The notes beneath the pieces were generated by a model, which was not told the DNA's origin, searched no databases, and saw only the letters and a list, made by a program, of their open reading frames with translations. A stretch of DNA of 64,000 nt from Alkaliphilus pronyensis (GTDB taxonomy: Bacteria > Bacillota > Clostridia > Peptostreptococcales > Natronincolaceae). The stretch is from assembly GCF_009017275.1 (NCBI RefSeq), contig NZ_WBZC01000002.1, positions 1-64,000 of the forward strand. Direction: 5' to 3'. Numbering within the stretch: the first letter of the stretch is position 1; every line of letters starts with the position of its first letter. Shown here piece by piece: positions 1 to 64,000 of this stretch. The position numbers and the translations under genes are program-made.

Positions 1-193
1 TTTCTTTTTTCTTTTTTCTTTTTTCATTTTTGACTTCTAATTTTTAATCTTTCATTATGTCTTTTTGTTTTCAATTTTTAATTTTTCATTTTTCACTTTT
101 AACTTTTCATTTTTCATTATGTCTTCTTGTTTTCCATTTTCATTTTTCATTTTTCACTTTTAATTTTTCACTTTTAATTTTTAATTTTAATCT
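1..193. repeat. T-rich heptamer-type repeat tract
   Basis: This gene-free stretch at the window edge consists of variants of TTTTCAT, TTTTCAC and TTTTAAC on the plus strand, with a TATGTCTTCTTG segment that recurs near 41945. It abuts the 3' end of the FlhB-like gene on the minus strand. No promoter or gene is visible, and the reading frame across it is low-complexity. It belongs to the dispersed repeat family described in the findings. Confidence 0.7.
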
Positions 194-463
194 TTATTCC
201 CTTCTTCCATCAATATCCTCTATAAAAATTAAAACCTGTGCAACAATTTCATAAAGCTCTGGTGGAATTTCTGTGCCCACCTTGAACTGAATTAGTTCCT
301 TCACCAGCTTTTGATCCTCATGAATAGGTACAGAGCTCTCTATGGCTTTATCTAAGATGTTCTCTGCAACTACACCCTTACCTGCAGCGGTGACCCTTGG
401 AGCATTGTCTTTTTCAGGATTAAACTTAAGTGCTACTGCTTGCTTTAGCTTTTTTGATTTCAT
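194..463 (-). CDS. FlhB C-terminal-domain-like protein (YlqH type)
   Basis: 89 residues matching only the cytoplasmic C-terminal domain of the flagellar export switch FlhB (FlhB_CC/EscU family). Visible landmarks are AVALKFNPEK near the start, PRVTAAGKG in the middle and EIPPELYEIVAQVL near the end. The match begins just after the point where FlhB carries its NPTH self-cleavage motif, so that motif and all membrane segments are absent. The start is supported by GAGGTGGG 4 bases before the ATG, overlapping the end of the FliK-like gene 10 bases upstream. Pairing with a FliK-like gene suggests a role in export or hook-length control. That role is inferred; a free FlhB_CC is also seen as YlqH in B. 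subtilis. Confidence 0.85.
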   Translation of the reverse strand: MKSKKLKQAVALKFNPEKDNAPRVTAAGKGVVAENILDKAIESSVPIHEDQKLVKELIQFKVGTEIPPELYEIVAQVLIFIEDIDGRRE

Positions 464-473
464 TTTCCCACCT

Positions 474-3104
474 CTAAATGACTATATCTATTGAATGCTT
501 TGTAGCTTGTTGTATCTCTATTTCATTAACCATACCCATTAGATTTTGATCTTCATCTACCTTAAAGGATACATCCTTTATTTGATAGCCTGCTTTATCC
601 ATAAGGCCTTCGAGATTTTTAAGCTCCCTCTCTATTGCTTTTTTATACTGAACTTCTTTAACTCCAATCTTAATATCCACCATTTTTCCTGTAACTCCAA
701 CATAAACATTTATATCATCCATAGTGCTGGTATCTATGTTTAGCAATATTGACATATTATTAGGATCAATTTTTTTACTGTTTTTTTTCTTATTCATTAC
801 ATAAATCTGAAGATTGCTAAGCTTGTCATTCATCATAACTGGAAGCTGTAGCATAGTGTCGTTTTTACTTAGCTCTCCTTGCTGCTGAAGATTACTTATA
901 ATTTTTTCTAGTTGCTTTTCTACATCTTTTCTTAATTCTGGGTTAATTTCAACAATTTTTTCAGATAGGTTTTTAGCATTATTTAATAGCTTATCATAGA
1001 GCTTGTCAGTGTCTACTTTTCCAGATTTAATCTGATTAGTTAAATCCTTTAAGGATTGCTGTAGTTCATTGGCTTCCTTTAATGAGCTAAGCTCCCACTC
1101 CTTAGACTTCATCAATAAATCTTCTATATTATGTGCCAGCTGCTGCCTGTTATATAGTAGCATAGATATATTCTGTACTGATGATAAGTTTTGAGGAGTA
1201 TTATTCTTCATAAGTAACGAGATTATACTATCCTTTATACTGGATATGTTGGATAAAAAGGAATAGGAATTAATCAATTGTTTGCCCTGTGTATAGGAGC
1301 TGACCTCATTCAAAGGCATTTTTTCCAGCTTCGCTCCATCAATAATTGAATCTTTAACCATTGATATAGTCAATGAATTACGTAGCTGATTATACTGATG
1401 CTCACCTTTACTTAAGTGCTCAACATTTTGCTTACTTATGCTTAAACCATTATTCATTAATGCCTTTACCAACTGCATATCTTTTTCGTGGGATGGATTT
1501 AAACCGACGTTAAGTATTCTTGCATCTAATTTATTAACCTCATTTCCTGCTAAGGTGTTTTTAAATTGTATTCCTTCCTTGTTATAAAGGCTTTCTAGTG
1601 TAAGGGGAATTCCTTTATTTAAATGAAATGCTATGGTGTTATAGTCAATGGCTTTCATTTCTGAAAAAACACTTGATATCACTGTAGCAGATTGAAAAAT
1701 ATTCTTAATGGTGACATCTTGTTTTTCTATTAAATCTGTAATATGTAAGCCTCTAGGTATATTAATTTGGCTTAACTTAACTTCACTGTTTTCCTTTATA
1801 AGAAGGAGTAACTCTTCATCACTTATATTAGCTAGCTTAGTTAGCTTGCTAAGTACTTTGTCTAACTGAGCCTGATTTATATTAGTCTGAGACTGATTGA
1901 TTTCACTTATGTTTAATTGATTTATATATTTTAATAATTGGTTTATATTTTCCTTATCAACATTAATACCTTGCTCCATTAGTAGGGCTATAGTGTCCTT
2001 ATTCATATCATTTGATAATTGTCCTATTACTTCTTTTATTGATACTATCCTTTCAATTAGCTCTCTGTTTATTGGTAAGTCATTTTTTAATAGTAGTTTT
2101 GATAAACTTACATTTTTATCGGTGGCTTCTATGCCAGCTTCTTTTAGAATACTCCTAATTTCATCCTCCATTAATCTTAAATCTTTTTCCCTTAGAGTCT
2201 TATGTGATTGAAACCCCTCATAGACCTTTACTGCTTGGCTACTGCCTTTATCATCAGAACTTATACTGCCTTTAGTGATGGATTTCTTTAATTTATATAA
2301 ATTATCTATTGTGGTTTCAATTTTATTCTTTACAGCATTAATTAAACCTTCATCCTCAATCTCTTTTATTGAATGGAGCTTATTAAAAACATTGTTTACC
2401 TTTTCAATATTGCCTTTAGTTAGCTCTAATCCTGCCTGTTTAAGGGCTTTTATTACATCTGTTATATCCTTTCCCATTTTGCTACCATATATCTTTTCTG
2501 CTATCTTTTCAGCCTCTTCTGTAGTCATTTTAGTAAGGCCTTTTATGATTTTAGCTAGGGTAAAGCCCTCACTTTCTTTTGTTTCATCTATTGCTTCAGA
2601 TACTTTAGATAATGGTTCATTTCCTATATCTATATCTTTTTCTATAAGCTGAATTGCAGAATTATAATCTAATCCTTCTATAATACTACTTAATTGGTTT
2701 TTTGCATTCATAAAGGCTAGCATGTTTTCTTTGCTTAGGTCTAAGCCGTGATTTTCTAATGAATGTAAAACCTGAAGATACTGGGATTTAGATGGAAAGT
2801 TAAAGGACTTCAATATTTTGGTATATTTATCCCCTTCCTCTTGTTGTATAGTTGGTAGACTTTCCTGGGTGAGCTTAGAGGATAATATGTTCTTTTTATC
2901 AATTGTGACTACATCTCCTGTTTTTCCCTGGATTTCTTTCTTAAGCTTCATATCTAATATACGTTGATTACCTATATCTATTTTCATATTAGTTCCATTA
3001 TTAGATACAATGGTTCCTCTTATTTTAAGGGTAAATCCTGTATTTCCATAGGCTTGATTTATACGTTGAAAAAATTGACTACTAATTCCATTGTTCATTT
3101 TCAT
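474..3104 (-). CDS. FliK-like large protein (DUF6240/YlqG type)
   Basis: 876 residues, mostly helical, rich in Lys, Asn, Ser and Leu, without signal peptide or membrane segment. The N-terminal ~60 residues form a small basic/hydrophobic module (IRGTIVSNNG, MKIDIGNQRILDMK). The final ~110 residues (SILLNIDTSTMDDINVYVG, then MVDIKIGV and LEGLMDKAGYQIKDV) resemble the FliK/Flg_hook C-terminal beta-rich fold. Length is well above that of ordinary FliK (about 400-500). It is followed directly by the FlhB-like gene, the YlqG-YlqH arrangement. A sigma-D type promoter lies at 3123-3150. Hook-length or export-switch function is inferred from context; sequence similarity visible by eye is limited. Confidence 0.7.
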   Translation of the reverse strand: MKMNNGISSQFFQRINQAYGNTGFTLKIRGTIVSNNGTNMKIDIGNQRILDMKLKKEIQGKTGDVVTIDKKNILSSKLTQESLPTIQQEEGDKYTKILKSFNFPSKSQYLQVLHSLENHGLDLSKENMLAFMNAKNQLSSIIEGLDYNSAIQLIEKDIDIGNEPLSKVSEAIDETKESEGFTLAKIIKGLTKMTTEEAEKIAEKIYGSKMGKDITDVIKALKQAGLELTKGNIEKVNNVFNKLHSIKEIEDEGLINAVKNKIETTIDNLYKLKKSITKGSISSDDKGSSQAVKVYEGFQSHKTLREKDLRLMEDEIRSILKEAGIEATDKNVSLSKLLLKNDLPINRELIERIVSIKEVIGQLSNDMNKDTIALLMEQGINVDKENINQLLKYINQLNISEINQSQTNINQAQLDKVLSKLTKLANISDEELLLLIKENSEVKLSQINIPRGLHITDLIEKQDVTIKNIFQSATVISSVFSEMKAIDYNTIAFHLNKGIPLTLESLYNKEGIQFKNTLAGNEVNKLDARILNVGLNPSHEKDMQLVKALMNNGLSISKQNVEHLSKGEHQYNQLRNSLTISMVKDSIIDGAKLEKMPLNEVSSYTQGKQLINSYSFLSNISSIKDSIISLLMKNNTPQNLSSVQNISMLLYNRQQLAHNIEDLLMKSKEWELSSLKEANELQQSLKDLTNQIKSGKVDTDKLYDKLLNNAKNLSEKIVEINPELRKDVEKQLEKIISNLQQQGELSKNDTMLQLPVMMNDKLSNLQIYVMNKKKNSKKIDPNNMSILLNIDTSTMDDINVYVGVTGKMVDIKIGVKEVQYKKAIERELKNLEGLMDKAGYQIKDVSFKVDEDQNLMGMVNEIEIQQATKHSIDIVI

Positions 3105-3122
3105 ATCACCTCTTCTAAGGAT

Positions 3123-3150
3123 ATATCGACATTTTAAACTGATTTCTTTA
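3123..3150 (-). promoter_or_regulatory. Sigma-D type promoter of the FliK-like gene
   Basis: On the minus strand TAAA (3147-3150) is separated by 16 bases from GTCGATAT (3123-3130), close to the sigma-28/sigma-D consensus TAAA-N15-GCCGATAA. It ends 18 bases before the start codon and diverges from a similar promoter for the YaaR-like gene. Confidence 0.6.
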
Positions 3151-3159
3151 ATTGTTGCC

Positions 3160-3187
3160 TAATGTCTTCCTATGTTTTGTCCGATAA
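3160..3187 (+). promoter_or_regulatory. Sigma-D type promoter of the YaaR-like gene
   Basis: TAAT (3160-3163), 16 bases, then TCCGATAA (3180-3187), a close match to the sigma-D -10 element. It lies about 35 bases before the start codon at 3223 and is back-to-back with the promoter of the FliK-like gene. Confidence 0.6.
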
Positions 3188-3222
3188 TATATAATAGATA
3201 CATCGGTATATGGAGGTGCCCC

Positions 3223-3672
3223 ATGAGAAAAATTGATGGAATTAATCATAGTATAGAAATAAGGGATATTAATAAAGCAGACATAAAAAAAACTGAAATA
3301 AACCGTCAGCAATTTATGGAGAAGCTTCAGGATATAAAATCTGATAATGTTAAAGGTCACCTTGAAGACCTGTATAATAAAATAAATAAGCAATTAGAAA
3401 GAATAGCAGATAAGATGCACCTTAGTGAAGTAGTAAAGTATAAAAAATTGGTGCGTGATTTTCTGGATGTTGCTGTTAAGCATTCCCATCAGTTTTCAAA
3501 ACAAAACTTTTTAGACCGCCGTGGACGCCATAGGGTCTATAGCATTGTAAAAAATGTTGATCGTGAATTAAATGAACTAACTAAAGAATTTTTAAGCCAA
3601 GAGGTAGATCGTATAACAGTATTAAAAAGATTAGACGATATTAGAGGTATGCTTTTGGATGTTTTAATGTAA
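3223..3672 (+). CDS. YaaR family protein (DUF327)
   Basis: 149 residues from the ATG at 3223, chosen because GGAGGTG lies 6 bases upstream; an in-frame ATG at 3172 has no ribosome binding site. The protein is all-helical and charged, with FSKQNFLDRRGRHRVYSIV in the middle and a C-terminal RLDDIRGMLLDVLM, both typical of the YaaR/DUF327 family. No signal peptide or membrane segment. Function of the family is not firmly known. The sigma-D type promoter and its flagellar neighbours suggest membership of the motility regulon here. It is one of few plus-strand genes and ends at a shared terminator facing the chemoreceptor. Confidence 0.85.
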   Translation: MRKIDGINHSIEIRDINKADIKKTEINRQQFMEKLQDIKSDNVKGHLEDLYNKINKQLERIADKMHLSEVVKYKKLVRDFLDVAVKHSHQFSKQNFLDRRGRHRVYSIVKNVDRELNELTKEFLSQEVDRITVLKRLDDIRGMLLDVLM

Positions 3673-3677
3673 TTAAA

Positions 3678-3706
3678 ATAGCCCCCTAAAGGGGCTATCT
3701 TTTATT
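3678..3706. terminator. Bidirectional intrinsic terminator
   Basis: Perfect 8-bp stem ATAGCCCC/GGGGCTAT with a 5-base loop (3678-3698), followed by a T-rich run on the plus strand and preceded by A-rich sequence. It lies between the convergent YaaR-like and chemoreceptor genes. Confidence 0.85.
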
Positions 3707-6021
3707 TAACTACTTTGCTTTTCATTATCTTGGTTGCTTTCTTCGTCATTTTCTATTTCTTCACTAACCAACCCATTATCAGCTTGAAGCCCTTCTGTTT
3801 CCTCTTTATTTTTTTCAATATCCTCCTCCATAGCAGTATCTTCAACTGCTTCTTCAGGAACATCTACTGCTTCATTTAAAGGAGCTTCATCAATAGAAGC
3901 TTTATCAATAGGAGCTTCATCAATTACTTCTTCCTCTGATAATAGACTATTATCTGTTTCATATTTCTGTGACCCTTCATCAAAGCCATTACAATTATCA
4001 ATTAGAAACTTTGTTGTTAGCTTTTCAAGGTTCTTTATCATTTCTCCTAGTGCTATAGTTGAATTTGTCATATGTTGTATTGAGGCATCCTGTTCTTGGA
4101 CACTTGCTAAAACCTCTTCAGCCCCTGCAGCAGTAGATTGTGATACTCCTGCCACATCAGCAATTGCTCCTTCAACCTCACTAACCTCTTGAGAAACCTG
4201 CTGGATAACTGAGGATAATCCCTTCATTAAGGCTGTGACACTTTTTGTCTCCTCTAATATATTATTGAATGAAGAAGTTGTTTTATTTATAACTTTATTT
4301 CCTACCTCTACACTTTCTATTCCCTTTTCCATTGCATCAACTGCCATACCTGTTTCATTCTGTATCTTACCAATTAGATTTATTATCTCTTTTGACGCAT
4401 TTCTTGATTGCTCTGCCAATTTTCTAACCTCTTCTGCAACTACAGTGAATCCTTTTCCATGTTCCCCAGCCCTTGCAGCTTCTATTGCGGCATTTAATGC
4501 CAACAGGTTTGTTTGATCAGATATTTGGGTAATTAATTGGCCTGCTCTATCTATTTCTTTAATATGCTTATCTAACTCAGATACTAGGTTAAATGTATTT
4601 TGGGCTACAGCAGTTATTTGAGCCATAGTATTCTTTATTTCATCTATACTTTCTACCCCATTGTATGCCATAAGAGAGGCCTTCTCTGCTGATGTAACTA
4701 CAGTGGCTGCATTTTCATTAACCTTCTTAACTCCATCCACCATTTTTTCTACTGCTCCTGTGGACTTATCAACACTTGCCATCTGCTCTGAAGTTCCTAA
4801 TGCAACATGCTCTATAGTTTTTGATATTTCTGATGCAGCTCTTGATGTCATATTTGCATTATTCATTAAATCATCTATTGACCCACTAACTTCGTTGGTT
4901 GTACCAATAATTTGCTTAATAATATGGGATATAGATGTTGACATTTCGTTAAAGGCCATTTGAAGCTGCCCAATCTCATTATCAGAGTCAACATTTATAC
5001 GTTCACGTAAATCCCCGTCTTTAATCTTATTAGCACTAACAACTAAATTTCTAATTGGCTTTATAAAGTAGTTAGCAAAGGTGTAGATCATTATTGAGGT
5101 AATTATAATAAACACAAGTGCTATAAGTATGTTTCTTATAAAGGTATCCTGAGTTACTTCAAGTATTTCATCTTTATCTTGTTCAACTATTACCCTCCAG
5201 TTTAAATCCCCAACACTAGAGGAGGCAATTAGAATATCCTTCCCTTCACTATTTATGCCCTGGGTAAGATCTAACTCTCCAGCAGCAATCCTCTTAATAT
5301 CCTCTGTGCCTTCTTCATATACGTTAAATCTACCATATACATACTCTGAGGCGACACGATGCCCAATTATATAGCCTTCATTATCTACAACATATGCATA
5401 GCCTGTTTCACCTATACTTACATCCTTAACTAAATTAATTACTTGGTCAAAACCCAACAGTACTGTCATAACGCCACCTCTGTTGCCATCACCTTTTCTC
5501 AAAGGAACAGCAATTATAAGCCCTACATCTGAGGCTTGTTTATCACCTATAGAAGGAGTTACATATAGTTCTCCACCTAAAGCAGTCTTAAACCACTGTT
5601 GGTCAGAAACATTTGCGGTTCTATTTTTCCCATTAGATACCACTACATTACCCTTAGTATCAATATACTGAAAGGCTTTAAAATCTTTATACTTAAATGA
5701 ATAGCTATTAAATAACAGGTTAATCTCATGATTACTCATTTCAGTAAAGTCGTGGGCACCAGCCACCATTTCAATCATTTCAAACAATGAGTTCATATAA
5801 ATCTCCAGCTGTTGCGCTATGGACTCTGCTATAAGATTATTATTAACTTCAGCGTTTTCTACTATATTAGATGAATCTATATAATAATTTAAGGCAGTAA
5901 TAGTAAGAATGGGAATAAGGACCATAATCAGTGTTACCATAACTAGCTTTCTCTTAATTGACTTATATTTTCCTTTTTGCTGTGAATAACCTTCGTTATC
6001 TTTTTTCTTGTTATACTCCAT
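3706..6021 (-). CDS. Methyl-accepting chemotaxis protein with acidic tail
   Basis: 771 residues from the ATG at 6021, preferred over 6069 because AAGGAGG lies 7 bases before it. Order: short basic cytoplasmic N-terminus, TM1 about 26-48, a periplasmic-type dCache sensor to about 295 ([18 protein letters not shown]), TM2 about 297-320, HAMP, then a long coiled-coil signalling domain with the conserved hairpin tip [20 protein letters not shown]. It would relay a ligand signal to CheA/CheW and so to the flagellar motor. After the signalling domain comes an ~95-residue very acidic tail with near-repeats ([16 protein letters not shown]), unusual for the family. Ligand cannot be told from sequence. 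Confidence 0.93.
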
Positions 6022-6059
6022 ATATAAGCCTCCTTGAATAATTTTCCTGCATTTATTAT

Positions 6060-6088
6060 TATTCGACATAAAAGCATGAAAACCTTTA
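6060..6088 (-). promoter_or_regulatory. Possible sigma-D type promoter of the chemoreceptor
   Basis: On the minus strand TAAA (6085-6088) is followed after 17 bases by GTCGAATA (6060-6067). The -10 departs from consensus and the spacer is long, so this is a weak candidate. Confidence 0.35.
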
Positions 6089-6100
6089 CACTCATATCAA

Positions 6101-6135
6101 AATAACAAAAAATCTAGGAGATTTTATCCTAGATT
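6101..6135 (-). terminator. Terminator after prfB
   Basis: 9-bp stem AATCTAGGA/TCCTAGATT (6111-6135) followed on the minus strand by TTTTTTGTTATTTT. It lies 31 bases past the prfB stop codon. Confidence 0.8.
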
Positions 6136-6165
6136 TGTGTGTTGTTCACTAATGTTTACTTATAA

Positions 6166-7273
6166 TCAAGACTTTTTACCTATATTTCTTAGATATGCAT
6201 TTATAAAGCCATCAATATCTCCATCCATAACTGCTTGTATATTACCAGCTTCCACGTTAGTTCTATGATCCTTTACTAAATTATATGGATTGAATACATA
6301 GGATCTTATTTGGTTTCCCCACGCTATTTGACTATATTCTCCCTGTAAATCCTCAATTTTTTCTTTTTGCTCCTGTTCCTTAAGCTCAAAAAGCTTAGCC
6401 TTTAGCATTGTCATGGCAACATCTCGATTTGTATGCTGGGATCTCTCATTTTGACACTGAACTACAATTCCCGTTGGCAAATGGGTAATTCGAACTGCTG
6501 AATCAGTCTTATTTACATGTTGACCACCTGCACCGCTTGCTCTATAGGTATCAATCTTTAAATCGCTTTGTTTTATGTCTACTTCAACCGACTCATCTAG
6601 CTCTGGCATAATATCCACAGAGGCAAAGGAAGTATGTCTTTTACCAGAAGAATCGAAGGGCGATATACGTACAAGTCGATGTACACCCTTTTCGGATTTC
6701 AGAAATCCATAGGCATTTTCACCTTCAATCAAAAGAGAAACACTCTTTATACCAGCTTCTGGATCCTGTAATAAATCTAATATTTTTACTCTATAGCCTT
6801 TATGCTCTCCCCAGCGGGTATACATTCTCATAAGCATTTTAGCCCAGTCTTGAGCATCTAGTCCACCAGTGCCGGCGTGGATAGATATAATAGCATTATT
6901 CATATCATACTCACCCTTTAATAGGGTAGATAAGCGTACTTTTTCAATATCTTTTTCCAGCTGGTTAATACACTGGACTAACTCAGTTTCAAAGGAATCT
7001 TCTCCTTCTTCTATAAAGTATATCATTGTCTCAATCTCTTCATATTTAAAAACTAAATTCTCATAGGTTTCCACCTTATCCTTATACACTTTAACCTTTT
7101 TGAGAGTATCTTGGGCAGCATGAGGCTGATTCCAAAAATCCTCCTCAGTCATTTTAGCTTCATAATCCTTAATTAATCTTTTAGTTTCTTCTATGTCAAA
7201 GAGAAGCCCTCAATTCTTTAATTACTTCATTTATGCTTAATAATTGTTGCTTATAATTATCTAAGTTTAACAT
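6166..7273 (-). CDS. prfB: Peptide chain release factor 2, with programmed +1 frameshift
   Basis: Release factor recognising UGA and UAA. The gene starts at the ATG at 7273 (SD GAGGTGA), encodes 25 residues, then meets CTT TGA C at 7201-7195, the classic autoregulatory +1 shift site with an SD-like AGGG 9 bases before it. Reading continues from GAC (7197-7195), giving 368 residues in total, normal for RF2. The SPF tripeptide that reads the stop codon is visible (VRISPFDSSG), as is the GGQ peptidyl-hydrolysis motif (SGAGGQHVNKTDSAV). It follows secA by 14 bases, the same order as B. subtilis. A caller that ignores frameshifting would start the gene at 7152. Confidence 0.97.
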
Positions 7274-7287
7274 TTACTCACCTCGTT

Positions 7288-9960
7288 TTAAGCTCCACAG
7301 CATTTTTTATATTTTTTACCACTTCCACAGGGACAGGGTTCGTTTCTGCCTACCTCATTACCTTTTTTTACAGTTACAGGCTTATTTCTGTCACCATGTG
7401 TGGCCTCTATAGGTGTAGCAACTTGTTTTCTTTGGGCATTATTATCCTTTTCAATACTAAATAAATACCTTACAGTATCCTCTTGTATACTTTTTATCAT
7501 CTGCTGGAACATATCATAGCCCTCAACTTGGTATGCTCGAACTGGGTTTTCTTGTCCTATAGCCCTTAGCCCAATCCCTTGTTTAAGCTGATCCATAGCA
7601 TCTATATGGTCCATCCATTTTGTATCTATTATTTGAAGTAAAATAATTCTTTCTATTTCCCTCATTCTATCTGGGGTTATTTCTTTTTCCTTCTTGTCAT
7701 AGGTTAATTTTCCTATATCAAACAGCTTTTCCTTCAATATGTCAATTGTTAGATCTTCTATATTCTCAATATGTAGAGAATTCTTTGGTAAAAAGATAGT
7801 GCTTAGATATTCTGTTAGTCCATCTAAATCCCATTCCTCTGGGTATTGGGCATCTGCTGTATATATTGCAATAGCATCGTCAATTATGGATTCAACCATG
7901 TTAATAATATGCTGGTACATATCTTCTCCCTGTAGGGCTTTTCTTCTTTCTCCATAAATAACTTCTCTTTGCTTATTCATAACATCATCATATTGCAACA
8001 CATGTTTACGAATTCCAAAGTTTCTACCCTCAACCTTCTTCTGTGCATTTTCTATGGATTTACTTAGCATACCATGCTCTATGGCTTCGTCTTCCCCTAA
8101 GCCAAGCTTATCTACTAAGCCTTGCATTTTGTCTCCACCAAACAAGCGCATCAAATCATCTTCAAGAGAAATATAGAAGCGACTAGAGCCTGGGTCTCCT
8201 TGTCTACCAGAACGTCCCCTCAGCTGATTATCTATTCTACGGGATTCATGTCGCTCTGTACCAATAATATGAAGACCACCCAATGCAATAACCTCTTTAT
8301 TTTCCTTATCGGTTTCAACCTTAAAGGAATTATAAAGATTTTGGTAAAGGTTTTTTGCTTCTACTAATTCTTCATCCATTGCTTCTTCATGGCTAGTAAC
8401 CATTGAAAGTATGTAATCACTATATCCTCTCTTTTTCATTTCCTGTTTAGCCAAAAACTCAGGGTTACCTCCAAGAATTATATCGGTTCCACGGCCTGCC
8501 ATGTTTGTTGCAATGGTTATTGCACCCTTACGACCTGCCTGGGCGACTATTTCTGCTTCCCTTTCATGCTGCTTTGCATTTAATACCTCATGGGGTATTC
8601 CCTTTTTCTTTAATAGCTGTGCAATTTCCTCTGATTTTTCTATAGAAATTGTTCCTACAAGTACTGGCTGTTTAGTTTTATATTTTTCCCCTATTTCATT
8701 TGCTAGGGCTAAAAACTTGCCTTTTTCTGTTTTATATATGCTGTCGGCGAAATCGCCCCTTACAACTGGCTTATTTGTTGGTATTTCAATGACATCCATT
8801 CCATAAATGGATATAAATTCTTCTTCTTCTGTTTTGGCAGTACCCGTCATACCAGCAAGCTTTTTATACATTCTAAAGTAGTTTTGGAATGTTATTGTTG
8901 CTAAGGTTTTTGATTCTCTTTGTATATCTAGCTTTTCTTTAGCCTCTATAGCTTGATGAAGTCCATTACTATATCTTCTACCAAACATTAATCTTCCAGT
9001 AAACTCATCTACAATAACAACCTCTCCATCTTTAATAACGTAATCTCTATCAAGTTTCATAAGGTTTTGTGCCTTTAGGGCTTGATTAATATGATGAGAG
9101 GTTTCCATGTTTCCAATATCCGAAAGGTTTTCTATTCCAAAAAAGCCTTCAGCCTTTTCAACACCTACTTCTGTTAAGGCAACAGTATTTGCTTTTTCGT
9201 CAATAGTAAAATCCTCTTCCTTCTTTAGAGTTCTTACAAATTGGTCTACAACAAAGTACATTTTTGTAGATTTTTCACCTTGCCCTGAGATAATAAGGGG
9301 GGTTCTAGCTTCGTCAACTAAAATGCTATCCACCTCATCCACAATGGCATAGTTAAGCTCTCTTTGCACCATATCTTTTTTATATATAACCATATTATCC
9401 CTTAAGTAATCAAACCCGAACTCATTGTTTGTACCATAGGTAATATCTGCCCTATAGGCTTCATGCCTTTGCTTGGGTGTTAAACCGTGTACTATAACTC
9501 CTACTGATAGACCAAGAAAATTATAGATTTTACCCATCCACTCTTGGTCACGACTAGCTAAATAGTCATTTACTGTTACAACATGTACCCCTTTTCCTTC
9601 TAGTGCATTTAGGTATACAGGTAAAGTTGCCACTAGGGTTTTACCTTCTCCTGTTTTCATCTCTGCAATTCGACCTTGATGTAAAATGATACCTCCATAA
9701 ATTTGCACAGGATAATGCTTAAGTCCAAGTACACGCCATGCTGCTTCCCTAACAGTTGCAAATGCCTCTGGTAATATATCATCTAATGTTTCATTGTTTT
9801 TTAATCTCTCTTTAAATTGTCTTGTTTTATCCTTAAGCTCACCATCGGTCAACTTCTCAAACTCAGATGCTAATGACTCAATATGCTCTACAGTCTTTTT
9901 ATGTTTTTTTAATTCCCTCTCACTATGGGTTCCGAATAACTTCTCAAACAAGTTTTTCAA
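7288..9960 (-). CDS. secA: Preprotein translocase ATPase SecA
   Basis: Motor ATPase that drives proteins through SecYEG. The TTG at 9960 is preferred: AGAGGTGA ends 5 bases before it and gives [10 protein letters not shown]; a GTG at 9969 would lie inside that same ribosome binding site. About 890 residues, normal length. Visible motifs: Walker [13 protein letters not shown] near residue 100, [20 protein letters not shown] in NBD1, the MAGRGTDI region of NBD2, and a C-terminal zinc-binding [13 protein letters not shown] that contacts SecB or the ribosome in related proteins. Neighbours hpf and prfB match the B. subtilis order hpf-secA-prfB. Confidence 0.97.
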
Positions 9961-10054
9961 TGAAATCACCTCTATCCAGTATAGTATAAACTTATTTTAT
10001 CATTTTATCATCATTCTTAGTCTAACACAATTGACATGCCCATAACATATATAC

Positions 10055-10084
10055 GCAAAAAAAGTTGAGAAGTTTAATCTCAAC
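10055..10084 (-). terminator. Terminator in the DUF5317-secA spacer
   Basis: 7-bp stem GTTGAGA/TCTCAAC (10064-10084) followed on the minus strand by seven T. It would end transcripts coming from the DUF5317 gene after they pass the repeat tract, and separate them from secA. Confidence 0.75.
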
Positions 10085-10089
10085 TATAT

Positions 10090-10421
10090 AATTTTCCATT
10101 TGAATTTTTATTTAATGTTATAAGGACTAGGTATTTATCTTTTATCTTCTTTTATTTTGGTCTTTTGTTTAAACTTATTACTTATTCCATATTACTTATT
10201 ACTTGCTTTTATGGTTCAACATTCAACATTGCCTTTATAATTGTTTTCAATTTTCCATTTTTGTTTTTATGGTTTTATGTTTTTAACTCTTAACTCTTAA
10301 CTCTTAACTCTTAACTTTTAACTCTTAACTTTTAACTATTAATTTTTAATTTTCCCTATTACTTATTACTTATTACCTATTCCTTATTCCCTATTCCTTA
10401 TTCCCTATTCCATGTATTTCT
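10090..10421. repeat. Heptamer repeat tract between DUF5317 gene and secA
   Basis: A gene-free stretch of about 330 bases built from short repeats: CATTCAACATT near 10210, about seven tandem AACTCTT/AACTTTT units at 10287-10335, and ATTACTT/ATTCCCT units at 10360-10410. It abuts the 3' end of the DUF5317 gene. No open reading frame of note is seen. It is the same family as tracts near 41.9, 48.0 and 57.1 kb. Confidence 0.8.
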
Positions 10422-11030
10422 TTATCTTCCCTTTACTTTCCCGTAATGGTCAAACTTAATTACACTTGAGGCTTTACGATATACCCTTGAGTTCATCATG
10501 CCCTGTATATAAAGAAAAAGCCCTAGGGATATAAAAGCATCGCCTGCACTAAAAATCTGTTTAATGGGATAGGCAAAAGGTATAACTAATCTCTTCCCTA
10601 GATAATCCGTTAAAGGATAGGCATCCTTTAATGGAATATAGTTTGGTAATAATCCTGAATTAATTGATGTTAACATGTTTTCAAAATTTAATTGCTCTAA
10701 TGCTTCAATACTAATTGGCATACTACCTTGATTTAATACAACTGCAGCAAAATTAGCAATTGCCCCTAACAATATTAACCAAATTCCTTTATTATGTAGG
10801 TTAAAGAATAATACAACAAATAAAAGACAATAGGCAAATATATAAAGCTTCATTCTGTGGGCAATAAATAGAGGGTTTCCAATAGATATCATAATAGATG
10901 TTATTAATAATAGTAAAAATGATGTTAGTAGTATAAATGGAAACCTAAGAGTTAAGTAGCCTATCCTTTTAAATTGTCCACCTCTAAGCTTACCTACTAT
11001 TAATCCTAGAATTAAACCTTCAAGAATCAT
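10422..11030 (-). CDS. DUF5317 family membrane protein
   Basis: 202 residues with four or five hydrophobic segments: MILEGLILGLIVG at the start, FPFILLTSFLLLLITSIMIS, IFAYCLLFVVLFFNL, IWLILLGAIANFAAVVL, and a C-terminal AFISLGLFLYIQG. The motif NQGSMPIS and the KDAYPLTDYLGKRLVIP segment are characteristic of the DUF5317 family. Function is unknown. It sits between hpf and secA, where B. subtilis has no counterpart, and is separated from both by long spacers, so it is probably its own transcription unit. Confidence 0.8.
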   Translation of the reverse strand: MILEGLILGLIVGKLRGGQFKRIGYLTLRFPFILLTSFLLLLITSIMISIGNPLFIAHRMKLYIFAYCLLFVVLFFNLHNKGIWLILLGAIANFAAVVLNQGSMPISIEALEQLNFENMLTSINSGLLPNYIPLKDAYPLTDYLGKRLVIPFAYPIKQIFSAGDAFISLGLFLYIQGMMNSRVYRKASSVIKFDHYGKVKGR

Positions 11031-11179
11031 ATAATATCACTACCCCTCAGTTGGAAGTTCTAATAATTTTAGTATTTCTATTTTATTATGGATTTTCCTT
11101 CTTATTTTTTATTAATTATTAGTTAATGATATACTTTAACCAGTAAATAAAATAATGATTAGTAAAATACAAAGCTTAA

Positions 11180-11197
11180 GACGGCATTTCTGCCGTC
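11180..11197 (-). terminator. Terminator after hpf
   Basis: 7-bp stem GACGGCA/TGCCGTC with a 4-base loop, followed on the minus strand by TTAAGCTTTGTATTTT. The T-run is interrupted, so efficiency is uncertain. It is 44 bases past the hpf stop codon. Confidence 0.6.
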
Positions 11198-11240
11198 TAT
11201 TATTGTAAATTAAGTATTTAGATTGTAGATTATAATATAT

Positions 11241-11777
11241 CTATTCAAACTCTGGTTCTATTAAACCGTAGTTACCATCCTTCCTTTTATATACTACATT
11301 TACCTCATCAGTTTCAGAGTTGGCATAAACGAAAAAGTTATGTCCAATCAATTCCATTTGTAGCACAGCTTCTTCTGAGCTCATTGGCTTAATGGCAAAG
11401 CGCTTTGTTTTAACAATTTTAGCCTCAAATGGACTATCCTCTTCCTTTAAGGCAGGAATATTTTCAAATCTTATAGTCTCGTATTTTATGTTTCGATTTT
11501 CAAGCTTTGTTTTATGTTTCCTTAGCTGTCTGGAAAGCTTATCTACAACCCTATCTATAGATGTATACATATCTTCTGTAGCTTCTTCTGCCCGTAATAA
11601 CGACCCATTAATTGGTATAGTCACCTCTAATATTTGTCTCTGTTTTTCAACAGATAAGGTTGCTTGTGCCTCAGCATCCTTATTAAAATACTTTTCGAGC
11701 TTAGAGATTTTAGCTTCAACTGAATTTCTTAGAGCATCTGTAACTTCTACATTTCTTCCACTTACTATGACTTTCAT
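11241..11777 (-). CDS. hpf: Long-form ribosome hibernation promoting factor
   Basis: 178 residues from the ATG at 11777, chosen for AAAGGAG 8 bases upstream over an in-frame start at 11795. The N-terminal ~100 residues are the S30AE ribosome-binding domain (MKVIVSGRNVEVTDALR, ISKLEKYF). The C-terminal ~60 residues (FAIKPMSSEEAVLQMELIGH, FVYANSETDEVNVVYKRKDG, YGLIEP) are the dimerisation domain that joins ribosomes into 100S particles. It is also called RaiA or YvyD. Its leader carries a 24-bp perfect palindrome, and further upstream lie a dispersed repeat, three DnaA boxes and a raiA-type noncoding RNA. Confidence 0.96.
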   Translation of the reverse strand: MKVIVSGRNVEVTDALRNSVEAKISKLEKYFNKDAEAQATLSVEKQRQILEVTIPINGSLLRAEEATEDMYTSIDRVVDKLSRQLRKHKTKLENRNIKYETIRFENIPALKEEDSPFEAKIVKTKRFAIKPMSSEEAVLQMELIGHNFFVYANSETDEVNVVYKRKDGNYGLIEPEFE

Positions 11778-11805
11778 AGTCCCAGCTCCTTTCACTTCTA
11801 TATAA

Positions 11806-11829
11806 TTTAAGCCAATTAATTGGCTTAAA
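11806..11829. promoter_or_regulatory. 24-bp perfect palindrome in the hpf leader
   Basis: A perfect inverted repeat centred on AATT, with arms TTTAAGCCAATT, ends 28 bases before the hpf start codon. It is not followed by a T-run on the minus strand. It could be an operator or a 5'-UTR hairpin; nothing in the sequence decides between these. Confidence 0.55.
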
Positions 11830-11949
11830 AGCTGTGGCTTAAATTAGCTAAATATATAATTGTAAATATGTTATCTTTATAATTACCCTAATTTAAAAAT
11901 ATAAAACAGCAAGTACACTATTTTTTTTGACTATATGCTTTTCTCTCAG

Positions 11950-12063
11950 AGGCGTTACTAACACTCTCGCTTCTTAAGGGGGAGATAGGCGCCGCCAAGC
12001 TAGAAAGTAAGCGGAACTAGAGTTCAGGTGGAGTTTAAATCCATCTGAACTAAGTTTTCTTTA
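11950..12063 (+). repeat. Dispersed structured repeat, copy 1
   Basis: First of four ~120-nt copies. Shared blocks in order: GGCGTTACTAACACT, TTAAGGGGGAGATA, GCCGCCAAGCTAGAAAGTAAG, GAACTAG, a long hairpin with arms GTTCAGGTGGA/TCCATCTGAAC, then CTAAGTTTTCTTTA. Outer GGCG can pair with CGCC. A degenerate partial hairpin in the opposite orientation follows at 12105-12147. It lies in the spacer between hpf and the DnaA-box cluster. Confidence 0.8.
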
Positions 12064-12207
12064 ATTAGTATATTCATTCTTTGTAACTACCATGATAAAC
12101 ATTACTTAGTTCAAAAGGAGTTTTTACTCCATCTTTGCTTAGTTAACTATAGGATAAAATGATTAGACTCATACTTTATTATAGTTATTAGTTTTCATTT
12201 GGGAACT

Positions 12208-12280
12208 TGTGGATAACTTTGTTGGCTGTGAATATGTTAGTAGTCACGTCTGTGGATAATGTTAATAAGCCTGTTGATAA
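12208..12280 (+). promoter_or_regulatory. Cluster of three DnaA boxes
   Basis: TGTGGATAA at 12208 and 12251 and TGTTGATAA at 12272 are complements of DnaA boxes TTATCCACA and TTATCAACA. All have the same orientation, with start-to-start spacings of 43 and 21 bases (about four and two helix turns). They lie in the 5' region of hpf, with no dnaA or dnaN gene in the window, so this is not evidence for oriC. A titration site or DnaA-regulated promoter are alternatives. Confidence 0.65.
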
Positions 12281-12420
12281 CTTATTTTACATGGACAAGG
12301 GGTGTGTATATTATGTGTATAAAAATGGACAAACTTACTAATAAATATATTTACCCTTATATTGAAAATGATAAACATTATTAGTTGAATAAGCGTAAAT
12401 TATCATTAATTTAGTTAATT

Positions 12421-12664
12421 AAAAAAAGCCCTTGACAAAGTCAAAAGCTTTTATTAAATGTACTTGAAGCTGACCTGGTTTTTTACCCCACACTCGCCTG
12501 CTGGAGGGTTCGCTAAGGATTACTTTCACTACTACCCCTCTCGGCTTTACCGGCAGGTCTTACTTCTAAGCCGCACCATGATCAATAGTTATTTTAACTA
12601 TCTTACGTGGGTCCTTTTGCCTGCGACTGGCATGGACTTTCAACCACAGACCTTCAATAGTACC
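12421..12664 (-). ncRNA. raiA-type structured noncoding RNA
   Basis: About 240 nt, clearly GC-richer than the spacer around it, with no good reading frame on the minus strand. Many self-complementary parts are visible: TAGTTAAAATAACTA, CGGCTT/AAGCCG and several conserved-looking purine motifs (GTGAAAGTAATCC, AGCGAACCCTCCAGCAGG). It has its own promoter at 12670-12698 and ends in an 11-bp terminator stem (12426-12450, two G-U pairs) followed by seven T. The raiA RNA class is known to lie upstream of raiA/hpf genes in Firmicutes; position, size and architecture fit. Assignment rests on recall of the class and on context, not on a covariance-model hit. Confidence 0.75.
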
Positions 12665-12669
12665 TTTGT

Positions 12670-12698
12670 ATTATATCTTATTTACCTCTTCTTATCAA
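12670..12698 (-). promoter_or_regulatory. Sigma-A promoter of the raiA-type RNA
   Basis: On the minus strand TTGATA (12693-12698), 17 bases, then TATAAT (12670-12675). The -35 lies inside the last codons of the fliT-like gene. The expected start is near 12663. Confidence 0.75.
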
Positions 12699-13170
12699 TA
12701 AGGATAGAGGGTGTTTCCACATATTTTCTGTTATAGGAATTTATTACCTTTTTTCCCGTTTTTATATTTTTTAGCTGTGCTTTTAACTCATTCATATTGC
12801 TATTAGCCATTTCCATGTTTTCCTTGTCCAATTGGCTAATATCTTTAGTTACATTAACTATTTCATTAACAGTATCCTTTAATTGCTTAAAGCCTTTAAC
12901 AGGTTCTTCTGTACATTCTTCAAAAGAATCTATTTTTAGTAGTTTTTTTATAGCCTCATAATTGGTTATAAAATCATGATCAAGCTGATTAACAATATCA
13001 ATTAAGCTTTGCTTTTCTTCAATTATTTGATTAAGTAGATTAATCCCCTGATCTTCTTTGTTCGTTAATGCTTCTTTTTGAGCTATTGTTAAAGACAAAA
13101 TTTGCTTCATTATATTAAGCTTATGATTACATATATTTTGGAGCTCTATCACAATTTTTTCAGGCCTCAT
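12682..13170 (-). CDS. fliT: FliT/FlgN-type flagellar chaperone
   Basis: 162 residues, entirely helical and charged, without membrane segments. It lies 4 bases downstream of fliS, where B. subtilis has fliT. The N-terminal half (LNIMKQILSLTIAQKEAL, ILNQIIEEKQSLIDIVNQLD in character) resembles FlgN/FliT chaperones that hold filament-cap or hook-junction proteins before export. The symbol is given mainly on gene order; by sequence it reads as a generic FlgN-like protein. Its last codons overlap the promoter of the downstream noncoding RNA. Confidence 0.7.
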   Translation of the reverse strand: MRPEKIVIELQNICNHKLNIMKQILSLTIAQKEALTNKEDQGINLLNQIIEEKQSLIDIVNQLDHDFITNYEAIKKLLKIDSFEECTEEPVKGFKQLKDTVNEIVNVTKDISQLDKENMEMANSNMNELKAQLKNIKTGKKVINSYNRKYVETPSILIDKKR

Positions 13171-13174
13171 ATAA

Positions 13175-13558
13175 TCACCTATTCCCTATCTTTGCCAGCT
13201 TCATAGCTTCTTTCCATGTATCACGTAATTCTACAACCATCTCTGCAGCCTCATTTAATGGTGCTATATCCTTTCGAATATTGGCATCAACTAGCCTTTG
13301 CTTTATATATGTATAGATAGCCCTAAGTCCATTAGAAACATCATACTTCATATCAAGTGTATTATTTAACTCATCTATAATATCTTGGGCCCTCTTTAAT
13401 GCTTCATTGGCTGCCGAGATATTTTTAGCTTCTATAAATATTTTTCCCTGATTTATAAATTTGATAGCACCATTATATAACATAAGTGTAAGCTCTTGAG
13501 GACTTGCAGTTTTTATACTATTTTCTTTATATTGATTATATGGATTGTTTAATGCCAC
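13175..13558 (-). CDS. fliS: Flagellin export chaperone FliS
   Basis: 127 residues, typical for FliS. The N-terminus ALNNPYNQYKENSIKTASP and QELTLMLYNGAIKFINQ are family signatures; the rest forms the four-helix bundle that wraps the C-terminal D0 of flagellin in the cytoplasm and prevents early polymerisation. It lies 23 bases after fliD and 4 bases before fliT in one operon. Start ATG has a good GGAGGAAG ribosome binding site. Confidence 0.96.
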   Translation of the reverse strand: MALNNPYNQYKENSIKTASPQELTLMLYNGAIKFINQGKIFIEAKNISAANEALKRAQDIIDELNNTLDMKYDVSNGLRAIYTYIKQRLVDANIRKDIAPLNEAAEMVVELRDTWKEAMKLAKIGNR

Positions 13559-13581
13559 GATACTTCCTCCTCATTATGATA

Positions 13582-15198
13582 CTATGCTCCTAAACCCATT
13601 TGGGACATTAACCAGTTGCTTTGTTGTTGCATTTCAGCCATTGCCTTTTCCATAGCTGTAAACTGATTCCAATAGCGGTCTTCCTTTGAAGCTAATAGAA
13701 CTTCCTCTCTTGCTATCCTACTATTTAATTGACTTATGCTCCTACCAATATCACTAATATTACTTTGCTTTGTAACAAAATCTACCAGCATATTTGATTG
13801 AACACTACGGTACAGGCTAGAATCATCACCAGGACCCGAGTGTCTAATTACTTCCTTCATGCCAGCTACTAATCCATCATAGGTTCTTTGAATTAATCCT
13901 GACTCCTTCATTCTGTCTTCACCCGTAGCTGAGACTTCAGGCGCCTTAAAGAACAAATCTAAGACTCCATCTGGGTCACTATTTATTGCATCCTTAAGTT
14001 TATCTTCATCAATTACCAGTTTTCCACCATCTTTATAATACCCTGTTGTTATTCCAATATCATAGATGTATTCAAAGCTTCCTGTAACTCCCTCTACCTT
14101 TTCGTAAAGGGCTCCTCTTATACCAGAAAGGGTTCTTTGAAGGACTTCATTATTTTTTAATAACCCACTTTTAGCCTTTTCTTCCCATAGCTCAATTTCC
14201 TTTTCTGTCATAGCATCCTTTTCTTCTTGTATAAGTGGATAAAAGTCTCTATACTCCTTCTCTCCTATTTTACCATTTATCTCATCTAATAGTCCATTAT
14301 ATTCATCTACAAAGGATTTAATCTTATCGTATATTCCATCTGTATTTGTGCTTACATTTATTGTAACCACTTCACCCACAGCAGCATTTTTTAGTTGTAG
14401 GTCAATCCCAAACACTGAAAAGCTATTTGTTGATTTTCTTATCTCTGAACTATTAAAATTAATAACAGCATCTGTTCCATTTTCTCCTGGACCCATTATA
14501 TCACCTGAGAACATTGCTGCGGCTAATCCAACTGGATCATCTGTAATCTGTATGCTTTTATGTTCACCAGTTTCCCTAGTGCTCATCATAAATTGCCCTA
14601 AATCCGAGTCGTAAGAAGCCCTAATACCTAAGCTTTGTCCATCATTTGGGCCTCCAACAGCCACTGCATTATTTAACTTCGAAATTAAAGAACCTATACT
14701 ATCTCCAGCTGTTACAGTTATTTCACTTGAACCAACATCTGTTGTTATAGTAAAGCTTCCATCAGCAATAAAATTATTATCTACATCTAAAACATCATCT
14801 AAAGGATCAACATTACCCTTTAACACTTTACTGGTTGTTTTTGCAACACTGGCAGTACTAGTTACCTCAACTGTATAGCTTCCATTCATTGCATTGCTTC
14901 TAGCAGATGCAGTTACTATTGACTCGTTAGCTGATGTAGCTTCTTTTGCCCAGGTGAAGCTATTGGTAGAGCTACTTCTAATTGTTCCATTGGTAGAAAA
15001 TTCATTTAGTCCAAACTCATTTCTTGTATTCAGAATGAAATTAGCCATGCTTTTATTAAGGTTATTATATTCTTCCATTCTCCATTTTAAGGTTTGCTCT
15101 TGACGAATAAATCTATTAACCCTCATACGCTCTGCATCCATAAGCTGCTTTACAATGTGTTCAGTATCCATGCCTGATGCAATACCACCAATTCTCAT
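13582..15198 (-). CDS. fliD: Flagellar filament cap protein FliD
   Basis: 538 residues. The N-terminal D0/D1 region (RIGGIASGMDTEHIVKQLMDAE) and the C-terminal helix (coiled, ending QQQSNWLMSQMGLGA) are the paired segments of FliD family proteins; the middle carries the variable Ig-like domains (SGDIMGPGENG, NSSEIRKSTNSFSVFGIDLQL). It forms the pentameric or hexameric cap under which flagellin folds at the filament tip. It follows flaG by 27 bases and precedes fliS, as in B. subtilis. Confidence 0.96.
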   Translation of the reverse strand: MRIGGIASGMDTEHIVKQLMDAERMRVNRFIRQEQTLKWRMEEYNNLNKSMANFILNTRNEFGLNEFSTNGTIRSSSTNSFTWAKEATSANESIVTASARSNAMNGSYTVEVTSTASVAKTTSKVLKGNVDPLDDVLDVDNNFIADGSFTITTDVGSSEITVTAGDSIGSLISKLNNAVAVGGPNDGQSLGIRASYDSDLGQFMMSTRETGEHKSIQITDDPVGLAAAMFSGDIMGPGENGTDAVINFNSSEIRKSTNSFSVFGIDLQLKNAAVGEVVTINVSTNTDGIYDKIKSFVDEYNGLLDEINGKIGEKEYRDFYPLIQEEKDAMTEKEIELWEEKAKSGLLKNNEVLQRTLSGIRGALYEKVEGVTGSFEYIYDIGITTGYYKDGGKLVIDEDKLKDAINSDPDGVLDLFFKAPEVSATGEDRMKESGLIQRTYDGLVAGMKEVIRHSGPGDDSSLYRSVQSNMLVDFVTKQSNISDIGRSISQLNSRIAREEVLLASKEDRYWNQFTAMEKAMAEMQQQSNWLMSQMGLGA

Positions 15199-15225
15199 TC
15201 ATATCACCTCTCTTAATAATTTCAC

Positions 15226-15585
15226 TTAACCCTTTTTATCAATTATTATTCCTGCTACCTCCAACATATGGGCCACCATATCCAGTATTTTTTCTGGAGG
15301 TATTTCTCTTATTACCTGCTCTGTCGAGCTATCTATCACCTTTACCATAAGTGTGCCAGTTTTTTCATGGATAGATCTTTCAAATTTTCGATCAAAGGGC
15401 TGAAAGCTTTTATTTGCCTTATCTATAGCCTTGTTAAGCTGTTCTTCATTGTATCGCCCTTCTCTTTTGATTCCTTCCTCACCTATACCCTTAATTTCTA
15501 TTGTCTTTTTAATTTCTTGGCTTCCTTGCCTTACCCCTTGATTGTGTGGATAGCTTACTCCACCTTGTACTCCATCAATCTTCAT
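15226..15585 (-). CDS. flaG: FlaG family flagellar protein
   Basis: 119 residues from the ATG at 15585, chosen because AGGAGG lies upstream at 9-12 bases; an in-frame start at 15606 has no such site. The C-terminal ~60 residues (FQPFDRKFERSIHEKTGTL, MVKVIDSSTEQVIREIPPEKIL) are the FlaG/YvyC signature, and the N-terminal half is polar and disordered. Function is poorly defined; family members affect filament length. It heads the flaG-fliD-fliS-fliT operon behind a sigma-D type promoter. Confidence 0.92.
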   Translation of the reverse strand: MKIDGVQGGVSYPHNQGVRQGSQEIKKTIEIKGIGEEGIKREGRYNEEQLNKAIDKANKSFQPFDRKFERSIHEKTGTLMVKVIDSSTEQVIREIPPEKILDMVAHMLEVAGIIIDKKG

Positions 15586-15622
15586 GGATGGCTCCCTCCT
15601 GTACATATTTTTTATACTTAAT

Positions 15623-15650
15623 ATATCGGTATAACAAAAAGAAATGTTTA
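15623..15650 (-). promoter_or_regulatory. Sigma-D type promoter of flaG-fliD-fliS-fliT
   Basis: On the minus strand TAAA (15647-15650), 16 bases, then ACCGATAT (15623-15630), about 38 bases before the flaG start. Close to the sigma-D consensus; one base long in the spacer. Confidence 0.65.
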
Positions 15651-15765
15651 ACTTTTTAACATAAATTAAGCATTTCTTTTTATTTTGGAGTTTGCTATAG
15701 AGTTTTTATTATACTTTATAAAAAATAATGATACAATATAAATATATATGGGGAGAGTGACTAAT

Positions 15766-16617
15766 ATGGTTAATAATAAGCAAGATATAGAGCTACAATA
15801 CTACATACTAAATGATAATGTTTATGCTACAGCTAATCTAAAGGATTATGATTTATCCGTATCAACCTCAGTATACGAGGTAATACGTGTTTTTTCAAGA
15901 GTACCCTTGTTTGAGAAAGAGCATTTGAATCGACTAGAAACGTCAATTTCATTACTGGGCTTTTCTTATAGTCCTAATGTAGAAGAGCTACAGAGGAATA
16001 TACATAGGCTTATACATCTCAATAAGGTGGAAAATCATAATATTAAAATTGTAATAAATAATTTTGATAAAGAAGAGCCTAATATTTTTTTGTTCTTTAT
16101 AAAGAGCAGCTATCCCAAGCATGAGCTATATAAAACAGGTGTCAAAACGATATTATATAGTACACAACGATCTAATCCCAATGCAAAGGTAGTAATGCAA
16201 CAGCAAAGGCAATTACTCAATGAAGTAATTACTCAGCACAATGCCTATGAAGCTCTATTAGTAGATGCTACTAATTCTATTACTGAGGGTAGCAGGTCTA
16301 ATGTATTCTTTGTTAAGGATAATACAATAGTTACAGCTCCATCTAGTGATGTACTGGTAGGAATTACACGAAATCGTGTTATTGAGCTATGTACTAAGCA
16401 TGGTATTGCTGTTACTGAGAAAACAATTAATGTATCCTTTTTAGAAGAAGCTGATGGACTATTTTTGACTGGTACATCCCCCAAAATATTACCTATTTCA
16501 GCAGTAGAAAACAGGAGCTTTAGATCGGCAGAAAATTCAATAATAGTAAAGCTTATGAATGCTTATGATGAACTAATTAAGGATTATGTTAATAATTATA
16601 TAACTCCAATTCACTAA
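15766..16617 (+). CDS. Class IV aminotransferase (PabC/ilvE-like)
   Basis: 283 residues from the ATG at 15766, preferred over 15748 because GGGGAG precedes it by about 10 bases. Fold-type IV PLP enzyme: the lysine in NPNAKVVMQQQRQL is the likely PLP-binding residue, followed by EALLVDATNSITEGSRSN and the GITRNRVIELC phosphate-binding region. Family members are 4-amino-4-deoxychorismate lyases or branched-chain/D-amino-acid transaminases; length and lack of other features favour the lyase type but do not prove it. It is a plus-strand gene at the edge of the glycosylation island, with no folate genes nearby. Confidence 0.8.
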   Translation: MVNNKQDIELQYYILNDNVYATANLKDYDLSVSTSVYEVIRVFSRVPLFEKEHLNRLETSISLLGFSYSPNVEELQRNIHRLIHLNKVENHNIKIVINNFDKEEPNIFLFFIKSSYPKHELYKTGVKTILYSTQRSNPNAKVVMQQQRQLLNEVITQHNAYEALLVDATNSITEGSRSNVFFVKDNTIVTAPSSDVLVGITRNRVIELCTKHGIAVTEKTINVSFLEEADGLFLTGTSPKILPISAVENRSFRSAENSIIVKLMNAYDELIKDYVNNYITPIH

Positions 16618-16731
16618 ATAGTGTCTACATAATTTATGTTAAACTAAGAGGATATCTTGTATATTTATCAAAGGAGGGCGCTTGTCCTCTTTTAACATTT
16701 TTTGGTGTTTAAACATTTGTTACATATTAGC

Positions 16732-16947
16732 TTAATTTCTAGATTTCATTGATAAAAATATATAAAGAAGATCAACAAACTCACTGTAGGTTACTTCTTT
16801 TTGAAAATATAATCTGTTGTATAATAAATCTCTTTGAACCTGCTCAACTGCATCTATCCATTCTCGATGACTAAGTTGAAAATTTGCTTGATATGTTTTT
16901 TTTATATCCTCCAGCACCACACGTTTAAAGCTGTCATAAGTTATCAT
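16732..16947 (-). CDS. Small hypothetical protein, 71 residues
   Basis: I do not recognise this protein. It is helical and charged (ITYDSFKRVVLEDIKKTY, HREWIDAVEQVQRDLLYN, YSEFVDLLYIFLSMKS), with no signal peptide or membrane segment. A GGGTGGGAG ribosome binding site lies 6 bases before the ATG, which supports translation. It diverges from the XRE regulator gene at 17105 and converges with the aminotransferase gene. Confidence 0.55.
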   Translation of the reverse strand: MITYDSFKRVVLEDIKKTYQANFQLSHREWIDAVEQVQRDLLYNRLYFQKEVTYSEFVDLLYIFLSMKSRN

Positions 16948-17104
16948 ATTTTACTCCCACCCTTATTTACTATATATTACCATTATACGCTACCTATCGT
17001 GTCTAATCAACATTTTTGACACTTTTTGTGTAAAATATTTTTTGATTAAATTTTTTATGCTAACATTAATGCAAATACTTATATAGGAAGTGAAGGTACT
17101 TATT

Positions 17105-17464
17105 ATGAACTTTTCTACAAGGTTAAAAGGCTTACGTGAAAGAAAGGGTTTACGTCAAGAGGATTTAGCAATTATTCTTAATATAAGTAGACAAGCAATT
17201 AGTAATTATGAACAAGGAACAAGATTTCCTAAGGATGAGCAGCTACTTGTTTCAATTGCTGATTTTTTTGAGGTTTCTACAGACTATCTTTTAGGTAGAG
17301 ATTATTCCTCCTCTAATCTAAAAAAGGTAGTAAAGGATTTTGATACTGAATATAATTATTGTAAAAATAAATTAATAAAAAAATTAACAAGCAAGGCTGA
17401 AAGGCTTCCTGATGAAATAATAAAGGGTTTGATATCCTTAGTAGAGGTTCTTCCAGATGAGTAG
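17105..17464 (+). CDS. XRE/Cro-type transcriptional regulator
   Basis: 119 residues from the ATG at 17105, preceded by GAAGG at 8 bases; an in-frame start at 17090 lacks a site. The N-terminal ~65 residues are an HTH_3 domain of SinR/ImmR type: FSTRLKGLRERKGLRQEDLA, ISRQAISNYEQGTRFPKDE, then LLVSIADFFEVSTDYLLGR. The C-terminal ~50 residues (KLIKKLTSKAERLPDEII) look like a dimerisation or ligand region. An imperfect inverted repeat TTTTGACAC/GTGTAAAA at 17014-17035 upstream could be an operator. Such proteins control mobile elements, sporulation or motility; the target here is unknown. Confidence 0.88.
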   Translation: MNFSTRLKGLRERKGLRQEDLAIILNISRQAISNYEQGTRFPKDEQLLVSIADFFEVSTDYLLGRDYSSSNLKKVVKDFDTEYNYCKNKLIKKLTSKAERLPDEIIKGLISLVEVLPDE

Positions 17465-17477
17465 GTAGTATATTAAG

Positions 17478-17504
17478 AACACAACACCTCCGTCCCCTTG
17501 TGTT
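17478..17504. repeat. Hairpin repeat element REP1
   Basis: 7-bp stem AACACAA/TTGTGTT around a CACCTCCGTCCCC loop. A second copy at 18573-18599 keeps the loop core CTCCGTCCCC while both stem arms change together. It resembles REP-type hairpins with a GGGGACGG core that are widespread in Firmicutes and associated with IS200-like (Y1/RAYT) transposases; that link is from general knowledge. Confidence 0.6.
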
Positions 17505-17540
17505 TACTTGTGTTTATTCATGCTGAGCACACATAACAAA

Positions 17541-17572
17541 GCTTAGGATATTAAGCATCCTAAGCATTTTTA
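17541..17572. terminator. Terminator between the XRE and YvyF-like genes
   Basis: 9-bp stem GCTTAGGAT/ATCCTAAGC (17541-17565) followed on the plus strand by ATTTTTAATT. It serves the XRE gene and may also end the convergent minus-strand gene. Confidence 0.7.
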
Positions 17573-17573
17573 A

Positions 17574-17834
17574 TTATTTATTATCTAGTGAATCAGTCCA
17601 GCTCTCCTTAACTATTGTTACTCTATTATCCCTTATGTATTTTAATATTAGTTTTTTATCTACTCCTGTTGCTTGAGATACATCCACTAAGCTTACTTTA
17701 CGATTCGAAGAGGTTATAAAGTCTCTAACCTTTTTTAATGGGTTATCATCTTTTGCCGCAGTGCATATATCGCATATTTCACCATCCCTGCTTCTAAAGA
17801 GTTCTCCACATACTGTGCAATTCACTAGCTTCAT
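17574..17834 (-). CDS. YvyF-like zinc-finger protein, short paralogue
   Basis: 86 residues from the ATG at 17834, chosen for GAGGGGG 9 bases upstream. The N-terminal CTVCGELF and CDICTAAK pairs form a zinc knuckle, followed by an HTH-like segment (VRDFITSSNRKVSLVDVSQATGV, LILKYIRDNRVTIVKE). This is the same plan as the first half of the flagellar-operon protein YvyF at 38046-38462 (CSKCGRVF, CSRCF, VKEVSDETGVTEKQILRYLR). The second zinc knuckle of YvyF is missing. A regulatory or adaptor role in the flagellar or glycosylation locus is inference. Confidence 0.75.
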   Translation of the reverse strand: MKLVNCTVCGELFRSRDGEICDICTAAKDDNPLKKVRDFITSSNRKVSLVDVSQATGVDKKLILKYIRDNRVTIVKESWTDSLDNK

Positions 17835-17972
17835 TGGGTTTTTCCCCCTCATATTCGTTTGTAATAAAAACACTGTATTATATATCTAAATTATTATGTC
17901 AAAATATATTTAACATTAATTTAATCCTATAAACCTAGTTTTTCAGGGGTTATCCATGGTGATACTACTTAC

Positions 17973-18341
17973 TTATGATTGAATGTAAGGTTTTAGTGTT
18001 TTAGCGATTTCATCCCTCCAGCTTATGTAATTTGGAATGATGTATTCCTGTGCTTCAACACTTAAATTAACTTCTTTATCTTCGCTATAGCTATCAACTG
18101 TTTTTTGTATGCCTTTTATTAGATTCTGTGATAGGCTGCTAATATTGTTTTCTGGTAGCTCCCCATCCATAGGTTCTATGGCGTTTGCTATGCTTGATAT
18201 TGCTTCTAACAAATCCTGTAGCATAACAACAGATTCTTCATAACGATGCTCTGTTAGTTGTTTTTCTAAGTGAATTATTCCTTCCTCCAAGGTATCTATT
18301 AACTCTATTATTCTTCTTATAACTTCGTAGTATTTTTCCAT
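17973..18341 (-). CDS. Helical hypothetical protein, 122 residues
   Basis: I do not recognise a named family. The protein is almost fully helical and acidic (EVIRRIIELIDTLEEGIIHLE, EESVVMLQDLLEAISSIANAI), and ends in a conserved-looking aromatic stretch (QEYIIPNYISWRDEIAKTL). The ATG at 18341 is chosen because AGGAG lies 9 bases before it; an upstream in-frame TTG directly abuts that site. No signal or membrane segment. Its position beside a sialic/pseudaminic-acid synthase remnant and FlaG-type genes suggests a flagellar accessory role, which remains a guess. Confidence 0.65.
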   Translation of the reverse strand: MEKYYEVIRRIIELIDTLEEGIIHLEKQLTEHRYEESVVMLQDLLEAISSIANAIEPMDGELPENNISSLSQNLIKGIQKTVDSYSEDKEVNLSVEAQEYIIPNYISWRDEIAKTLKPYIQS

Positions 18342-18411
18342 AATGATCAACTCCTAAATATTTTTTTGTATGTAATTAAAAAGCTTTACTATCTAGTTTT
18401 TATAGTTACTT

Positions 18412-18572
18412 CTAGTCTATATGCTCCCAAATAACAGGTGTACCTTTACTTAATTCTTGTTTAACAGCTCTCCCCAATACATTTTTAATATATTTAGGAG
18501 CTAAACCAATTCCTGGTCTAATAGACCTTACATTTTCTTCAGTAAAAACTTCTCCTGCCTTCAAAACAAAAG
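18412..18572 (-). pseudogene. C-terminal remnant of NeuB/PseI-type sugar synthase
   Basis: About 53 codons that match only the SAF (antifreeze-like) C-terminal domain of N-acetylneuraminate or pseudaminate synthase: GEVFTEENVRSIRPGIGL, then PKYIKNVLGRAVKQELSKGTPVIW. The full enzyme is about 350 residues, so the TIM-barrel catalytic part is gone. The match stops at the hairpin repeat at 18573-18599. An open frame continues through the repeat to 18669, but those residues (RHRGTEVLC) come from the repeat and from antisense of the acyltransferase gene. It indicates that the island once held a nonulosonic-acid pathway. Confidence 0.75.
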
Positions 18573-18599
18573 GACACAACACCTCCGTCCCCCTGTGTC
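18573..18599. repeat. Hairpin repeat element REP2
   Basis: 6-bp stem GACACA/TGTGTC around a loop containing CACCTCCGTCCCC, followed by TTGTGTT. Compared with REP1 the stem arms differ in a compensating way. It lies exactly between the acyltransferase stop codon and the NeuB/PseI remnant. Confidence 0.65.
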
Positions 18600-18608
18600 T
18601 TGTGTTAA

Positions 18609-19271
18609 TTATGGTATCCACCTTACACCTTCCTTTACAATCCTTGCTGGATTTCCAGCCACTACACAATGGGGTGGTACATCTTTTGTCACAACAGAAT
18701 GGGCTGCAATAATTGCCCCTTCTCCAATCGTAACCCCTTTAAGAATAATAGCCTCTCTTCCTATCCATACCTTATCGCCAATAAAAACTGGTGCCTCTTT
18801 GATACTGTGGGAACCATCAGAATAAACTATGCTATGAAAGTCACTATCCATTATGACAACATTATTTGCTATTGCTACTTTATTACCAATAGTAATGCTC
18901 TTTGCACACCTTATTTGGGTGCCATAGTTGGCATAACCTGAACCTAAGCTCAAGGTGCCTCCATCAAAAACACTGATATCACACTGATAAAAAAAGGAGA
19001 AATTAGCATTTACATTAAGAGACGAGTCCTTTCCCAACCTTAATCTCATTTCAGCCTTAGATTTTTTCAGTTTGTTGGAATTAAGTGTTAGTTTTCCATT
19101 TAAGGTAATTTTAGCACTTGGGTCAAGATCAAGTATTGTATTTCTATAGGGTATTATTTTACCACCATTTATTATCATATTTCTAGCTAGATTATTTCCT
19201 TTAAAGTAATCCCACAGGTTTAATGAGCTATAAAACTTTAACTTTTGTATGATATTTGATTTAGTTTTCAA
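18609..19271 (-). CDS. Hexapeptide-repeat acyltransferase
   Basis: 220 residues with a left-handed beta-helix built of hexapeptide repeats: ITLNGKLTLNSN, LSLGSGYANYGTQIRC, ITIGNKVAIANNVVIMDSDFHSI, then VFIGDKVWIGREAIILKGV and GAIIAAHSVVTKDVPP. The DSDFH segment holds the usual catalytic histidine region, and the C-terminus VVAGNPARIVKEGVRW is typical of sugar O- or N-acetyltransferases. It is likely to acetylate a sugar of the flagellar glycan. It is the last intact gene of the island operon, 35 bases after the aldo/keto reductase gene. Confidence 0.88.
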   Translation of the reverse strand: MKTKSNIIQKLKFYSSLNLWDYFKGNNLARNMIINGGKIIPYRNTILDLDPSAKITLNGKLTLNSNKLKKSKAEMRLRLGKDSSLNVNANFSFFYQCDISVFDGGTLSLGSGYANYGTQIRCAKSITIGNKVAIANNVVIMDSDFHSIVYSDGSHSIKEAPVFIGDKVWIGREAIILKGVTIGEGAIIAAHSVVTKDVPPHCVVAGNPARIVKEGVRWIP

Positions 19272-19305
19272 TACAATTCACCCCACTTTTTAGAAGCATT
19301 CAATA

Positions 19306-20133
19306 TCAAAGCTTGTCAAAATCACAATTATCAGGGTCGTGTCTTACTCTAAAATTCATATTTATATCATCAATTGATATCATTTCTTCATTTGATAAAT
19401 GAAAATCATAAATGCTTATGTTTTCACTTAATCTATGATGGCTTTGAGTTTTAGGTATAGAAATTACACCATTTTGGTAATTCCAGCGTAATATGATTTG
19501 CGGAATGGACTTTTGATATCTGTCAGCTAATTCTTTTAGTATGTCACTATTTTGTATGTAATTGTGCATTCTAGCTAATGGTGAATAAGCCTCAATTTTA
19601 ATTCCATATTTGGAACAAAATTTAATTAAGGGTTTTTGAGTTAATAGAGGATGTAATTCTATTTGATTAATGGCAGGTAATATATTAGCAATCTCTATTA
19701 AATCCCTTAGATGATGCTCATGAAAATTACATACACCTATTGAACGTACAAGACCTTTTTTATATAGCTGCTCCAACTCAACCCAAGATTTTAAAAAGTA
19801 ATCTGGTACTGGCCAATGAATTAAATACATATCTACATATTTTAAGCCCAAGATACTTAGGCTCCTTTTCAATACTTCTTCGATATTTTCATGCTTCTGA
19901 TGGATATTACTAAGCTTAGTTGTAATAAATACTTCTTCCCTAGCCACAATACTATTATTTATTACTTCGCCAATTTCTTCATGATTTTTGTATGCAGTTG
20001 CTGTATCAAAGCTACTATAGCCTAGTTCTATAGCTTTTTCCATTGTTTCTATTAATATATTGCCCTTCATTGGATAAGTGCCCAGTCCTATTACTGGCTT
20101 GTCTATACCATTGTTTAATGTAAACTTCTCCAC
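19306..20133 (-). CDS. Aldo/keto reductase
   Basis: 275 residues, a TIM-barrel NADPH-dependent reductase. Signature regions are present: GLGTYPM, the SSFDTATAYKNHEEIGEVI block with catalytic Asp and Tyr, ITTKLSN with the catalytic Lys, and DMYLIHWPVPD with the His. SIGVCNFHEHHL and the C-terminal SIPKTQSHHRLSENISIYDF (cofactor site) follow. Substrate cannot be deduced; within this island a deoxysugar or keto-sugar intermediate is plausible. It lies 13 bases after the Fe-S/pyruvyltransferase-associated gene. Confidence 0.9.
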   Translation of the reverse strand: MEKFTLNNGIDKPVIGLGTYPMKGNILIETMEKAIELGYSSFDTATAYKNHEEIGEVINNSIVAREEVFITTKLSNIHQKHENIEEVLKRSLSILGLKYVDMYLIHWPVPDYFLKSWVELEQLYKKGLVRSIGVCNFHEHHLRDLIEIANILPAINQIELHPLLTQKPLIKFCSKYGIKIEAYSPLARMHNYIQNSDILKELADRYQKSIPQIILRWNYQNGVISIPKTQSHHRLSENISIYDFHLSNEEMISIDDINMNFRVRHDPDNCDFDKL

Positions 20134-20146
20134 CTGATCACCCTCT

Positions 20147-21250
20147 TTATTTTAGACTAACTACCTTATTAAAAGCTACATCAAATGGATTAGCAAGAAT
20201 CTCCTGAAAGAACACATTTCTGCATGGCCCCTTGGGAGTGCTTTCTAATATGCATACATTCCCTTTTATAGCTTCGTCTAAGGTACATTCTTCAAATTCC
20301 ACTCTTTTTGATATTTTTTCAAAAAGCTGTTGTCCCCTATTGGAATTCAACAATACTACAGAGGTTCCTTTGTCTTCATCTAAATGAGGTCTTGTTCTAC
20401 CAATTCCCCAAAAATCCCCTAATGTTATATCTGATACTCTCGGCAATTGCTTGTATAAACAATGATGACATGAAGTTCTTAAATATAAATTATATTTTAA
20501 ATAACCTATCATATATAAATCATGGTTACGGTCTTCTATATACTCTTGTCCATCTGTAAACTGGATTTTAGTACAAAACCCATTCCAACCTCTAGATTTA
20601 TTTTTAAAGGTAACACTTATAATAGGCTGTCCATACCTTTCCTCAAGCATCTCTAAATATTTAGTATACACCATTGGTGATATTACGCCTCGACAAATAA
20701 AGTCACATTTTACTAGATTTTGATAGTCCCTTCTTAGAAAGGTGTCTAATGCAGCATTTTGGCAAGGGGTTCCACAAAAGAGTATCTTTTTTCCTAATTC
20801 AAGGGCCTCCAATGTCTGTTGATAAATTGTATTGGTATCACTTTGCAAATATTTAGATTGCCTTAGTCTGGATATACCTGTTGAATTTCTAGCCATGCTA
20901 TGTTCTACTAAAAAATCACATGTATATTGAGCTCCAACAACCCATCCACCATCATTAAGTACTTGATGAGCTAACTCTGAAAATATGCCACCAGATGTAC
21001 TAAAACACCTAACTTCTTCATTACGGCTCCATGCAGCATAAACAAGAGGTGTGTTAAAATGATGGTTATATGACCTTCTATTAAGGGAAGGACATATTTT
21101 AAGGCATAATCCACATTTTTTACACTTTTCATTTACAAAGGGGTACCAAAATCCCTCTAAATCTGTTGGCATTGTAATTGCTTGATAGGGACATATGTTA
21201 AAACAGCTTTTGCATCCTGTACATAATTCTTTTTCTATACAATTAATCAT
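20147..21250 (-). CDS. FrhB-type Fe-S oxidoreductase
   Basis: 367 residues. The N-terminus carries two 4Fe-4S motifs, CTGCKSCFNICP and CKKCGLCLKICP, followed by the coenzyme F420 hydrogenase/dehydrogenase beta-subunit N and C domains (FSTSGGIFSELA, SKYLQSD, FCGTPCQNAALDTFL, DITLGDFWGI). Proteins of this type are very often encoded beside polysaccharide pyruvyl transferases, as here (22 bases downstream of that gene). They may reduce or transfer electrons to a flavin or sugar intermediate; actual F420 use is unlikely to be inferable. Part of the flagellar glycan operon. Confidence 0.9.
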   Translation of the reverse strand: MINCIEKELCTGCKSCFNICPYQAITMPTDLEGFWYPFVNEKCKKCGLCLKICPSLNRRSYNHHFNTPLVYAAWSRNEEVRCFSTSGGIFSELAHQVLNDGGWVVGAQYTCDFLVEHSMARNSTGISRLRQSKYLQSDTNTIYQQTLEALELGKKILFCGTPCQNAALDTFLRRDYQNLVKCDFICRGVISPMVYTKYLEMLEERYGQPIISVTFKNKSRGWNGFCTKIQFTDGQEYIEDRNHDLYMIGYLKYNLYLRTSCHHCLYKQLPRVSDITLGDFWGIGRTRPHLDEDKGTSVVLLNSNRGQQLFEKISKRVEFEECTLDEAIKGNVCILESTPKGPCRNVFFQEILANPFDVAFNKVVSLK

Positions 21251-21272
21251 ATAAACACCAGCTTTTCATTAA

Positions 21273-22451
21273 TTATTTATGGCTTACAAGTGAATCTATA
21301 AGGTTCTTTGCCTTTGTAATAGGTAAAGTGTATTCTGGAATTTTTATTTGCAAATATTCTCTTACTTTTTCCTCATTATCCAATAACCATTCAAAGGCTT
21401 CTGTAAGTTGATGTTGGTTTTGTAGTTCCTGTACTGGGATAACATATTGATCATAACTACCAAATAAATCCTTTGCTATTCCTTTAGATTTGACTGAATA
21501 ACCAAGTACTAATGTTGGCACACATGAGGAATAGGCTGCAATTGTAGCATGTGTTCTGGCTCCCACAAATAATCTACATCTAGCAATAAAGCCTTTAAGC
21601 TCTAAGCAATTATAATCACCTAATAGCACAACCCTGTTGGATGATTTGAACTCGTTATACAACTCCGTTAGTGGTGTTAAATCATTATTCCCTTCAATAA
21701 CAACATGAGGTATAAAGGCTATATGGTAATCAGTTTTTTTAAGAATAAATTTTACCAATTCTTTATAATTAAGATAGGTCATATTATTGTCTTTTTCTAG
21801 TTTTTGCACAAGAGGGCTTACATTGATTCCTATTGTTTTCCCTTCGATGAAACCCTCTGGTAAATCTAATGAAACCTTTGGTAACATAAATGCAGTATCT
21901 GGTATTAAATGAGTGTTTTTGTTAATCCCTGCCCTTAATAAAGCTTCATAGGTCAAGGTCTCTCTTGCTGTAATAAGTGAATATCTTTTTAAGTCTTCTA
22001 TTACATGCGGTTTGTTAATAATTGATTCCTCAATAGATGCACCCCAAAGCACTGTTTTGGTTACTTTTGAGAGCTTTTTATTTATATAGGCTAAGTTTTT
22101 ATGATAGTTACCATAACAGTAATTATCGCCTCCAATGGAGAAATATATAGAATCCCTTTTTATATTATTTAATAAATTATGGTTGGCATAGTGATAATAA
22201 AAATTATCATAATTAAAAACATTTTTTAGAAACCTATTTAGTAAGTAGCTTGGTGCATTCTTTTTAAAGTACCGATGATATTGTACTATATCCTTTGCCA
22301 ACAAATCTATTTGGTACTTGTTATCTGCAGCTTTATTGATTGTAAATAATGTTAATCTATACTCTTCATTTAGAACATCATAGGTGCTTCTTACTATAGC
22401 CTCACAACCGTGATTATCACTTCCAGCATGACCATAAAAGCATATATCCAT
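21273..22451 (-). CDS. Polysaccharide pyruvyl transferase family protein
   Basis: 392 residues of the PS_pyruv_trans family (WcaK/CsaB fold). N-terminal ICFYGHAGSDNHGCEAIV replaces the usual glycine-rich start, with DSIYFSIGGDNYC, VLWGASIEES and ITARETLTYEALLRAG following. The C-terminal half shows VVLLGDYNCLELKGFIARC and FVGARTHATIAAYSSCVP, the conserved donor region. It would add a pyruvyl ketal from phosphoenolpyruvate to a glycan sugar. Located between a GT2 glycosyltransferase and its FrhB-type partner gene. Confidence 0.9.
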   Translation of the reverse strand: MDICFYGHAGSDNHGCEAIVRSTYDVLNEEYRLTLFTINKAADNKYQIDLLAKDIVQYHRYFKKNAPSYLLNRFLKNVFNYDNFYYHYANHNLLNNIKRDSIYFSIGGDNYCYGNYHKNLAYINKKLSKVTKTVLWGASIEESIINKPHVIEDLKRYSLITARETLTYEALLRAGINKNTHLIPDTAFMLPKVSLDLPEGFIEGKTIGINVSPLVQKLEKDNNMTYLNYKELVKFILKKTDYHIAFIPHVVIEGNNDLTPLTELYNEFKSSNRVVLLGDYNCLELKGFIARCRLFVGARTHATIAAYSSCVPTLVLGYSVKSKGIAKDLFGSYDQYVIPVQELQNQHQLTEAFEWLLDNEEKVREYLQIKIPEYTLPITKAKNLIDSLVSHK

Positions 22452-22472
22452 TAATTAAGCCTCCTCACTTTA

Positions 22473-23435
22473 TTAAATCAATTTTTCCTTCTGTAATAAA
22501 TCGTTTAGAGATTCCTTTTCTTTTAAAGTTGTAAAGGGTGAATGAATTATTTCTTCATAGTGGTCACTCAATTGCTTAAGCATATCCTTATATATATCTC
22601 CACAGCCCTTACAATGATACTGATTAATTTTGTTACACATAGATAACATATAGGACCACTCAGAATACTTAGCTCTATGTTTGATTCCAGGAACTCTTTC
22701 GGTTAAATAAAGGGTTCTTTGCTTGTACATGGTTAGGTATTCATTAAGGAGATCTGGTGTTATTTGATTTGATTGAATAAAGCTTGTCATGTTGTTACTG
22801 TGCTTCCTGAAAAAATACAGTGGTTTACCTTTAACAACAACTTTTCTAGCTCTAGCGAATACTTTGTAGATTACATGAATATCATCGACCAGTACCCCCT
22901 CTGGAAATTTAATTTGATTAAGCAAATCTCTTTTGAAAAGCTTAGTAGGAGGCGCAACGTTATATTTTTCTCGTTTTAATAGCTCCTCCAACCCCATAAG
23001 CCTATCTAAAATCAACATTTCCTCAAATACAAAATAGGGCTCTAGTCGATGGCCAAAATCGTTATAGCTGCCACACATAGCAATATCAGCATTATGGGTG
23101 TTAGCCAAATTAATTAAAAACTCTAGCATTTCCTCATGGCAATAATCATCATCGTCAACTATTGTCAAATATTTTGAGGATGCTGCTTCAATACCTACAT
23201 TCCTTCCTATTGAAGCACCGTTATTTACTGGTATTGTAATATACTTAATTCTATCATCCTTAGCCACATAGCTTTGACACAGTAAATCAGTCCCATCAGT
23301 AGAACCATTATTTACTAATATCAATTCAAAGTCTGTAAAGGTTTGTGATAGAATGCTATTTAATGCTCTTTCAAGATAATTAACCCGATTGTAGGTAACT
23401 AATACAACACTAATAATAGGTTTTATATACGTCAT
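22473..23435 (-). CDS. GT2-family glycosyltransferase
   Basis: 320 residues. The GT-A nucleotide-sugar domain covers about residues 7-230: ISVVLVTYNRVNYLERAL, LVNNGSTDGTDLLC, and the metal-binding triad in YLTIVDDDDYC. EGVLVDDIHVIYKVFARA corresponds to the acceptor/catalytic region. The C-terminus has a Cys/His cluster (CNKINQYHCKGCG). No membrane segment. Likely transfers one sugar in assembly of the flagellin glycan; donor unknown. In operon with the pyruvyl transferase (21-base gap). Confidence 0.92.
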   Translation of the reverse strand: MTYIKPIISVVLVTYNRVNYLERALNSILSQTFTDFELILVNNGSTDGTDLLCQSYVAKDDRIKYITIPVNNGASIGRNVGIEAASSKYLTIVDDDDYCHEEMLEFLINLANTHNADIAMCGSYNDFGHRLEPYFVFEEMLILDRLMGLEELLKREKYNVAPPTKLFKRDLLNQIKFPEGVLVDDIHVIYKVFARARKVVVKGKPLYFFRKHSNNMTSFIQSNQITPDLLNEYLTMYKQRTLYLTERVPGIKHRAKYSEWSYMLSMCNKINQYHCKGCGDIYKDMLKQLSDHYEEIIHSPFTTLKEKESLNDLLQKEKLI

Positions 23436-23468
23436 AATATGCTACTCCTTACCTGCAAAATTTACTTA

Positions 23469-24764
23469 TTAATAGAATCTTTCAGTAAATTGATGATCTT
23501 TTAATCCATAACCCCTTAATTGGTCTTGTATAATTCTAGCTATTTGTTTTTGTTGAATTGATACAACAATAAAAGCTTGATTAAACTGGCTCGTAGTGAA
23601 GTTTTTGAGTATGTCTGGAGAATTAACAGGTATTCCCTCAATAATGCAATTTCGTTTATTTTCACTGTTATCTAAGAAATTAACTACTTTAAATCCAGCA
23701 CTCTTCAATATACGAGCAGAAGCCTCACCATTATAACCTGTTGGAAAGATATATATATCCTTATCATTGTTACCCTCTACACATTTTAAAGTCTCTTCGA
23801 TGACACTGGTTCTATAATTGGTAAGACCTTCTTTCCCACCATATTTATCTAGAAGCTGGAACAAGCCTATATCAAGATTTCTTCTTAGGGTAATTCCTCT
23901 ATAGTCCTCATAAATTCTTGACAGTTCATGAATTTCACTATCTTCTAAGGTATCACATCTTGTTGAAAACAAACCAATTAAAAATTTAACCCTCGACATA
24001 ATAAAGTCCTTTCTGGCACCACTAAATCCTTTTTCAAACAAAAAGGATAACAGTTGTAAAGCAATGACAAAATGGGCTTTTGTATGTAAATAGGTCTTTG
24101 ATGAGGTTATTGATCCTGTAGCTCTAGGTCTATAGCAATAGAAGGGCGATGATAACAAGGCTATCTTCTCTGCACTACATATAATTTTGGGAAACCATTC
24201 TTCATCTTCAACATGGAAACCTTCTAAAAAATATATTTGATTTTTTAATAAAAATTCTCTTTTAAGTATAAATCTCCAAGTTGTGCAGGTAAGCTTTGGA
24301 AGTTTATTAAGGTAATTAATAACTATCTCAGGTTTATCATGTTGGAATACTGCTGGATCAAAGGATACATCAGAGCAATAAAAGGCACCTTTTTCAGGCT
24401 TGCAAATGAATTGACCAATTAAAACATCTGGCTTATGAGCCTGAAGTGCATCTACAATGTTTAAAAAGCTATTCTTTATATAATAATCGTCACTATCACA
24501 AAAATGTACGTAATCCCCTGATGAATGTTCTAAACCAACATTTCTTGCACCAGCTGGTAACATGTTTTTGGGGAGATGTATTACCTTAAAATTATTATGC
24601 CTTGATACATATTCATCACAAATTTCACCACTATTATCGCTAGATGCATCATTCACTAAAATAACCTCAAAATCCGTAAAATTCTGATTTAGAATACTAT
24701 CAAGACAATCAGCTAAGTACCTCTCAACATTGTAAACCGGAATAATTATACTTAAAAGTGGCAT
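23469..24764 (-). CDS. GT2-family glycosyltransferase with extra C-terminal domain
   Basis: 431 residues. A GT-A domain (LSIIIPVYNVERYLADCL, LVNDASSDNSGEIC, VHFCDSDDYY with the DxD motif) occupies about residues 1-240. From about residue 335 there is a separate Rossmann-like module (DIYIFPTGYNGEASARIL, VVNFLDNSENKRN, AFIVVSIQQKQIARII), of the kind seen in SAM- or nucleotide-binding helper domains of capsule enzymes. Its start overlaps the end of the sugar dehydrogenase gene by 13 bases, which implies translational coupling. Donor and acceptor are unknown. Confidence 0.9.
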   Translation of the reverse strand: MPLLSIIIPVYNVERYLADCLDSILNQNFTDFEVILVNDASSDNSGEICDEYVSRHNNFKVIHLPKNMLPAGARNVGLEHSSGDYVHFCDSDDYYIKNSFLNIVDALQAHKPDVLIGQFICKPEKGAFYCSDVSFDPAVFQHDKPEIVINYLNKLPKLTCTTWRFILKREFLLKNQIYFLEGFHVEDEEWFPKIICSAEKIALLSSPFYCYRPRATGSITSSKTYLHTKAHFVIALQLLSFLFEKGFSGARKDFIMSRVKFLIGLFSTRCDTLEDSEIHELSRIYEDYRGITLRRNLDIGLFQLLDKYGGKEGLTNYRTSVIEETLKCVEGNNDKDIYIFPTGYNGEASARILKSAGFKVVNFLDNSENKRNCIIEGIPVNSPDILKNFTTSQFNQAFIVVSIQQKQIARIIQDQLRGYGLKDHQFTERFY

Positions 24765-26032
24765 TCTTCTCCGCTCCTTAAGAAATATCTACAATCAACT
24801 ATAGGCTTATTAGCATATCGTATATTGATATCTTTAAACTCGTCCCAAGCAGTAATCAATGCTAGTACATCTGATTCCTTACATAAACTATCTAAATCCT
24901 GAAAGTATTTTACTTCTTGTAGCTTATATTCTTTATCAAAGGGGTGATTAGCTATAGGATCATAGGCAATAATATTGGTATAGCCCTCTTCTAATAATAT
25001 CTTAATAATTTTAGCAGAGGAACTATCCCTTACATCATCAGAACCTGGCTTAAAAGCCAATCCAAGTATTCCTATTGTTTGATTTTTACTGGTAATACTG
25101 GTTATTTTATTTGCCATAAAGCTGGGCATATCATTATTTATTTCAATCACATTCTTTAAAATTTTGGGCTCATATCCCTTTGCTAAGGATTTAGCAACCA
25201 TAGCCACAGTATCCTTCGGTAAACAATACCCCCCGTAGCCACAGCCTGGATATACATAGGAGGTCATATTACAATTTCCCCATCTCTTATCTAAATGTAG
25301 TATATTAAAAGCATCTGCAATTTGAACATCACCAATTACATCCGCTATTCTTGACATTTCATTAGAATAGCTGATTAGAGTTGCCAAAAGAGTATTGGAT
25401 AGATATTTTATAAACTCACCTGTATTTAGATTAACAGCAAATATTGGAATATTACAATCCTTATAAAGGGAATATAGCATATCTTTAGCCTTTTCATCTG
25501 AAACACCGCAGACTATTCTATCTGCATTCATCATATCCTCCCAGCAATATCCTTCACGCAAAAATTCAGGGTTATTGGCAATACTAAAATTACTACCAAC
25601 CTCTAATCCCTTGTTTGATAAATATGGAATTATTCTCTCTGCTGTTGTGGAAGGAGGAACTGTTGATTTTACAACAACAACACGATACTTCCCATCATTT
25701 AACACCCCTGCAAAAGCGTCAATTGCATTATTAATATAGGTTAGATCCGCCTCACCATCTTTACCACAGGGCGTACCCACACATAGAAAGATAAAGTCAC
25801 TATCTGTCACACACTCTTCAACAGAGTCGGACACAAAAAAATTCTGATTTATATGTTTTTGTAAAGCAGTATCTAAGCCTGGTTCAACAAAGGGAAGCTT
25901 TCCTGATTTAATTGTATTAGTTTTTTCTATATTAATATCAATACCATAGACCTTATTTCCCATTTCTGCAAAGGCTAGTGCTGTAGTTAGTCCAACAAAG
26001 CCTAATCCAAAAACTGTAACAGTATATTTCAT
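24752..26032 (-). CDS. UDP-glucose/GDP-mannose-type dehydrogenase
   Basis: 426 residues. Three-part UDPG_MGDP_dh architecture: N-terminal Rossmann fold (VTVFGLGFVGLTTALAFAEMG), a central domain with the catalytic cysteine in GCGYGGYCLPKDT, and a C-terminal UDP-binding domain (IGILGLAFKPGSDDVRDSS, VDCRYFL). It oxidises C6 of a nucleotide sugar to the uronic acid using two NAD. Adjacent epimerase and nucleotidyltransferase genes make a route to a uronic or pentose sugar plausible. The exact nucleotide sugar cannot be told by eye. Confidence 0.92.
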   Translation of the reverse strand: MKYTVTVFGLGFVGLTTALAFAEMGNKVYGIDINIEKTNTIKSGKLPFVEPGLDTALQKHINQNFFVSDSVEECVTDSDFIFLCVGTPCGKDGEADLTYINNAIDAFAGVLNDGKYRVVVVKSTVPPSTTAERIIPYLSNKGLEVGSNFSIANNPEFLREGYCWEDMMNADRIVCGVSDEKAKDMLYSLYKDCNIPIFAVNLNTGEFIKYLSNTLLATLISYSNEMSRIADVIGDVQIADAFNILHLDKRWGNCNMTSYVYPGCGYGGYCLPKDTVAMVAKSLAKGYEPKILKNVIEINNDMPSFMANKITSITSKNQTIGILGLAFKPGSDDVRDSSSAKIIKILLEEGYTNIIAYDPIANHPFDKEYKLQEVKYFQDLDSLCKESDVLALITAWDEFKDINIRYANKPIVDCRYFLRSGEECHF

Positions 26033-26060
26033 AAGTTTACCTCCTTCTTAGGATACGTTG

Positions 26061-27152
26061 TTACCAATCGAACTCATCTCGATTACATTCTTTTAAATAT
26101 AATAAATATCGTTCAATGCCATCAGCTATATGAATTTGAGGATTGTATTTCAATAAACTTCTAGCCTTTGTAATATCCGGGCACCTTCTCTTTGGATTAT
26201 CGGTTAAATAGTGATTGTCCCAATGGGTTTTAAATATAATACTACCTGAATAATCAAAGATTTCCTTTCCTATGGTTTTATATAGTTCAGCCAATTGTAA
26301 TATCGAGATTTCATCACGATCTGAACCGATATTAAAAACATCGTAGCCTCCATAAGTTGCACATTTCAAATAACCGATTGTTGCATCTGGTATATAATCA
26401 AAGGTACGTGTTGGTCTTCCATCTGAGTATATAACAATATCTTCATTATTAATTATGGCCTTTGCAAAATCAGCAACTACCCTCTGATCGTTAATCCTCA
26501 TACCTGGTCCATAATTATTAAAGGGCCTAACTATTGTTATAGGCATATGATATTGCTTTGCAAAGTTATAGCAAAGGGTTTCACCAAACCTTTTAGACTC
26601 ATCATAGCAAGCTCTTGGACCGCAAGTATTAACATTACCCCAATAATTCTCATTAGTGGGTATTTCTTTAGGATCAGGGTCACCATATATCTCACTACTT
26701 GAATAAAACAAAAACCCTTTAAGCCCTTTGTTCTTATATAAATCCAAAAGCCTTCTAAGGCCTATTACATCAGCATCCATCGTTTCAATTGGATGTAGTC
26801 TATAAAATACAGGTGATGCAAGGGAGGCCATATGAAATATAATATTTGAATCTTTGGCAAAATGTAAATCACAATTTACAATATCCAGCTCTTTCAAGTC
26901 AAAAACTGGATTGTTTTTAATCCTTTCTATCCACTTTGGCTTTCCAAACTTATAATTATCTATACCATATACTTTTTTTATTCCAAGTTTATCCCCGTAT
27001 AGATGAAAAAAGTGAAGTAAGGTGTACCCTAGTGAGCCAGCAAAGCCTGTTACTAAGATAATACTATCTTTAAATTTTTCTTTATCAGAACATGATAAAC
27101 CATTATATATAAACTCCATATCCTTTTTTGATACTTCTGGAATTAATGACAT
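26061..27152 (-). CDS. NAD-dependent epimerase/dehydratase (UXS-like)
   Basis: 363 residues from the ATG at 27152, chosen for GGGGTG 5 bases before it; an upstream TTG at 27170 has no site. Extended SDR fold: ILVTGFAGSLGYTLL (NAD binding), FHMASLASPVFY, FYSSSEIYGDP and the catalytic ACYDESKRFGE (Tyr-x3-Lys). IVRPFNNYGPGMRINDQRVV resembles UDP-glucuronate decarboxylases. With the dehydrogenase next to it, conversion of a uronic acid to a pentose is possible, but other 4-epimerase or dehydratase roles fit as well. Confidence 0.88.
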   Translation of the reverse strand: MSLIPEVSKKDMEFIYNGLSCSDKEKFKDSIILVTGFAGSLGYTLLHFFHLYGDKLGIKKVYGIDNYKFGKPKWIERIKNNPVFDLKELDIVNCDLHFAKDSNIIFHMASLASPVFYRLHPIETMDADVIGLRRLLDLYKNKGLKGFLFYSSSEIYGDPDPKEIPTNENYWGNVNTCGPRACYDESKRFGETLCYNFAKQYHMPITIVRPFNNYGPGMRINDQRVVADFAKAIINNEDIVIYSDGRPTRTFDYIPDATIGYLKCATYGGYDVFNIGSDRDEISILQLAELYKTIGKEIFDYSGSIIFKTHWDNHYLTDNPKRRCPDITKARSLLKYNPQIHIADGIERYLLYLKECNRDEFDW

Positions 27153-27178
27153 TTTTACACCCCATTTCAATTACTGTA

Positions 27179-27952
27179 TCACCATATCTTCCAAGCAGGA
27201 TTATCCCTCCACAATCTTTCTAATAGCAGTTTGTCTCTTTGGGTATCCATGCAATGCCAAAAGCCATAATGCTTGTAGGCTACTAAATTACCCTCCTTAG
27301 CTAAGTTTTCTAAGGGTTCTCGTTCAAATATGGTAGAATCATCGGTTATATAATCAAAAACCTCTGGTTCAACTACCATAAATCCTCCATTTATCCAACC
27401 GCCATCTTCTTTAGATTTCTCAACAAACTGATTAATTTGAAGAGATTCGTCGTTAATATCCAGTACTCCAAATCTGCCTCCAGGCTGAATCGCTGTCATT
27501 GTAATGTACTTACCAGATTTTACATGATATTTTTCCAGCTCTTTTATATTTACATCGCTGACTCCATCACCATAGGTTAGCATAAACCTTTCATTGCCAA
27601 TATATTTTTTAACTCGTTTTATCCTGCCACCAGTCATGGTATGTAAACCTGTATCGACTAAGGTAACTCTCCAAGGCTCAGAAGCATTATTATGTATGGT
27701 CATTTTATTCTCTTTACAGAAATCAAAGGTTACATCAGATGTATGCAAGTAATAATCTGCAAAGAATTCCTTTATAACGTACCCCTTATAGCCCAAACAA
27801 ATAATAAAGTCATTATAGCCATAATAGCTATAGCTCTTCATTATATGCCATAAAATAGGCCGTTCACCAATCTCAATCATTGGTTTAGGTTTTAGATGAC
27901 TTTCTTCACTAATCCTTGTCCCAAACCCACCTGCTAAAATTACTACCTTCAT
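27179..27952 (-). CDS. rfbF: Glucose-1-phosphate cytidylyltransferase
   Basis: 257 residues. Nucleotidyl-transferase signature VVILAGGFGTRISEESHLKP at the start, then KPMIEIGERPILWHIM, FIICLGYKGYVIKEFF and FMLTYGDGVSDVNI (metal site). The long match to RfbF/DdhA-type enzymes, including WINGGFMVVEPEVFDYI and FWHCMDTQRDK, supports formation of CDP-glucose from CTP and glucose 1-phosphate. The usual next enzyme, CDP-glucose 4,6-dehydratase, is not obvious in the window; the neighbouring epimerase may act on the CDP-sugar. First gene after the large fused glycosyltransferase. Confidence 0.9.
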   Translation of the reverse strand: MKVVILAGGFGTRISEESHLKPKPMIEIGERPILWHIMKSYSYYGYNDFIICLGYKGYVIKEFFADYYLHTSDVTFDFCKENKMTIHNNASEPWRVTLVDTGLHTMTGGRIKRVKKYIGNERFMLTYGDGVSDVNIKELEKYHVKSGKYITMTAIQPGGRFGVLDINDESLQINQFVEKSKEDGGWINGGFMVVEPEVFDYITDDSTIFEREPLENLAKEGNLVAYKHYGFWHCMDTQRDKLLLERLWRDNPAWKIW

Positions 27953-28006
27953 AATGTGACCTCCTTAGAGTAATATATCTGCCTAGTCTTAAAGCAGATA
28001 ATATGG

Positions 28007-31000
28007 TTAGTGATTACTATTCACCATATGATTTATACTATTAATTGAGTAATCAAGTAACTTAATAAGAGCTCCTTTATTATTAAATACTTCCCTTAGC
28101 CTTTTGTCGGCTAATATATTTGTAACTACTGGTATTTTAGATTCTAAAGTAACGTTAGTTGAATTAACCGTTAAATCGATTAAATCCTTGATGGAGTAAA
28201 ATAACACACTCAAAATAAAGCTTTGATTACTATTACTATACTGATTCCAGCTTGTTAAAAGGTTTTTGCTTTCTTCATATATTAATAAATAATCCTGATA
28301 CCGTTTTGTGTCTATTTGTGAGTTGTAGTGGGATCCGCTCCTAATCCTGTAATAGTGAAGTGCCTTGTGTATAGATATTAATGATGAGGCATACTTTAGG
28401 TGTACTAAACTAATCATAGTATCTCCACCATTTAATAGCTTAATTTTTCTCTGATTAACATGGTCTCGAGCCTTAAGATGGATGGTTGTTCTAACCAATT
28501 TTCCCCACAGAGGCCTAAAAGATCCATAAAAGTCGGGAAGCCGTTCTCCAAGCTTCTGAATGGGACTTACATACAGACTTGGAGGACATCTCAATCCTAG
28601 AGTTTGTCCACTTTCTTCACTAAACATTTCTGTGCCACCTACTGCTATATCTGCGTTTTTCTTAGTTGCAGAGAAATATAGCTCCCTCAAAAAATCTTTG
28701 TGTAAATAATCATCACTATCTAAATGACACACATACTCCGATTCTAAGCTATCGATATACTTAGTATAATCAGGATTATTCTGTTTTTTATGAATAAAAC
28801 AATTTAACTCATTTCTAAATACCTTAACTCTTTTATCTTTTTTTTGGTACTTAGCTAACATCTCACTTGTACCATCTGTACTACCATTGTCTAATACTAT
28901 CCATTCAAAGTCACTAAAGCTTTGATTTAATACACTTTCTGCACACTGGACTATATACTTTTCTGAGTTATATGCCCAGGTTAATATACTGACGGCAGGT
29001 TTTTTCATATGTATATCTTCATTTTCATCATTAAGGCTTTTAATACTATTTTTTAGTAAAAGGCTTTGCTCTTCATGCTGATTATTTATGTTAAGTTCCA
29101 CTGAGGGAGGACTTTCTTTAACTATGGAGTTACTTGAGCTGATGCTTTTTATATCTTGAATAGCTAGCTCTATTTCTTTTTTTAGTTCCTCATCATCCGT
29201 TAAGGTTAATGCTCTTGAATAGTATTCAACTGCCTTTTCGTAGTTTTTTGATAAGGCCATAATGTAGCCGCCATTGTATAATAGATCACAGTTGTTTTCA
29301 TCAAGTGAAAGCCCCATATTTAGGTGCTGTTGGGCAGCTTCCAGGTTGTTACTCATTAAATCCATAATAATCTTAAAGGAAAATATATCGGCATCATTAT
29401 TTACTATTTTTTCGTACTCACCTATTACATGGTAGGCAGCCTCAATATTACCCTCCTCCAACAATAGCTTTATTCTTTCTTTTACCCCTTCGGCTTCCTT
29501 CTTTAGTTGATTGTAGGGGTTTGTTTTTTCTTCCTCTATTTCCTTTAGCAAAAATTCTATTATTGGCCCCATGTTGGGCATAGTTTTTAAAGCTCTTCTA
29601 AGGTACTTTACATATTTAAGTTTATTAGTACTTTTATGTTTATTTGCATGATAAATCAATATAATAAAGGCTGTTTCGTTATCCTGCACATCGTAAATCA
29701 TTTCATTTTCAATTACCTGACTGTTTATAGTATTACTAATGTATTTGAAGCTCATTTCACTATATAACTGTATAATCTCCTTAAGCTGTTGAAGATCTAA
29801 ATTATCTGATAGGGCTAAAACCTTAGCCAGTGGTTTATATACCCTTAACTCACATAGCTTCATTTCAGAAGGTGTTAGCTGACTTGTTAGCTCTATAGCC
29901 AATTTAATAAAATCTTTTTTATATTGCTTTAATAAATAATTAAAGTAGCCCTCCACTTTTTTAGTATTGGTTTCAGACAACAATTCAACTATTGAGTAGT
30001 CTCTCTTTATTAAAAAATATATAATATCAGCATATTCATCTGCTAATTCATTAAGGTCTAAATTGTTAACTAAAGCTACATATCTATCGTCAATGGTAAC
30101 ACTTTCTTTATAATTCTCTAATCTAATTTTGTTCAAGAGGGAATAATTATCTTCACCTGTTGAATACTCCCTCACCAGTCTTTGTTTATTGGCTTCATCT
30201 AAGTAAATTTTTACTTTTTCTAAAGAAGCTCCGAATATATTTAGAAGCTCAATATCTCCAGATATTTTTTTATCATAAAAGCTTTTTAGCTCCTTAAGCT
30301 CCTTCTCCTTTACAAAGGCTTCTACTATGGCTTTTAATGCCCCAGTCAATACTTCCTTTTGCTTTAGCTTACATCCATATTCAATTGTTCTTTTATAGTT
30401 AGAAAGCTTGTTATGTAATAAGCACATATTAGCATATATATTTTCATAGGAATTAACTGAAGCTGTTTCAGTAGTTATGTCATGGTATCCTTTAAACTTA
30501 TGGTAGCAAAAAACCATATCAAGATACCTGTCAAAGGACTTTACTGCGTCTTGATACTTATGTTGAAGCTGCTGAGCTTTACCCATATAATAATAAACAT
30601 CTAAATATTCCTTAGATATGCTTAAAGCTTCATTAGCAATTGCTATTACATCATCATACCTTTCCATGAAAAAATAAATTTTCATATGGTATATGAAAAT
30701 GAACATCATTTTGCTCTTTTCAATCTTTGCTTTTTTCATTACATCTATGGCAGTCAAGATGGCATCTAATCCCTTTTGATATTCGTCGTAGGCACAATAG
30801 GACTGTCCCAGCTGAAACCAATAATAATAGTTGTCGGGATTATTTTTAAGCTCTTTAAACAGAATTTCCGTATTTCTCTTATATTTACGCTCCTTCAACT
30901 GAATATCCGTCATGTCGTAACCGTAATGTATTATATTTGTGTTTAAGTTTTTAAGAGGTTTTTTTGCACTTGGTTGTTCATGTATAGCACCATTATACTT

Positions 31001-31417
31001 AAAATCGCTATCTCGCTTAAACAATCTACATTGAGCCATAATGCTACTTATCTTACCTGCATATATGTTTTCAATTCTTACAGTGGCTGTGTTGTATTTG
31101 GAATAGCTATTGGTTTTAAAGAAATCTATTAAATCAGTGGGGTTGTCGACTACCTCGTCACCGTCCAATATGAATACCCACTGGCCCTTAGCATAGCTAA
31201 TTGAGGTATTCCTCATATCTGAAAAATTACCATTCCATTCTTTTAAAAACACTTTTTTAGTATATTTTTTAGCTATATTTACCGTGTTATCTGTAGAGCC
31301 AGTATCTAAAACTATTAGCTCTGCTTCTATCTGGCTTCTAATTGAGTTAAGACTTTTTAAGCATTGGTCTAAATATTTTGACTCATTTTTTACCATCATT
31401 ACAATACTAAGTTGCAT
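28007..31417 (-). CDS. Two-headed GT2 glycosyltransferase with TPR middle
   Basis: 1136 residues. N-terminal GT2 domain about 1-230: QLSIVMMVKNESKYLDQCL, LDTGSTDNTVNIAKKY, FILDGDEVVDNP. Middle about 240-740: TPR-like helical repeats (YYYWFQLGQSYCAYDEYQKG, VYYYMGKAQQLQHKYQDAV, DLLYNGGYIMALSKNYEKAV). C-terminal GT2 domain from about 800: AVSILTWAYNSEKYIVQCAE, VLDNGSTDGTSEMLAKY, HLDSDDYLH. It lies directly downstream of flagellin (174 bases), the position of flagellin glycosyltransferases in other clostridia, and probably starts and extends O-linked glycan on flagellin, with the TPRs holding the substrate. Role is inferred from domains and position. Confidence 0.9.
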   Translation of the reverse strand: MQLSIVMMVKNESKYLDQCLKSLNSIRSQIEAELIVLDTGSTDNTVNIAKKYTKKVFLKEWNGNFSDMRNTSISYAKGQWVFILDGDEVVDNPTDLIDFFKTNSYSKYNTATVRIENIYAGKISSIMAQCRLFKRDSDFKYNGAIHEQPSAKKPLKNLNTNIIHYGYDMTDIQLKERKYKRNTEILFKELKNNPDNYYYWFQLGQSYCAYDEYQKGLDAILTAIDVMKKAKIEKSKMMFIFIYHMKIYFFMERYDDVIAIANEALSISKEYLDVYYYMGKAQQLQHKYQDAVKSFDRYLDMVFCYHKFKGYHDITTETASVNSYENIYANMCLLHNKLSNYKRTIEYGCKLKQKEVLTGALKAIVEAFVKEKELKELKSFYDKKISGDIELLNIFGASLEKVKIYLDEANKQRLVREYSTGEDNYSLLNKIRLENYKESVTIDDRYVALVNNLDLNELADEYADIIYFLIKRDYSIVELLSETNTKKVEGYFNYLLKQYKKDFIKLAIELTSQLTPSEMKLCELRVYKPLAKVLALSDNLDLQQLKEIIQLYSEMSFKYISNTINSQVIENEMIYDVQDNETAFIILIYHANKHKSTNKLKYVKYLRRALKTMPNMGPIIEFLLKEIEEEKTNPYNQLKKEAEGVKERIKLLLEEGNIEAAYHVIGEYEKIVNNDADIFSFKIIMDLMSNNLEAAQQHLNMGLSLDENNCDLLYNGGYIMALSKNYEKAVEYYSRALTLTDDEELKKEIELAIQDIKSISSSNSIVKESPPSVELNINNQHEEQSLLLKNSIKSLNDENEDIHMKKPAVSILTWAYNSEKYIVQCAESVLNQSFSDFEWIVLDNGSTDGTSEMLAKYQKKDKRVKVFRNELNCFIHKKQNNPDYTKYIDSLESEYVCHLDSDDYLHKDFLRELYFSATKKNADIAVGGTEMFSEESGQTLGLRCPPSLYVSPIQKLGERLPDFYGSFRPLWGKLVRTTIHLKARDHVNQRKIKLLNGGDTMISLVHLKYASSLISIHKALHYYRIRSGSHYNSQIDTKRYQDYLLIYEESKNLLTSWNQYSNSNQSFILSVLFYSIKDLIDLTVNSTNVTLESKIPVVTNILADKRLREVFNNKGALIKLLDYSINSINHMVNSNH

Positions 31418-31545
31418 TGTTTGCCTCCTTGCAATAAGAAGATATCTTCTATTTATTACAACATTCTTATATATTTATCGACAAAAAACTGCTTTTTATT
31501 AAGTATGAATTTTAAGCTTTTTTTATACATCTAGGGAAAATATTG

Positions 31546-31579
31546 CAAAAAAAAAGAACTAGACTTACACTAGTTCTTT
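31546..31579 (-). terminator. Terminator after flagellin
   Basis: 10-bp stem AAAGAACTAG/CTAGTTCTTT (31553-31579) with a 7-base loop, followed on the minus strand by a run of T. It ends the very abundant flagellin mRNA and separates it from the glycosyltransferase genes. Confidence 0.88.
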
Positions 31580-31590
31580 TTTAATATTTA

Positions 31591-32370
31591 CTATCTTAAT
31601 AATTGAAGTACTCCCTGTGGAGCTTGATTTGCTTGTGCTAACATAGCTGTAGCAGCTTGTTGAAGGATGTTGTTCTTAGTGAACTCCATCATTTCCTTAG
31701 CCATGTCTACGTCTCTTATACGAGATTCAGCAGCCTGAAGGTTCTCAGAAGTTGAGTTAAGGTTTCTTACAGTACTTTCTAATCTGTTTTGTAATGCACC
31801 TAGAGTCGCTCTTTCTGAGTTAATATCGTTGATAGCAGCTTCAATTGCACCTGTAGTTGATGTGTTAGCTAAACCAGAAGCTGTACTGATATCTCCAGCT
31901 GTGATTGTTAAAGATATACTGTCTGAGTCAGAAATAATAATGTCAAAGGTTGTAGTACCATCTAAAACTGTCTCACCGTTAAACTTAGTATTTGTTTCGA
32001 TGTTTGACATCTCAGCAATTAATGCGTCCATTTCAAGGTCAATGTTTGCTGTATCATCTGCATTGTATGTTCCATTTGCTTTTTGAATTGCAAGTTCTTT
32101 TAATCTTATAAGCATGTTACTTACTTCGTCCATTGCACCTTCAGTAGTTTGAATTAAAGAGATACCATCTTGAGCATTTCTAGAAGCTTGATTTAAACCT
32201 CTAATTTGTCCTCTCATCTTTTCAGAGATTGAAAGACCAGCAGCGTCATCAGCAGCACGGTTGATTCTAAATCCTGAAGATAACTTCTCCATATTCTTTG
32301 ATCCATTAAGATTGTTTACTCCTAATTGTCTGTGGGTGTTAAGTGCCATTAAGTTGTTATTAATTCTCAT
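31591..32370 (-). CDS. hag: Flagellin
   Basis: 259 residues, a short flagellin. Conserved D0/D1 N-terminus MRINNNLMALNTHRQL with GFRINRAADDAAGLSISEKM, and C-terminal D1/D0 with SRIRDVDMAKEMMEFTKNNI and QAATAMLAQANQAP. The variable centre is only about 60 residues (TFDIIISDSDSISLTITAGD) and rich in Ser, Thr and Asp, fitting O-glycosylation. It forms the filament after FliS-assisted export. Leader: sigma-D type promoter at 32502-32528, ~125-nt 5' UTR, 24-bp palindrome, a GGA-loop hairpin and AAGGAGGA ribosome binding site 7 bases before the ATG. Confidence 0.97.
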   Translation of the reverse strand: MRINNNLMALNTHRQLGVNNLNGSKNMEKLSSGFRINRAADDAAGLSISEKMRGQIRGLNQASRNAQDGISLIQTTEGAMDEVSNMLIRLKELAIQKANGTYNADDTANIDLEMDALIAEMSNIETNTKFNGETVLDGTTTFDIIISDSDSISLTITAGDISTASGLANTSTTGAIEAAINDINSERATLGALQNRLESTVRNLNSTSENLQAAESRIRDVDMAKEMMEFTKNNILQQAATAMLAQANQAPQGVLQLLR

Positions 32371-32377
32371 TAGTAAT

Positions 32378-32414
32378 TCCTCCTTGAATTTTTATTTACC
32401 CTGACATCCTTGTC
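32378..32414 (-). promoter_or_regulatory. Candidate CsrA-binding sites in the flagellin leader
   Basis: On the minus strand GACA-AGGA-TGTC (32403-32414) forms a 4-bp stem presenting GGA in the loop, and the ribosome binding site AAGGAGGA (32378-32385) carries a second GGA. This upstream-plus-SD arrangement is what CsrA uses to repress hag in B. subtilis. csrA and fliW lie just upstream in this window. Confidence 0.65.
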
Positions 32415-32416
32415 TG

Positions 32417-32440
32417 GGCTTAAAATAATTATTTTAAGCC
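32417..32440 (-). promoter_or_regulatory. 24-bp perfect palindrome in the flagellin 5' UTR
   Basis: Arms GGCTTAAAATAA and its reverse complement meet without a spacer. In RNA this would be a hairpin just 5' of the CsrA sites, possibly protecting the transcript. No T-run follows, so a terminator is unlikely. Confidence 0.6.
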
Positions 32441-32501
32441 ACATCCCTTTACCTACTTGCCGGCGTTGTAGAAAAAAGATGTTTTTTAGCTTATGTAGTA
32501 T

Positions 32502-32528
32502 ATATCGGAAGACTGATTGAAAACTTTA
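32502..32528 (-). promoter_or_regulatory. Sigma-D promoter of flagellin
   Basis: On the minus strand TAAA (32525-32528), exactly 15 bases, then TCCGATAT (32502-32509). Near-perfect sigma-28/sigma-D spacing and sequence. Expected start near 32495, giving a leader of about 125 nt. Confidence 0.85.
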
Positions 32529-32554
32529 TAGTTAAAAACATAATTTTTTAATTA

Positions 32555-32690
32555 AATTATGTTTTTAAAGGTAATACGTAATAAGGAATATGTAATAGGT
32601 GTAGAAGACAATTGACACTTAATACTGAAATTTGCATAGACAAATTTCTACATCAATTCAACATTCAACATTCAACATTATTCTTGTTCA
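32555..32690. repeat. Repeat-rich spacer downstream of csrA
   Basis: Contains GTAATAAGGAAT-type units at 32570-32600, an 8-bp hairpin GAAATTTG/CAAATTTC at 32627-32648, and three tandem ATTCAAC units at 32656-32680. No coding potential is seen. The hairpin lacks a clear T-run but may help end the flgM-csrA transcript. Confidence 0.6.
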
Positions 32691-32691
32691 A

Positions 32692-32916
32692 TTATTTTTT
32701 AAACAAATCCTTAAGCTGATCAATATTTTGCTTATGGGTGCTTGCCTCTTTGTTTTCCTCTTGAATCTCTAAATATATTTCTTTTCTATAAATCTCAACA
32801 TCCTTTGGGGCAGATATGCCAATTTTTATTTTCCCTTCATCTATGCCTAGTACTTTAACTTCAATATTTTTACCCAGTATAATGCTTTCGTCTACCTTTC
32901 TTGTTAAAACCAACAT
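32692..32916 (-). CDS. csrA: Translational regulator CsrA
   Basis: 74 residues. MLVLTRKVDESIILG at the N-terminus, VKVLGIDEGKIKIGISAPKDV in the middle and IYRKEIYLEIQEEN containing the conserved RNA-contact arginine. It is a dimer that binds GGA hairpins in mRNA leaders; the expected target is flagellin mRNA. A longer polar C-terminal tail (KEASTHKQNIDQLKDLFKK) is typical of Gram-positive CsrA bound by FliW. It follows fliW by 13 bases, so both are made together, giving the FliW-CsrA-flagellin feedback loop. Confidence 0.97.
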   Translation of the reverse strand: MLVLTRKVDESIILGKNIEVKVLGIDEGKIKIGISAPKDVEIYRKEIYLEIQEENKEASTHKQNIDQLKDLFKK

Positions 32917-32929
32917 ATTATCGCCCCTC

Positions 32930-33373
32930 CTATCCTGTTTTCTTTATTTCATCAAGTACATAGTGCTTTATTTGATATTTTTCATCGTCAAGTAGAATTT
33001 GCTTTGCTTTTTTGTTTCTAACATTTATTATGATTGGGGCCTTTAAGTTGGCTGTCATTTTATTAATGTCTTCAGGAACAACAACTATAGATTGTACTAA
33101 TACATCTTGGTGGGATTTTATTTCTAATTTTTCAATAGTGTTTTTTGGTATTTGAAAATCATAGTCCTGCTTAAATATAAAAGGATTTATTACGACAAAG
33201 GCCAAGGATGGTTCATCAACAGCCTGTAGCCAATTGAAGGGTACTTCCTTATCTGGATTGTTAATTATAATGTATTTTTCTATCCCTTCAAAGCCTGGAA
33301 TACCGTCTACAAAATTAATAATTTCATTTTCTTTTATTTCTATTTCGCCAAAATGTCTTGTATTAAGTATCAT
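32930..33373 (-). CDS. fliW: Flagellar assembly factor FliW
   Basis: 147 residues with family motifs FGEIEIKENEIINFVDGIPG, PFNWLQAVDEPSLAFVVINP and DYDFQIP, then IVVVPEDINKMTANLKAPI. FliW binds flagellin; when flagellin is exported, freed FliW binds CsrA and relieves repression of flagellin translation. Placed between the DUF6470 gene and csrA as in B. subtilis (yviE-fliW-csrA-hag). A repeat tract of about 90 bases separates it from the gene before it. Confidence 0.96.
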   Translation of the reverse strand: MILNTRHFGEIEIKENEIINFVDGIPGFEGIEKYIIINNPDKEVPFNWLQAVDEPSLAFVVINPFIFKQDYDFQIPKNTIEKLEIKSHQDVLVQSIVVVPEDINKMTANLKAPIIINVRNKKAKQILLDDEKYQIKHYVLDEIKKTG

Positions 33374-33394
33374 GTGGAAAACACCCTTTCTTTT

Positions 33395-33490
33395 AAAAGT
33401 AATATGGAATAAGTAATAAGTAATAAGGAGTAATTAATAAATGATAAGTAATATGTAATATATAATAAAGAATAATAACATTTCTCATTA
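33395..33490. repeat. AATAAGT-type repeat tract before fliW
   Basis: Tandem and near-tandem AATAAGT/AATATGT units on the plus strand fill the spacer between the DUF6470 stop codon and the fliW start. No gene is visible. It is the purine-rich strand version of ATTACTT units seen elsewhere. Confidence 0.7.
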
Positions 33491-33494
33491 TCTA

Positions 33495-34055
33495 TTACTC
33501 ATATACATCTAAATTGTTACCAACATATTCAATTTGTATGCTAGGCTTTTGCTTTAGGTAAATATCAAGCTTGCCTCTTTGGTAGTTTATTTGGGGTTTG
33601 TAATCATTCATCTGTACATCTATTTCTCCCTTTTCATACATACCCGTAACTTCACCTCTAATAACCTTTATTTCTGGTCTGCTTTTGGGTATCATATCAA
33701 AAACAATTTGTCTTTCTTTTGGCATTGCTCTTCTTTTTGCCTGCCTTGACAAGGCATCTCCTTTGTGAATATCAGCTAATTCCTTACCTTCACTGGCAAT
33801 TTTAGCAACAGCCTCTAGGGCAGCCATTTTACCCTTCTGTGAGTATTTATGGGAAAGCTCCATAGTGCTTTTAAGACCAGCCTCTGAAAAACATCGACGC
33901 TGGTCTATTAATAGTACTGGAGCTTCTGATTTTAAATATAGCTTTCCTTGTGTTGCTCTTAGCTGCATTGGCCTATTGTTTTGCTTTATGGATAGCTGAC
34001 CGTTAGTACTGTTTATTCCAATTAAGGCGCTTTGGGTCTGAATTTGTATTTTCAA
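33495..34055 (-). CDS. DUF6470 family protein (YviE type)
   Basis: 186 residues from the TTG at 34055, chosen because AGAGGTGA ends 6 bases before it and the product then begins MKIQIQTQSALIGIN, as expected for the family; an upstream frame to 34136 would add unrelated residues. Typical segments: RPMQLRATQGKLYLKSEAPV, LIDQRRCFSEAGLKSTMELS and a C-terminal beta-rich part (PQINYQRGKLDIYLKQKPS). Function unknown. It occupies the yviE position between flgL and fliW, so a role in motility is inferred. Confidence 0.85.
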   Translation of the reverse strand: MKIQIQTQSALIGINSTNGQLSIKQNNRPMQLRATQGKLYLKSEAPVLLIDQRRCFSEAGLKSTMELSHKYSQKGKMAALEAVAKIASEGKELADIHKGDALSRQAKRRAMPKERQIVFDMIPKSRPEIKVIRGEVTGMYEKGEIDVQMNDYKPQINYQRGKLDIYLKQKPSIQIEYVGNNLDVYE

Positions 34056-34074
34056 TAGAATCACCTCTAGGAAA

Positions 34075-34256
34075 ATATAAATTAAAAGTGAAAAGTGAAA
34101 ATAAATAGATGACCAACAGCTCGTCTGTTGTGTCACTCACTTAGCTAGTAATTTTACATATAATTCCAATCTTTACAATCAGTATTTTCATGGGAAATTA
34201 ACTAGCTACCTTAATTCAACATTCAACATTCAACATTTAACATTCAACATTTTAAA
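34075..34256. repeat. Repeat-bounded spacer between flgL and the DUF6470 gene
   Basis: Starts with purine-type units (AAAAGTGAAAAGTGAAAA) on the DUF6470 side and ends with five CATTCAA/CATTTAA units on the flgL side. The ~110-base centre has a GACCAACAGCTCGTCTGTTG hairpin-like segment and no reading frame. The same layout, purine repeats, core, pyrimidine repeats, is seen at 35247-35555. Confidence 0.65.
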
Positions 34257-34258
34257 AT

Positions 34259-35230
34259 TTATCTAAGAAAATCTATTAAAGTAGGCTGTATAATTCTTGC
34301 TCCAATTGATAAAGAAGATCTATAGACATTTTCTTCATTCATAAGATTCATATATACCTCTGCCATATCTGCATCTTCTAACTGTGACTGTAGTCTTGTA
34401 AAGTTTACTTTATCGTCTGCAATTCTATTCTGAACAAGCTCCATCCTATTAACCTTTCCACCTATTTCTGATCTGGCGGTTAAATTAACATTTAAATATT
34501 TATCGATTTCTTCAATGTCAGCAGTTAACCCTGCTTCATCACCATTTTCTAAGTTATCAATAACTTGATTAATCATTGTTATAATTCCAGGTTCAGTTCC
34601 ATCAGTGACTTCTCTATCACCAGCAGCATCGGGAGCTATTATATCAAACACTTCTAGTCCAAGGGTGTTAATTTCTATTGTTTCATTTACTCCTACCTCA
34701 AACTGCATTTTATCGTCAACCGTTGCTGGATCCTTTCTTTCAGCTAAATCAACATTGTACTCATACTCATCTACTAAAGGATCATTATTAAACTCAAATA
34801 GTGGCTCATCAGTTTTTTTACCTGAGAAAATATACTTTCCTGAATATGTAGTATTTCCTAAACTAATGATTTGAGCCTTAATTTCTTCTACTTCCCCTTT
34901 TATTTTACGTGTATCATCCTCTGATAAAACACCGTTGGAAGCCTGTACAGTTAGTTCCCTTAATCTTTGCAATGCATCTCCAACATTCTTAACGGCAAGC
35001 TCTGTGGTTTCTAAAAAGGATACAGCATCATTAACATTTTTGGAATATTGATTTAGCTCACTAATGTCTGCCCTTATTTTTAAGCTTCTGGAAATTGCAA
35101 CAGGATCATCGGATGGTAAATGAACCCTCTTTCCTGTTGCAGCCTGCAACTGTGTTTTATCAAGTCTTAGCATGTTTCTATTTAAGTTTTGCATTAAGTT
35201 TGTTATCATCATACCGTTGGTGATTCGCAA
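34259..35230 (-). CDS. flgL: Flagellar hook-filament junction protein FlgL (HAP3)
   Basis: 323 residues. N-terminal helix MRITNGMMITNLMQNLNRNM with LRLDKTQLQAATGKRVHLPS, DDPVAISRSLKIRADISEL, and C-terminal helix ADMAEVYMNLMNEENVYRSS ending LSIGARIIQPTLIDFL. These are flagellin-like D0/D1 elements; the middle (KKTDEPLFEFNNDPLVDEYE) is the variable domain. FlgL links FlgK to the first flagellin. It follows flgK in the operon, with an unusual ~350-base insert between them. Confidence 0.95.
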   Translation of the reverse strand: MRITNGMMITNLMQNLNRNMLRLDKTQLQAATGKRVHLPSDDPVAISRSLKIRADISELNQYSKNVNDAVSFLETTELAVKNVGDALQRLRELTVQASNGVLSEDDTRKIKGEVEEIKAQIISLGNTTYSGKYIFSGKKTDEPLFEFNNDPLVDEYEYNVDLAERKDPATVDDKMQFEVGVNETIEINTLGLEVFDIIAPDAAGDREVTDGTEPGIITMINQVIDNLENGDEAGLTADIEEIDKYLNVNLTARSEIGGKVNRMELVQNRIADDKVNFTRLQSQLEDADMAEVYMNLMNEENVYRSSLSIGARIIQPTLIDFLR

Positions 35231-35246
35231 GGTCGGTTCCCTCCTT

Positions 35247-35285
35247 TTTTAGTGAAAAGTTAAAAATGAAAAGTTAAAAGTTAAA
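35247..35285 (+). repeat. Left heptamer arm of the four-helix-bundle insert
   Basis: TAGTGAAAAGTTAAAAATG and following AAAAGTTAAAAGTTAAAA units. It is inversely related to the arm at 35518-35555. Together they bracket the truncated four-helix-bundle gene. Confidence 0.7.
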
Positions 35286-35296
35286 ATCTTAAACCA

Positions 35297-35509
35297 TTAT
35301 AAAAATGTAGATAAAATCACAAGCTTAGAAATAAAATCTTTTTTACTCTGAGCATATTGTGCCTCTTCAATATTAGCACCGATACTCGTTCCTGACTTTA
35401 ATAACTGATGTGATAATACATATTCTTTGTCTTTGTATAATCTTTTACATAGCTTTACTATTTTTATTGAAAACTCAAATGACTTATCACTGATAATATT
35501 TTTGCTCAT
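35297..35509 (-). pseudogene. Truncated four-helix-bundle (S23/IVP-type) gene
   Basis: 70 codons. The first ~60 match the N-terminal half of the four-helix-bundle family related to 23S rRNA intervening-sequence proteins: FSIKIVKLCKRLYKDKEYVL, SHQLLKSGTSIGANIEEAQ, YAQSKKDFISKL. Family members are about 115-125 residues, so the last two helices are lost; after SKL the frame runs into nine unrelated residues and a stop next to the repeat arm. A GGTGA precedes the ATG. It sits between flgK and flgL, where no such gene is expected, flanked by inverted heptamer repeats, which suggests a decayed insertion. Confidence 0.75.
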
Positions 35510-35517
35510 TGTGGTTC

Positions 35518-35555
35518 ACCCATTTTTCATTTTTCACTTTTCATTTTTCACTAGA
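35518..35555 (+). repeat. Right heptamer arm of the four-helix-bundle insert
   Basis: CATTTTTCATTTTTCACTT followed by TTCATTTTTCACTAGA. Its CTTTTCATTTTTCACTA is close to the reverse complement of the start of the left arm (35247-35270). Confidence 0.7.
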
Positions 35556-35577
35556 TAAATTTATGCTAAGCATAAAT

Positions 35578-37143
35578 TTATCTACCCACTAGCCCAACTC
35601 TATTTATAATCACATCCAGCATTTCATCCATTGTTGTTATCATTCTAGCCGAGGCGTTGTAGGCGTGCTGAAATTTAACCATATGTGTCATTTCTTCGTC
35701 GATTGATACTCCTGAGATGGATTGTCTTTGGTTATTTATCTGCTCTGTCAAAAAGGTTTGGTTGGCTGCCATTCTTATGGCCTCTTGTGTATCTACCCCT
35801 AGGTTTGAAATTAAGGATTTTATGAAATCCTCTGGTTTACCTTCTTGGAACATGGAGGCCTTATGCCTTAAGGCATTAATTGCCAGTGCCTGAGAGCCAT
35901 CTCCAGGTAAAAGATCTACAGTATTTGATGCTGCTATTGTGTTTAAATCATTGTCTATATCTAATGAAATCTTTATGTTTTTAGCATTTATTCCACCTAG
36001 CTCTGGAATGTAGCTACCGTCAGTTGGGTCTAGGTTGGCATCAGTTAATGGAGGAGTTAGTGGAGGTGTATCAACTCCACCTGCTGTAAAAAATGCTACT
36101 CCATCGCTACCGTTAAGACCAAAGGCTGAAGTATGGATTTTATTAATTTCATCTGCAAATGTTTTAACAAATCTATTAAGCTCATTAATATAGTATGGTA
36201 TTCCTTTACTGCTTCCTGTGTTGCCATCTCTTAAATCCAGGAGTGCCTTAAGTTCACCATTTAACCCGCGTATATCTAGCTTGTCTCCACCTTCCCACTT
36301 AATTTCCTTCATGAAAAGGGTACTGTCAAAGGAGCTTGCCTTTTCATCATCTGCATTAAGCTTGGTAAACCTATTATGGGAAACTAAGGGCTGTCCATTA
36401 ATTTGTATAACCATTTTCTTGCCTATTTTAGAGCCTTCTTGACCCTTTATAACATCATCATTGTGGTTATGTACCTCTAAAACTTCAACATTTACCAGCT
36501 TTGATAGTTCGTCTAATAATAAATTCCTTTGATCTCTAAGATCATTGGCGTTGCTTCCATCATTTTCATATCTAAAAATTTGCTCATTTAGCTTTGCAAT
36601 CTGCTCTGCATAACCATTTATAGAGTCAACCGTTGTCTTTATATCGAAGTTTAGGTCAACTGCCATTTTTTCTAATTGGCTGTACATATGGTTTGCTGAA
36701 TTTGCAAAGGCTACGCCTCTTTGTCTTACAAGGGCTCGTGTGGTTAGATTTTCTGGATTTTTACTTAGCTCTTGGAAGGATTCGAAGAGTTCATCTATTA
36801 CTGTGCTTATTCCAGTATCTGATGGCTCATTAAAAATAGCTTCGATAAACCTTAGTCCATCCCGCTTTGCCTCCCAATAGCCCTCAGTATTAACTTCACT
36901 TCTATATTTGAAATCTAAAAATTCATTTCTAAATTGAGTTATAGATACTGTATCAACACCGGTTCCTAGGGTTCCTTGTCCACCAAAAAGCCTCATGGCA
37001 TCGCTTTGTACTTGATTTAATCTTTGTCTTGTGTAACCAGGAGTGTTAACATTGGATATATTATGACCTGTTATATCTAAAGCCCTTTGAGCCGCAAATA
37101 AACCTGAACGGGCTGCATTAAACCCTAAAAAAGTAGATCGCAT
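35578..37143 (-). CDS. flgK: Flagellar hook-associated protein FlgK (HAP1)
   Basis: 521 residues. N-terminal flg_bb_rod region TFLGFNAARSGLFAAQRALD with HNISNVNTPGYTRQRL, central FlgK-type helical/beta domains (NEFLDFKYRSEVNTEGYWEA, DLRDQRNLLLDELSKLV), and C-terminal EEMTHMVKFQHAYNASARMI with TMDEMLDVIINRVGLVG. It joins hook to filament with FlgL. It follows flgN by 15 bases and belongs to the sigma-D flgM operon. A proline-rich loop (DTPPLTPPLTDANL) lies in the variable region. Confidence 0.96.
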   Translation of the reverse strand: MRSTFLGFNAARSGLFAAQRALDITGHNISNVNTPGYTRQRLNQVQSDAMRLFGGQGTLGTGVDTVSITQFRNEFLDFKYRSEVNTEGYWEAKRDGLRFIEAIFNEPSDTGISTVIDELFESFQELSKNPENLTTRALVRQRGVAFANSANHMYSQLEKMAVDLNFDIKTTVDSINGYAEQIAKLNEQIFRYENDGSNANDLRDQRNLLLDELSKLVNVEVLEVHNHNDDVIKGQEGSKIGKKMVIQINGQPLVSHNRFTKLNADDEKASSFDSTLFMKEIKWEGGDKLDIRGLNGELKALLDLRDGNTGSSKGIPYYINELNRFVKTFADEINKIHTSAFGLNGSDGVAFFTAGGVDTPPLTPPLTDANLDPTDGSYIPELGGINAKNIKISLDIDNDLNTIAASNTVDLLPGDGSQALAINALRHKASMFQEGKPEDFIKSLISNLGVDTQEAIRMAANQTFLTEQINNQRQSISGVSIDEEMTHMVKFQHAYNASARMITTMDEMLDVIINRVGLVGR

Positions 37144-37158
37144 AATTGTCCCCCTCTT

Positions 37159-37656
37159 CTATATACGTGCATCGAATAAGTTAATTTTTTGCTTTCCTTT
37201 TTCCGATGCTTTTCCTCCGTAGCTATTCCCTTCTTGTATATTACCTGTAAGCACTTCTAAATTAAATTGAATATATTCAAGATGTTGCTTCATAAGCTTC
37301 TCATTTAATTGATTAACCTCTTTAATTTCAGCTATAACCTTAAGTAGCTCATCACGTAATTTGTCTATTTCTTCAACAACAGTATCATCTTCGATATACA
37401 ATAGGAACTCTGATATGCTACTTATTTCATCTACCTCTAACTCATCTGCTACATTTACAAGCACCGATCTTCTTATTTTTTCAAAGGTTCCCATTTTCAT
37501 AAGATACTGTTGTTCTTTTTGTGTCATTTTTTCTAATAGCTGCATATTACCGTTTCGAATCACTTGAAATTTTTCCTTTTCCAGTCTTAAAATTTCATCA
37601 TACATGTTTTTTTCATGTATTAGTGATTCTATTAACTGATCAATTGATTTTTTCAT
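37159..37656 (-). CDS. flgN: Flagellar export chaperone FlgN
   Basis: 165 residues, fully helical, with the FlgN pattern DQLIESLIHEKNMYDEILRL, EKEKFQVIRNGNMQLLEKM and IAEIKEVNQLNEKLMKQHLE. It chaperones FlgK and FlgL, whose genes follow. The C-terminal tail (NIQEGNSYGGKASEKGKQKI) is polar. It lies 26 bases after flgM. Same place as B. subtilis yvyG. Confidence 0.93.
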   Translation of the reverse strand: MKKSIDQLIESLIHEKNMYDEILRLEKEKFQVIRNGNMQLLEKMTQKEQQYLMKMGTFEKIRRSVLVNVADELEVDEISSISEFLLYIEDDTVVEEIDKLRDELLKVIAEIKEVNQLNEKLMKQHLEYIQFNLEVLTGNIQEGNSYGGKASEKGKQKINLFDARI

Positions 37657-37682
37657 TTTATCACCCGACCTATCTCACACGC

Positions 37683-37976
37683 CTATATTTTCTTATCAAT
37701 TTGAACTCCTTGAAGAATCTTTTCTGCTATTTCTTTGCCTGCTACATTATAGCTTCCCTGCTGGATTCTATCTTTAATTTCCTTTACCTTTTCTTCCCTT
37801 ATCTCTGGTAGGTTTTTATACGCCTTTAGTGCAATTTGTAATTCCTTTGCATTATTAGATAGTTCTAATTTATCCTTGCTATAGTCTGTTTCTTTAACAC
37901 CTTCAGATGTATGCTTCTTTGATTTCTCATATATTTTCATCACCTTGGAGATATTAGGATTACTAAAAATTTTCAT
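37683..37976 (-). CDS. flgM: Anti-sigma-D factor FlgM
   Basis: 97 residues. N-terminal half is polar and probably disordered; the C-terminal half (DYSKDKLELSNNAKELQIAL, then REEKVKEIKDRIQQGSYNVA and GKEIAEKIL) is the conserved sigma-28-binding FlgM region. It holds sigma-D inactive until the hook is complete. A near-perfect sigma-D promoter lies at 38016-38042, forming the expected feedback loop. Adjacent genes yvyF upstream and flgN downstream fit B. subtilis order. Confidence 0.95.
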   Translation of the reverse strand: MKIFSNPNISKVMKIYEKSKKHTSEGVKETDYSKDKLELSNNAKELQIALKAYKNLPEIREEKVKEIKDRIQQGSYNVAGKEIAEKILQGVQIDKKI

Positions 37977-38015
37977 AAAAACACCTCAACTTTAACGATT
38001 TATTTACTAACTTAA

Positions 38016-38042
38016 TTATCGGCATAGTTGAGGTTTTCCTTA
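38016..38042 (-). promoter_or_regulatory. Sigma-D promoter of the flgM operon
   Basis: On the minus strand TAAG (38039-38042), 15 bases, then GCCGATAA (38016-38023), an exact -10 element. An AACCTCAACT/AGTTGAGGT inverted repeat brackets the -10 region. Confidence 0.85.
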
Positions 38043-38045
38043 ATA

Positions 38046-38462
38046 TTATTTCTTATTTTTTCTTAGTTCTGCTATATGCATTCTAATTTTACTATTATCT
38101 TCATCTGCTTTTTTTGATACACTTCTTGGCCTCATAGCTGTCTGTAGCTCTTTTTGAAGCTGCATAGTGCAGCCATCACAGAATCTTCCTGATTTTATAG
38201 GCTTTCCACATCTTTCACAGTCAAGGAAAAAGTTGCTTTCTTCACGTATTTCAATTCTGTTTTCTCTTAAGTATCGTAAAATTTGCTTTTCTGTAACTCC
38301 TGTTTCATCAGATACCTCCTTCACAGAAGCACCTGGATTATCATATAAATATTCCTTTACTTTACTGAAGTCGCTTTCATCATCATTAAAGCACCTAGAG
38401 CATACAGCAACACCCTTATAGGAAAATACTCTTCCGCATTTCGAACAATTTCTTAAATCCAT
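38046..38462 (-). CDS. yvyF: Flagellar operon protein YvyF
   Basis: 138 residues. Two zinc knuckles: CSKCGRVF with CSRCF at the N-terminus, and CERCGKPI with CDGCTMQLQ in the second half. Between them lies an HTH-like segment (VKEYLYDNPGASVKEVSDET, EKQILRYLREN). This is the TIGR03826-type protein found just before flgM in Firmicutes. Its mechanism is unsettled; a role in late flagellar gene control is inferred. The short relative at 17574 shares only the first half. Confidence 0.9.
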   Translation of the reverse strand: MDLRNCSKCGRVFSYKGVAVCSRCFNDDESDFSKVKEYLYDNPGASVKEVSDETGVTEKQILRYLRENRIEIREESNFFLDCERCGKPIKSGRFCDGCTMQLQKELQTAMRPRSVSKKADEDNSKIRMHIAELRKNKK

Positions 38463-38467
38463 ACATT

Positions 38468-39193
38468 TTACACCTCCTTAGTTCTTCTTGCGAAGGTTAA
38501 TGCCGTAACAGATTTAGCCCCTGCATTTATTAGGGCCCTGCAGCAGGCTTCAATCGTGGCACCAGTTGTTACTATATCATCTATTAAGAGTACATCTTTG
38601 TTTGCTATTTCATTAGAATTAATTACTTGGAATGCTGCTGCTATATTTGTACGTCTTTCTTCTCTTGAAAGATGGTGCATTACCTTTGTGTTTTTTACTC
38701 TAATAAGGCTTTTTTCAATATTGGGTATATTATAACCTTTACTAATATACTTTGATAGTAAATCCGCTTGATTAAAGCCCCTTATTTTTTGCCTTGTATG
38801 GTGTAATGGTACTGCCACTAAAGCATTAAAAGTAATATCCAATTTGCTTATATAATCTATCATCATATTAGCCATTATTTTAGCAATAAAGGTTTCGTGA
38901 TTGTACTTAAAGCGATATATTATTTGCTTTGAGCTGTTACTGTATTTTATAACTGAAAAAACTCTGGTAGTAAATGGTTTTGATGTAGTTATTTGCATCC
39001 ATGACGTTGGTGTATAAAACACAATTCTATTAAAGCAGGCGTTACAAATACTATAATTATTGGTTTCAATAGACCCTTTACATATAATACAGCCAGTTCC
39101 TTCTGGGTATATCAACTGCCAAAAGGCATCTAAATAGGGTTTTATATACTCACCATAAATTGAACTTTTCTTGTAATTTATTTCATTATCCAT
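38468..39193 (-). CDS. comF: ComF family protein (ComFC/GntX type)
   Basis: 241 residues. N-terminal zinc-binding CIICKGS and CNACF pairs, then a phosphoribosyltransferase-like fold with VPLHHTRQKIRGFNQADLL, HHLSREERRTNIAAAF and the PRPP loop VLLIDDIVTTGATIEACC. ComFC proteins take part in DNA uptake in naturally competent species. No comFA helicase gene precedes it here; instead recD2 lies upstream. It is followed by yvyF after 5 bases, as in B. subtilis comFC-yvyF-flgM. Confidence 0.93.
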   Translation of the reverse strand: MDNEINYKKSSIYGEYIKPYLDAFWQLIYPEGTGCIICKGSIETNNYSICNACFNRIVFYTPTSWMQITTSKPFTTRVFSVIKYSNSSKQIIYRFKYNHETFIAKIMANMMIDYISKLDITFNALVAVPLHHTRQKIRGFNQADLLSKYISKGYNIPNIEKSLIRVKNTKVMHHLSREERRTNIAAAFQVINSNEIANKDVLLIDDIVTTGATIEACCRALINAGAKSVTALTFARRTKEV

Positions 39194-39355
39194 ATTTATA
39201 CCTTTTCAATATTTTCCCTTTTTTTATTAAGTTCTACAATTTTTTTAATTTTCCTTTTTTTTTATAAAAATATAGTACGTTAGTACTTAATTGACATTAT
39301 TGATTATAATCAAGGTGTTATTAAACTTAGGCATGGTATTAGTTGAATGAAGCAA

Positions 39356-41581
39356 CTACAATCTACTTATGTCAAAAATTTTCTTAAGTCTAAAGGATAA
39401 GCCTGAATAACGTTCAACAATTCTGTTATTCCTAACCATTTCATGTAAATATTTTTCAACTCCTACCAGCACCACCAGCTTTTTAGCTCTAGTGATAGCT
39501 GTATATAGTAGGTTTCTAGTTAACAGCATGGGGGGACCCCACGTGATAGGCATAACCACCACAGAGAACTCACTTCCTTGACTTTTATGTACTGTTACAC
39601 AATATGCAAGCTCTAGCTCATCCAGCTGGGAAAAATCATATACAACAAGGCGATGCTCATCAAATATTACAGTTAATTCTTGGTCTTCTAAATCAATTGA
39701 GTGAACATAGCCTATATCTCCATTAAATACCCCTTCTCCCTTTTCCTCTTGGGAGTCTGTAGATATATTTGTCCACTTAAGAGTATAGTTATTCCTTATC
39801 TGCATTACCTTATCTCCTACACGGAGGATTTTATCTCTATATTCCTTTTCTGCCTTGTACTTACCTGGAGGATTCAGTGAGTCCTGTAATCTTTTATTTA
39901 GATTCAATGTTCCAGTCTCACCCTTTTTCATTGGTGTAAGAACTTGTATATCCTTTAAACTGTCTAATTTATAATGCTTAGGAAGTCTTTCTTTAACAAG
40001 AGCTATGAGGGTATCAACTGTATCTATTTTTTTGTTTTTAGTGATAAAATAAAAATCCTTATCCTTCTCGTTTAATAATGGTAAGGCTCCACCATTTATT
40101 TTATGTGCATTTACAATAATCATGCTCTCTTGGGCTTGTCGAAAAATTTCATTAAGTCTTACTACCTTCACAATGTTACTATCTATTATATCCTTAAGTA
40201 CATTTCCAGCCCCCACAGAAGGAAGCTGATCTACATCCCCCACCAAAAAAAGTCTAGTCCCTAACACAATTGCCTTTAGTAGGTTATTCATTAGTAAGAT
40301 ATCCACCATTGATGCTTCATCAATGATTATAACATCAGCATCTAATGGTTGGTCTTCATTTTTTAAAAATGTCATTTCGTCAGATTCATCTGAAAAACCC
40401 ATTTCCAATAGCCTATGAATAGTTTTAGCTTCACGGCCTGTGGCTTCGCTCATCCTCTTTGATGCCCTTCCTGTAGGTGCTGCCAGCATAATCTTTTTGT
40501 CAAGTCTTTCAAATACCTTTATTAGAGTATTGATGGTTGTTGTTTTACCTGTACCAGGCCCCCCTGTTATTACCATTATTCCATTTTCAACAGCCTGAAC
40601 AATAGCTTCTTTTTGGTTTTTAGCTAGCACAAAGTCATCATTTGTTATGGAGTTCAAAAGCTCCTCTATATTGGTATTTTTGTCCTTATAGTCAACCTGT
40701 GAAAGCTCAATTAAACGTTTACAGGTATTAGTTTCTGCATAATAGTAGGGCATAGAATACACTATAATCTCGTCATTGTTTAATCTCTCTAAATGAATTT
40801 TTTGGTCTAAAGCTAAATTTGAAATTGCATCGTTAGCTTCTTCACTACTGACATTTATTAAATCCTTTACCCCATCAATTAGTAGCTTAAATGGTGTATA
40901 AGTATGTCCCTCTCCATTATATTTATTTAAAATATATTTAATTGCCGCCTTGATTCGATACATTGAATGGGGTGGTATTCCCATTGCCTTTGCAATTTGG
41001 TCGGCCATTTTAAAGCCAATCCCTTTAATATCATCTGCAAGTCTATATGGATTCTCTTGAATTAATGTCAGAGACATTTCTCCATATTTCTTATATATTT
41101 TAACAGCGTACACTGGAGTAACACCATATTTGGACAATAAAAAGACTACCTCTTTTAATTCTCTTTGCTCCAAAAAAGCATTGGCAATTGTCTCTGCTTT
41201 AGCTTTACCTATTCCAGATACTTCCTTTAATCTTTGGGGTGATTGTTGCATTATTTCAAGGGTGCTTTCACCAAACTTCTCTACAATTCTCTTAGCCATT
41301 TTTTCTCCAATACCCTTTACAATTCCAGAGGATAAATAGCTAATAATACCTTCAATAGTGGTAGGTTGTATAGATTGGTATTCCTTTACTTCAAACTGTC
41401 TTCCATAGGAAGAGTGGACAGTCCACTTCCCCTTTACATGAACCTCTTCTCCCTCCTTGACGGTTGGCAGAATACCTACTATTGTTACATCCTCCTCTTG
41501 GCAGGATAAAAAGGCTACGGTGTAGCCATTCGCCTCGTTACAATATACAATTTCAGCAAGTTTCCCCTTCAATTCTGTCAA
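39356..41581 (-). CDS. recD2: ATP-dependent RecD2-type DNA helicase
   Basis: 741 residues, starting at a TTG (41581) behind a G-rich ribosome binding site. N-terminal OB-like and tandem helix-hairpin-helix region (SSGIVKGIGEKMAKRIVEKF, VSGIGKAKAETIANAF, DDIKGIGFKMADQIA), then a superfamily 1 helicase core with Walker A VITGGPGTGKTTTI, Walker B VIIIDEASMVD, and C-terminal UvrD_C_2 motif YCVTVHKSQGSEF with LLYTAITRAKKLVV. This is the long RecD2/YrrC form acting without RecBC, a 5'-3' helicase implicated in repair and fork protection. Confidence 0.95.
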   Translation of the reverse strand: MTELKGKLAEIVYCNEANGYTVAFLSCQEEDVTIVGILPTVKEGEEVHVKGKWTVHSSYGRQFEVKEYQSIQPTTIEGIISYLSSGIVKGIGEKMAKRIVEKFGESTLEIMQQSPQRLKEVSGIGKAKAETIANAFLEQRELKEVVFLLSKYGVTPVYAVKIYKKYGEMSLTLIQENPYRLADDIKGIGFKMADQIAKAMGIPPHSMYRIKAAIKYILNKYNGEGHTYTPFKLLIDGVKDLINVSSEEANDAISNLALDQKIHLERLNNDEIIVYSMPYYYAETNTCKRLIELSQVDYKDKNTNIEELLNSITNDDFVLAKNQKEAIVQAVENGIMVITGGPGTGKTTTINTLIKVFERLDKKIMLAAPTGRASKRMSEATGREAKTIHRLLEMGFSDESDEMTFLKNEDQPLDADVIIIDEASMVDILLMNNLLKAIVLGTRLFLVGDVDQLPSVGAGNVLKDIIDSNIVKVVRLNEIFRQAQESMIIVNAHKINGGALPLLNEKDKDFYFITKNKKIDTVDTLIALVKERLPKHYKLDSLKDIQVLTPMKKGETGTLNLNKRLQDSLNPPGKYKAEKEYRDKILRVGDKVMQIRNNYTLKWTNISTDSQEEKGEGVFNGDIGYVHSIDLEDQELTVIFDEHRLVVYDFSQLDELELAYCVTVHKSQGSEFSVVVMPITWGPPMLLTRNLLYTAITRAKKLVVLVGVEKYLHEMVRNNRIVERYSGLSFRLKKIFDISRL

Positions 41582-41639
41582 CCCATTCCCCCCCTACCTG
41601 TATTTCATAGGTTTAATTATAGCATAAACTAGATATAAT

Positions 41640-42048
41640 TAGTATTTTAAAGCAATGAGTAATTTTAAAAGCAATGAGTAATTAGTAATGAGCAATGAGT
41701 AATGGAAAAGCTGAAAAGCAATGGAAACGTAATGAGTAATTAGTTAAGGGGCATAGCTTATATTAAGCTTGCCCCTTACATGCTGCCTGTTAACTTTCAA
41801 TTATGTTTTTAAGATATTAAGGTTTTTGTTTTCGTCTTTTCATTCAACATTCAACATTGCCTTTGTTCTTGTCTTTCCAACTTTCCAACTTTCCAACTTT
41901 TAACCTTTAGTTTGTCTTCTTGTTTTCCACTTTCAATTTTCAATTATGTCTTCTTGTTTTTCATTTTTCATTTTTCACTCTTCACTCTTCACTTTTCACT
42001 TTTCACTTTTCACTTTTAACTTTTAACTTTTCATTAGTGTTTTATTCC
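41640..42048. repeat. Repeat-rich spacer between metK and recD2
   Basis: About 465 bases without a gene. From the recD2 side: GCAATGAGTAAT-type purine units (41652-41740), a strong hairpin at 41745-41778, a ~70-base unit (41798-41868) shared in inverted form with 47985-48066, three tandem ACTTTCCA units (41880-41898), then CATTTTTCACTCTTCAC and TTTTCACTTTTCAC units up to the metK stop. No promoter for recD2 could be picked confidently. Confidence 0.8.
41745..41778. other. Strong hairpin within the metK-recD2 spacer
   Basis: 9-bp outer stem TAAGGGGCA/TGCCCCTTA enclosing an inner AGCTTA/TAAGCT pairing. No long T-run follows on either strand. It may be the metK terminator or the centre of the surrounding repeat unit. 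Confidence 0.6.
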
Positions 42049-43239
42049 TTATTCCAACCCTGCTTCTTTTCTTAAAATCTCTGCCTTATCGGTTTTTTCC
42101 CATGGAAGGTCTACATCTGTTCTTCCAAAATGTCCATAGGCTGCTATTTGTCTGTATATAGGTCTTCTAAGGTCAAGATCTCTTATAATAGCTGCTGGTC
42201 TTAAGTCAAAGTGCTTTTTAACTAGCTCTTCAATAAGCTCTTCTTTAACCTTTGCAGTTCCAAAAGTTTCAACAAGTATGGAAACAGGCTGTGCTACACC
42301 TATAGCATATGCCAGCTCTATTTCGCACTTTTCAGCAAGACCTGCTGCAACAAGGTTTTTGGCTACATATCTAGCAGCATATGCAGCTGATCTATCAACT
42401 TTTGTTGGGTCTTTTCCTGAGAATGCTCCACCACCGTGACGAGCGTATCCTCCGTATGTATCAACAATTATTTTTCTGCCTGTAAGCCCTGCATCTCCCT
42501 GTGGTCCACCAATTACAAAACGGCCAGTTGGATTTATATAGTATTTTGTATTGTTATCAAGTAGGTTGTTTGGTACTATTTTATTAACAACATGCTGAAT
42601 TATATCTTTTTCGATAGCTTCCCTCTCAACTTCTGGGCCATGTTGAGTTGAAATAACAATGGTATCAATTCTAACTGGCTTGTCCCCATCATATTCAACA
42701 GTCACCTGTGTTTTACCATCTGGTCTTAAGTATGGAAGTGTACCATTTTTTCTAACATCTGATAATCTCTTAGCCAGTTTATGGGCTAATGAGATTGGCA
42801 GGGGCATCAATTCAGGAGTTTCATTACAAGCAAATCCAAACATAATTCCTTGATCTCCTGCACCAATAGATTCTAACTCATCTGCCACTTCGCCTCTTCT
42901 ACTTTCAAGTGCTTCATCAACCCCCATAGCAATATCAGGTGATTGCTCGTCTATTGCTGTTAAGACTGCACAGGTATCACAATCAAATCCGTATTTAGCT
43001 CTTGTATAGCCAATTTCTTCAATTGTTTTTCTAACCACCTTTGGAATGTCAACGTAACACTCAGTAGTAATTTCTCCAGCAACTAAAACCAAGCCTGTAG
43101 TAACACTTGTTTCACAAGCAACTCTAGCCTTTGGATCCTTTTCAAATATTGCATCTAATACAGCATCTGATATTTGGTCACAGATTTTATCTGGATGTCC
43201 CTCTGTTACTGATTCTGACGTAAATAATCTTTTAGACAT
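42049..43239 (-). CDS. metK: S-adenosylmethionine synthetase
   Basis: 396 residues, standard length. [20 protein letters not shown] (ATP/metal site), [20 protein letters not shown] and the phosphate loop [19 protein letters not shown] are all intact. It makes SAM from methionine and ATP in the cytoplasm. Expression is controlled by a SAM-I riboswitch with its own terminator upstream (43295-43438) and a clear sigma-A promoter. GGAGG precedes the ATG. Confidence 0.98.
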
Positions 43240-43294
43240 TTTTCAACCTCCTTATTTATTCTTTGCTTTGATGATTTATTTATTCTCTGTATAT

Positions 43295-43438
43295 AAAAAA
43301 GCCTCTTCCCGCAAGAAGAGGCATATGTCAACATATGCTTACCTCATCTGTCAGAATCGGGATTCTGTAGGAATTAGCACCATACATAATATGGTTGCCG
43401 GGTATCATCGGGCCTATCCCTCCACCGCTCTTGATAAG
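43295..43438 (-). promoter_or_regulatory. SAM-I (S-box) riboswitch with terminator
   Basis: On the minus strand the aptamer (43438-43338) starts CTTATCAAGAGCGGTGGAGG and contains the conserved GATGATACCCGGCAACC and TGGTGCTAATTCC blocks, closing with GATGAGGTAAG, which pairs with the 5' end. A 9-bp terminator stem GCCTCTTC/GAAGAGGC with six T (43295-43322) follows, with a GCATATG/CATATGC helper stem between. When SAM binds, the terminator forms and metK transcription stops. Confidence 0.96.
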
Positions 43439-43472
43439 GCATCAAGATTTTTATTAACTTAATTACTAGTTA

Positions 43473-43501
43473 ATAATATCATTGAGTTTTATATGTGTCA
43501 A
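43473..43501 (-). promoter_or_regulatory. Sigma-A promoter of the S-box-metK unit
   Basis: On the minus strand consensus TTGACA (43496-43501), 17 bases, then TATTAT (43473-43478), ending about 35 bases before the aptamer. Confidence 0.8.
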
Positions 43502-43745
43502 CATTTTTTTTACTAATATGAAACTGTCATCTTTGAGTAAAAATTATTAAAGATATATTAACAATAGTTTATGTAGATTTTACTATTTTAAGTGTTTGTT
43601 ACAGCAAATCTATGGTATAATTATATTACATAAAAAGACAAGTTTCTTAATAGTTAAAATCAAGAGGTGTCCTTTTTTTAATACTAAACAATTTAATATT
43701 CATCTTCTTACCAATTATTCTTTAAATAGTAGGACACTAAAAAGT

Positions 43746-43970
43746 ATGGGGGTGTTATTTATTAGCGATATACTGAAATTAAAGGAAGAAATTGAAACCC
43801 TCAAAAGCAAACTTCGTATATACTTAGAAACTGATGTTGATTTAGATCAGATATTAGAACTAAACTACCGAATAGACGATCTAATAGTAAAATTCTATCG
43901 ACTTAAAAAAATAGAAAAAGAACAGCTTAAAAGAGTGGATAGAGTTGAAATTAGCAAAAAAATGGCTTGA
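43746..43970 (+). CDS. Spo0E-like protein
   Basis: About 74 residues. The core KEEIETLKSKLRIYLETDVD, then LDQILELNYRIDDLIVKFYR, matches the two-helix Spo0E family of Spo0A~P phosphatases; the family signature SQELDKLI is altered to NYRIDDLI, keeping the Asp. The frame is open from 43596, but residues before 43746 look non-coding. The ATG at 43746 has only a weak TAGGA upstream; a strong GGGGGTG at 43748-43754 would place the true start at a non-standard ATT at 43761. Start is therefore uncertain. It would delay sporulation by removing phosphate from Spo0A. Confidence 0.7.
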   Translation: MGVLFISDILKLKEEIETLKSKLRIYLETDVDLDQILELNYRIDDLIVKFYRLKKIEKEQLKRVDRVEISKKMA

Positions 43971-44000
43971 GTTTAGAAAAAGCCTACAGTAAGCAATATA

Positions 44001-44033
44001 AAAGGCAGAGCGAAAATACTGCCTTTTCTTTAT
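44001..44033. terminator. Bidirectional terminator
   Basis: 8-bp stem AAAGGCAG/CTGCCTTT (44001-44026) with T-rich sequence on the plus side and TTTTATATTG on the minus side. It separates the convergent Spo0E-like and AEC transporter genes. Confidence 0.8.
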
Positions 44034-44050
44034 TGCCATTTATACTTTTG

Positions 44051-44977
44051 CTATAGCAATAGGGTTAAAAGTGGTATGGATATCATAGAAAGTATTGTTG
44101 TGTTAAATACTGCCTTTGAGGCTAGGTGTGGATCAACGTCATACATTGTTGCAAAAACTGCTGTGTTTGCAGCTGCTGGCATTCCTGAAATTACAACTGG
44201 AATACCTAGCATCAATCCACTAACACCAAAGGCTTTTAATAGTGCAAATGTTATAAAGGGTATAATTACTAGTCTTACTATTGAAATACGCAGAAGCTTT
44301 TCTTCTATAAATATCTCTTTAAAGGTTATTTCTGCAAGCATTGAACCAATCACCAGCATAGATAAGGGTGTTGTTGTATTACCTAATAAATCAAGGGTTT
44401 TATATAGTCCATAGGGTAGCTTAATAGATAATAGAAACAAAGAGAAGCCAATAAATACCGATAATATACCAGGATTTAAAATAAGCTTCTTAAAACTTAA
44501 GCTTGATACATTGCCATCCTTACCATGGGTCATTATAAATACTCCTAGAGTCCATAAAAGGAAATTAAAAGGGATATTAAACAACGCACCATAGAAAACA
44601 CCAAGTTCTCCATATATCACCTGTAACACGGGGTAGCCCATATAGCCAACATTTGAAAAAACAAGCACAAATTGAAATATTTTTTTTCGTTCTCCTTCTA
44701 CCTTCAAAAGCCTTGGAGTCAAAAAGGCTACTGCTATTGCTAAACCATGAACAATAGCTGATATTATTATCATGTTAATGCTACCCATCATTAATTCTTT
44801 AGAAAAGGAAAACTGCATAGATTTAATTATGAGGGCAGGTAAAGTAAATTGTAGAATTAATATGCTTATACCTTTATTTATTTCATTATTTAATAAATTC
44901 ATTTTCCGTGCTATATAACCAGATAGTATTAAAAGAAATAAAACACTTATTTCATTAAAAACTGTAAGTATTCCCAT
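44051..44977 (-). CDS. AEC family transporter
   Basis: 308 residues with about ten hydrophobic segments, beginning FNEISVLFLLILSGYIARKM and ending VFNTTILSMISIPLLTLL. The GYMGYPVLQVIYGE and PAAANTAVFATMYD segments are characteristic of the auxin efflux carrier/malate permease family. Substrate unknown; related proteins move organic anions or act as permeases of unknown cargo. It stands alone between terminators. Confidence 0.88.
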   Translation of the reverse strand: MGILTVFNEISVLFLLILSGYIARKMNLLNNEINKGISILILQFTLPALIIKSMQFSFSKELMMGSINMIIISAIVHGLAIAVAFLTPRLLKVEGERKKIFQFVLVFSNVGYMGYPVLQVIYGELGVFYGALFNIPFNFLLWTLGVFIMTHGKDGNVSSLSFKKLILNPGILSVFIGFSLFLLSIKLPYGLYKTLDLLGNTTTPLSMLVIGSMLAEITFKEIFIEEKLLRISIVRLVIIPFITFALLKAFGVSGLMLGIPVVISGMPAAANTAVFATMYDVDPHLASKAVFNTTILSMISIPLLTLLL

Positions 44978-45077
44978 GCGACCCCTCCCATTACAGGATA
45001 TGCAAATTTTTTTTAATCATAACAAATTTTATCAATGGTTTCAATCTACAGATTTAACCTTTAAGTATTAATGGCAG

Positions 45078-45112
45078 AAAAAAACTATAGACCCTATATT
45101 TATTAGGGCCTA
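45078..45112 (-). terminator. Terminator after the 30-residue peptide gene
   Basis: 9-position stem TAGACCCTA/TAGGGCCTA (45088-45112, one mismatch) followed on the minus strand by TAGTTTTTTTCTG. It lies 31 bases past the stop codon. Confidence 0.75.
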
Positions 45113-45142
45113 CAGAAGGAGGAGGGGGAAATATTATTTATA

Positions 45143-45235
45143 TCAAAATTGAGGATCTTTCTCTTTTTCATCCTGGGTACTACGATCTAGTATAAAATAT
45201 AAAGTAGCTAAAAATATAATAAAAACTATTTTCAT
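45143..45235 (-). CDS. Small membrane peptide, 30 residues
   Basis: An ATG at 45235 behind GGTGGTGATAAT opens a 30-codon frame: one hydrophobic helix (KIVFIIFLATLYFIL) followed by a charged tail (DRSTQDEKEKDPQF). It has its own terminator 31 bases past the stop and long gene-free DNA on both sides, which fits an independent small gene. Not recognised as a known family. A type-I toxin, regulatory micropeptide or chance frame are all possible; topology alone does not decide. Confidence 0.5.
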   Translation of the reverse strand: MKIVFIIFLATLYFILDRSTQDEKEKDPQF

Positions 45236-45468
45236 ATTATCACCACCACAAATATTTCCAATATCTAAATCAAGTTTATCACAATTAATTTAAAATATCT
45301 GTATTGTAATATACTTTTAATATAAGTGAAAAATATGTAATATTAATTGTGTTTTTTGCCATATTTCCCCCGTTCTCTATTTAATATGTTATATTATTGT
45401 ATATTTCGACTATTGAGAAAATTATCTCATGGTTACTAAATTATGTAAACAGGTAAAAAGTACTAAAA
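45236..45468. other. Gene-free AT-rich spacer
   Basis: Very AT-rich sequence between the small peptide gene and the terminator of the GerMN gene. It presumably holds the promoter of the small gene (several TATAAT-like boxes), but I see no unambiguous -35/-10 pair, no repeat and no other frame. Confidence 0.5.
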
Positions 45469-45505
45469 AAAGATAAAAAAGTAGTAAATCTACCTTTTTA
45501 TCTTT
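45469..45505 (-). terminator. Terminator after the GerMN lipoprotein gene
   Basis: Long stem AAAGATAAAAAAGTAG/CTACCTTTTTATCTTT with a 5-base loop, about one mismatch, with T-rich sequence on the minus side. It begins 15 bases past the stop codon. Confidence 0.8.
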
Positions 45506-45519
45506 ACTTTCTTTCTTTT

Positions 45520-46074
45520 TTAATTGCTAATATCTTCTCTTGTTATAGGCTCTTCTATTGAGTAGTGTCCCATTAAGGTTTCTCGTTTGCTTCCATCTAC
45601 TAAAAACTGAACCGAGTCAACTTCATCCAGCTCTGTGAGGGTCATAACAACTTGTGTTAGTATTGATGACTCCTCTAAGGTTCCACCAAATAATTTTTCA
45701 CCTGACATATTGACATATGCTATGCTTTCATCGATTTCAACACTTATTACTTCTATATCTTCTAAAGCTGAATATAATTCTTCATCATCTGGCTTTTTTA
45801 ACTCTTCCATAATAACCTCTTCTACTGGCTTATCCTCAACATTAACTTCTCTTTCAATTTTTACTGTCTTTTCTAATTCTTCATTGCCTGTCATTACATA
45901 CTCTTTATTCATAAAATATAGAGTAACTTCAGTCGTTTCTACTTGTGGATCTGGGTCTACAGTCTCATTTCCATTTCCATTATTATCATCTGGTACTTCT
46001 TCTTCTGGCTGACTACAGGCTATCATGGCCACAGCTACAGCTATAACTAATAAAATAACTATTAATTTTTTCAT
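45520..46074 (-). CDS. GerMN-domain lipoprotein
   Basis: 184 residues. Lipoprotein signal KKLIVILLVIAVAVAMIAC with the lipid-attachment Cys near residue 20, an acidic Asn/Gly/Asp linker, then a GerMN (sporulation/spore germination) domain: TEVTLYFMNKEYVMTGNEEL, EDIEVISVEIDESIAYVNMS, GGTLEESSILTQVVMTL, VDSVQFLVDG. GerMN proteins act in spore-forming cells or at the envelope; whether this one is sporulation-specific is unclear. It follows the phosphohexomutase gene by 26 bases. Confidence 0.9.
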   Translation of the reverse strand: MKKLIVILLVIAVAVAMIACSQPEEEVPDDNNGNGNETVDPDPQVETTEVTLYFMNKEYVMTGNEELEKTVKIEREVNVEDKPVEEVIMEELKKPDDEELYSALEDIEVISVEIDESIAYVNMSGEKLFGGTLEESSILTQVVMTLTELDEVDSVQFLVDGSKRETLMGHYSIEEPITREDISN

Positions 46075-46100
46075 TGTATCCCTTCCCTTCTTATTATACT

Positions 46101-47837
46101 TTAAGTATTTACCTTAAACTCCATTTCATTCATTAAATCCTTAAGGAGCTTATCAGCTTCTTTAATATTGTTAGCTTCTACACCTACATATATTTTTAGC
46201 TTTGGTTCAGTACCTGATGGTCTTAAGGCTACCCAATTTCCATTTTCAAGTATAAGCTTTATTACATTAGACTTTGGTAGGTTTAATACCTCCTCTGTTT
46301 TGTTTTTGTTATTAAGTCTTCTTTGTAGTAAATAATCTTCTGTTGCCACCACCCTATAGCTACCTAAATACTCTACCCCTTCATTTCTAAGGGCTTGTAA
46401 AATATTTTGTATTTTTTCTATTCCTTCTTTACCTTCTAAGGTAATGGATTTTAAATCTTCTCTATAATAACCATACTTTTTGTAAAGCAATTGTAATGCT
46501 TCATACAATGTCATGCCTTTACTATGATAGTAAGCTGCCATTTCACATATAATCATTGAACTCACCACTGCATCCTTATCTCTAGCATGTTTCCCAATTA
46601 AATAGCCATAGCTTTCTTCATAGCCCAAAATGTACTCATATTGGTTTGACTCTTCGAATTGCTTAATTTTTTCTCCTATATATTTAAATCCTGTTAGGGT
46701 ATTAAATACCTTTACTCCATACTCATTTGCTATTTTGGCCCCCATTTCACTGGTAACTATTGTTTTTATTATTGTTCCATTATTGGGTATTTTGCCCTTC
46801 TCCTTTAATGCTTCTAATATGTACTCCACCAACAAAGCACCGGTTTGATTTCCTGTTAATACAACAAATTCTCCACTGTTGTTCTTTACAACTGCACCTA
46901 CTCTGTCACAATCTGGGTCAGTTCCTATAATCAACTGGGCTGACTCTTTTTTAGCGATATTGATGGCATGTGTAAAAGATTCCCTCTCCTCTGGATTAGG
47001 GTATTTTACTGTTGAAAAGTTAGGATCAGGCTTGTCTTGTTCTGCTACAGCTATAACATTAGTAAAGCCCATTTCTTTAAGTACTCTCTTTACGGGCTTA
47101 CTGCCTGTTCCGTGCAAAGGGGTATATACAATTTTGAAGGTATCACCTATTTTTTTAGCAACCTCTGGTCTTAACGATTGCTTCTTAACTGCATCTATAA
47201 ATTCATCATCCACCTCTTTGCCAATAATTATTAGTAATCCCTCTGAGATAGCAATATCTTTATTTAATCTATAAATATCCTTAATATCATATATTTTTTT
47301 GATTTCTTCTATTATTCCTAATGCATGCTCTGACGTGATTTGGGCTCCATCCTCCCAATAAACCTTATAGCCATTATACTCAGCAGGATTATGGCTGGCG
47401 GTAATTACTATTCCTGCTATTGTATTTAGCTTTCTAACAGCAAATGAAAGCTCTGGAGTAGACCTAAGATCATCAAAAATATAGGCTCTTATATTATTTG
47501 CTGCCAATACTAAAGCAGCTTCTTGACAAAACTCCCGCGACATATGGCGACAATCATAGGCTATTACTACTCCTCTTTCCTTAGCCTCTTCTCCATATTT
47601 ATGTATATAATTTGCTAGACCTTGAGTAGCTTTACCTACAGTGTATTTATTCATTCTATTTGTTCCAGCCCCAACAATTCCTCTAATTCCCCCTGTGCCA
47701 AATTCTAGGTCTTTGTAAAAGCGATCCTCTATTTCCTTTTCATTTCCCTGCAAGTCCTTTAGTTCTTTACGGGTATCTTCATCAAAATAAGCATCCGTTA
47801 GCCATAGCTCATAGTTTTTTATAGTTGTTATGTTCAT
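46101..47837 (-). CDS. Phosphohexomutase (phosphoglucomutase/PMM type)
   Basis: 578 residues, the long alpha-D-phosphohexomutase form. Catalytic serine loop VITASHNPAEYNGYKVYW, metal loop IIGTDPDCDRVGAVV, sugar loop GYEESYGYLIG and phosphate-binding RPSGTEPKLKIYVG are all intact. It interconverts hexose 1- and 6-phosphates and so supplies glucose 1-phosphate for nucleotide sugars such as those needed by the glycosylation island. PgcA is the B. subtilis counterpart; I do not assign the symbol because PMM activity is equally possible. Confidence 0.95.
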   Translation of the reverse strand: MNITTIKNYELWLTDAYFDEDTRKELKDLQGNEKEIEDRFYKDLEFGTGGIRGIVGAGTNRMNKYTVGKATQGLANYIHKYGEEAKERGVVIAYDCRHMSREFCQEAALVLAANNIRAYIFDDLRSTPELSFAVRKLNTIAGIVITASHNPAEYNGYKVYWEDGAQITSEHALGIIEEIKKIYDIKDIYRLNKDIAISEGLLIIIGKEVDDEFIDAVKKQSLRPEVAKKIGDTFKIVYTPLHGTGSKPVKRVLKEMGFTNVIAVAEQDKPDPNFSTVKYPNPEERESFTHAINIAKKESAQLIIGTDPDCDRVGAVVKNNSGEFVVLTGNQTGALLVEYILEALKEKGKIPNNGTIIKTIVTSEMGAKIANEYGVKVFNTLTGFKYIGEKIKQFEESNQYEYILGYEESYGYLIGKHARDKDAVVSSMIICEMAAYYHSKGMTLYEALQLLYKKYGYYREDLKSITLEGKEGIEKIQNILQALRNEGVEYLGSYRVVATEDYLLQRRLNNKNKTEEVLNLPKSNVIKLILENGNWVALRPSGTEPKLKIYVGVEANNIKEADKLLKDLMNEMEFKVNT

Positions 47838-47856
47838 AGTGAATACCCCCTAGGTT

Positions 47857-48066
47857 TAATATGTAATAAGTAATATATAATATGTAACATGTAATAAGTA
47901 ATAAGTAAAATTGAAAACAAGAAAAAATCAATTAGTAATGAGTAATGAGTAATGGAAAAACCAAAATTAAAATTAAATATAAAAGCAATGTTGAATGTTA
48001 AATGTTGAATGTTGAATGAAAAGACGAAAGCAAAAACCTTAATACCTTAAAAACAAGTAATTGATT
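47857..48066. repeat. Repeat-rich spacer between murJ and the phosphohexomutase gene
   Basis: From the mutase side: GTAATAAGTAATAT units (47862-47910), AATGAGT tandem units (47934-47954), then GTTGAATGTT units and GAAAAGACGAAAGCAAAAACC up to the murJ end. The 47985-48066 part is the inverted counterpart of 41798-41868. No gene is seen. Confidence 0.8.
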
Positions 48067-48084
48067 ATTAGTAGCATGTAATTG

Positions 48085-49644
48085 TTAATATAATATCCTT
48101 TTAACTCTACCCTTAAATATATCTAAAAGAAACTTTAATTCTCTTACCTTTAATATGTAGCAAAGTGAAAAATATGATACTATACCTATTAAAATAATTA
48201 AGCCTAATCTTAATATATTCATCATGGGAGTTCCTATTAAATCACCTATAATTATTGGTTTTAGTAGATACACTATAAGCCCCATTAGGAATGAAGCAAC
48301 AGTTATCTTAATAAGGCTTGAAAATATATTTCTTCCACCTATTGTACCCATTTTTTTCTTAAGACTTATGGTAAGAAGTAAGGCTGATATTAGTGCAGAT
48401 ATTGCTGTTGCTAGTGCAAGTCCTTTGTACTGCATTTGACCTATTAATAGTAGGCTAAGTGTTATATTAATTATAACTGCAATTATTCCATTAAGCATTG
48501 GCGTCTTTGTATCCTTTAAGGAGTAAAACATCTTTAATAGCATATCTCTTGCTCCTATTCCTGGCAAACCAATGGAGTAGAAAATCAGTGCATTAGAGGT
48601 CATAATAGTGGCCTGATGGTCAAAGGCATTTCTTTGAAATAGCAATTTGACTATTGGAAATGACAGTAGCATTAAACCTATTGTTGCTGGAACAGTTATC
48701 ATTAAAGCAAAGTTAATACCATACCCCATTATATTTTTCATTTCTCCATAGTCTTCCTTCTCATATTCACCTGTAAGCATAGGGAAAAAGACAGTGGAAA
48801 CTGCTACAATGAAAACTCCCACTATGAACTCTTCTAGTCTAAAGGCATAGGATAAAGCTGAGATGCTTCCCACCTCAAGCCTAGAGGCCAGGTTTCTATC
48901 AATAATAGTATTTATTTGCTGTACAGCAGCACCTAAAATTATTGGTGCCGATAACAACAGGGTTTTCTTAAGGTAAGGATTATTACTAGGTATACTAAAT
49001 CTATAGCGATACCCCATTTCGTATGCTTTAGGTAATTGAAAAACTAACTGTGCTACATGGGCAATTACAACAGTATACATTAATCCCCTTATTCCGAATC
49101 TGTGGGATAAAAAAACCAAAAAAACAATATATGTTAGATTAAGGGGTAAACCTGTAGCTGCTGGTACTGTGAATTGATTGTTTTTTTGAAGAAAAATCGT
49201 TATGACAGATGTAGCAGCAACAGATATAATCATTGGAAATCCTATTCTATTGAGCTCTATTGCTAGTCTATATTGTTCACCCTCAAAGGCAGGTGCTAAT
49301 ACCTTTATTATTAGAGGTGAAAATATCCATCCAAGTATTGCAACTAAAGAGGTTATTATCAAAGCCCCATTTAAGAAATCATTAACAAAGCTTATCTCCT
49401 TCGCTTTTCCTTTTTTAGATGATACTTCTGTTAATACAGGTAAAAGAGTAGTGTGGATTACACTATTTATAATTACTATAGCAATTGAGCTGGCTTTAAA
49501 CACAATTAAAAATGTATCAGCTATCTCTCCTGCACCAAACTTTGAGGCAATTTGAATATCTCGAAAAAATCCTAAAAATTTACTGATAAGAGTAAACACC
49601 ATGATTATTATTGTAGATTTTGCTACTTTTCCAGCTCTAGCCAT
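48085..49644 (-). CDS. murJ: Lipid II flippase MurJ
   Basis: 519 residues with about 14 membrane segments, MOP/MVF family. Start ARAGKVAKSTIIIMVFTLIS with KFLGFFRDIQIASKFGAGEI is the MurJ signature; SALSYAFRLEEFIVGVFIVA and LLFQRNAFDHQATI follow. It flips lipid-linked peptidoglycan precursors across the membrane. Alternative: export of other lipid-linked glycans, since the same family serves capsule systems; general resemblance favours MurJ. Preceded by a gene-free region with a structured repeat. Confidence 0.92.
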   Translation of the reverse strand: MARAGKVAKSTIIIMVFTLISKFLGFFRDIQIASKFGAGEIADTFLIVFKASSIAIVIINSVIHTTLLPVLTEVSSKKGKAKEISFVNDFLNGALIITSLVAILGWIFSPLIIKVLAPAFEGEQYRLAIELNRIGFPMIISVAATSVITIFLQKNNQFTVPAATGLPLNLTYIVFLVFLSHRFGIRGLMYTVVIAHVAQLVFQLPKAYEMGYRYRFSIPSNNPYLKKTLLLSAPIILGAAVQQINTIIDRNLASRLEVGSISALSYAFRLEEFIVGVFIVAVSTVFFPMLTGEYEKEDYGEMKNIMGYGINFALMITVPATIGLMLLSFPIVKLLFQRNAFDHQATIMTSNALIFYSIGLPGIGARDMLLKMFYSLKDTKTPMLNGIIAVIINITLSLLLIGQMQYKGLALATAISALISALLLTISLKKKMGTIGGRNIFSSLIKITVASFLMGLIVYLLKPIIIGDLIGTPMMNILRLGLIILIGIVSYFSLCYILKVRELKFLLDIFKGRVKRILY

Positions 49645-49735
49645 GATAGCCTTCTCCTCATTTGAATGTTTATTATTATAACCTAAGAAGCATAAGGATT
49701 TAATGCTTAATTTCAGCTATGAATCTATTATCTTA

Positions 49736-49855
49736 TCTCAGCGTCGTTACTAACACTCACGCTTTTTAAGGGGAGATAAGTGATGCCAAGCTAGAAAGTA
49801 AGCAAAGCTTCTGTTCAGTGGAGTATAAACTCCAGCTGAACTAAGGTTTCTTTAT
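49736..49855 (+). repeat. Dispersed structured repeat, copy 2
   Basis: Shares TCTCAGCGTCGTTACTAACA, TTTTTAAGGGGAGATAAGTG, GCCAAGCTAGAAAGTAAGC and the terminal hairpin GTTCAG.TGGAGT/ACTCCAGCTGAAC with CTAAGGTTTCTTTAT. GCGTC pairs with GATGC and CACT with AGTG. Its 3' edge overlaps the end of the alpha/beta hydrolase gene and supplies its last five codons and stop. Confidence 0.8.
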
Positions 49856-50581
49856 GAATTGTAGTATCCTTCTATGAAGTAGCTCTTTTTCAGGTCCTAA
49901 TGTACAAGCATGTGGTGAATTCTGTAGCCATAGCTTTTCCTTGTAGGTAGATGAGGTTTTGTTAAATATTATATCTGCACTTACAGGTTTTACATGCTTA
50001 TCTAGCATTGGCTGTACTACCAATAAAGGGCAAGTAATATCAACTAGCCTGTTTTTTGTTATCTTTATTAGCTTTAGTAGCTCTGGTACTGACTTTATAG
50101 GAATTATACTATATCCAATAGCTGGATTATTTTTTTCTTTATTTTTTATTTTATCTACTGACCATTTATTATATTTTTTAATATGCTTTAATATTGGAGT
50201 CCATTTTGCCAAAGGATCCTTCAATATAATAGGGGCTGAAATAGATACTACCTTTTCTACTGGCAGTTTTTCTGCAAGATAAAGGGACAGTATACCTCCC
50301 ATAGATAAGCCCATTACGTAAATTTTGTCACACCTCTGTTTAAGCTTATTGTAGCCATTAAATGCTGACTCAACCCATTCCCTATAGCTGCATTTTTCCA
50401 TATCTTCAACTGTTGTCCCATGTCCCTTTAAAAGAATACCATTAACAGTATATCCATTCTCATGTAAATAATTACCTAATGGACGCATATGGGCAGCAGA
50501 CCCTGTGAATCCATGTATTAAGAGACATCCTTCATTGCCTCCATCTAAAAAAAAGGCCTTCGTCTCTTTACTAAAATCCAT
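49841..50581 (-). CDS. Alpha/beta hydrolase (carboxylesterase type)
   Basis: 246 residues. LLIHGFTGSAAHMRPLGNYL gives the oxyanion-hole region, VMGLSMGGILSLYLAE the nucleophile elbow Ser, PMLDKHVKPVSAD the acid, and NSPHACTLGPEKELL the His. Overall length and motifs resemble Est30-type carboxylesterases. Substrate unknown, probably small acyl esters. It follows fabZ by 17 bases in one operon. The last residues (FIKKP) and the stop are encoded by the edge of a dispersed repeat. Confidence 0.9.
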   Translation of the reverse strand: MDFSKETKAFFLDGGNEGCLLIHGFTGSAAHMRPLGNYLHENGYTVNGILLKGHGTTVEDMEKCSYREWVESAFNGYNKLKQRCDKIYVMGLSMGGILSLYLAEKLPVEKVVSISAPIILKDPLAKWTPILKHIKKYNKWSVDKIKNKEKNNPAIGYSIIPIKSVPELLKLIKITKNRLVDITCPLLVVQPMLDKHVKPVSADIIFNKTSSTYKEKLWLQNSPHACTLGPEKELLHRRILQFIKKP

Positions 50582-50598
50582 AATAACACTTCCTTACA

Positions 50599-51033
50599 CT
50601 ATTCTCTATCTATTAATGCAAAGGTTAAACTAGCACTACAGGCCAGTTGATCATCTACATATACCTTACCCTCAGCCTTTCCTATGCTTCTTCTTAATGC
50701 TTTCATTTCTATTTCTAGCCTTAATGTATCTCCAGGTACAACTTGTCTTCTGAACTTACAGTTGTCAATACCAGTAAATACCCCCAATTTTCCATGGTTT
50801 TCTTTTAAATTCATACAGGTTATCGCCGCCACCTGGGCAAGGGCTTCTACCATTAAAACTCCTGGCATAATAGGATTGTCTGGAAAGTGACCTTGAAAAA
50901 ACGGTTCATTTATTGTTACATTTTTCAACCCAATAGCCCTCTTTCCTGCTTCCATTTCTACAATCCTATCCACCAACAGAAAAGGATATCTATGAGGAAT
51001 AATCTTTTGTATTTCTATATTATTCAATTCCAT
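50599..51033 (-). CDS. fabZ: 3-hydroxyacyl-ACP dehydratase FabZ
   Basis: 144 residues. [20 protein letters not shown] and [20 protein letters not shown] carry the catalytic His and Glu of the hot-dog fold; QVAAITCMN and the C-terminal FALIDRE are typical. It dehydrates beta-hydroxyacyl-ACP in type II fatty acid synthesis. Position after flgF-flgG matches the B. subtilis mbl-flhO-flhP-(ywpD..)-fabZ region, here with a rod-binding gene and terminator in between. Confidence 0.96.
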
Positions 51034-51173
51034 TTAGTTAGCTCCCTTCATTTTTAATTGATAATTATATAATGCCTATTTTCTGGTAAATCATTACTAT
51101 TATTTTATCCTATACCTCTTATATATTCAATAGACATCTATCCATTTAAGTACCCACAATATCTGATTTTATA

Positions 51174-51207
51174 GCTAAAAAAAGACCAGCTTTTAATCCT
51201 GGTCTTT
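51174..51207 (-). terminator. Terminator overlapping the end of the flgJ-like gene
   Basis: 9-bp stem AAAGACCAG/CTGGTCTTT (51181-51207) followed by seven T on the minus strand. The gene's stop codon (51193-51195) lies in the loop, so the hairpin includes the last codons. Confidence 0.85.
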
Positions 51208-51507
51208 ATATACTCCTTTTTGATATGCTGTTAGTTGCTTATATAAATTCTTAGCTAAACCAATTCCCTTTCCATTTGCAATTTCCTGTGATAAGGCCTC
51301 ATCATACATTGATTCATATATCTCACGAGAGTGGCTTTTCTCAATTAATCCACCGCTTGCAACAGAGCTTCTCATTTGCTTCAGCATCATATTTATAAAA
51401 ATTGATTCAAACTGCTTACATACCTCCATAAGCTCCTTAGGGTCTTTAGGTGTCTTATCAGGAAGCTTTTGAGCATTATCAATGACATTTGTACCATCAA
51501 TTTTCAT
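51193..51507 (-). CDS. flgJ: Rod-binding protein (FlgJ N-terminal type)
   Basis: 104 residues from the ATG at 51507, chosen for AAAGGA 9 bases upstream; the ATG at 51516 directly abuts that site. Rod-binding domain only: MEVCKQFESIFINMMLKQMR, then SREIYESMYDEALSQEIANG and GIGLAKNLYKQL. The muramidase domain of proteobacterial FlgJ is absent, as usual in Firmicutes. It would help the rod assemble within the cell wall. Third gene of the flgF-flgG-flgJ operon, 41 bases after flgG. Confidence 0.9.
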   Translation of the reverse strand: MKIDGTNVIDNAQKLPDKTPKDPKELMEVCKQFESIFINMMLKQMRSSVASGGLIEKSHSREIYESMYDEALSQEIANGKGIGLAKNLYKQLTAYQKGVYKDQD

Positions 51508-51556
51508 GCTAATCATTCCTTTCTAGCAATAAGGAAAGCTTTTTATTTTTATCTAT

Positions 51557-52351
51557 TTATCTTTTAAGATTATTGGCTATTCCTAGCATTTCATCACTTG
51601 ACTGAATTGCTTTTGAGCTTATCTCATATGCTCTTTGGGCTGTAATCATACGAACCATTTCATCCACAATTTCAACGTTGGAGGTTTCTAAATACCCTTG
51701 AAGTATGTTACTTGTTCTTCCTTCTTCCTCCATTGGCAATTCTTCTCCAGAAGCTGTAGTCATTTTATATAAATTCCTACCAACAGCTTCTAGTCCTTCG
51801 GGATTAATGAATTTAACCAGCTTAATAGTTGCTATTTCTTGTATTTCACCCTCTTGATCTTCTGCTGTAATTAATCCATTTTCAGAAATGTTAATGTTTT
51901 GCATTCCTTCTTCAAATATAATTTCATCATCGAACTCAGAAAGAACAGTGTAGCCGTCTGCCGTAACTAATTTCATTTCATCATCTAAAACGCTAAACTT
52001 GAAATTACCGTCTCTTGTATAAAATGCTTCTCCGTTAGGTCCTTCTATAGCAAAAAATCCTTCACCGTCAATAGCTAAGTCAGCTGCATTTTCAGTTCGC
52101 TCAAGGCTTCCAGTCATAAATGATCTCGTGGTGGCAGAGGTTTTTACTCCATGACCTATCTGTAGATTTACAGGACTGCCTTTTCCTTCATTCAAATTGC
52201 TGTTCTTAAGTGTAACATATAGTAAATCTTTGAACTCAACCCTTTGTTTTTTATAAGAGGTAGTATTAACATTTGCTAGGTTATTTGAAATGGTATCAAT
52301 ATTCAATTGCTGTGCCTTCATTCCAGATGCAGCTGTCCATAAAGCTCTCAT
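51557..52351 (-). CDS. flgG: Flagellar distal-rod protein FlgG
   Basis: 264 residues. N-terminal RALWTAASGMKAQQLNIDTI with SNNLANVNTTSYKKQRVEF, the central FlgG variant domain with ADLAIDGEGFFAIEGPNGEA, and the C-terminal LQGYLETSNVEIVDEMVRMI with QRAYEISSKAIQSSDEML. It forms the distal rod. B. subtilis calls the equivalent FlhP. In operon with flgF (29 bases after it). Confidence 0.94.
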   Translation of the reverse strand: MRALWTAASGMKAQQLNIDTISNNLANVNTTSYKKQRVEFKDLLYVTLKNSNLNEGKGSPVNLQIGHGVKTSATTRSFMTGSLERTENAADLAIDGEGFFAIEGPNGEAFYTRDGNFKFSVLDDEMKLVTADGYTVLSEFDDEIIFEEGMQNINISENGLITAEDQEGEIQEIATIKLVKFINPEGLEAVGRNLYKMTTASGEELPMEEEGRTSNILQGYLETSNVEIVDEMVRMITAQRAYEISSKAIQSSDEMLGIANNLKR

Positions 52352-52380
52352 TATTATAATCCTCCTTTATTAATGAATTT

Positions 52381-53457
52381 CTAGCCAATACGACCTATTT
52401 CATTAGTTGCCTTTTTTAGTATTTCATCATATGAACTAATAACCTTTTGATTAGATTCATATGCTCTGTAAGTATTTATCATTTCAATCATTTCTCTAAT
52501 TGGATCTATGTTGGAGGCTTCTAAAAAGCCCTGTAGTACTTCACCAGTAAACTCTCTTTCTTCTATTTCAGTACCTTCTTCTGGATAATAAAATCCTAAG
52601 CCATGCTTTCTTAGGCTTTTGGTGTTTTCAATATCTATTATTTCTATTTGGTCAACAACTTCATTATTTACTATAATTTCACCTTTTTCAGTTAACTGAA
52701 AGTCTTGCCCATCAGCAAGTATAGAACCCCATTGACCAGCTAGAAAATATCCTTCTGGGGTAATTATTTCTCCATTATCATTAAGAGTAAAGCTACCACT
52801 TCTTGTAAACATTTCTCCATCAGGAGTAAAAACCTTAAAAAAGCCTGTCCCCTTAAGGGCTATATCCAAGTTGTTACCTGTTTCTTGCAGGGTTCCTTGA
52901 CTAAAATTAACTTCTATATGGTTTAGTCTTAGGCCTCCGTTAATAGTGCCTATAGTGTTATTATAGCCTCTGTTTATTATGCTTCCTACAGATTGTCCGT
53001 TTACAACTACTTGTCCGTTTTCTGTTATCTGGAAGGGGTCTTCCCCCACGAAGATTTGTTGTCCAGCTGAATTTAGTACCAAATTCCCATTTGATGTATC
53101 AATATTTCCATTCGGGTCTAAGCTGAAGGTCCTTAAATATCCGCTTTTATCAACGGCTAATCTAATTTCACTGTTATAACTATTTCCTAATTCTGTTTTT
53201 ACTGTGAAATAACCACTTTCAGTTTTTAACTGGTATCCATCCCCCTGCTGCTCTATAACCATAGGCTTATTAGTAAAGTGTTCTGGTGATATTTTCCCAT
53301 TTATTTTTTGAAGAAGAACATCAGGGAATGATTCGGTAATAACTACATCCTTCTTATAGGAAGTAGTATTAACATTAGCCATATTGTTTGCCGTTACATC
53401 CATCTTCTTTTCTGTAGTTTGCATTGCAGAAACAGCAGTATATAAACCTCTGAGCAT
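52381..53457 (-). CDS. flgF: Flagellar rod protein FlgF-like (FlhO type)
   Basis: 358 residues, longer than typical FlgF (about 250) because of an extra middle portion (MVIEQQGDGYQLKTESGYFT, GNLVLNSAGQQIFVGEDPF). N-terminal LRGLYTAVSAMQTTEKKMDV with NNMANVNTTSYKKDV, central NLDIALKGTGFFKVFTPDGE, and C-terminal LEASNIDPIREMIEMINTYR are rod/hook family signatures. First gene of the operon behind a near-perfect sigma-D promoter. Choice between FlgF and a second FlgG is by order. Confidence 0.9.
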   Translation of the reverse strand: MLRGLYTAVSAMQTTEKKMDVTANNMANVNTTSYKKDVVITESFPDVLLQKINGKISPEHFTNKPMVIEQQGDGYQLKTESGYFTVKTELGNSYNSEIRLAVDKSGYLRTFSLDPNGNIDTSNGNLVLNSAGQQIFVGEDPFQITENGQVVVNGQSVGSIINRGYNNTIGTINGGLRLNHIEVNFSQGTLQETGNNLDIALKGTGFFKVFTPDGEMFTRSGSFTLNDNGEIITPEGYFLAGQWGSILADGQDFQLTEKGEIIVNNEVVDQIEIIDIENTKSLRKHGLGFYYPEEGTEIEEREFTGEVLQGFLEASNIDPIREMIEMINTYRAYESNQKVISSYDEILKKATNEIGRIG

Positions 53458-53507
53458 TAAACCACCTCATAATTATTATTTATAGAAATAATTCCTACAC
53501 TTATATT

Positions 53508-53534
53508 TTATCGGCATTTAGTTTATTTTACTTA
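53508..53534 (-). promoter_or_regulatory. Sigma-D promoter of flgF-flgG-flgJ
   Basis: On the minus strand TAAG (53531-53534), 15 bases, then GCCGATAA (53508-53515). Same half-sites as the flgM promoter. About 50 bases before the flgF start. Confidence 0.85.
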
Positions 53535-53565
53535 AGTCCTTTTATTATATTATATAGGTAGTCAT

Positions 53566-53688
53566 ATAAAGAAAACTTAGCTCAGATTGAGTTTTAACTC
53601 CACCTAAGCTCTAGCTGTACTTATTTGTAGCTTGACGGTACTTATCTCTGGCTTAAGGAAAGGGAATATTAGTAACACCACTGATACG
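53566..53688 (-). repeat. Dispersed structured repeat, copy 4
   Basis: The only copy on the minus strand. It keeps GTTACTAA, CTTAAG, GAGATAAGTACCGTCAAGCTA and the terminal hairpin, now with arms GCTTAGGTGGAGT/ACTCAATCTGAGC, then CTAAGTTTTCTTTAT. The change of GTTCAG/CTGAAC to GCTTAG/CTGAGC preserves pairing. It lies between mbl and the sigma-D promoter of flgF. Confidence 0.75.
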
Positions 53689-53719
53689 AATTAATTGGTT
53701 ATAGGTTAGCAAAGAGCTT

Positions 53720-54745
53720 TTACCTATATCTTGGTTTAGAGTATTGATTGTTCTGCTCTAAAATATGTATAGAGTCTAAGGCTTTACCAGTACCCTTAGC
53801 TACACAAGAAATAGCATCCTCTGCTATGAATACATTGATTCCTGTACGCTTCTCAATTAATTTATCTAAGCCCCATAATAAGGCCCCTCCTCCAGTCATT
53901 ACAATTCCTTGGTTTGATATGTCGGATGCTAATTCTGGAGGTGTACGTTCTAATACACTATGGACAGCATCAGCAATTGAAGTAACAGTTTCATCTAAAG
54001 CCTCCGTCATTTCACTACTGGATATTTTTATATTCACAGGTAATCCCGATACTAGATTTCTTCCTCTAACATCCATAAATACTTCCTTTTCTCTAAAGGA
54101 GGCTGTCCCTATATTAATCTTCATTTCTTCAGCAGTTCTTTCACCGATCATTATATTATGCTTTTTCCTCATATACCTTATTATAGACTCATCAAACTTA
54201 TCTCCAGCTACTTTAATTGAGGTGCTAACAACGATTCCGCCTAAGGATATTACTGCAATATCTGAAGTTCCTCCACCTATATCCACCACCATATGCCCAT
54301 TTGGCTTAGATATATCTAAGCCAGCACCTATGGCTGCTGCTATTGGCTCTTCAATTAAATAAGTCATTCTTGCACCTGCTTCATTTGTAGCATCAATTAC
54401 AGCCCTCTTTTCTACCTCCGTAACGCCACTTGGTACACATACAATTATTTTAGGCTTAAATAGGAATCTTCTTCCTGTTGTTTTTTGAATAAAATATTTT
54501 AACATTTTTTCAGTCATTTCATAATCAGAAATAACTCCATCCTTTAATGGACGAATAGCAACTATGTTTCCTGGCGTTCTTCCAAGCATCCTTCTAGCCT
54601 CTTGTCCAACTGCTAAAATATTGTTAGTATTCTTATCAATTGCAACTACAGAGGGCTCCTGTAAAACAATACCTTTTCCCTTTGCAAAAACTAGCACGCT
54701 GGCGGTTCCCAAGTCAATTCCAATATCAGTTCCAAAGCCAAACAT
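53720..54745 (-). CDS. mbl: MreB-family cell-shape actin (Mbl)
   Basis: 341 residues, MreB/Mbl length. Actin-fold ATP motifs GFGTDIGIDLGTASVLVFAK, VVDIGGGTSDIAVISLGGIV and GIVMTGGGALLWGLDKLI are intact. Directs lateral cell wall synthesis with MurJ, MurA and other envelope enzymes. Named Mbl because it lies right after spoIIID and before flgF/flgG, as in B. subtilis; sequence alone gives MreB family. Confidence 0.94.
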   Translation of the reverse strand: MFGFGTDIGIDLGTASVLVFAKGKGIVLQEPSVVAIDKNTNNILAVGQEARRMLGRTPGNIVAIRPLKDGVISDYEMTEKMLKYFIQKTTGRRFLFKPKIIVCVPSGVTEVEKRAVIDATNEAGARMTYLIEEPIAAAIGAGLDISKPNGHMVVDIGGGTSDIAVISLGGIVVSTSIKVAGDKFDESIIRYMRKKHNIMIGERTAEEMKINIGTASFREKEVFMDVRGRNLVSGLPVNIKISSSEMTEALDETVTSIADAVHSVLERTPPELASDISNQGIVMTGGGALLWGLDKLIEKRTGINVFIAEDAISCVAKGTGKALDSIHILEQNNQYSKPRYR

Positions 54746-54946
54746 TTTATTCCCCCTCTTCCAACTTTCGTTAGTTTAAATTTATATATAACATAAAAGG
54801 TTCAAATATAAAACAGCTTTTAAGCATCACCATATACTTTCTATACGTTCATTAAAATTCCTTTTATTTTTTCATTTTTTATCTTTTTTTTTCAGCAATT
54901 TACATATAAATCTCATAAGATGTTTACATTGAGCCCTTCTATATAA
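54746..54946. other. Gene-free spacer before mbl
   Basis: AT-rich leader between the spoIIID terminator and mbl, with a good AGAGGGGG ribosome binding site at its end. It likely carries the mbl promoter; no clear consensus pair, repeat or reading frame stands out. Confidence 0.45.
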
Positions 54947-54982
54947 TAGTAAAAAGACTCTCCTGCTAATGGAAAGTCTTTT
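54947..54982 (-). terminator. Terminator after spoIIID
   Basis: 8-bp stem AAAAGACT/AGTCTTTT (54952-54982) with a 15-base loop, followed on the minus strand by TTTTTACTATT. It ends about 40 bases past the spoIIID stop codon. Confidence 0.7.
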
Positions 54983-55021
54983 ATGAGGGGTTATTTATGG
55001 TTATAATTTTTAGCAATCGAA

Positions 55022-55276
55022 TTATGTCCCCATTGTCTTATACTTCATTTTTGTTGCTCTTCCACCTCTTATATGTCTTTCGGCTTTATTCACATCAAGT
55101 ATAGTTTTAACTTGATTTGCCACTAGAGGGTTTATCTTTGGAAGTCTTTCTGTAACATCTTTATGTACTGTACTTTTACTTACTCCAAATATACGAGCAG
55201 TTTGTCTTACGGTTGCTCCTTCCTTTAAAATATAGTTTGCTATTTCCATGACTCGCTTCTCTATGTAGTCCTTCAA
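55022..55276 (-). CDS. spoIIID: Sporulation regulator SpoIIID
   Basis: 84 residues, standard length. KDYIEKRVMEIANYILKEGA, TVRQTARIFGVSKSTVHKDV (helix-turn-helix) and RLPKINPLVANQVKTIL match throughout, with the basic C-terminal RHIRGGRATKMKYK. It acts in the mother cell to switch sigma-E genes on or off. It is separated from mbl by a terminator but keeps the B. subtilis gene order. Confidence 0.98.
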   Translation of the reverse strand: MKDYIEKRVMEIANYILKEGATVRQTARIFGVSKSTVHKDVTERLPKINPLVANQVKTILDVNKAERHIRGGRATKMKYKTMGT

Positions 55277-55456
55277 TATAGTAACCCCCCTCTATCATAG
55301 TGTCTTAGTCTATAATATGAAGAGGAGATTGAATTTAGAATAAATTCTTTATTTATCTTAATTTTCTAGGTAATAACATAATGTATATAATTAGTATTTA
55401 GTATTGTGTATGTTATAATATTTATAAATCAATTTTTAATGTAAAGGGGAATCGCT

Positions 55457-55903
55457 ATGAATTTGAAAGCAAGGGACATTATGGTTAAAGAGGTAAAATC
55501 TATTAATGGTGATTGTAGTGTCTATAAGGCAGTAGAGCTATTGATTAATAGTAATATAAATTGTTTACCTGTATTAGATAGGGATAACTGTTTCATTGGA
55601 ATAGTTACAGAGACTGATTTATTATATGTTGATAAAAAATTAAATCCATCCTCCTTCTATGCCTACAGTGAAGCTAATATACCTATTAATAGGAGAATTT
55701 TAAAGGATAGCATTAATGAGCTTAAATCCCTAAAAATTAGCCAGATTATGACTACAGAGGTGGTTAGTGTAGATGAAGATGCTACTATAGAAGAGCTTAT
55801 CGATATTATAGTGAATAAGGGGATAAAAACAATTCCTGTTTTAAAGAATAATAGGCTTATAGGTATTGTCACTAGAAAAAACATATTAAAATATTATTTA
55901 TAA
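55457..55903 (+). CDS. CBS-domain pair protein
   Basis: 148 residues with two CBS motifs: ARDIMVKEVKSINGDCSVYK to CFIGIVTETDLLY, and ISQIMTTEVVSVDEDATIEE to LIGIVTRKNILKYY. Such proteins sense adenine nucleotides or other ligands; no effector domain is attached. GGGGAATC precedes the ATG. Plus-strand gene between spoIIID and spoIIQ, ending at a shared terminator. Confidence 0.93.
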   Translation: MNLKARDIMVKEVKSINGDCSVYKAVELLINSNINCLPVLDRDNCFIGIVTETDLLYVDKKLNPSSFYAYSEANIPINRRILKDSINELKSLKISQIMTTEVVSVDEDATIEELIDIIVNKGIKTIPVLKNNRLIGIVTRKNILKYYL

Positions 55904-55912
55904 TATAACTAT

Positions 55913-55946
55913 GCCCTAAGTTAATTAACACTTAGGGCTTACCTTA
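55913..55946. terminator. Terminator between the CBS gene and spoIIQ
   Basis: 8-bp stem GCCCTAAG/CTTAGGGC (55913-55938) with a 10-base loop between convergent genes. Only a weak T-run follows on either strand. Confidence 0.6.
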
Positions 55947-55959
55947 TATATTATGTATA

Positions 55960-56793
55960 TTAATTTCCTGACTTGGGCAGATATATTTCTGGATCAACAT
56001 TAACTCCATTATCTATTACCTGAAAGTGTAATAATGGTCCTTCAATAGTTTTTGTTGATGCTGTTTTACCAACACCACTAATGATTTGTCCTTTTTCTAC
56101 AATTTCTCCTACCTCTACCAATGCATCTGTAGATAGATTGCTATACTTAGTTAATAGCTCTCCATCATGCTGGAGGGTTATAGTAATTCCCATGATAGTA
56201 TCATTTAATATCTCAAGAACCTCTCCATCTAGTACTGCTCTTACAGGCGCTCCTTCTTCTGCGTGAATATCTAATCCTTTATGTGTACTCCATTGTTCTA
56301 GGGTCTGATGAAATACTAGTTTATCACTTGCAAAAGGTAAACCCCTTCTACCAATAACAGGCATGAGCATATTATTCCTTAATTCACTTGAAACAGCCAT
56401 TACTTCTTCAAATCCGTCATTATCAACATTTTCCTGTTGATTTTCCTCTAGTTCCGCTTGTGTTGCAGGGGAGCTTTGGATACCATCAGCAGAGGCTGTC
56501 TGTTGACCTTCTTCTTCAGTATTCTCCTCTGGATTTAAATCCATAGTGTCTTCACTTGATTCCTCTATAGCAGATTCACCTTCATCAACTAAAGTAATGT
56601 CTGGGTCCTCTTCTAATCTAGGAGGCTCCTCAGTCAACATATAATCTGGGTCTTGATTTGAAACCCAAATTCCTGTTACTGCAACAATGCAAACACATAA
56701 AAATAGAATAATGTAAAAGCCTTCTTTGTCTAGAATATTGTATAAGGATCTTTTTGGTTTTTTATTATCGTTATTGTGGTTTTTATCTGACAT
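55960..56793 (-). CDS. spoIIQ: SpoIIQ-like M23/LytM-domain protein
   Basis: 277 residues. Basic cytoplasmic N-terminus, one membrane helix (GFYIILFLCVCIVAVTGIWV), an acidic linker of about 90 residues, and a C-terminal LytM domain. The zinc ligands H and D of HKGLDI and the last His of LLHFQV remain, but the catalytic positions are changed: the usual HxH reads LLH and the usual YxHL reads YSNL. It is thus probably an inactive peptidase fold used as a partner of SpoIIIAH in engulfment, as in B. subtilis. It lies in the spoIID-spoIIQ position; SpoIIQ is inferred from context plus architecture. Confidence 0.85.
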   Translation of the reverse strand: MSDKNHNNDNKKPKRSLYNILDKEGFYIILFLCVCIVAVTGIWVSNQDPDYMLTEEPPRLEEDPDITLVDEGESAIEESSEDTMDLNPEENTEEEGQQTASADGIQSSPATQAELEENQQENVDNDGFEEVMAVSSELRNNMLMPVIGRRGLPFASDKLVFHQTLEQWSTHKGLDIHAEEGAPVRAVLDGEVLEILNDTIMGITITLQHDGELLTKYSNLSTDALVEVGEIVEKGQIISGVGKTASTKTIEGPLLHFQVIDNGVNVDPEIYLPKSGN

Positions 56794-56989
56794 TTAACCC
56801 ACCTCCATTTGATAGTATCTCCAGTTTCTCCACATTCATACAAACATACACAATAAATGTTTAGTATTGAGAAATCAATTATTTAATACTTATGGGGTTT
56901 GTTATGTCAGCCAGTATTATTGCTATTAATTTTTATAACTACAATGTTTTATGTCTGTCTTTTATGTTTTAAGGCTTTAATCTTTTTGA
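56794..56989. other. Leader region of spoIIQ
   Basis: Gene-free AT-rich sequence between the repeat tract and spoIIQ. GGAGGTGGG ends 6 bases before the ATG. A promoter read by sigma-F would be expected by analogy, but I cannot point to a convincing match. Confidence 0.4.
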
Positions 56990-57212
56990 TTCAACATTCA
57001 ACATTTAACATTCAACATTTCTTTTTTTGTGTTTTTAATTATCCATTTTCAATTTTCCACTTTCAATTTTGTATTATCTTTTCACTTTTAACTCTTAATT
57101 ATTAAGTCTTAACTCTTAATTCTTAACTCTTAACTCTTAATTCTTAACTCTTAACTCTTAACTCTTAACTCTTAACTCTTAATTCTTAAGTCTTAACTCT
57201 TAACTCTTAATT
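56990..57212. repeat. Long AACTCTT heptamer array after spoIID
   Basis: CATTCAACATTTAACATTC at 56992, TTTTCAATTTTCCACTTTC, then about 17 tandem AACTCTT/AATTCTT/AAGTCTT units from 57080 to the spoIID stop codon at 57213. It is the longest heptamer array in the window. Unit variants are single-base changes, and no gene is present. Confidence 0.9.
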
Positions 57213-58217
57213 TTAATGATAGCTTTTGATTTTACTTAATTGGGTTCCTTGATAGTAATGCTGAAGAATATCTTGGTAGGATTCTCCCTTTTCTGCCATA
57301 CCATTTGCACCCCATTGACTCATTCCTACCCCGTGGCCATAGCCTCTTGTTGTAAACTCTATATTATCTCCGCTTGCTTTTATAGTGAAATCAGCTGATT
57401 TTAACTTAAATAATTCTCTTATTTCTCTACCTGTAAACTCTTCATTACCAATTGTCATTCTTTTTATGCTTCCACCACTTGATCTATCATGTATAGCTAT
57501 TTGTCCCTCTATATTTTTTGCTGTCAGTTTAATGCTTTTCCTATATACCTTCAATTGATTAACAAAATCATTAACTGGTACTACTTTTTTGTCAACAAGT
57601 ACTGGTGACCTTTCTTCATATGGACTGGATACACTTCTCAAGTAAGGTACAGCTCTTAAAAACACATCCTCTGAGTTTTCTGTTCTACCTCCACTTGTTG
57701 AATGATATAAGGGTTCAATTGGCTGCATATCATAGGTTATTATTACTCCCTTTGTAGATTCTACTGCTTCTTCTAATTTTGACCAATACTTATACATCCA
57801 TAGCCTTCCATGTCTTTCTCTAAGCTGATCTGTTGAGAGCCACTCCTGACAATGGGCATGATTAGTACAAAGTGGAGCACTGGGATGCTGTGTATTTCCA
57901 TTACTTTTAAAAATTTGTATTTTCCAAATAGCATATGTTCTTGCAGCAACAGCTTGCGCCTTTAGTGCCTCTAGTTCAAATGAAGCAGGCATCTCAGCTG
58001 CTATTACATTTAAAATATAATCTTCAAGCTGAAGCTCCATGTTTCTTTTTTCTATATGATTATATACTTTTATAGTTAAGTCGGATTCAACAGTTTCAGC
58101 CTCTTTATTGGATTTACTTATAATTGGAATGTTAATATCACAGCTAGTAATTATTAATATTGGTATAACTAGTGTAGAAATAATTAATGTTATAATACCA
58201 AAAAAAATACCCTTCAT
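57213..58217 (-). CDS. spoIID: Stage II sporulation protein D
   Basis: 334 residues. N-terminal membrane anchor (IFFGIITLIISTLVIPILII), then the SpoIID lytic transglycosylase domain: MELQLEDYILNVIAAEMPAS, EALKAQAVAARTYAIW (with the catalytic Glu region), IEPLYHSTSGGRTENSEDVF and RGYGHGVGMSQWGANGMAEK. It thins septal peptidoglycan during engulfment together with SpoIIM/SpoIIP. It follows murA by 85 bases, as in B. subtilis. Confidence 0.95.
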   Translation of the reverse strand: MKGIFFGIITLIISTLVIPILIITSCDINIPIISKSNKEAETVESDLTIKVYNHIEKRNMELQLEDYILNVIAAEMPASFELEALKAQAVAARTYAIWKIQIFKSNGNTQHPSAPLCTNHAHCQEWLSTDQLRERHGRLWMYKYWSKLEEAVESTKGVIITYDMQPIEPLYHSTSGGRTENSEDVFLRAVPYLRSVSSPYEERSPVLVDKKVVPVNDFVNQLKVYRKSIKLTAKNIEGQIAIHDRSSGGSIKRMTIGNEEFTGREIRELFKLKSADFTIKASGDNIEFTTRGYGHGVGMSQWGANGMAEKGESYQDILQHYYQGTQLSKIKSYH

Positions 58218-58302
58218 TAGTCAAAACTCCTTATTCAAAAATTATAATAAGGTATATGATTAATGAAGGTGGTTTAGAACAAAAGAGAAAATGAATAAAT
58301 TA

Positions 58303-59565
58303 TTACTGTTCACCATCTATTCTATAAATGCTGGCTCCTAATGATTTTAACTTTTCTTCGATATTTACATAGCCTCTATCTATATGTTCAGTATTGCTAA
58401 TTTCAGTAACCCCCTCTGCCACTAATCCAGCTAGTATTAATGCTGCACCTGCCCTCAGGTCCGTTGCTTTAACTGGTGCACCCAGCAAATGCTTTTTTCC
58501 CTCTACCACTGCACTTCTGCCTTCTATCTTTATTCTAGCACCCATTCTTTCTAATTCACTTACATGCATAAAACGATTCTCAAAGACAGTCTCAATTACA
58601 ACTCCAGTTCCTTCAGCAACACATAATAAAGCCATGAATTGAGCCTGCATATCTGTAGGGAATCCAGGATATGGAAGTGTTTTAATGTCAATAGCCTTAG
58701 GTCTGTTTTTAGCAATAACTCTAACTCCATTACCCTCCTCAATTACATCCACATTACATTCCTTTAGCTTAGCTATTGTAGGCTTTAGGTGGTCTGTAAC
58801 AACATTATCAATCAAGACATTTCCTCCAGTAATTGCAGCAGCCACCATATAAGTTCCTGCTTCAATCCTATCTGGTATTACTGTATGGGTAGCACCCCCT
58901 AATTGCTTTACTCCACTGATTTTTATAGTGTCTGTACCAGCACCCATCACTTGTCCACCCATTTTATTAATAAAATTGGCTAAGTCGGTAATTTCTGGCT
59001 CTTCAGCTGCATTTTCAATTATAGTTTGTCCTTCAGCAAGTGCTGCTGCCATCATAATATTTTCTGTAGCTCCAACACTAGGAAAATCTAAATATATTTT
59101 TCTACCCCTTAGTTTGTCTGCTTTTGCTTCTACAAATCCACACCCCAAGGTTATCTCAGCTCCTAATGCTTTAAAACCCTTTAAGTGCAGATCTATTGGT
59201 CTAGTACCTATTGCACAGCCACCAGGCATAGATATTCTTGCCTTTCCCATTCTAGCTAAAAGTGGTCCCATTACCAAGAATGAAGCTCTCATCTTTCTTA
59301 CTAACTCATAAGGTGCTTCATAATTATCAATTGCTGATGAGTTAACTTGTATTTTATCCCTTTCTATCCTTTTAATATCAGCGCCTAAGCAGGATAGTAC
59401 TTCGCATATTACGTCAACATCATTTAAAGCTGGCACGTCCTCTAATATACATTTGTCAGTTGATAATAGGCTGGCAGCTAAAATTGGTAAAACTGAATTT
59501 TTTGCCCCACTAACCCTTACAGTTCCCTCCAATGGTTTGCTTTTTTTTACTATTATTTTACCCAA
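58303..59565 (-). CDS. murA: UDP-GlcNAc 1-carboxyvinyltransferase MurA
   Basis: 420 residues. [20 protein letters not shown] holds the catalytic Lys-Asn, [20 protein letters not shown] the Cys that fosfomycin attacks, and [20 protein letters not shown] the Asp. All are intact, so fosfomycin sensitivity of this copy is expected. It makes the first committed step of peptidoglycan synthesis in the cytoplasm. Order ywmB-murA-spoIID matches B. subtilis. Confidence 0.97.
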
Positions 59566-59621
59566 GTCTTGTTCCTCTCCTTTTGCTGTTTGAAATCTGC
59601 GTTATCAAAATGTATTATCCG

Positions 59622-60455
59622 TTAATAAGTGCTAACTATTAAAGGTGTTGCAATCCATAAATAGGTTTTATCTTCGTATTCATTATATCTTGTTGCTAAC
59701 TGCAGATTTACTTTTTTATTTTGATATGATATAGCCTTAGTAAGCATAGGACTATATAGGGTGGTACTATTATATGAAATATCAGAAACATTTTCTATTT
59801 TTTTAGCATTAAGAAAGCTTCCTATGTCGTCAAGAATTACGCTGGAGTTTTCAAAGAATTTTTTTCCTAAGTAGCAACCCACTATGGACATTGTATTTTC
59901 AATATCGTCTCCATATTTACTTAATACTTCATTTGATATATTATTAGTTTCCACTATATCTTTATATCCTTTATTGTGAACTATGTCAATAATAATATAC
60001 GATTCTTTTATACTGCTGGTATCAACGCTATATAGTATAATTGTAGTAGCTTTGCCTATGTCATCAATAGCTGTTGCCGTAATTTGGTTGTAACCAATTT
60101 CTGAGTTTACTCTAACAATTATGGTATTATCATCATATTTTTGAAGTGTTTCATAATCAAGTGGTTCATAATACCCTTGGTTGTCAATAATATGCTGTTG
60201 GCCCTCTATTTTTAAGGCTTTAAGTATTGAAGCTAGTACATGGTTCATTTCAGCTAATGTAAAAAATTCATCAGATAAATGTAAAGTATTATTGCTGTTT
60301 ACTTCTACTAATTGTGCTTTACTTACTTTAAATGCCTCTATTAACAAGCTGTCATCTGAATTATTGCTGTATTCTTCTTGAAAAATAGAAGCAGCTGGAG
60401 CATAAATAAAAAAAAGTGAAATTAGTAATATTAGTGCCAATATTAGTTTCCTCAT
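59622..60455 (-). CDS. YwmB family secreted protein
   Basis: 277 residues. Signal peptide RKLILALILLISLFFIYAPA, then the two-part YwmB/TATA-box-like fold: LIEAFKVSKAQLVEVNSNNT, ASILKALKIEGQQHIIDNQG, and C-terminal ENVSDISYNSTTLYSPMLTK with NLQLATRYNEYEDKTYLWIA. Function unknown; consistently next to murA and spoIID in spore formers. Here it is 56 bases before murA. A long structured element lies just upstream (60484-60564). Confidence 0.85.
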   Translation of the reverse strand: MRKLILALILLISLFFIYAPAASIFQEEYSNNSDDSLLIEAFKVSKAQLVEVNSNNTLHLSDEFFTLAEMNHVLASILKALKIEGQQHIIDNQGYYEPLDYETLQKYDDNTIIVRVNSEIGYNQITATAIDDIGKATTIILYSVDTSSIKESYIIIDIVHNKGYKDIVETNNISNEVLSKYGDDIENTMSIVGCYLGKKFFENSSVILDDIGSFLNAKKIENVSDISYNSTTLYSPMLTKAISYQNKKVNLQLATRYNEYEDKTYLWIATPLIVSTY

Positions 60456-60483
60456 AAAAATGCCTCCTAACCATTAAATAGTA

Positions 60484-60564
60484 AAAGAGAAGAGAACTAA
60501 AGAATATACCTGATGTTAAAGGGGGACAAAAAACATCTTAGTTAAAACTAGCTCTCTTCTCTTT
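60484..60564 (-). promoter_or_regulatory. Long structured element upstream of ywmB
   Basis: A 16-bp outer stem (AAAGAGAAGAGAGCTA on the minus strand with TAGTTCTCTTCTCTTT) pairs fully in minus-strand RNA with one G-U pair, but has an A-C mismatch in plus-strand RNA. Inside is a GATGTT/AACATC stem around TTTTGTCCCCCTTT. TTTTACT follows. It may be a terminator of the YueI-like gene or an attenuator for ywmB-murA. Confidence 0.6.
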
Positions 60565-60633
60565 CTATTTTGATTATTGACATGAGATTTTTTAGTTATA
60601 CATACATTAAAAAATTAAATAAATTTTCAGTCC

Positions 60634-61185
60634 CTACATTAACGGACCATCATCTTTTTCTGTATGGCAAGCACTACATTTTATACCTAATAACTTATCA
60701 ACAATACTTATTTTTTTAAAGCTTTTAGCATATTTTTTGCTTATACTTTCTATTTCCTTAAAGCAATCTTCGCATAGACCTTTATACTTTAAGTTTCTAA
60801 ACTTCTCAGGCAGCTTTACTATTGCTTGCTGAACATTTTTTCTGTTTACAGGGCTCCGACTGGCAACAACTATGCCCATAGCTTTAGCTGAATCTGTGTT
60901 TACTGTTTTATACTCTTTATTTTTCCTTTTAGCCAGCTGCATATACTTGCCCATTATCTCCATTGGTACCTTGTTATTAACAATAAGCATTTCAGCACAT
61001 GGATCTTCTAAGGCTTGTTCTGTGGAAAGTAGTCCCTCTAACAGCTTGGCATCTTCAACAGTAAGTCCCATGATTACACGTTCGCGAAACTCACCTAGCC
61101 ACTTGACTTTTTCTTCCCTCTTTATTTGGGGTGTACCATTTAGTGCAATTTCAACAGTTTTTCTAAGCTCATCCTTTTCTGACAT
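60634..61185 (-). CDS. YueI family protein (DUF1694) with zinc ribbon
   Basis: 183 residues. The N-terminal ~135 match the YueI family: EIALNGTPQIKREEKVKWLG, FRERVIMGLTVEDAKLLEGL, and VNRKNVQQAIVKLPEKFRNL. The C-terminus has CEDC and CSAC pairs that could bind zinc, an addition I do not recall for the short YueI proteins. Function unknown. Cytoplasmic; no signal or membrane segment. Confidence 0.8.
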   Translation of the reverse strand: MSEKDELRKTVEIALNGTPQIKREEKVKWLGEFRERVIMGLTVEDAKLLEGLLSTEQALEDPCAEMLIVNNKVPMEIMGKYMQLAKRKNKEYKTVNTDSAKAMGIVVASRSPVNRKNVQQAIVKLPEKFRNLKYKGLCEDCFKEIESISKKYAKSFKKISIVDKLLGIKCSACHTEKDDGPLM

Positions 61186-61222
61186 TTATCATCACCTCGA
61201 CATGTATCAATCTAATATTTAT

Positions 61223-61343
61223 ATCAGCGGCGTTACTAACACTTTCGCTTTTTAAGCGGGAGATAAGTGCCGCAAAGCTAGAAAGTTATCCGAACTAGAG
61301 TTCAGATGGAATAAAAACTACATCTAAACTAAGTTTTCTTTAT
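61223..61343 (+). repeat. Dispersed structured repeat, copy 3
   Basis: Best-folding copy: GCGGC pairs with GCCGC, CACTT with AAGTG, CGCTT with AAGCG in a nested stem, then AAAGCTAGAAAGT, GAACTAGAG, the terminal hairpin GTTCAGATGGA/TACATCTAAAC and CTAAGTTTTCTTTAT. It lies between the YueI-like gene (-) and the NusG-domain-II gene (+). Confidence 0.8.
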
Positions 61344-61408
61344 AATGCCCTAATAAATACTTTGTTATCAACTTTAATATAATTATAAAGTAAAAACATG
61401 TATTTGAT

Positions 61409-61437
61409 TTGTCAACTTTACATAAATCCTTTATAAT
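61409..61437 (+). promoter_or_regulatory. Sigma-A promoter of the NusG-domain-II gene
   Basis: TTGTCA (61409-61414), 17 bases, TATAAT (61432-61437). Expected start about 35 bases before the ribosome binding site GGAGG. Confidence 0.8.
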
Positions 61438-61479
61438 ATGTACTAGAGAATAATAGTTCTTATTAATGGAGGAATAATA

Positions 61480-61893
61480 ATGAAACTAATGACAACTGCT
61501 GATAAGATTTTAATTGTGTCAATTATTATAATTGGTATAGTTTCAATGTTTACTATCCCTCTTCTTTTTACTGAAGCTATAGAAGATAAAATTATTGCTG
61601 TTAATTTAGATGGTGAAGTTATTCATCGTTTTCCACTAACTAATTCTCCTGAATCAGAATATATCGTTTTTCCCTTTGAGTTTGAAGGTAAGGTATATGA
61701 GGGAACCCTAGAGCTAAAAGATGGTGCAGTTATGCTACATCGGCTACCTGAGGAAATTGTCCCTCTTTCAATTCACACTGATATGGGATGGATTAGCGAG
61801 TCCTATCAAGTGATTATTGCTTTACCTGTTAGACTTTCCATAAGTATAGAAGCATCTCAGCCTGATGAGGAGCTTGATATTATTTCATATTAG
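61480..61893 (+). CDS. NusG domain II-containing membrane protein
   Basis: 137 residues. One N-terminal membrane helix (KILIVSIIIIGIVSMFTIPL), then an extracellular NusG_II-type beta domain (KIIAVNLDGEVIHRFPLTNS, LELKDGAVMLHRLPEEIVPL, ESYQVIIALPVRLSISIE). Such proteins often sit before heptaprenyl diphosphate synthase component I genes in clostridia; here it stands alone between its own promoter and a terminator facing atpC. Role unknown. Confidence 0.82.
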   Translation: MKLMTTADKILIVSIIIIGIVSMFTIPLLFTEAIEDKIIAVNLDGEVIHRFPLTNSPESEYIVFPFEFEGKVYEGTLELKDGAVMLHRLPEEIVPLSIHTDMGWISESYQVIIALPVRLSISIEASQPDEELDIISY

Positions 61894-61899
61894 AAGTTA

Positions 61900-61930
61900 A
61901 AAGAGCCGAAAATCGGCTCTTTAGTTTTAC
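61900..61930. terminator. Bidirectional terminator before atpC
   Basis: 10-bp stem AAAGAGCCGA/TCGGCTCTTT (61900-61922) with a 3-base loop and T-rich flank on the plus strand, TTTTAACTTC on the minus strand. Ends both the NusG-domain-II and the ATP synthase transcripts. Confidence 0.9.
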
Positions 61931-61931
61931 T

Positions 61932-62333
61932 TTATTTTTGTACAATATTAATTCTGTTTAGTGCCTTGCTCAAAGCAATTTCAGCCCTGACTAAGTCAAT
62001 ATTTTCATACTCATTCTTCAACCTATCCTCTGCTCTTTCCTTTGCTTTTTTTGCCCTCTCTAAATCAATTTCTTCAGGCCATTCTGCTGCATCTGTCATA
62101 ATTACTGTCTTATTGAGGTCAATATGAATAAAGCCAGATGCAAATGCAGCTTCTCTTTTATTGCCATCATTTATAATAGTCATTTTCCCTATGCTTAGGG
62201 GAGAAACCATTGGAATATGATCCTGAAGTATAGCAATATCTCCAGTAGTTGTTCTTATAATAACCTTGTCTATTTCTTCATCTAAAAGAATTTTATCTGG
62301 GGCTATTACTTGGAGATGAAACTTTGAAGACAT
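61932..62333 (-). CDS. atpC: ATP synthase epsilon subunit
   Basis: 133 residues. Beta-sandwich N-terminal domain (FHLQVIAPDKILLDEEIDKV, GDIAILQDHIPMVSPLSIGK) and C-terminal helical hairpin (DLERAKKAKERAEDRLKNEY). It couples rotor and catalytic head of F1 and can inhibit ATP hydrolysis. Last gene of the operon, 8 bases after atpD. Confidence 0.96.
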   Translation of the reverse strand: MSSKFHLQVIAPDKILLDEEIDKVIIRTTTGDIAILQDHIPMVSPLSIGKMTIINDGNKREAAFASGFIHIDLNKTVIMTDAAEWPEEIDLERAKKAKERAEDRLKNEYENIDLVRAEIALSKALNRINIVQK

Positions 62334-62341
62334 CTCATCAC

Positions 62342-64000
<1,659 letters not shown>

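Follow-up and report, generated by a model that had tools for sequence, protein, structure and literature searches.

Gene order at the locus

The window analyzed here, a 64,000-nucleotide stretch of the Alkaliphilus pronyensis genome, carries flagellar genes, a structured RNA, and hpf in succession on its minus strand. The gene at positions 12682 to 13170 had been taken for fliT in the initial annotation. It does occupy the fliT position behind fliD-fliS, but its Pfam match is to FlgN (PF05130, 50.2 bits), a family of flagellar chaperones related in type to FliT. It is followed by the conserved body of the raiA (ModT) RNA (12461 to 12660) and by hpf, which encodes the long form of the ribosome hibernation factor (11241 to 11777; PF02482 and PF16321). 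The upstream neighbors of raiA are thus FliD, FliS, and the FlgN-like gene here, whereas comFC was the commonest upstream neighbor in a published survey (PMC11706538). The order FliD-FliS-chaperone-raiA RNA-hpf was seen repeatedly among the relatives. The spacer between the RNA and hpf contains two elements absent from the initial annotation, namely a predicted DnaA-box cluster and a copy of an interspersed palindromic repeat.

Identity and structure of the raiA RNA

The raiA (ModT) RNA is an abundant structured RNA known from thousands of bacteria. A raiA-type noncoding RNA had been proposed at this position, and the Rfam covariance model confirms it: RF03072 (raiA RNA) matches the minus strand from 12660 to 12461 over its full length (model positions 1 to 209 of 209), with 183.7 bits and an E value of 8e-47 (gathering cut-off, 101.3 bits), although the three outermost P1 pairs of the Rfam model are not formed here. 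The A. pronyensis genome holds a single copy, and the family was found in 46 of 60 relatives; a search for it in 14 control genomes gave no match in any of them. The block is indeed GC-richer than its surroundings, as had been noticed (47% GC versus 29% in the spacer downstream), and its many internal pairings amount to a fold that beats 200 of 200 dinucleotide shuffles (z = -3.3).

To assess covariation, we took the structure as described in the literature and scored it across 29 aligned relatives, counting the Watson-Crick helices and the pseudoknot pk-1. Of 986 cells, 96.1% were paired, and 18 pairs had changed on both sides. None of 500 shuffles reached a covariation score as high, and versions with slid partners came nowhere close. 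Among the 29 sequences, pk-1, which joins the P3 loop to the pk-loop through seven base pairs (AGUCGCA with UGCGGCU), was 99.5% paired and included three compensated pairs; a cryo-EM structure of raiA RNA at 3.0 Å likewise gives seven pairs for pk-1 (PMC11751092). In the same alignment, the variable P5 and P7 (helices 5 and 8) were 91.7% and 100% paired, respectively, with changes on both sides. The RNA adopts the compact fold known for raiA: P1 closes it, the P3 loop and the pk-loop are joined by pk-1, P5 is variable, and P6-P8 make up a domain.

Promoter and terminator of the RNA gene

The RNA is flanked by its own putative transcription signals, both on the minus strand. A TTGATA-17-TATAAT promoter (12670 to 12698; 11 of 12 matches) predicts a start near 12663, and a sigma-A promoter is suggested both by this match and by its conservation: at least 10 of 12 positions match just upstream in 25 of 30 related loci, with 0.6 expected from shuffles. 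The initial annotation had placed this promoter inside the end of fliT; the two hexamers and their spacing stand, but only the -35 hexamer lies within the ORF, the -10 being past the stop codon. The 11-bp terminator hairpin with seven T described there is present at 12452 to 12424. Our tool extended the pairing to the A and T runs as well, for a count of 13. Of 30 relatives, 25 have a terminator in the 75 nt that follow the RNA, whereas a control window held one in just 1 of the 30.

Transcription would start from a housekeeping sigma-A type promoter, yield a transcript of ~240 nt, and stop at the intrinsic terminator. If the transcript is trimmed or terminated early, a form of ~205 nt might also arise, such as has been reported in C. 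difficile, C. perfringens, and P. sordellii. The raiA RNA has been described as having a single sigma-A start and isoforms of 215 and 260 nt (PMC11706538). With the raiA/ModT RNAs of C. difficile and C. acetobutylicum, the RNA shares its helices, pk-1, a sigma-A type promoter, a 3' terminator, and a unit of ~240 nt. It is an ordinary additional member of the known ModT family and provides a further clean example of it, with a tight promoter-RNA-terminator unit.

A free RNA or a leader of hpf

Two other accounts of the block were weighed. That it is an unrelated GC-rich spacer whose pairings arose by chance is contradicted by both the RF03072 score and the covariation, which refute this reading and leave it a negligible probability. 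The RNA might instead act in cis on hpf, as a leader or riboswitch that works through terminator read-through. Such a role would suit the position of hpf as the next gene downstream on the same strand, the presence of a same-strand hpf no more than 2.5 kb downstream in 29 of 46 raiA-bearing relatives, and the Rfam type label of RF03072 ("Cis-reg; riboswitch"). However, the RNA does not lie directly upstream of hpf: a terminator and 647 bases, counted from the terminator end to the hpf ATG at 11777, separate the two (~640 had been noted), and these bases hold the DnaA-box cluster, the repeat, and a candidate hpf promoter. Moreover, no hpf was found directly downstream in 17 of the 46 relatives, some of which perhaps reflect contig ends, and the published complementation acts in trans (PMC11706538). 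We therefore reject the leader reading as very improbable. By far the best reading, as the initial annotation had also judged, is a stand-alone RNA, given the conserved promoter and terminator, the 17 of 46 relatives in which no hpf was found up to 2.5 kb downstream on that strand, and the complementation in trans (PMC11706538).

Considering these data jointly, we are highly confident that 12663 to 12424 on the minus strand constitutes a stand-alone raiA (ModT) RNA gene, a unit of ~240 nt that most likely acts in trans.

Expected function of the raiA RNA

We know of no established molecular activity for the raiA/ModT family; our best guess is that it serves as a ribonucleoprotein or a ligand-sensing scaffold. 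In C. difficile, raiA RNA complements in trans, is abundant in exponential phase, and affects c-di-GMP, sporulation, and growth transition (PMC11706538). By analogy, we infer a similar abundance, trans action, and phenotype in A. pronyensis, these properties being carried over from other species. The RNA would most likely be trans-acting, reach high levels in exponential phase, and time the entry into stationary phase and sporulation.

A predicted DnaA-box cluster upstream of hpf

The spacer between the raiA RNA and hpf contains seven predicted DnaA boxes within 115 bp (12208 to 12322, minus strand), each differing from TTATCCACA at no more than two positions. They begin at 12322, 12311, 12280, 12268, 12259, 12235, and 12216. 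The window as a whole has nine exact TTATCMACA sites (2.0 expected), three of which lie at 12208 to 12280. At 12280 to 12251, the boxes form a tandem three-box core, TTATCAACA-N3-TTATTAACA-TTATCCACA, that is the sole such core in the genome.

The corresponding exact two-box core, TTATCAACA-N12-TTATCCACA, occurs 30 times in 29 of the 60 relatives, and a reversed control pattern had no match in these 60 genomes. Nearly all of the exact cores are upstream of hpf (28 of 30) and in the orientation of hpf (27 of 30), and 21 of 30 are within 1.6 kb of a raiA RNA. In six genomes (G003, G023, G034, G044, G045, and G058), the raiA RNA is missing or distant and the cluster is still found at hpf. The cluster is therefore not tied to the raiA gene, since it tracks hpf where the RNA is absent or far away, and we rejected the idea that it is part of the RNA gene. 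One exception, G051, has a one-mismatch core near the raiA RNA, with hpf 4.6 kb farther on. In some families, a second, inverted pair, TTTTCAACA...TTATCCACA, is located ~150 to 160 bases from the first core (G029, G034, G040, G051, and G058).

An assignment of the cluster to oriC was also rejected, because dnaA is on another contig here (C32, with the cluster on C12) and far from the cluster in finished relatives. No dnaA was found near the core matches in the other genomes. DnaA is predicted to bind at this hpf-linked cluster.

Spread and possible role of the hpf-linked cluster

We scanned for the core more widely, using one genome per species, and obtained at least 119 stretches, whose neighbors were clustered and given gene names by our own reading of the protein sequences. 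Among the matches listed, 44 adjoin tsaD/gcp, 33 are close to hpf, and 7 separate prmC from ywlC; Terrisporobacter, Anaerosolibacter, Alkaliphilus, Paenibacillus, and Lachnospiraceae are among the sources of the hpf-linked loci listed. Of 148 genomes drawn evenly from the class, only 12 have the exact core, and by coordinates it lies within ~1 kb upstream of hpf in 7 of these and ~3 kb upstream in 2 more. The core is therefore frequent in the present order and in a small number of other families, without being universal.

The DnaA binding regions of B. subtilis include gcp and ywlC (PMC4447404, Table 1), and the same three-box core as at hpf is found at gcp and ywlC clusters in other Bacillota. 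The presence of the core at these known DnaA regions supports reading it as a DnaA site. The B. subtilis clusters outside oriC (gcp, ywlC, yqeG/sda, ywcI, trmE, and yydA) are likewise dense, intergenic, and away from dnaA, and joint removal of six DnaA-box clusters in that species leads to early initiation (PMC5295017). The site upstream of hpf differs in location, hpf being outside the B. subtilis top-20 table (PMC4447404), and in that binding here is predicted. E. coli datA is similarly a DnaA-box cluster away from oriC, a likeness for which we claim no sequence relation. A second DnaA-box group of A. pronyensis was observed downstream of tsaD/gcp (L196; G000, contig C43:20942-21022), a location at which B. 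subtilis also has a known cluster.

Rather than titrating DnaA, the boxes might serve as a promoter element through which hpf transcription responds to DnaA and is thereby coupled to the initiation of replication. A candidate hpf promoter, TTCCCA-16-TATAAT (12178 to 12205, minus strand), starts 2 bases past the last box, which favors control of hpf, as does the orientation with hpf of 27 of the 30 exact cores in relatives. However, this promoter is a weak candidate, and Paenibacillus, Fermentithermobacillus, and Alkaliphilus serpentinus have the core in the opposite orientation to hpf. The distance from the core to hpf also varies (~180 to 600 bases). An orientation-free sink fits the inversions better, and together with the variable distance they favor a DnaA sink. 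We regard the promoter-element explanation as possible but rather doubtful and lean toward a DnaA sink, like the six B. subtilis clusters, over an hpf control element.

Tentatively, and at a little under an even chance, we suggest that a conserved extra-origin DnaA-box cluster before hpf couples replication initiation to ribosome hibernation, whether by titration or by control of hpf. Equally tentative is the scope of this coupling, which may extend over this order of Clostridia and some other Bacillota, in a region that often carries raiA/ModT too. The cluster is a newer and less expected result than the raiA RNA. We found no report of an extra-origin DnaA site near hpf in the openly licensed literature, and such sites appear to be little studied in Clostridia. 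The hpf-linked cluster offers a connection, open to experimental test, between the control of replication and ribosome hibernation in these bacteria.

An interspersed repeat and other elements of the window

An Rfam search of the spacer outside the raiA RNA, repeat included, returned nothing up to E = 1, and the phage records searched gave no match. The palindromic repeat in the spacer (~125 bp; 11940 to 12064, plus strand) belongs to a set of about 40 strong genomic copies (at least 41 strong matches, itself included, and probably more), and further copies in the window are located at 49720 to 49854, 61218 to 61342, and 53567 to 53684 (the last on the minus strand). One full copy is a neighbor of a Y1 transposase gene (L215), and another such gene has the initial 23 bases of the repeat beside it; these two adjacencies are insufficient to assign the source of the repeat. 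It is plausible, though unproven, that the repeat is a non-autonomous mobile element.

Elsewhere in the window, low-complexity arrays of 7-base units resembling TTAACTC or TTCACTT occur at 1 to 206, 10269 to 10399, 41888 to 42062, and 57037 to 57260, and a SAM riboswitch (RF00162, 86.3 bits) is found on the minus strand at 43341 to 43440.
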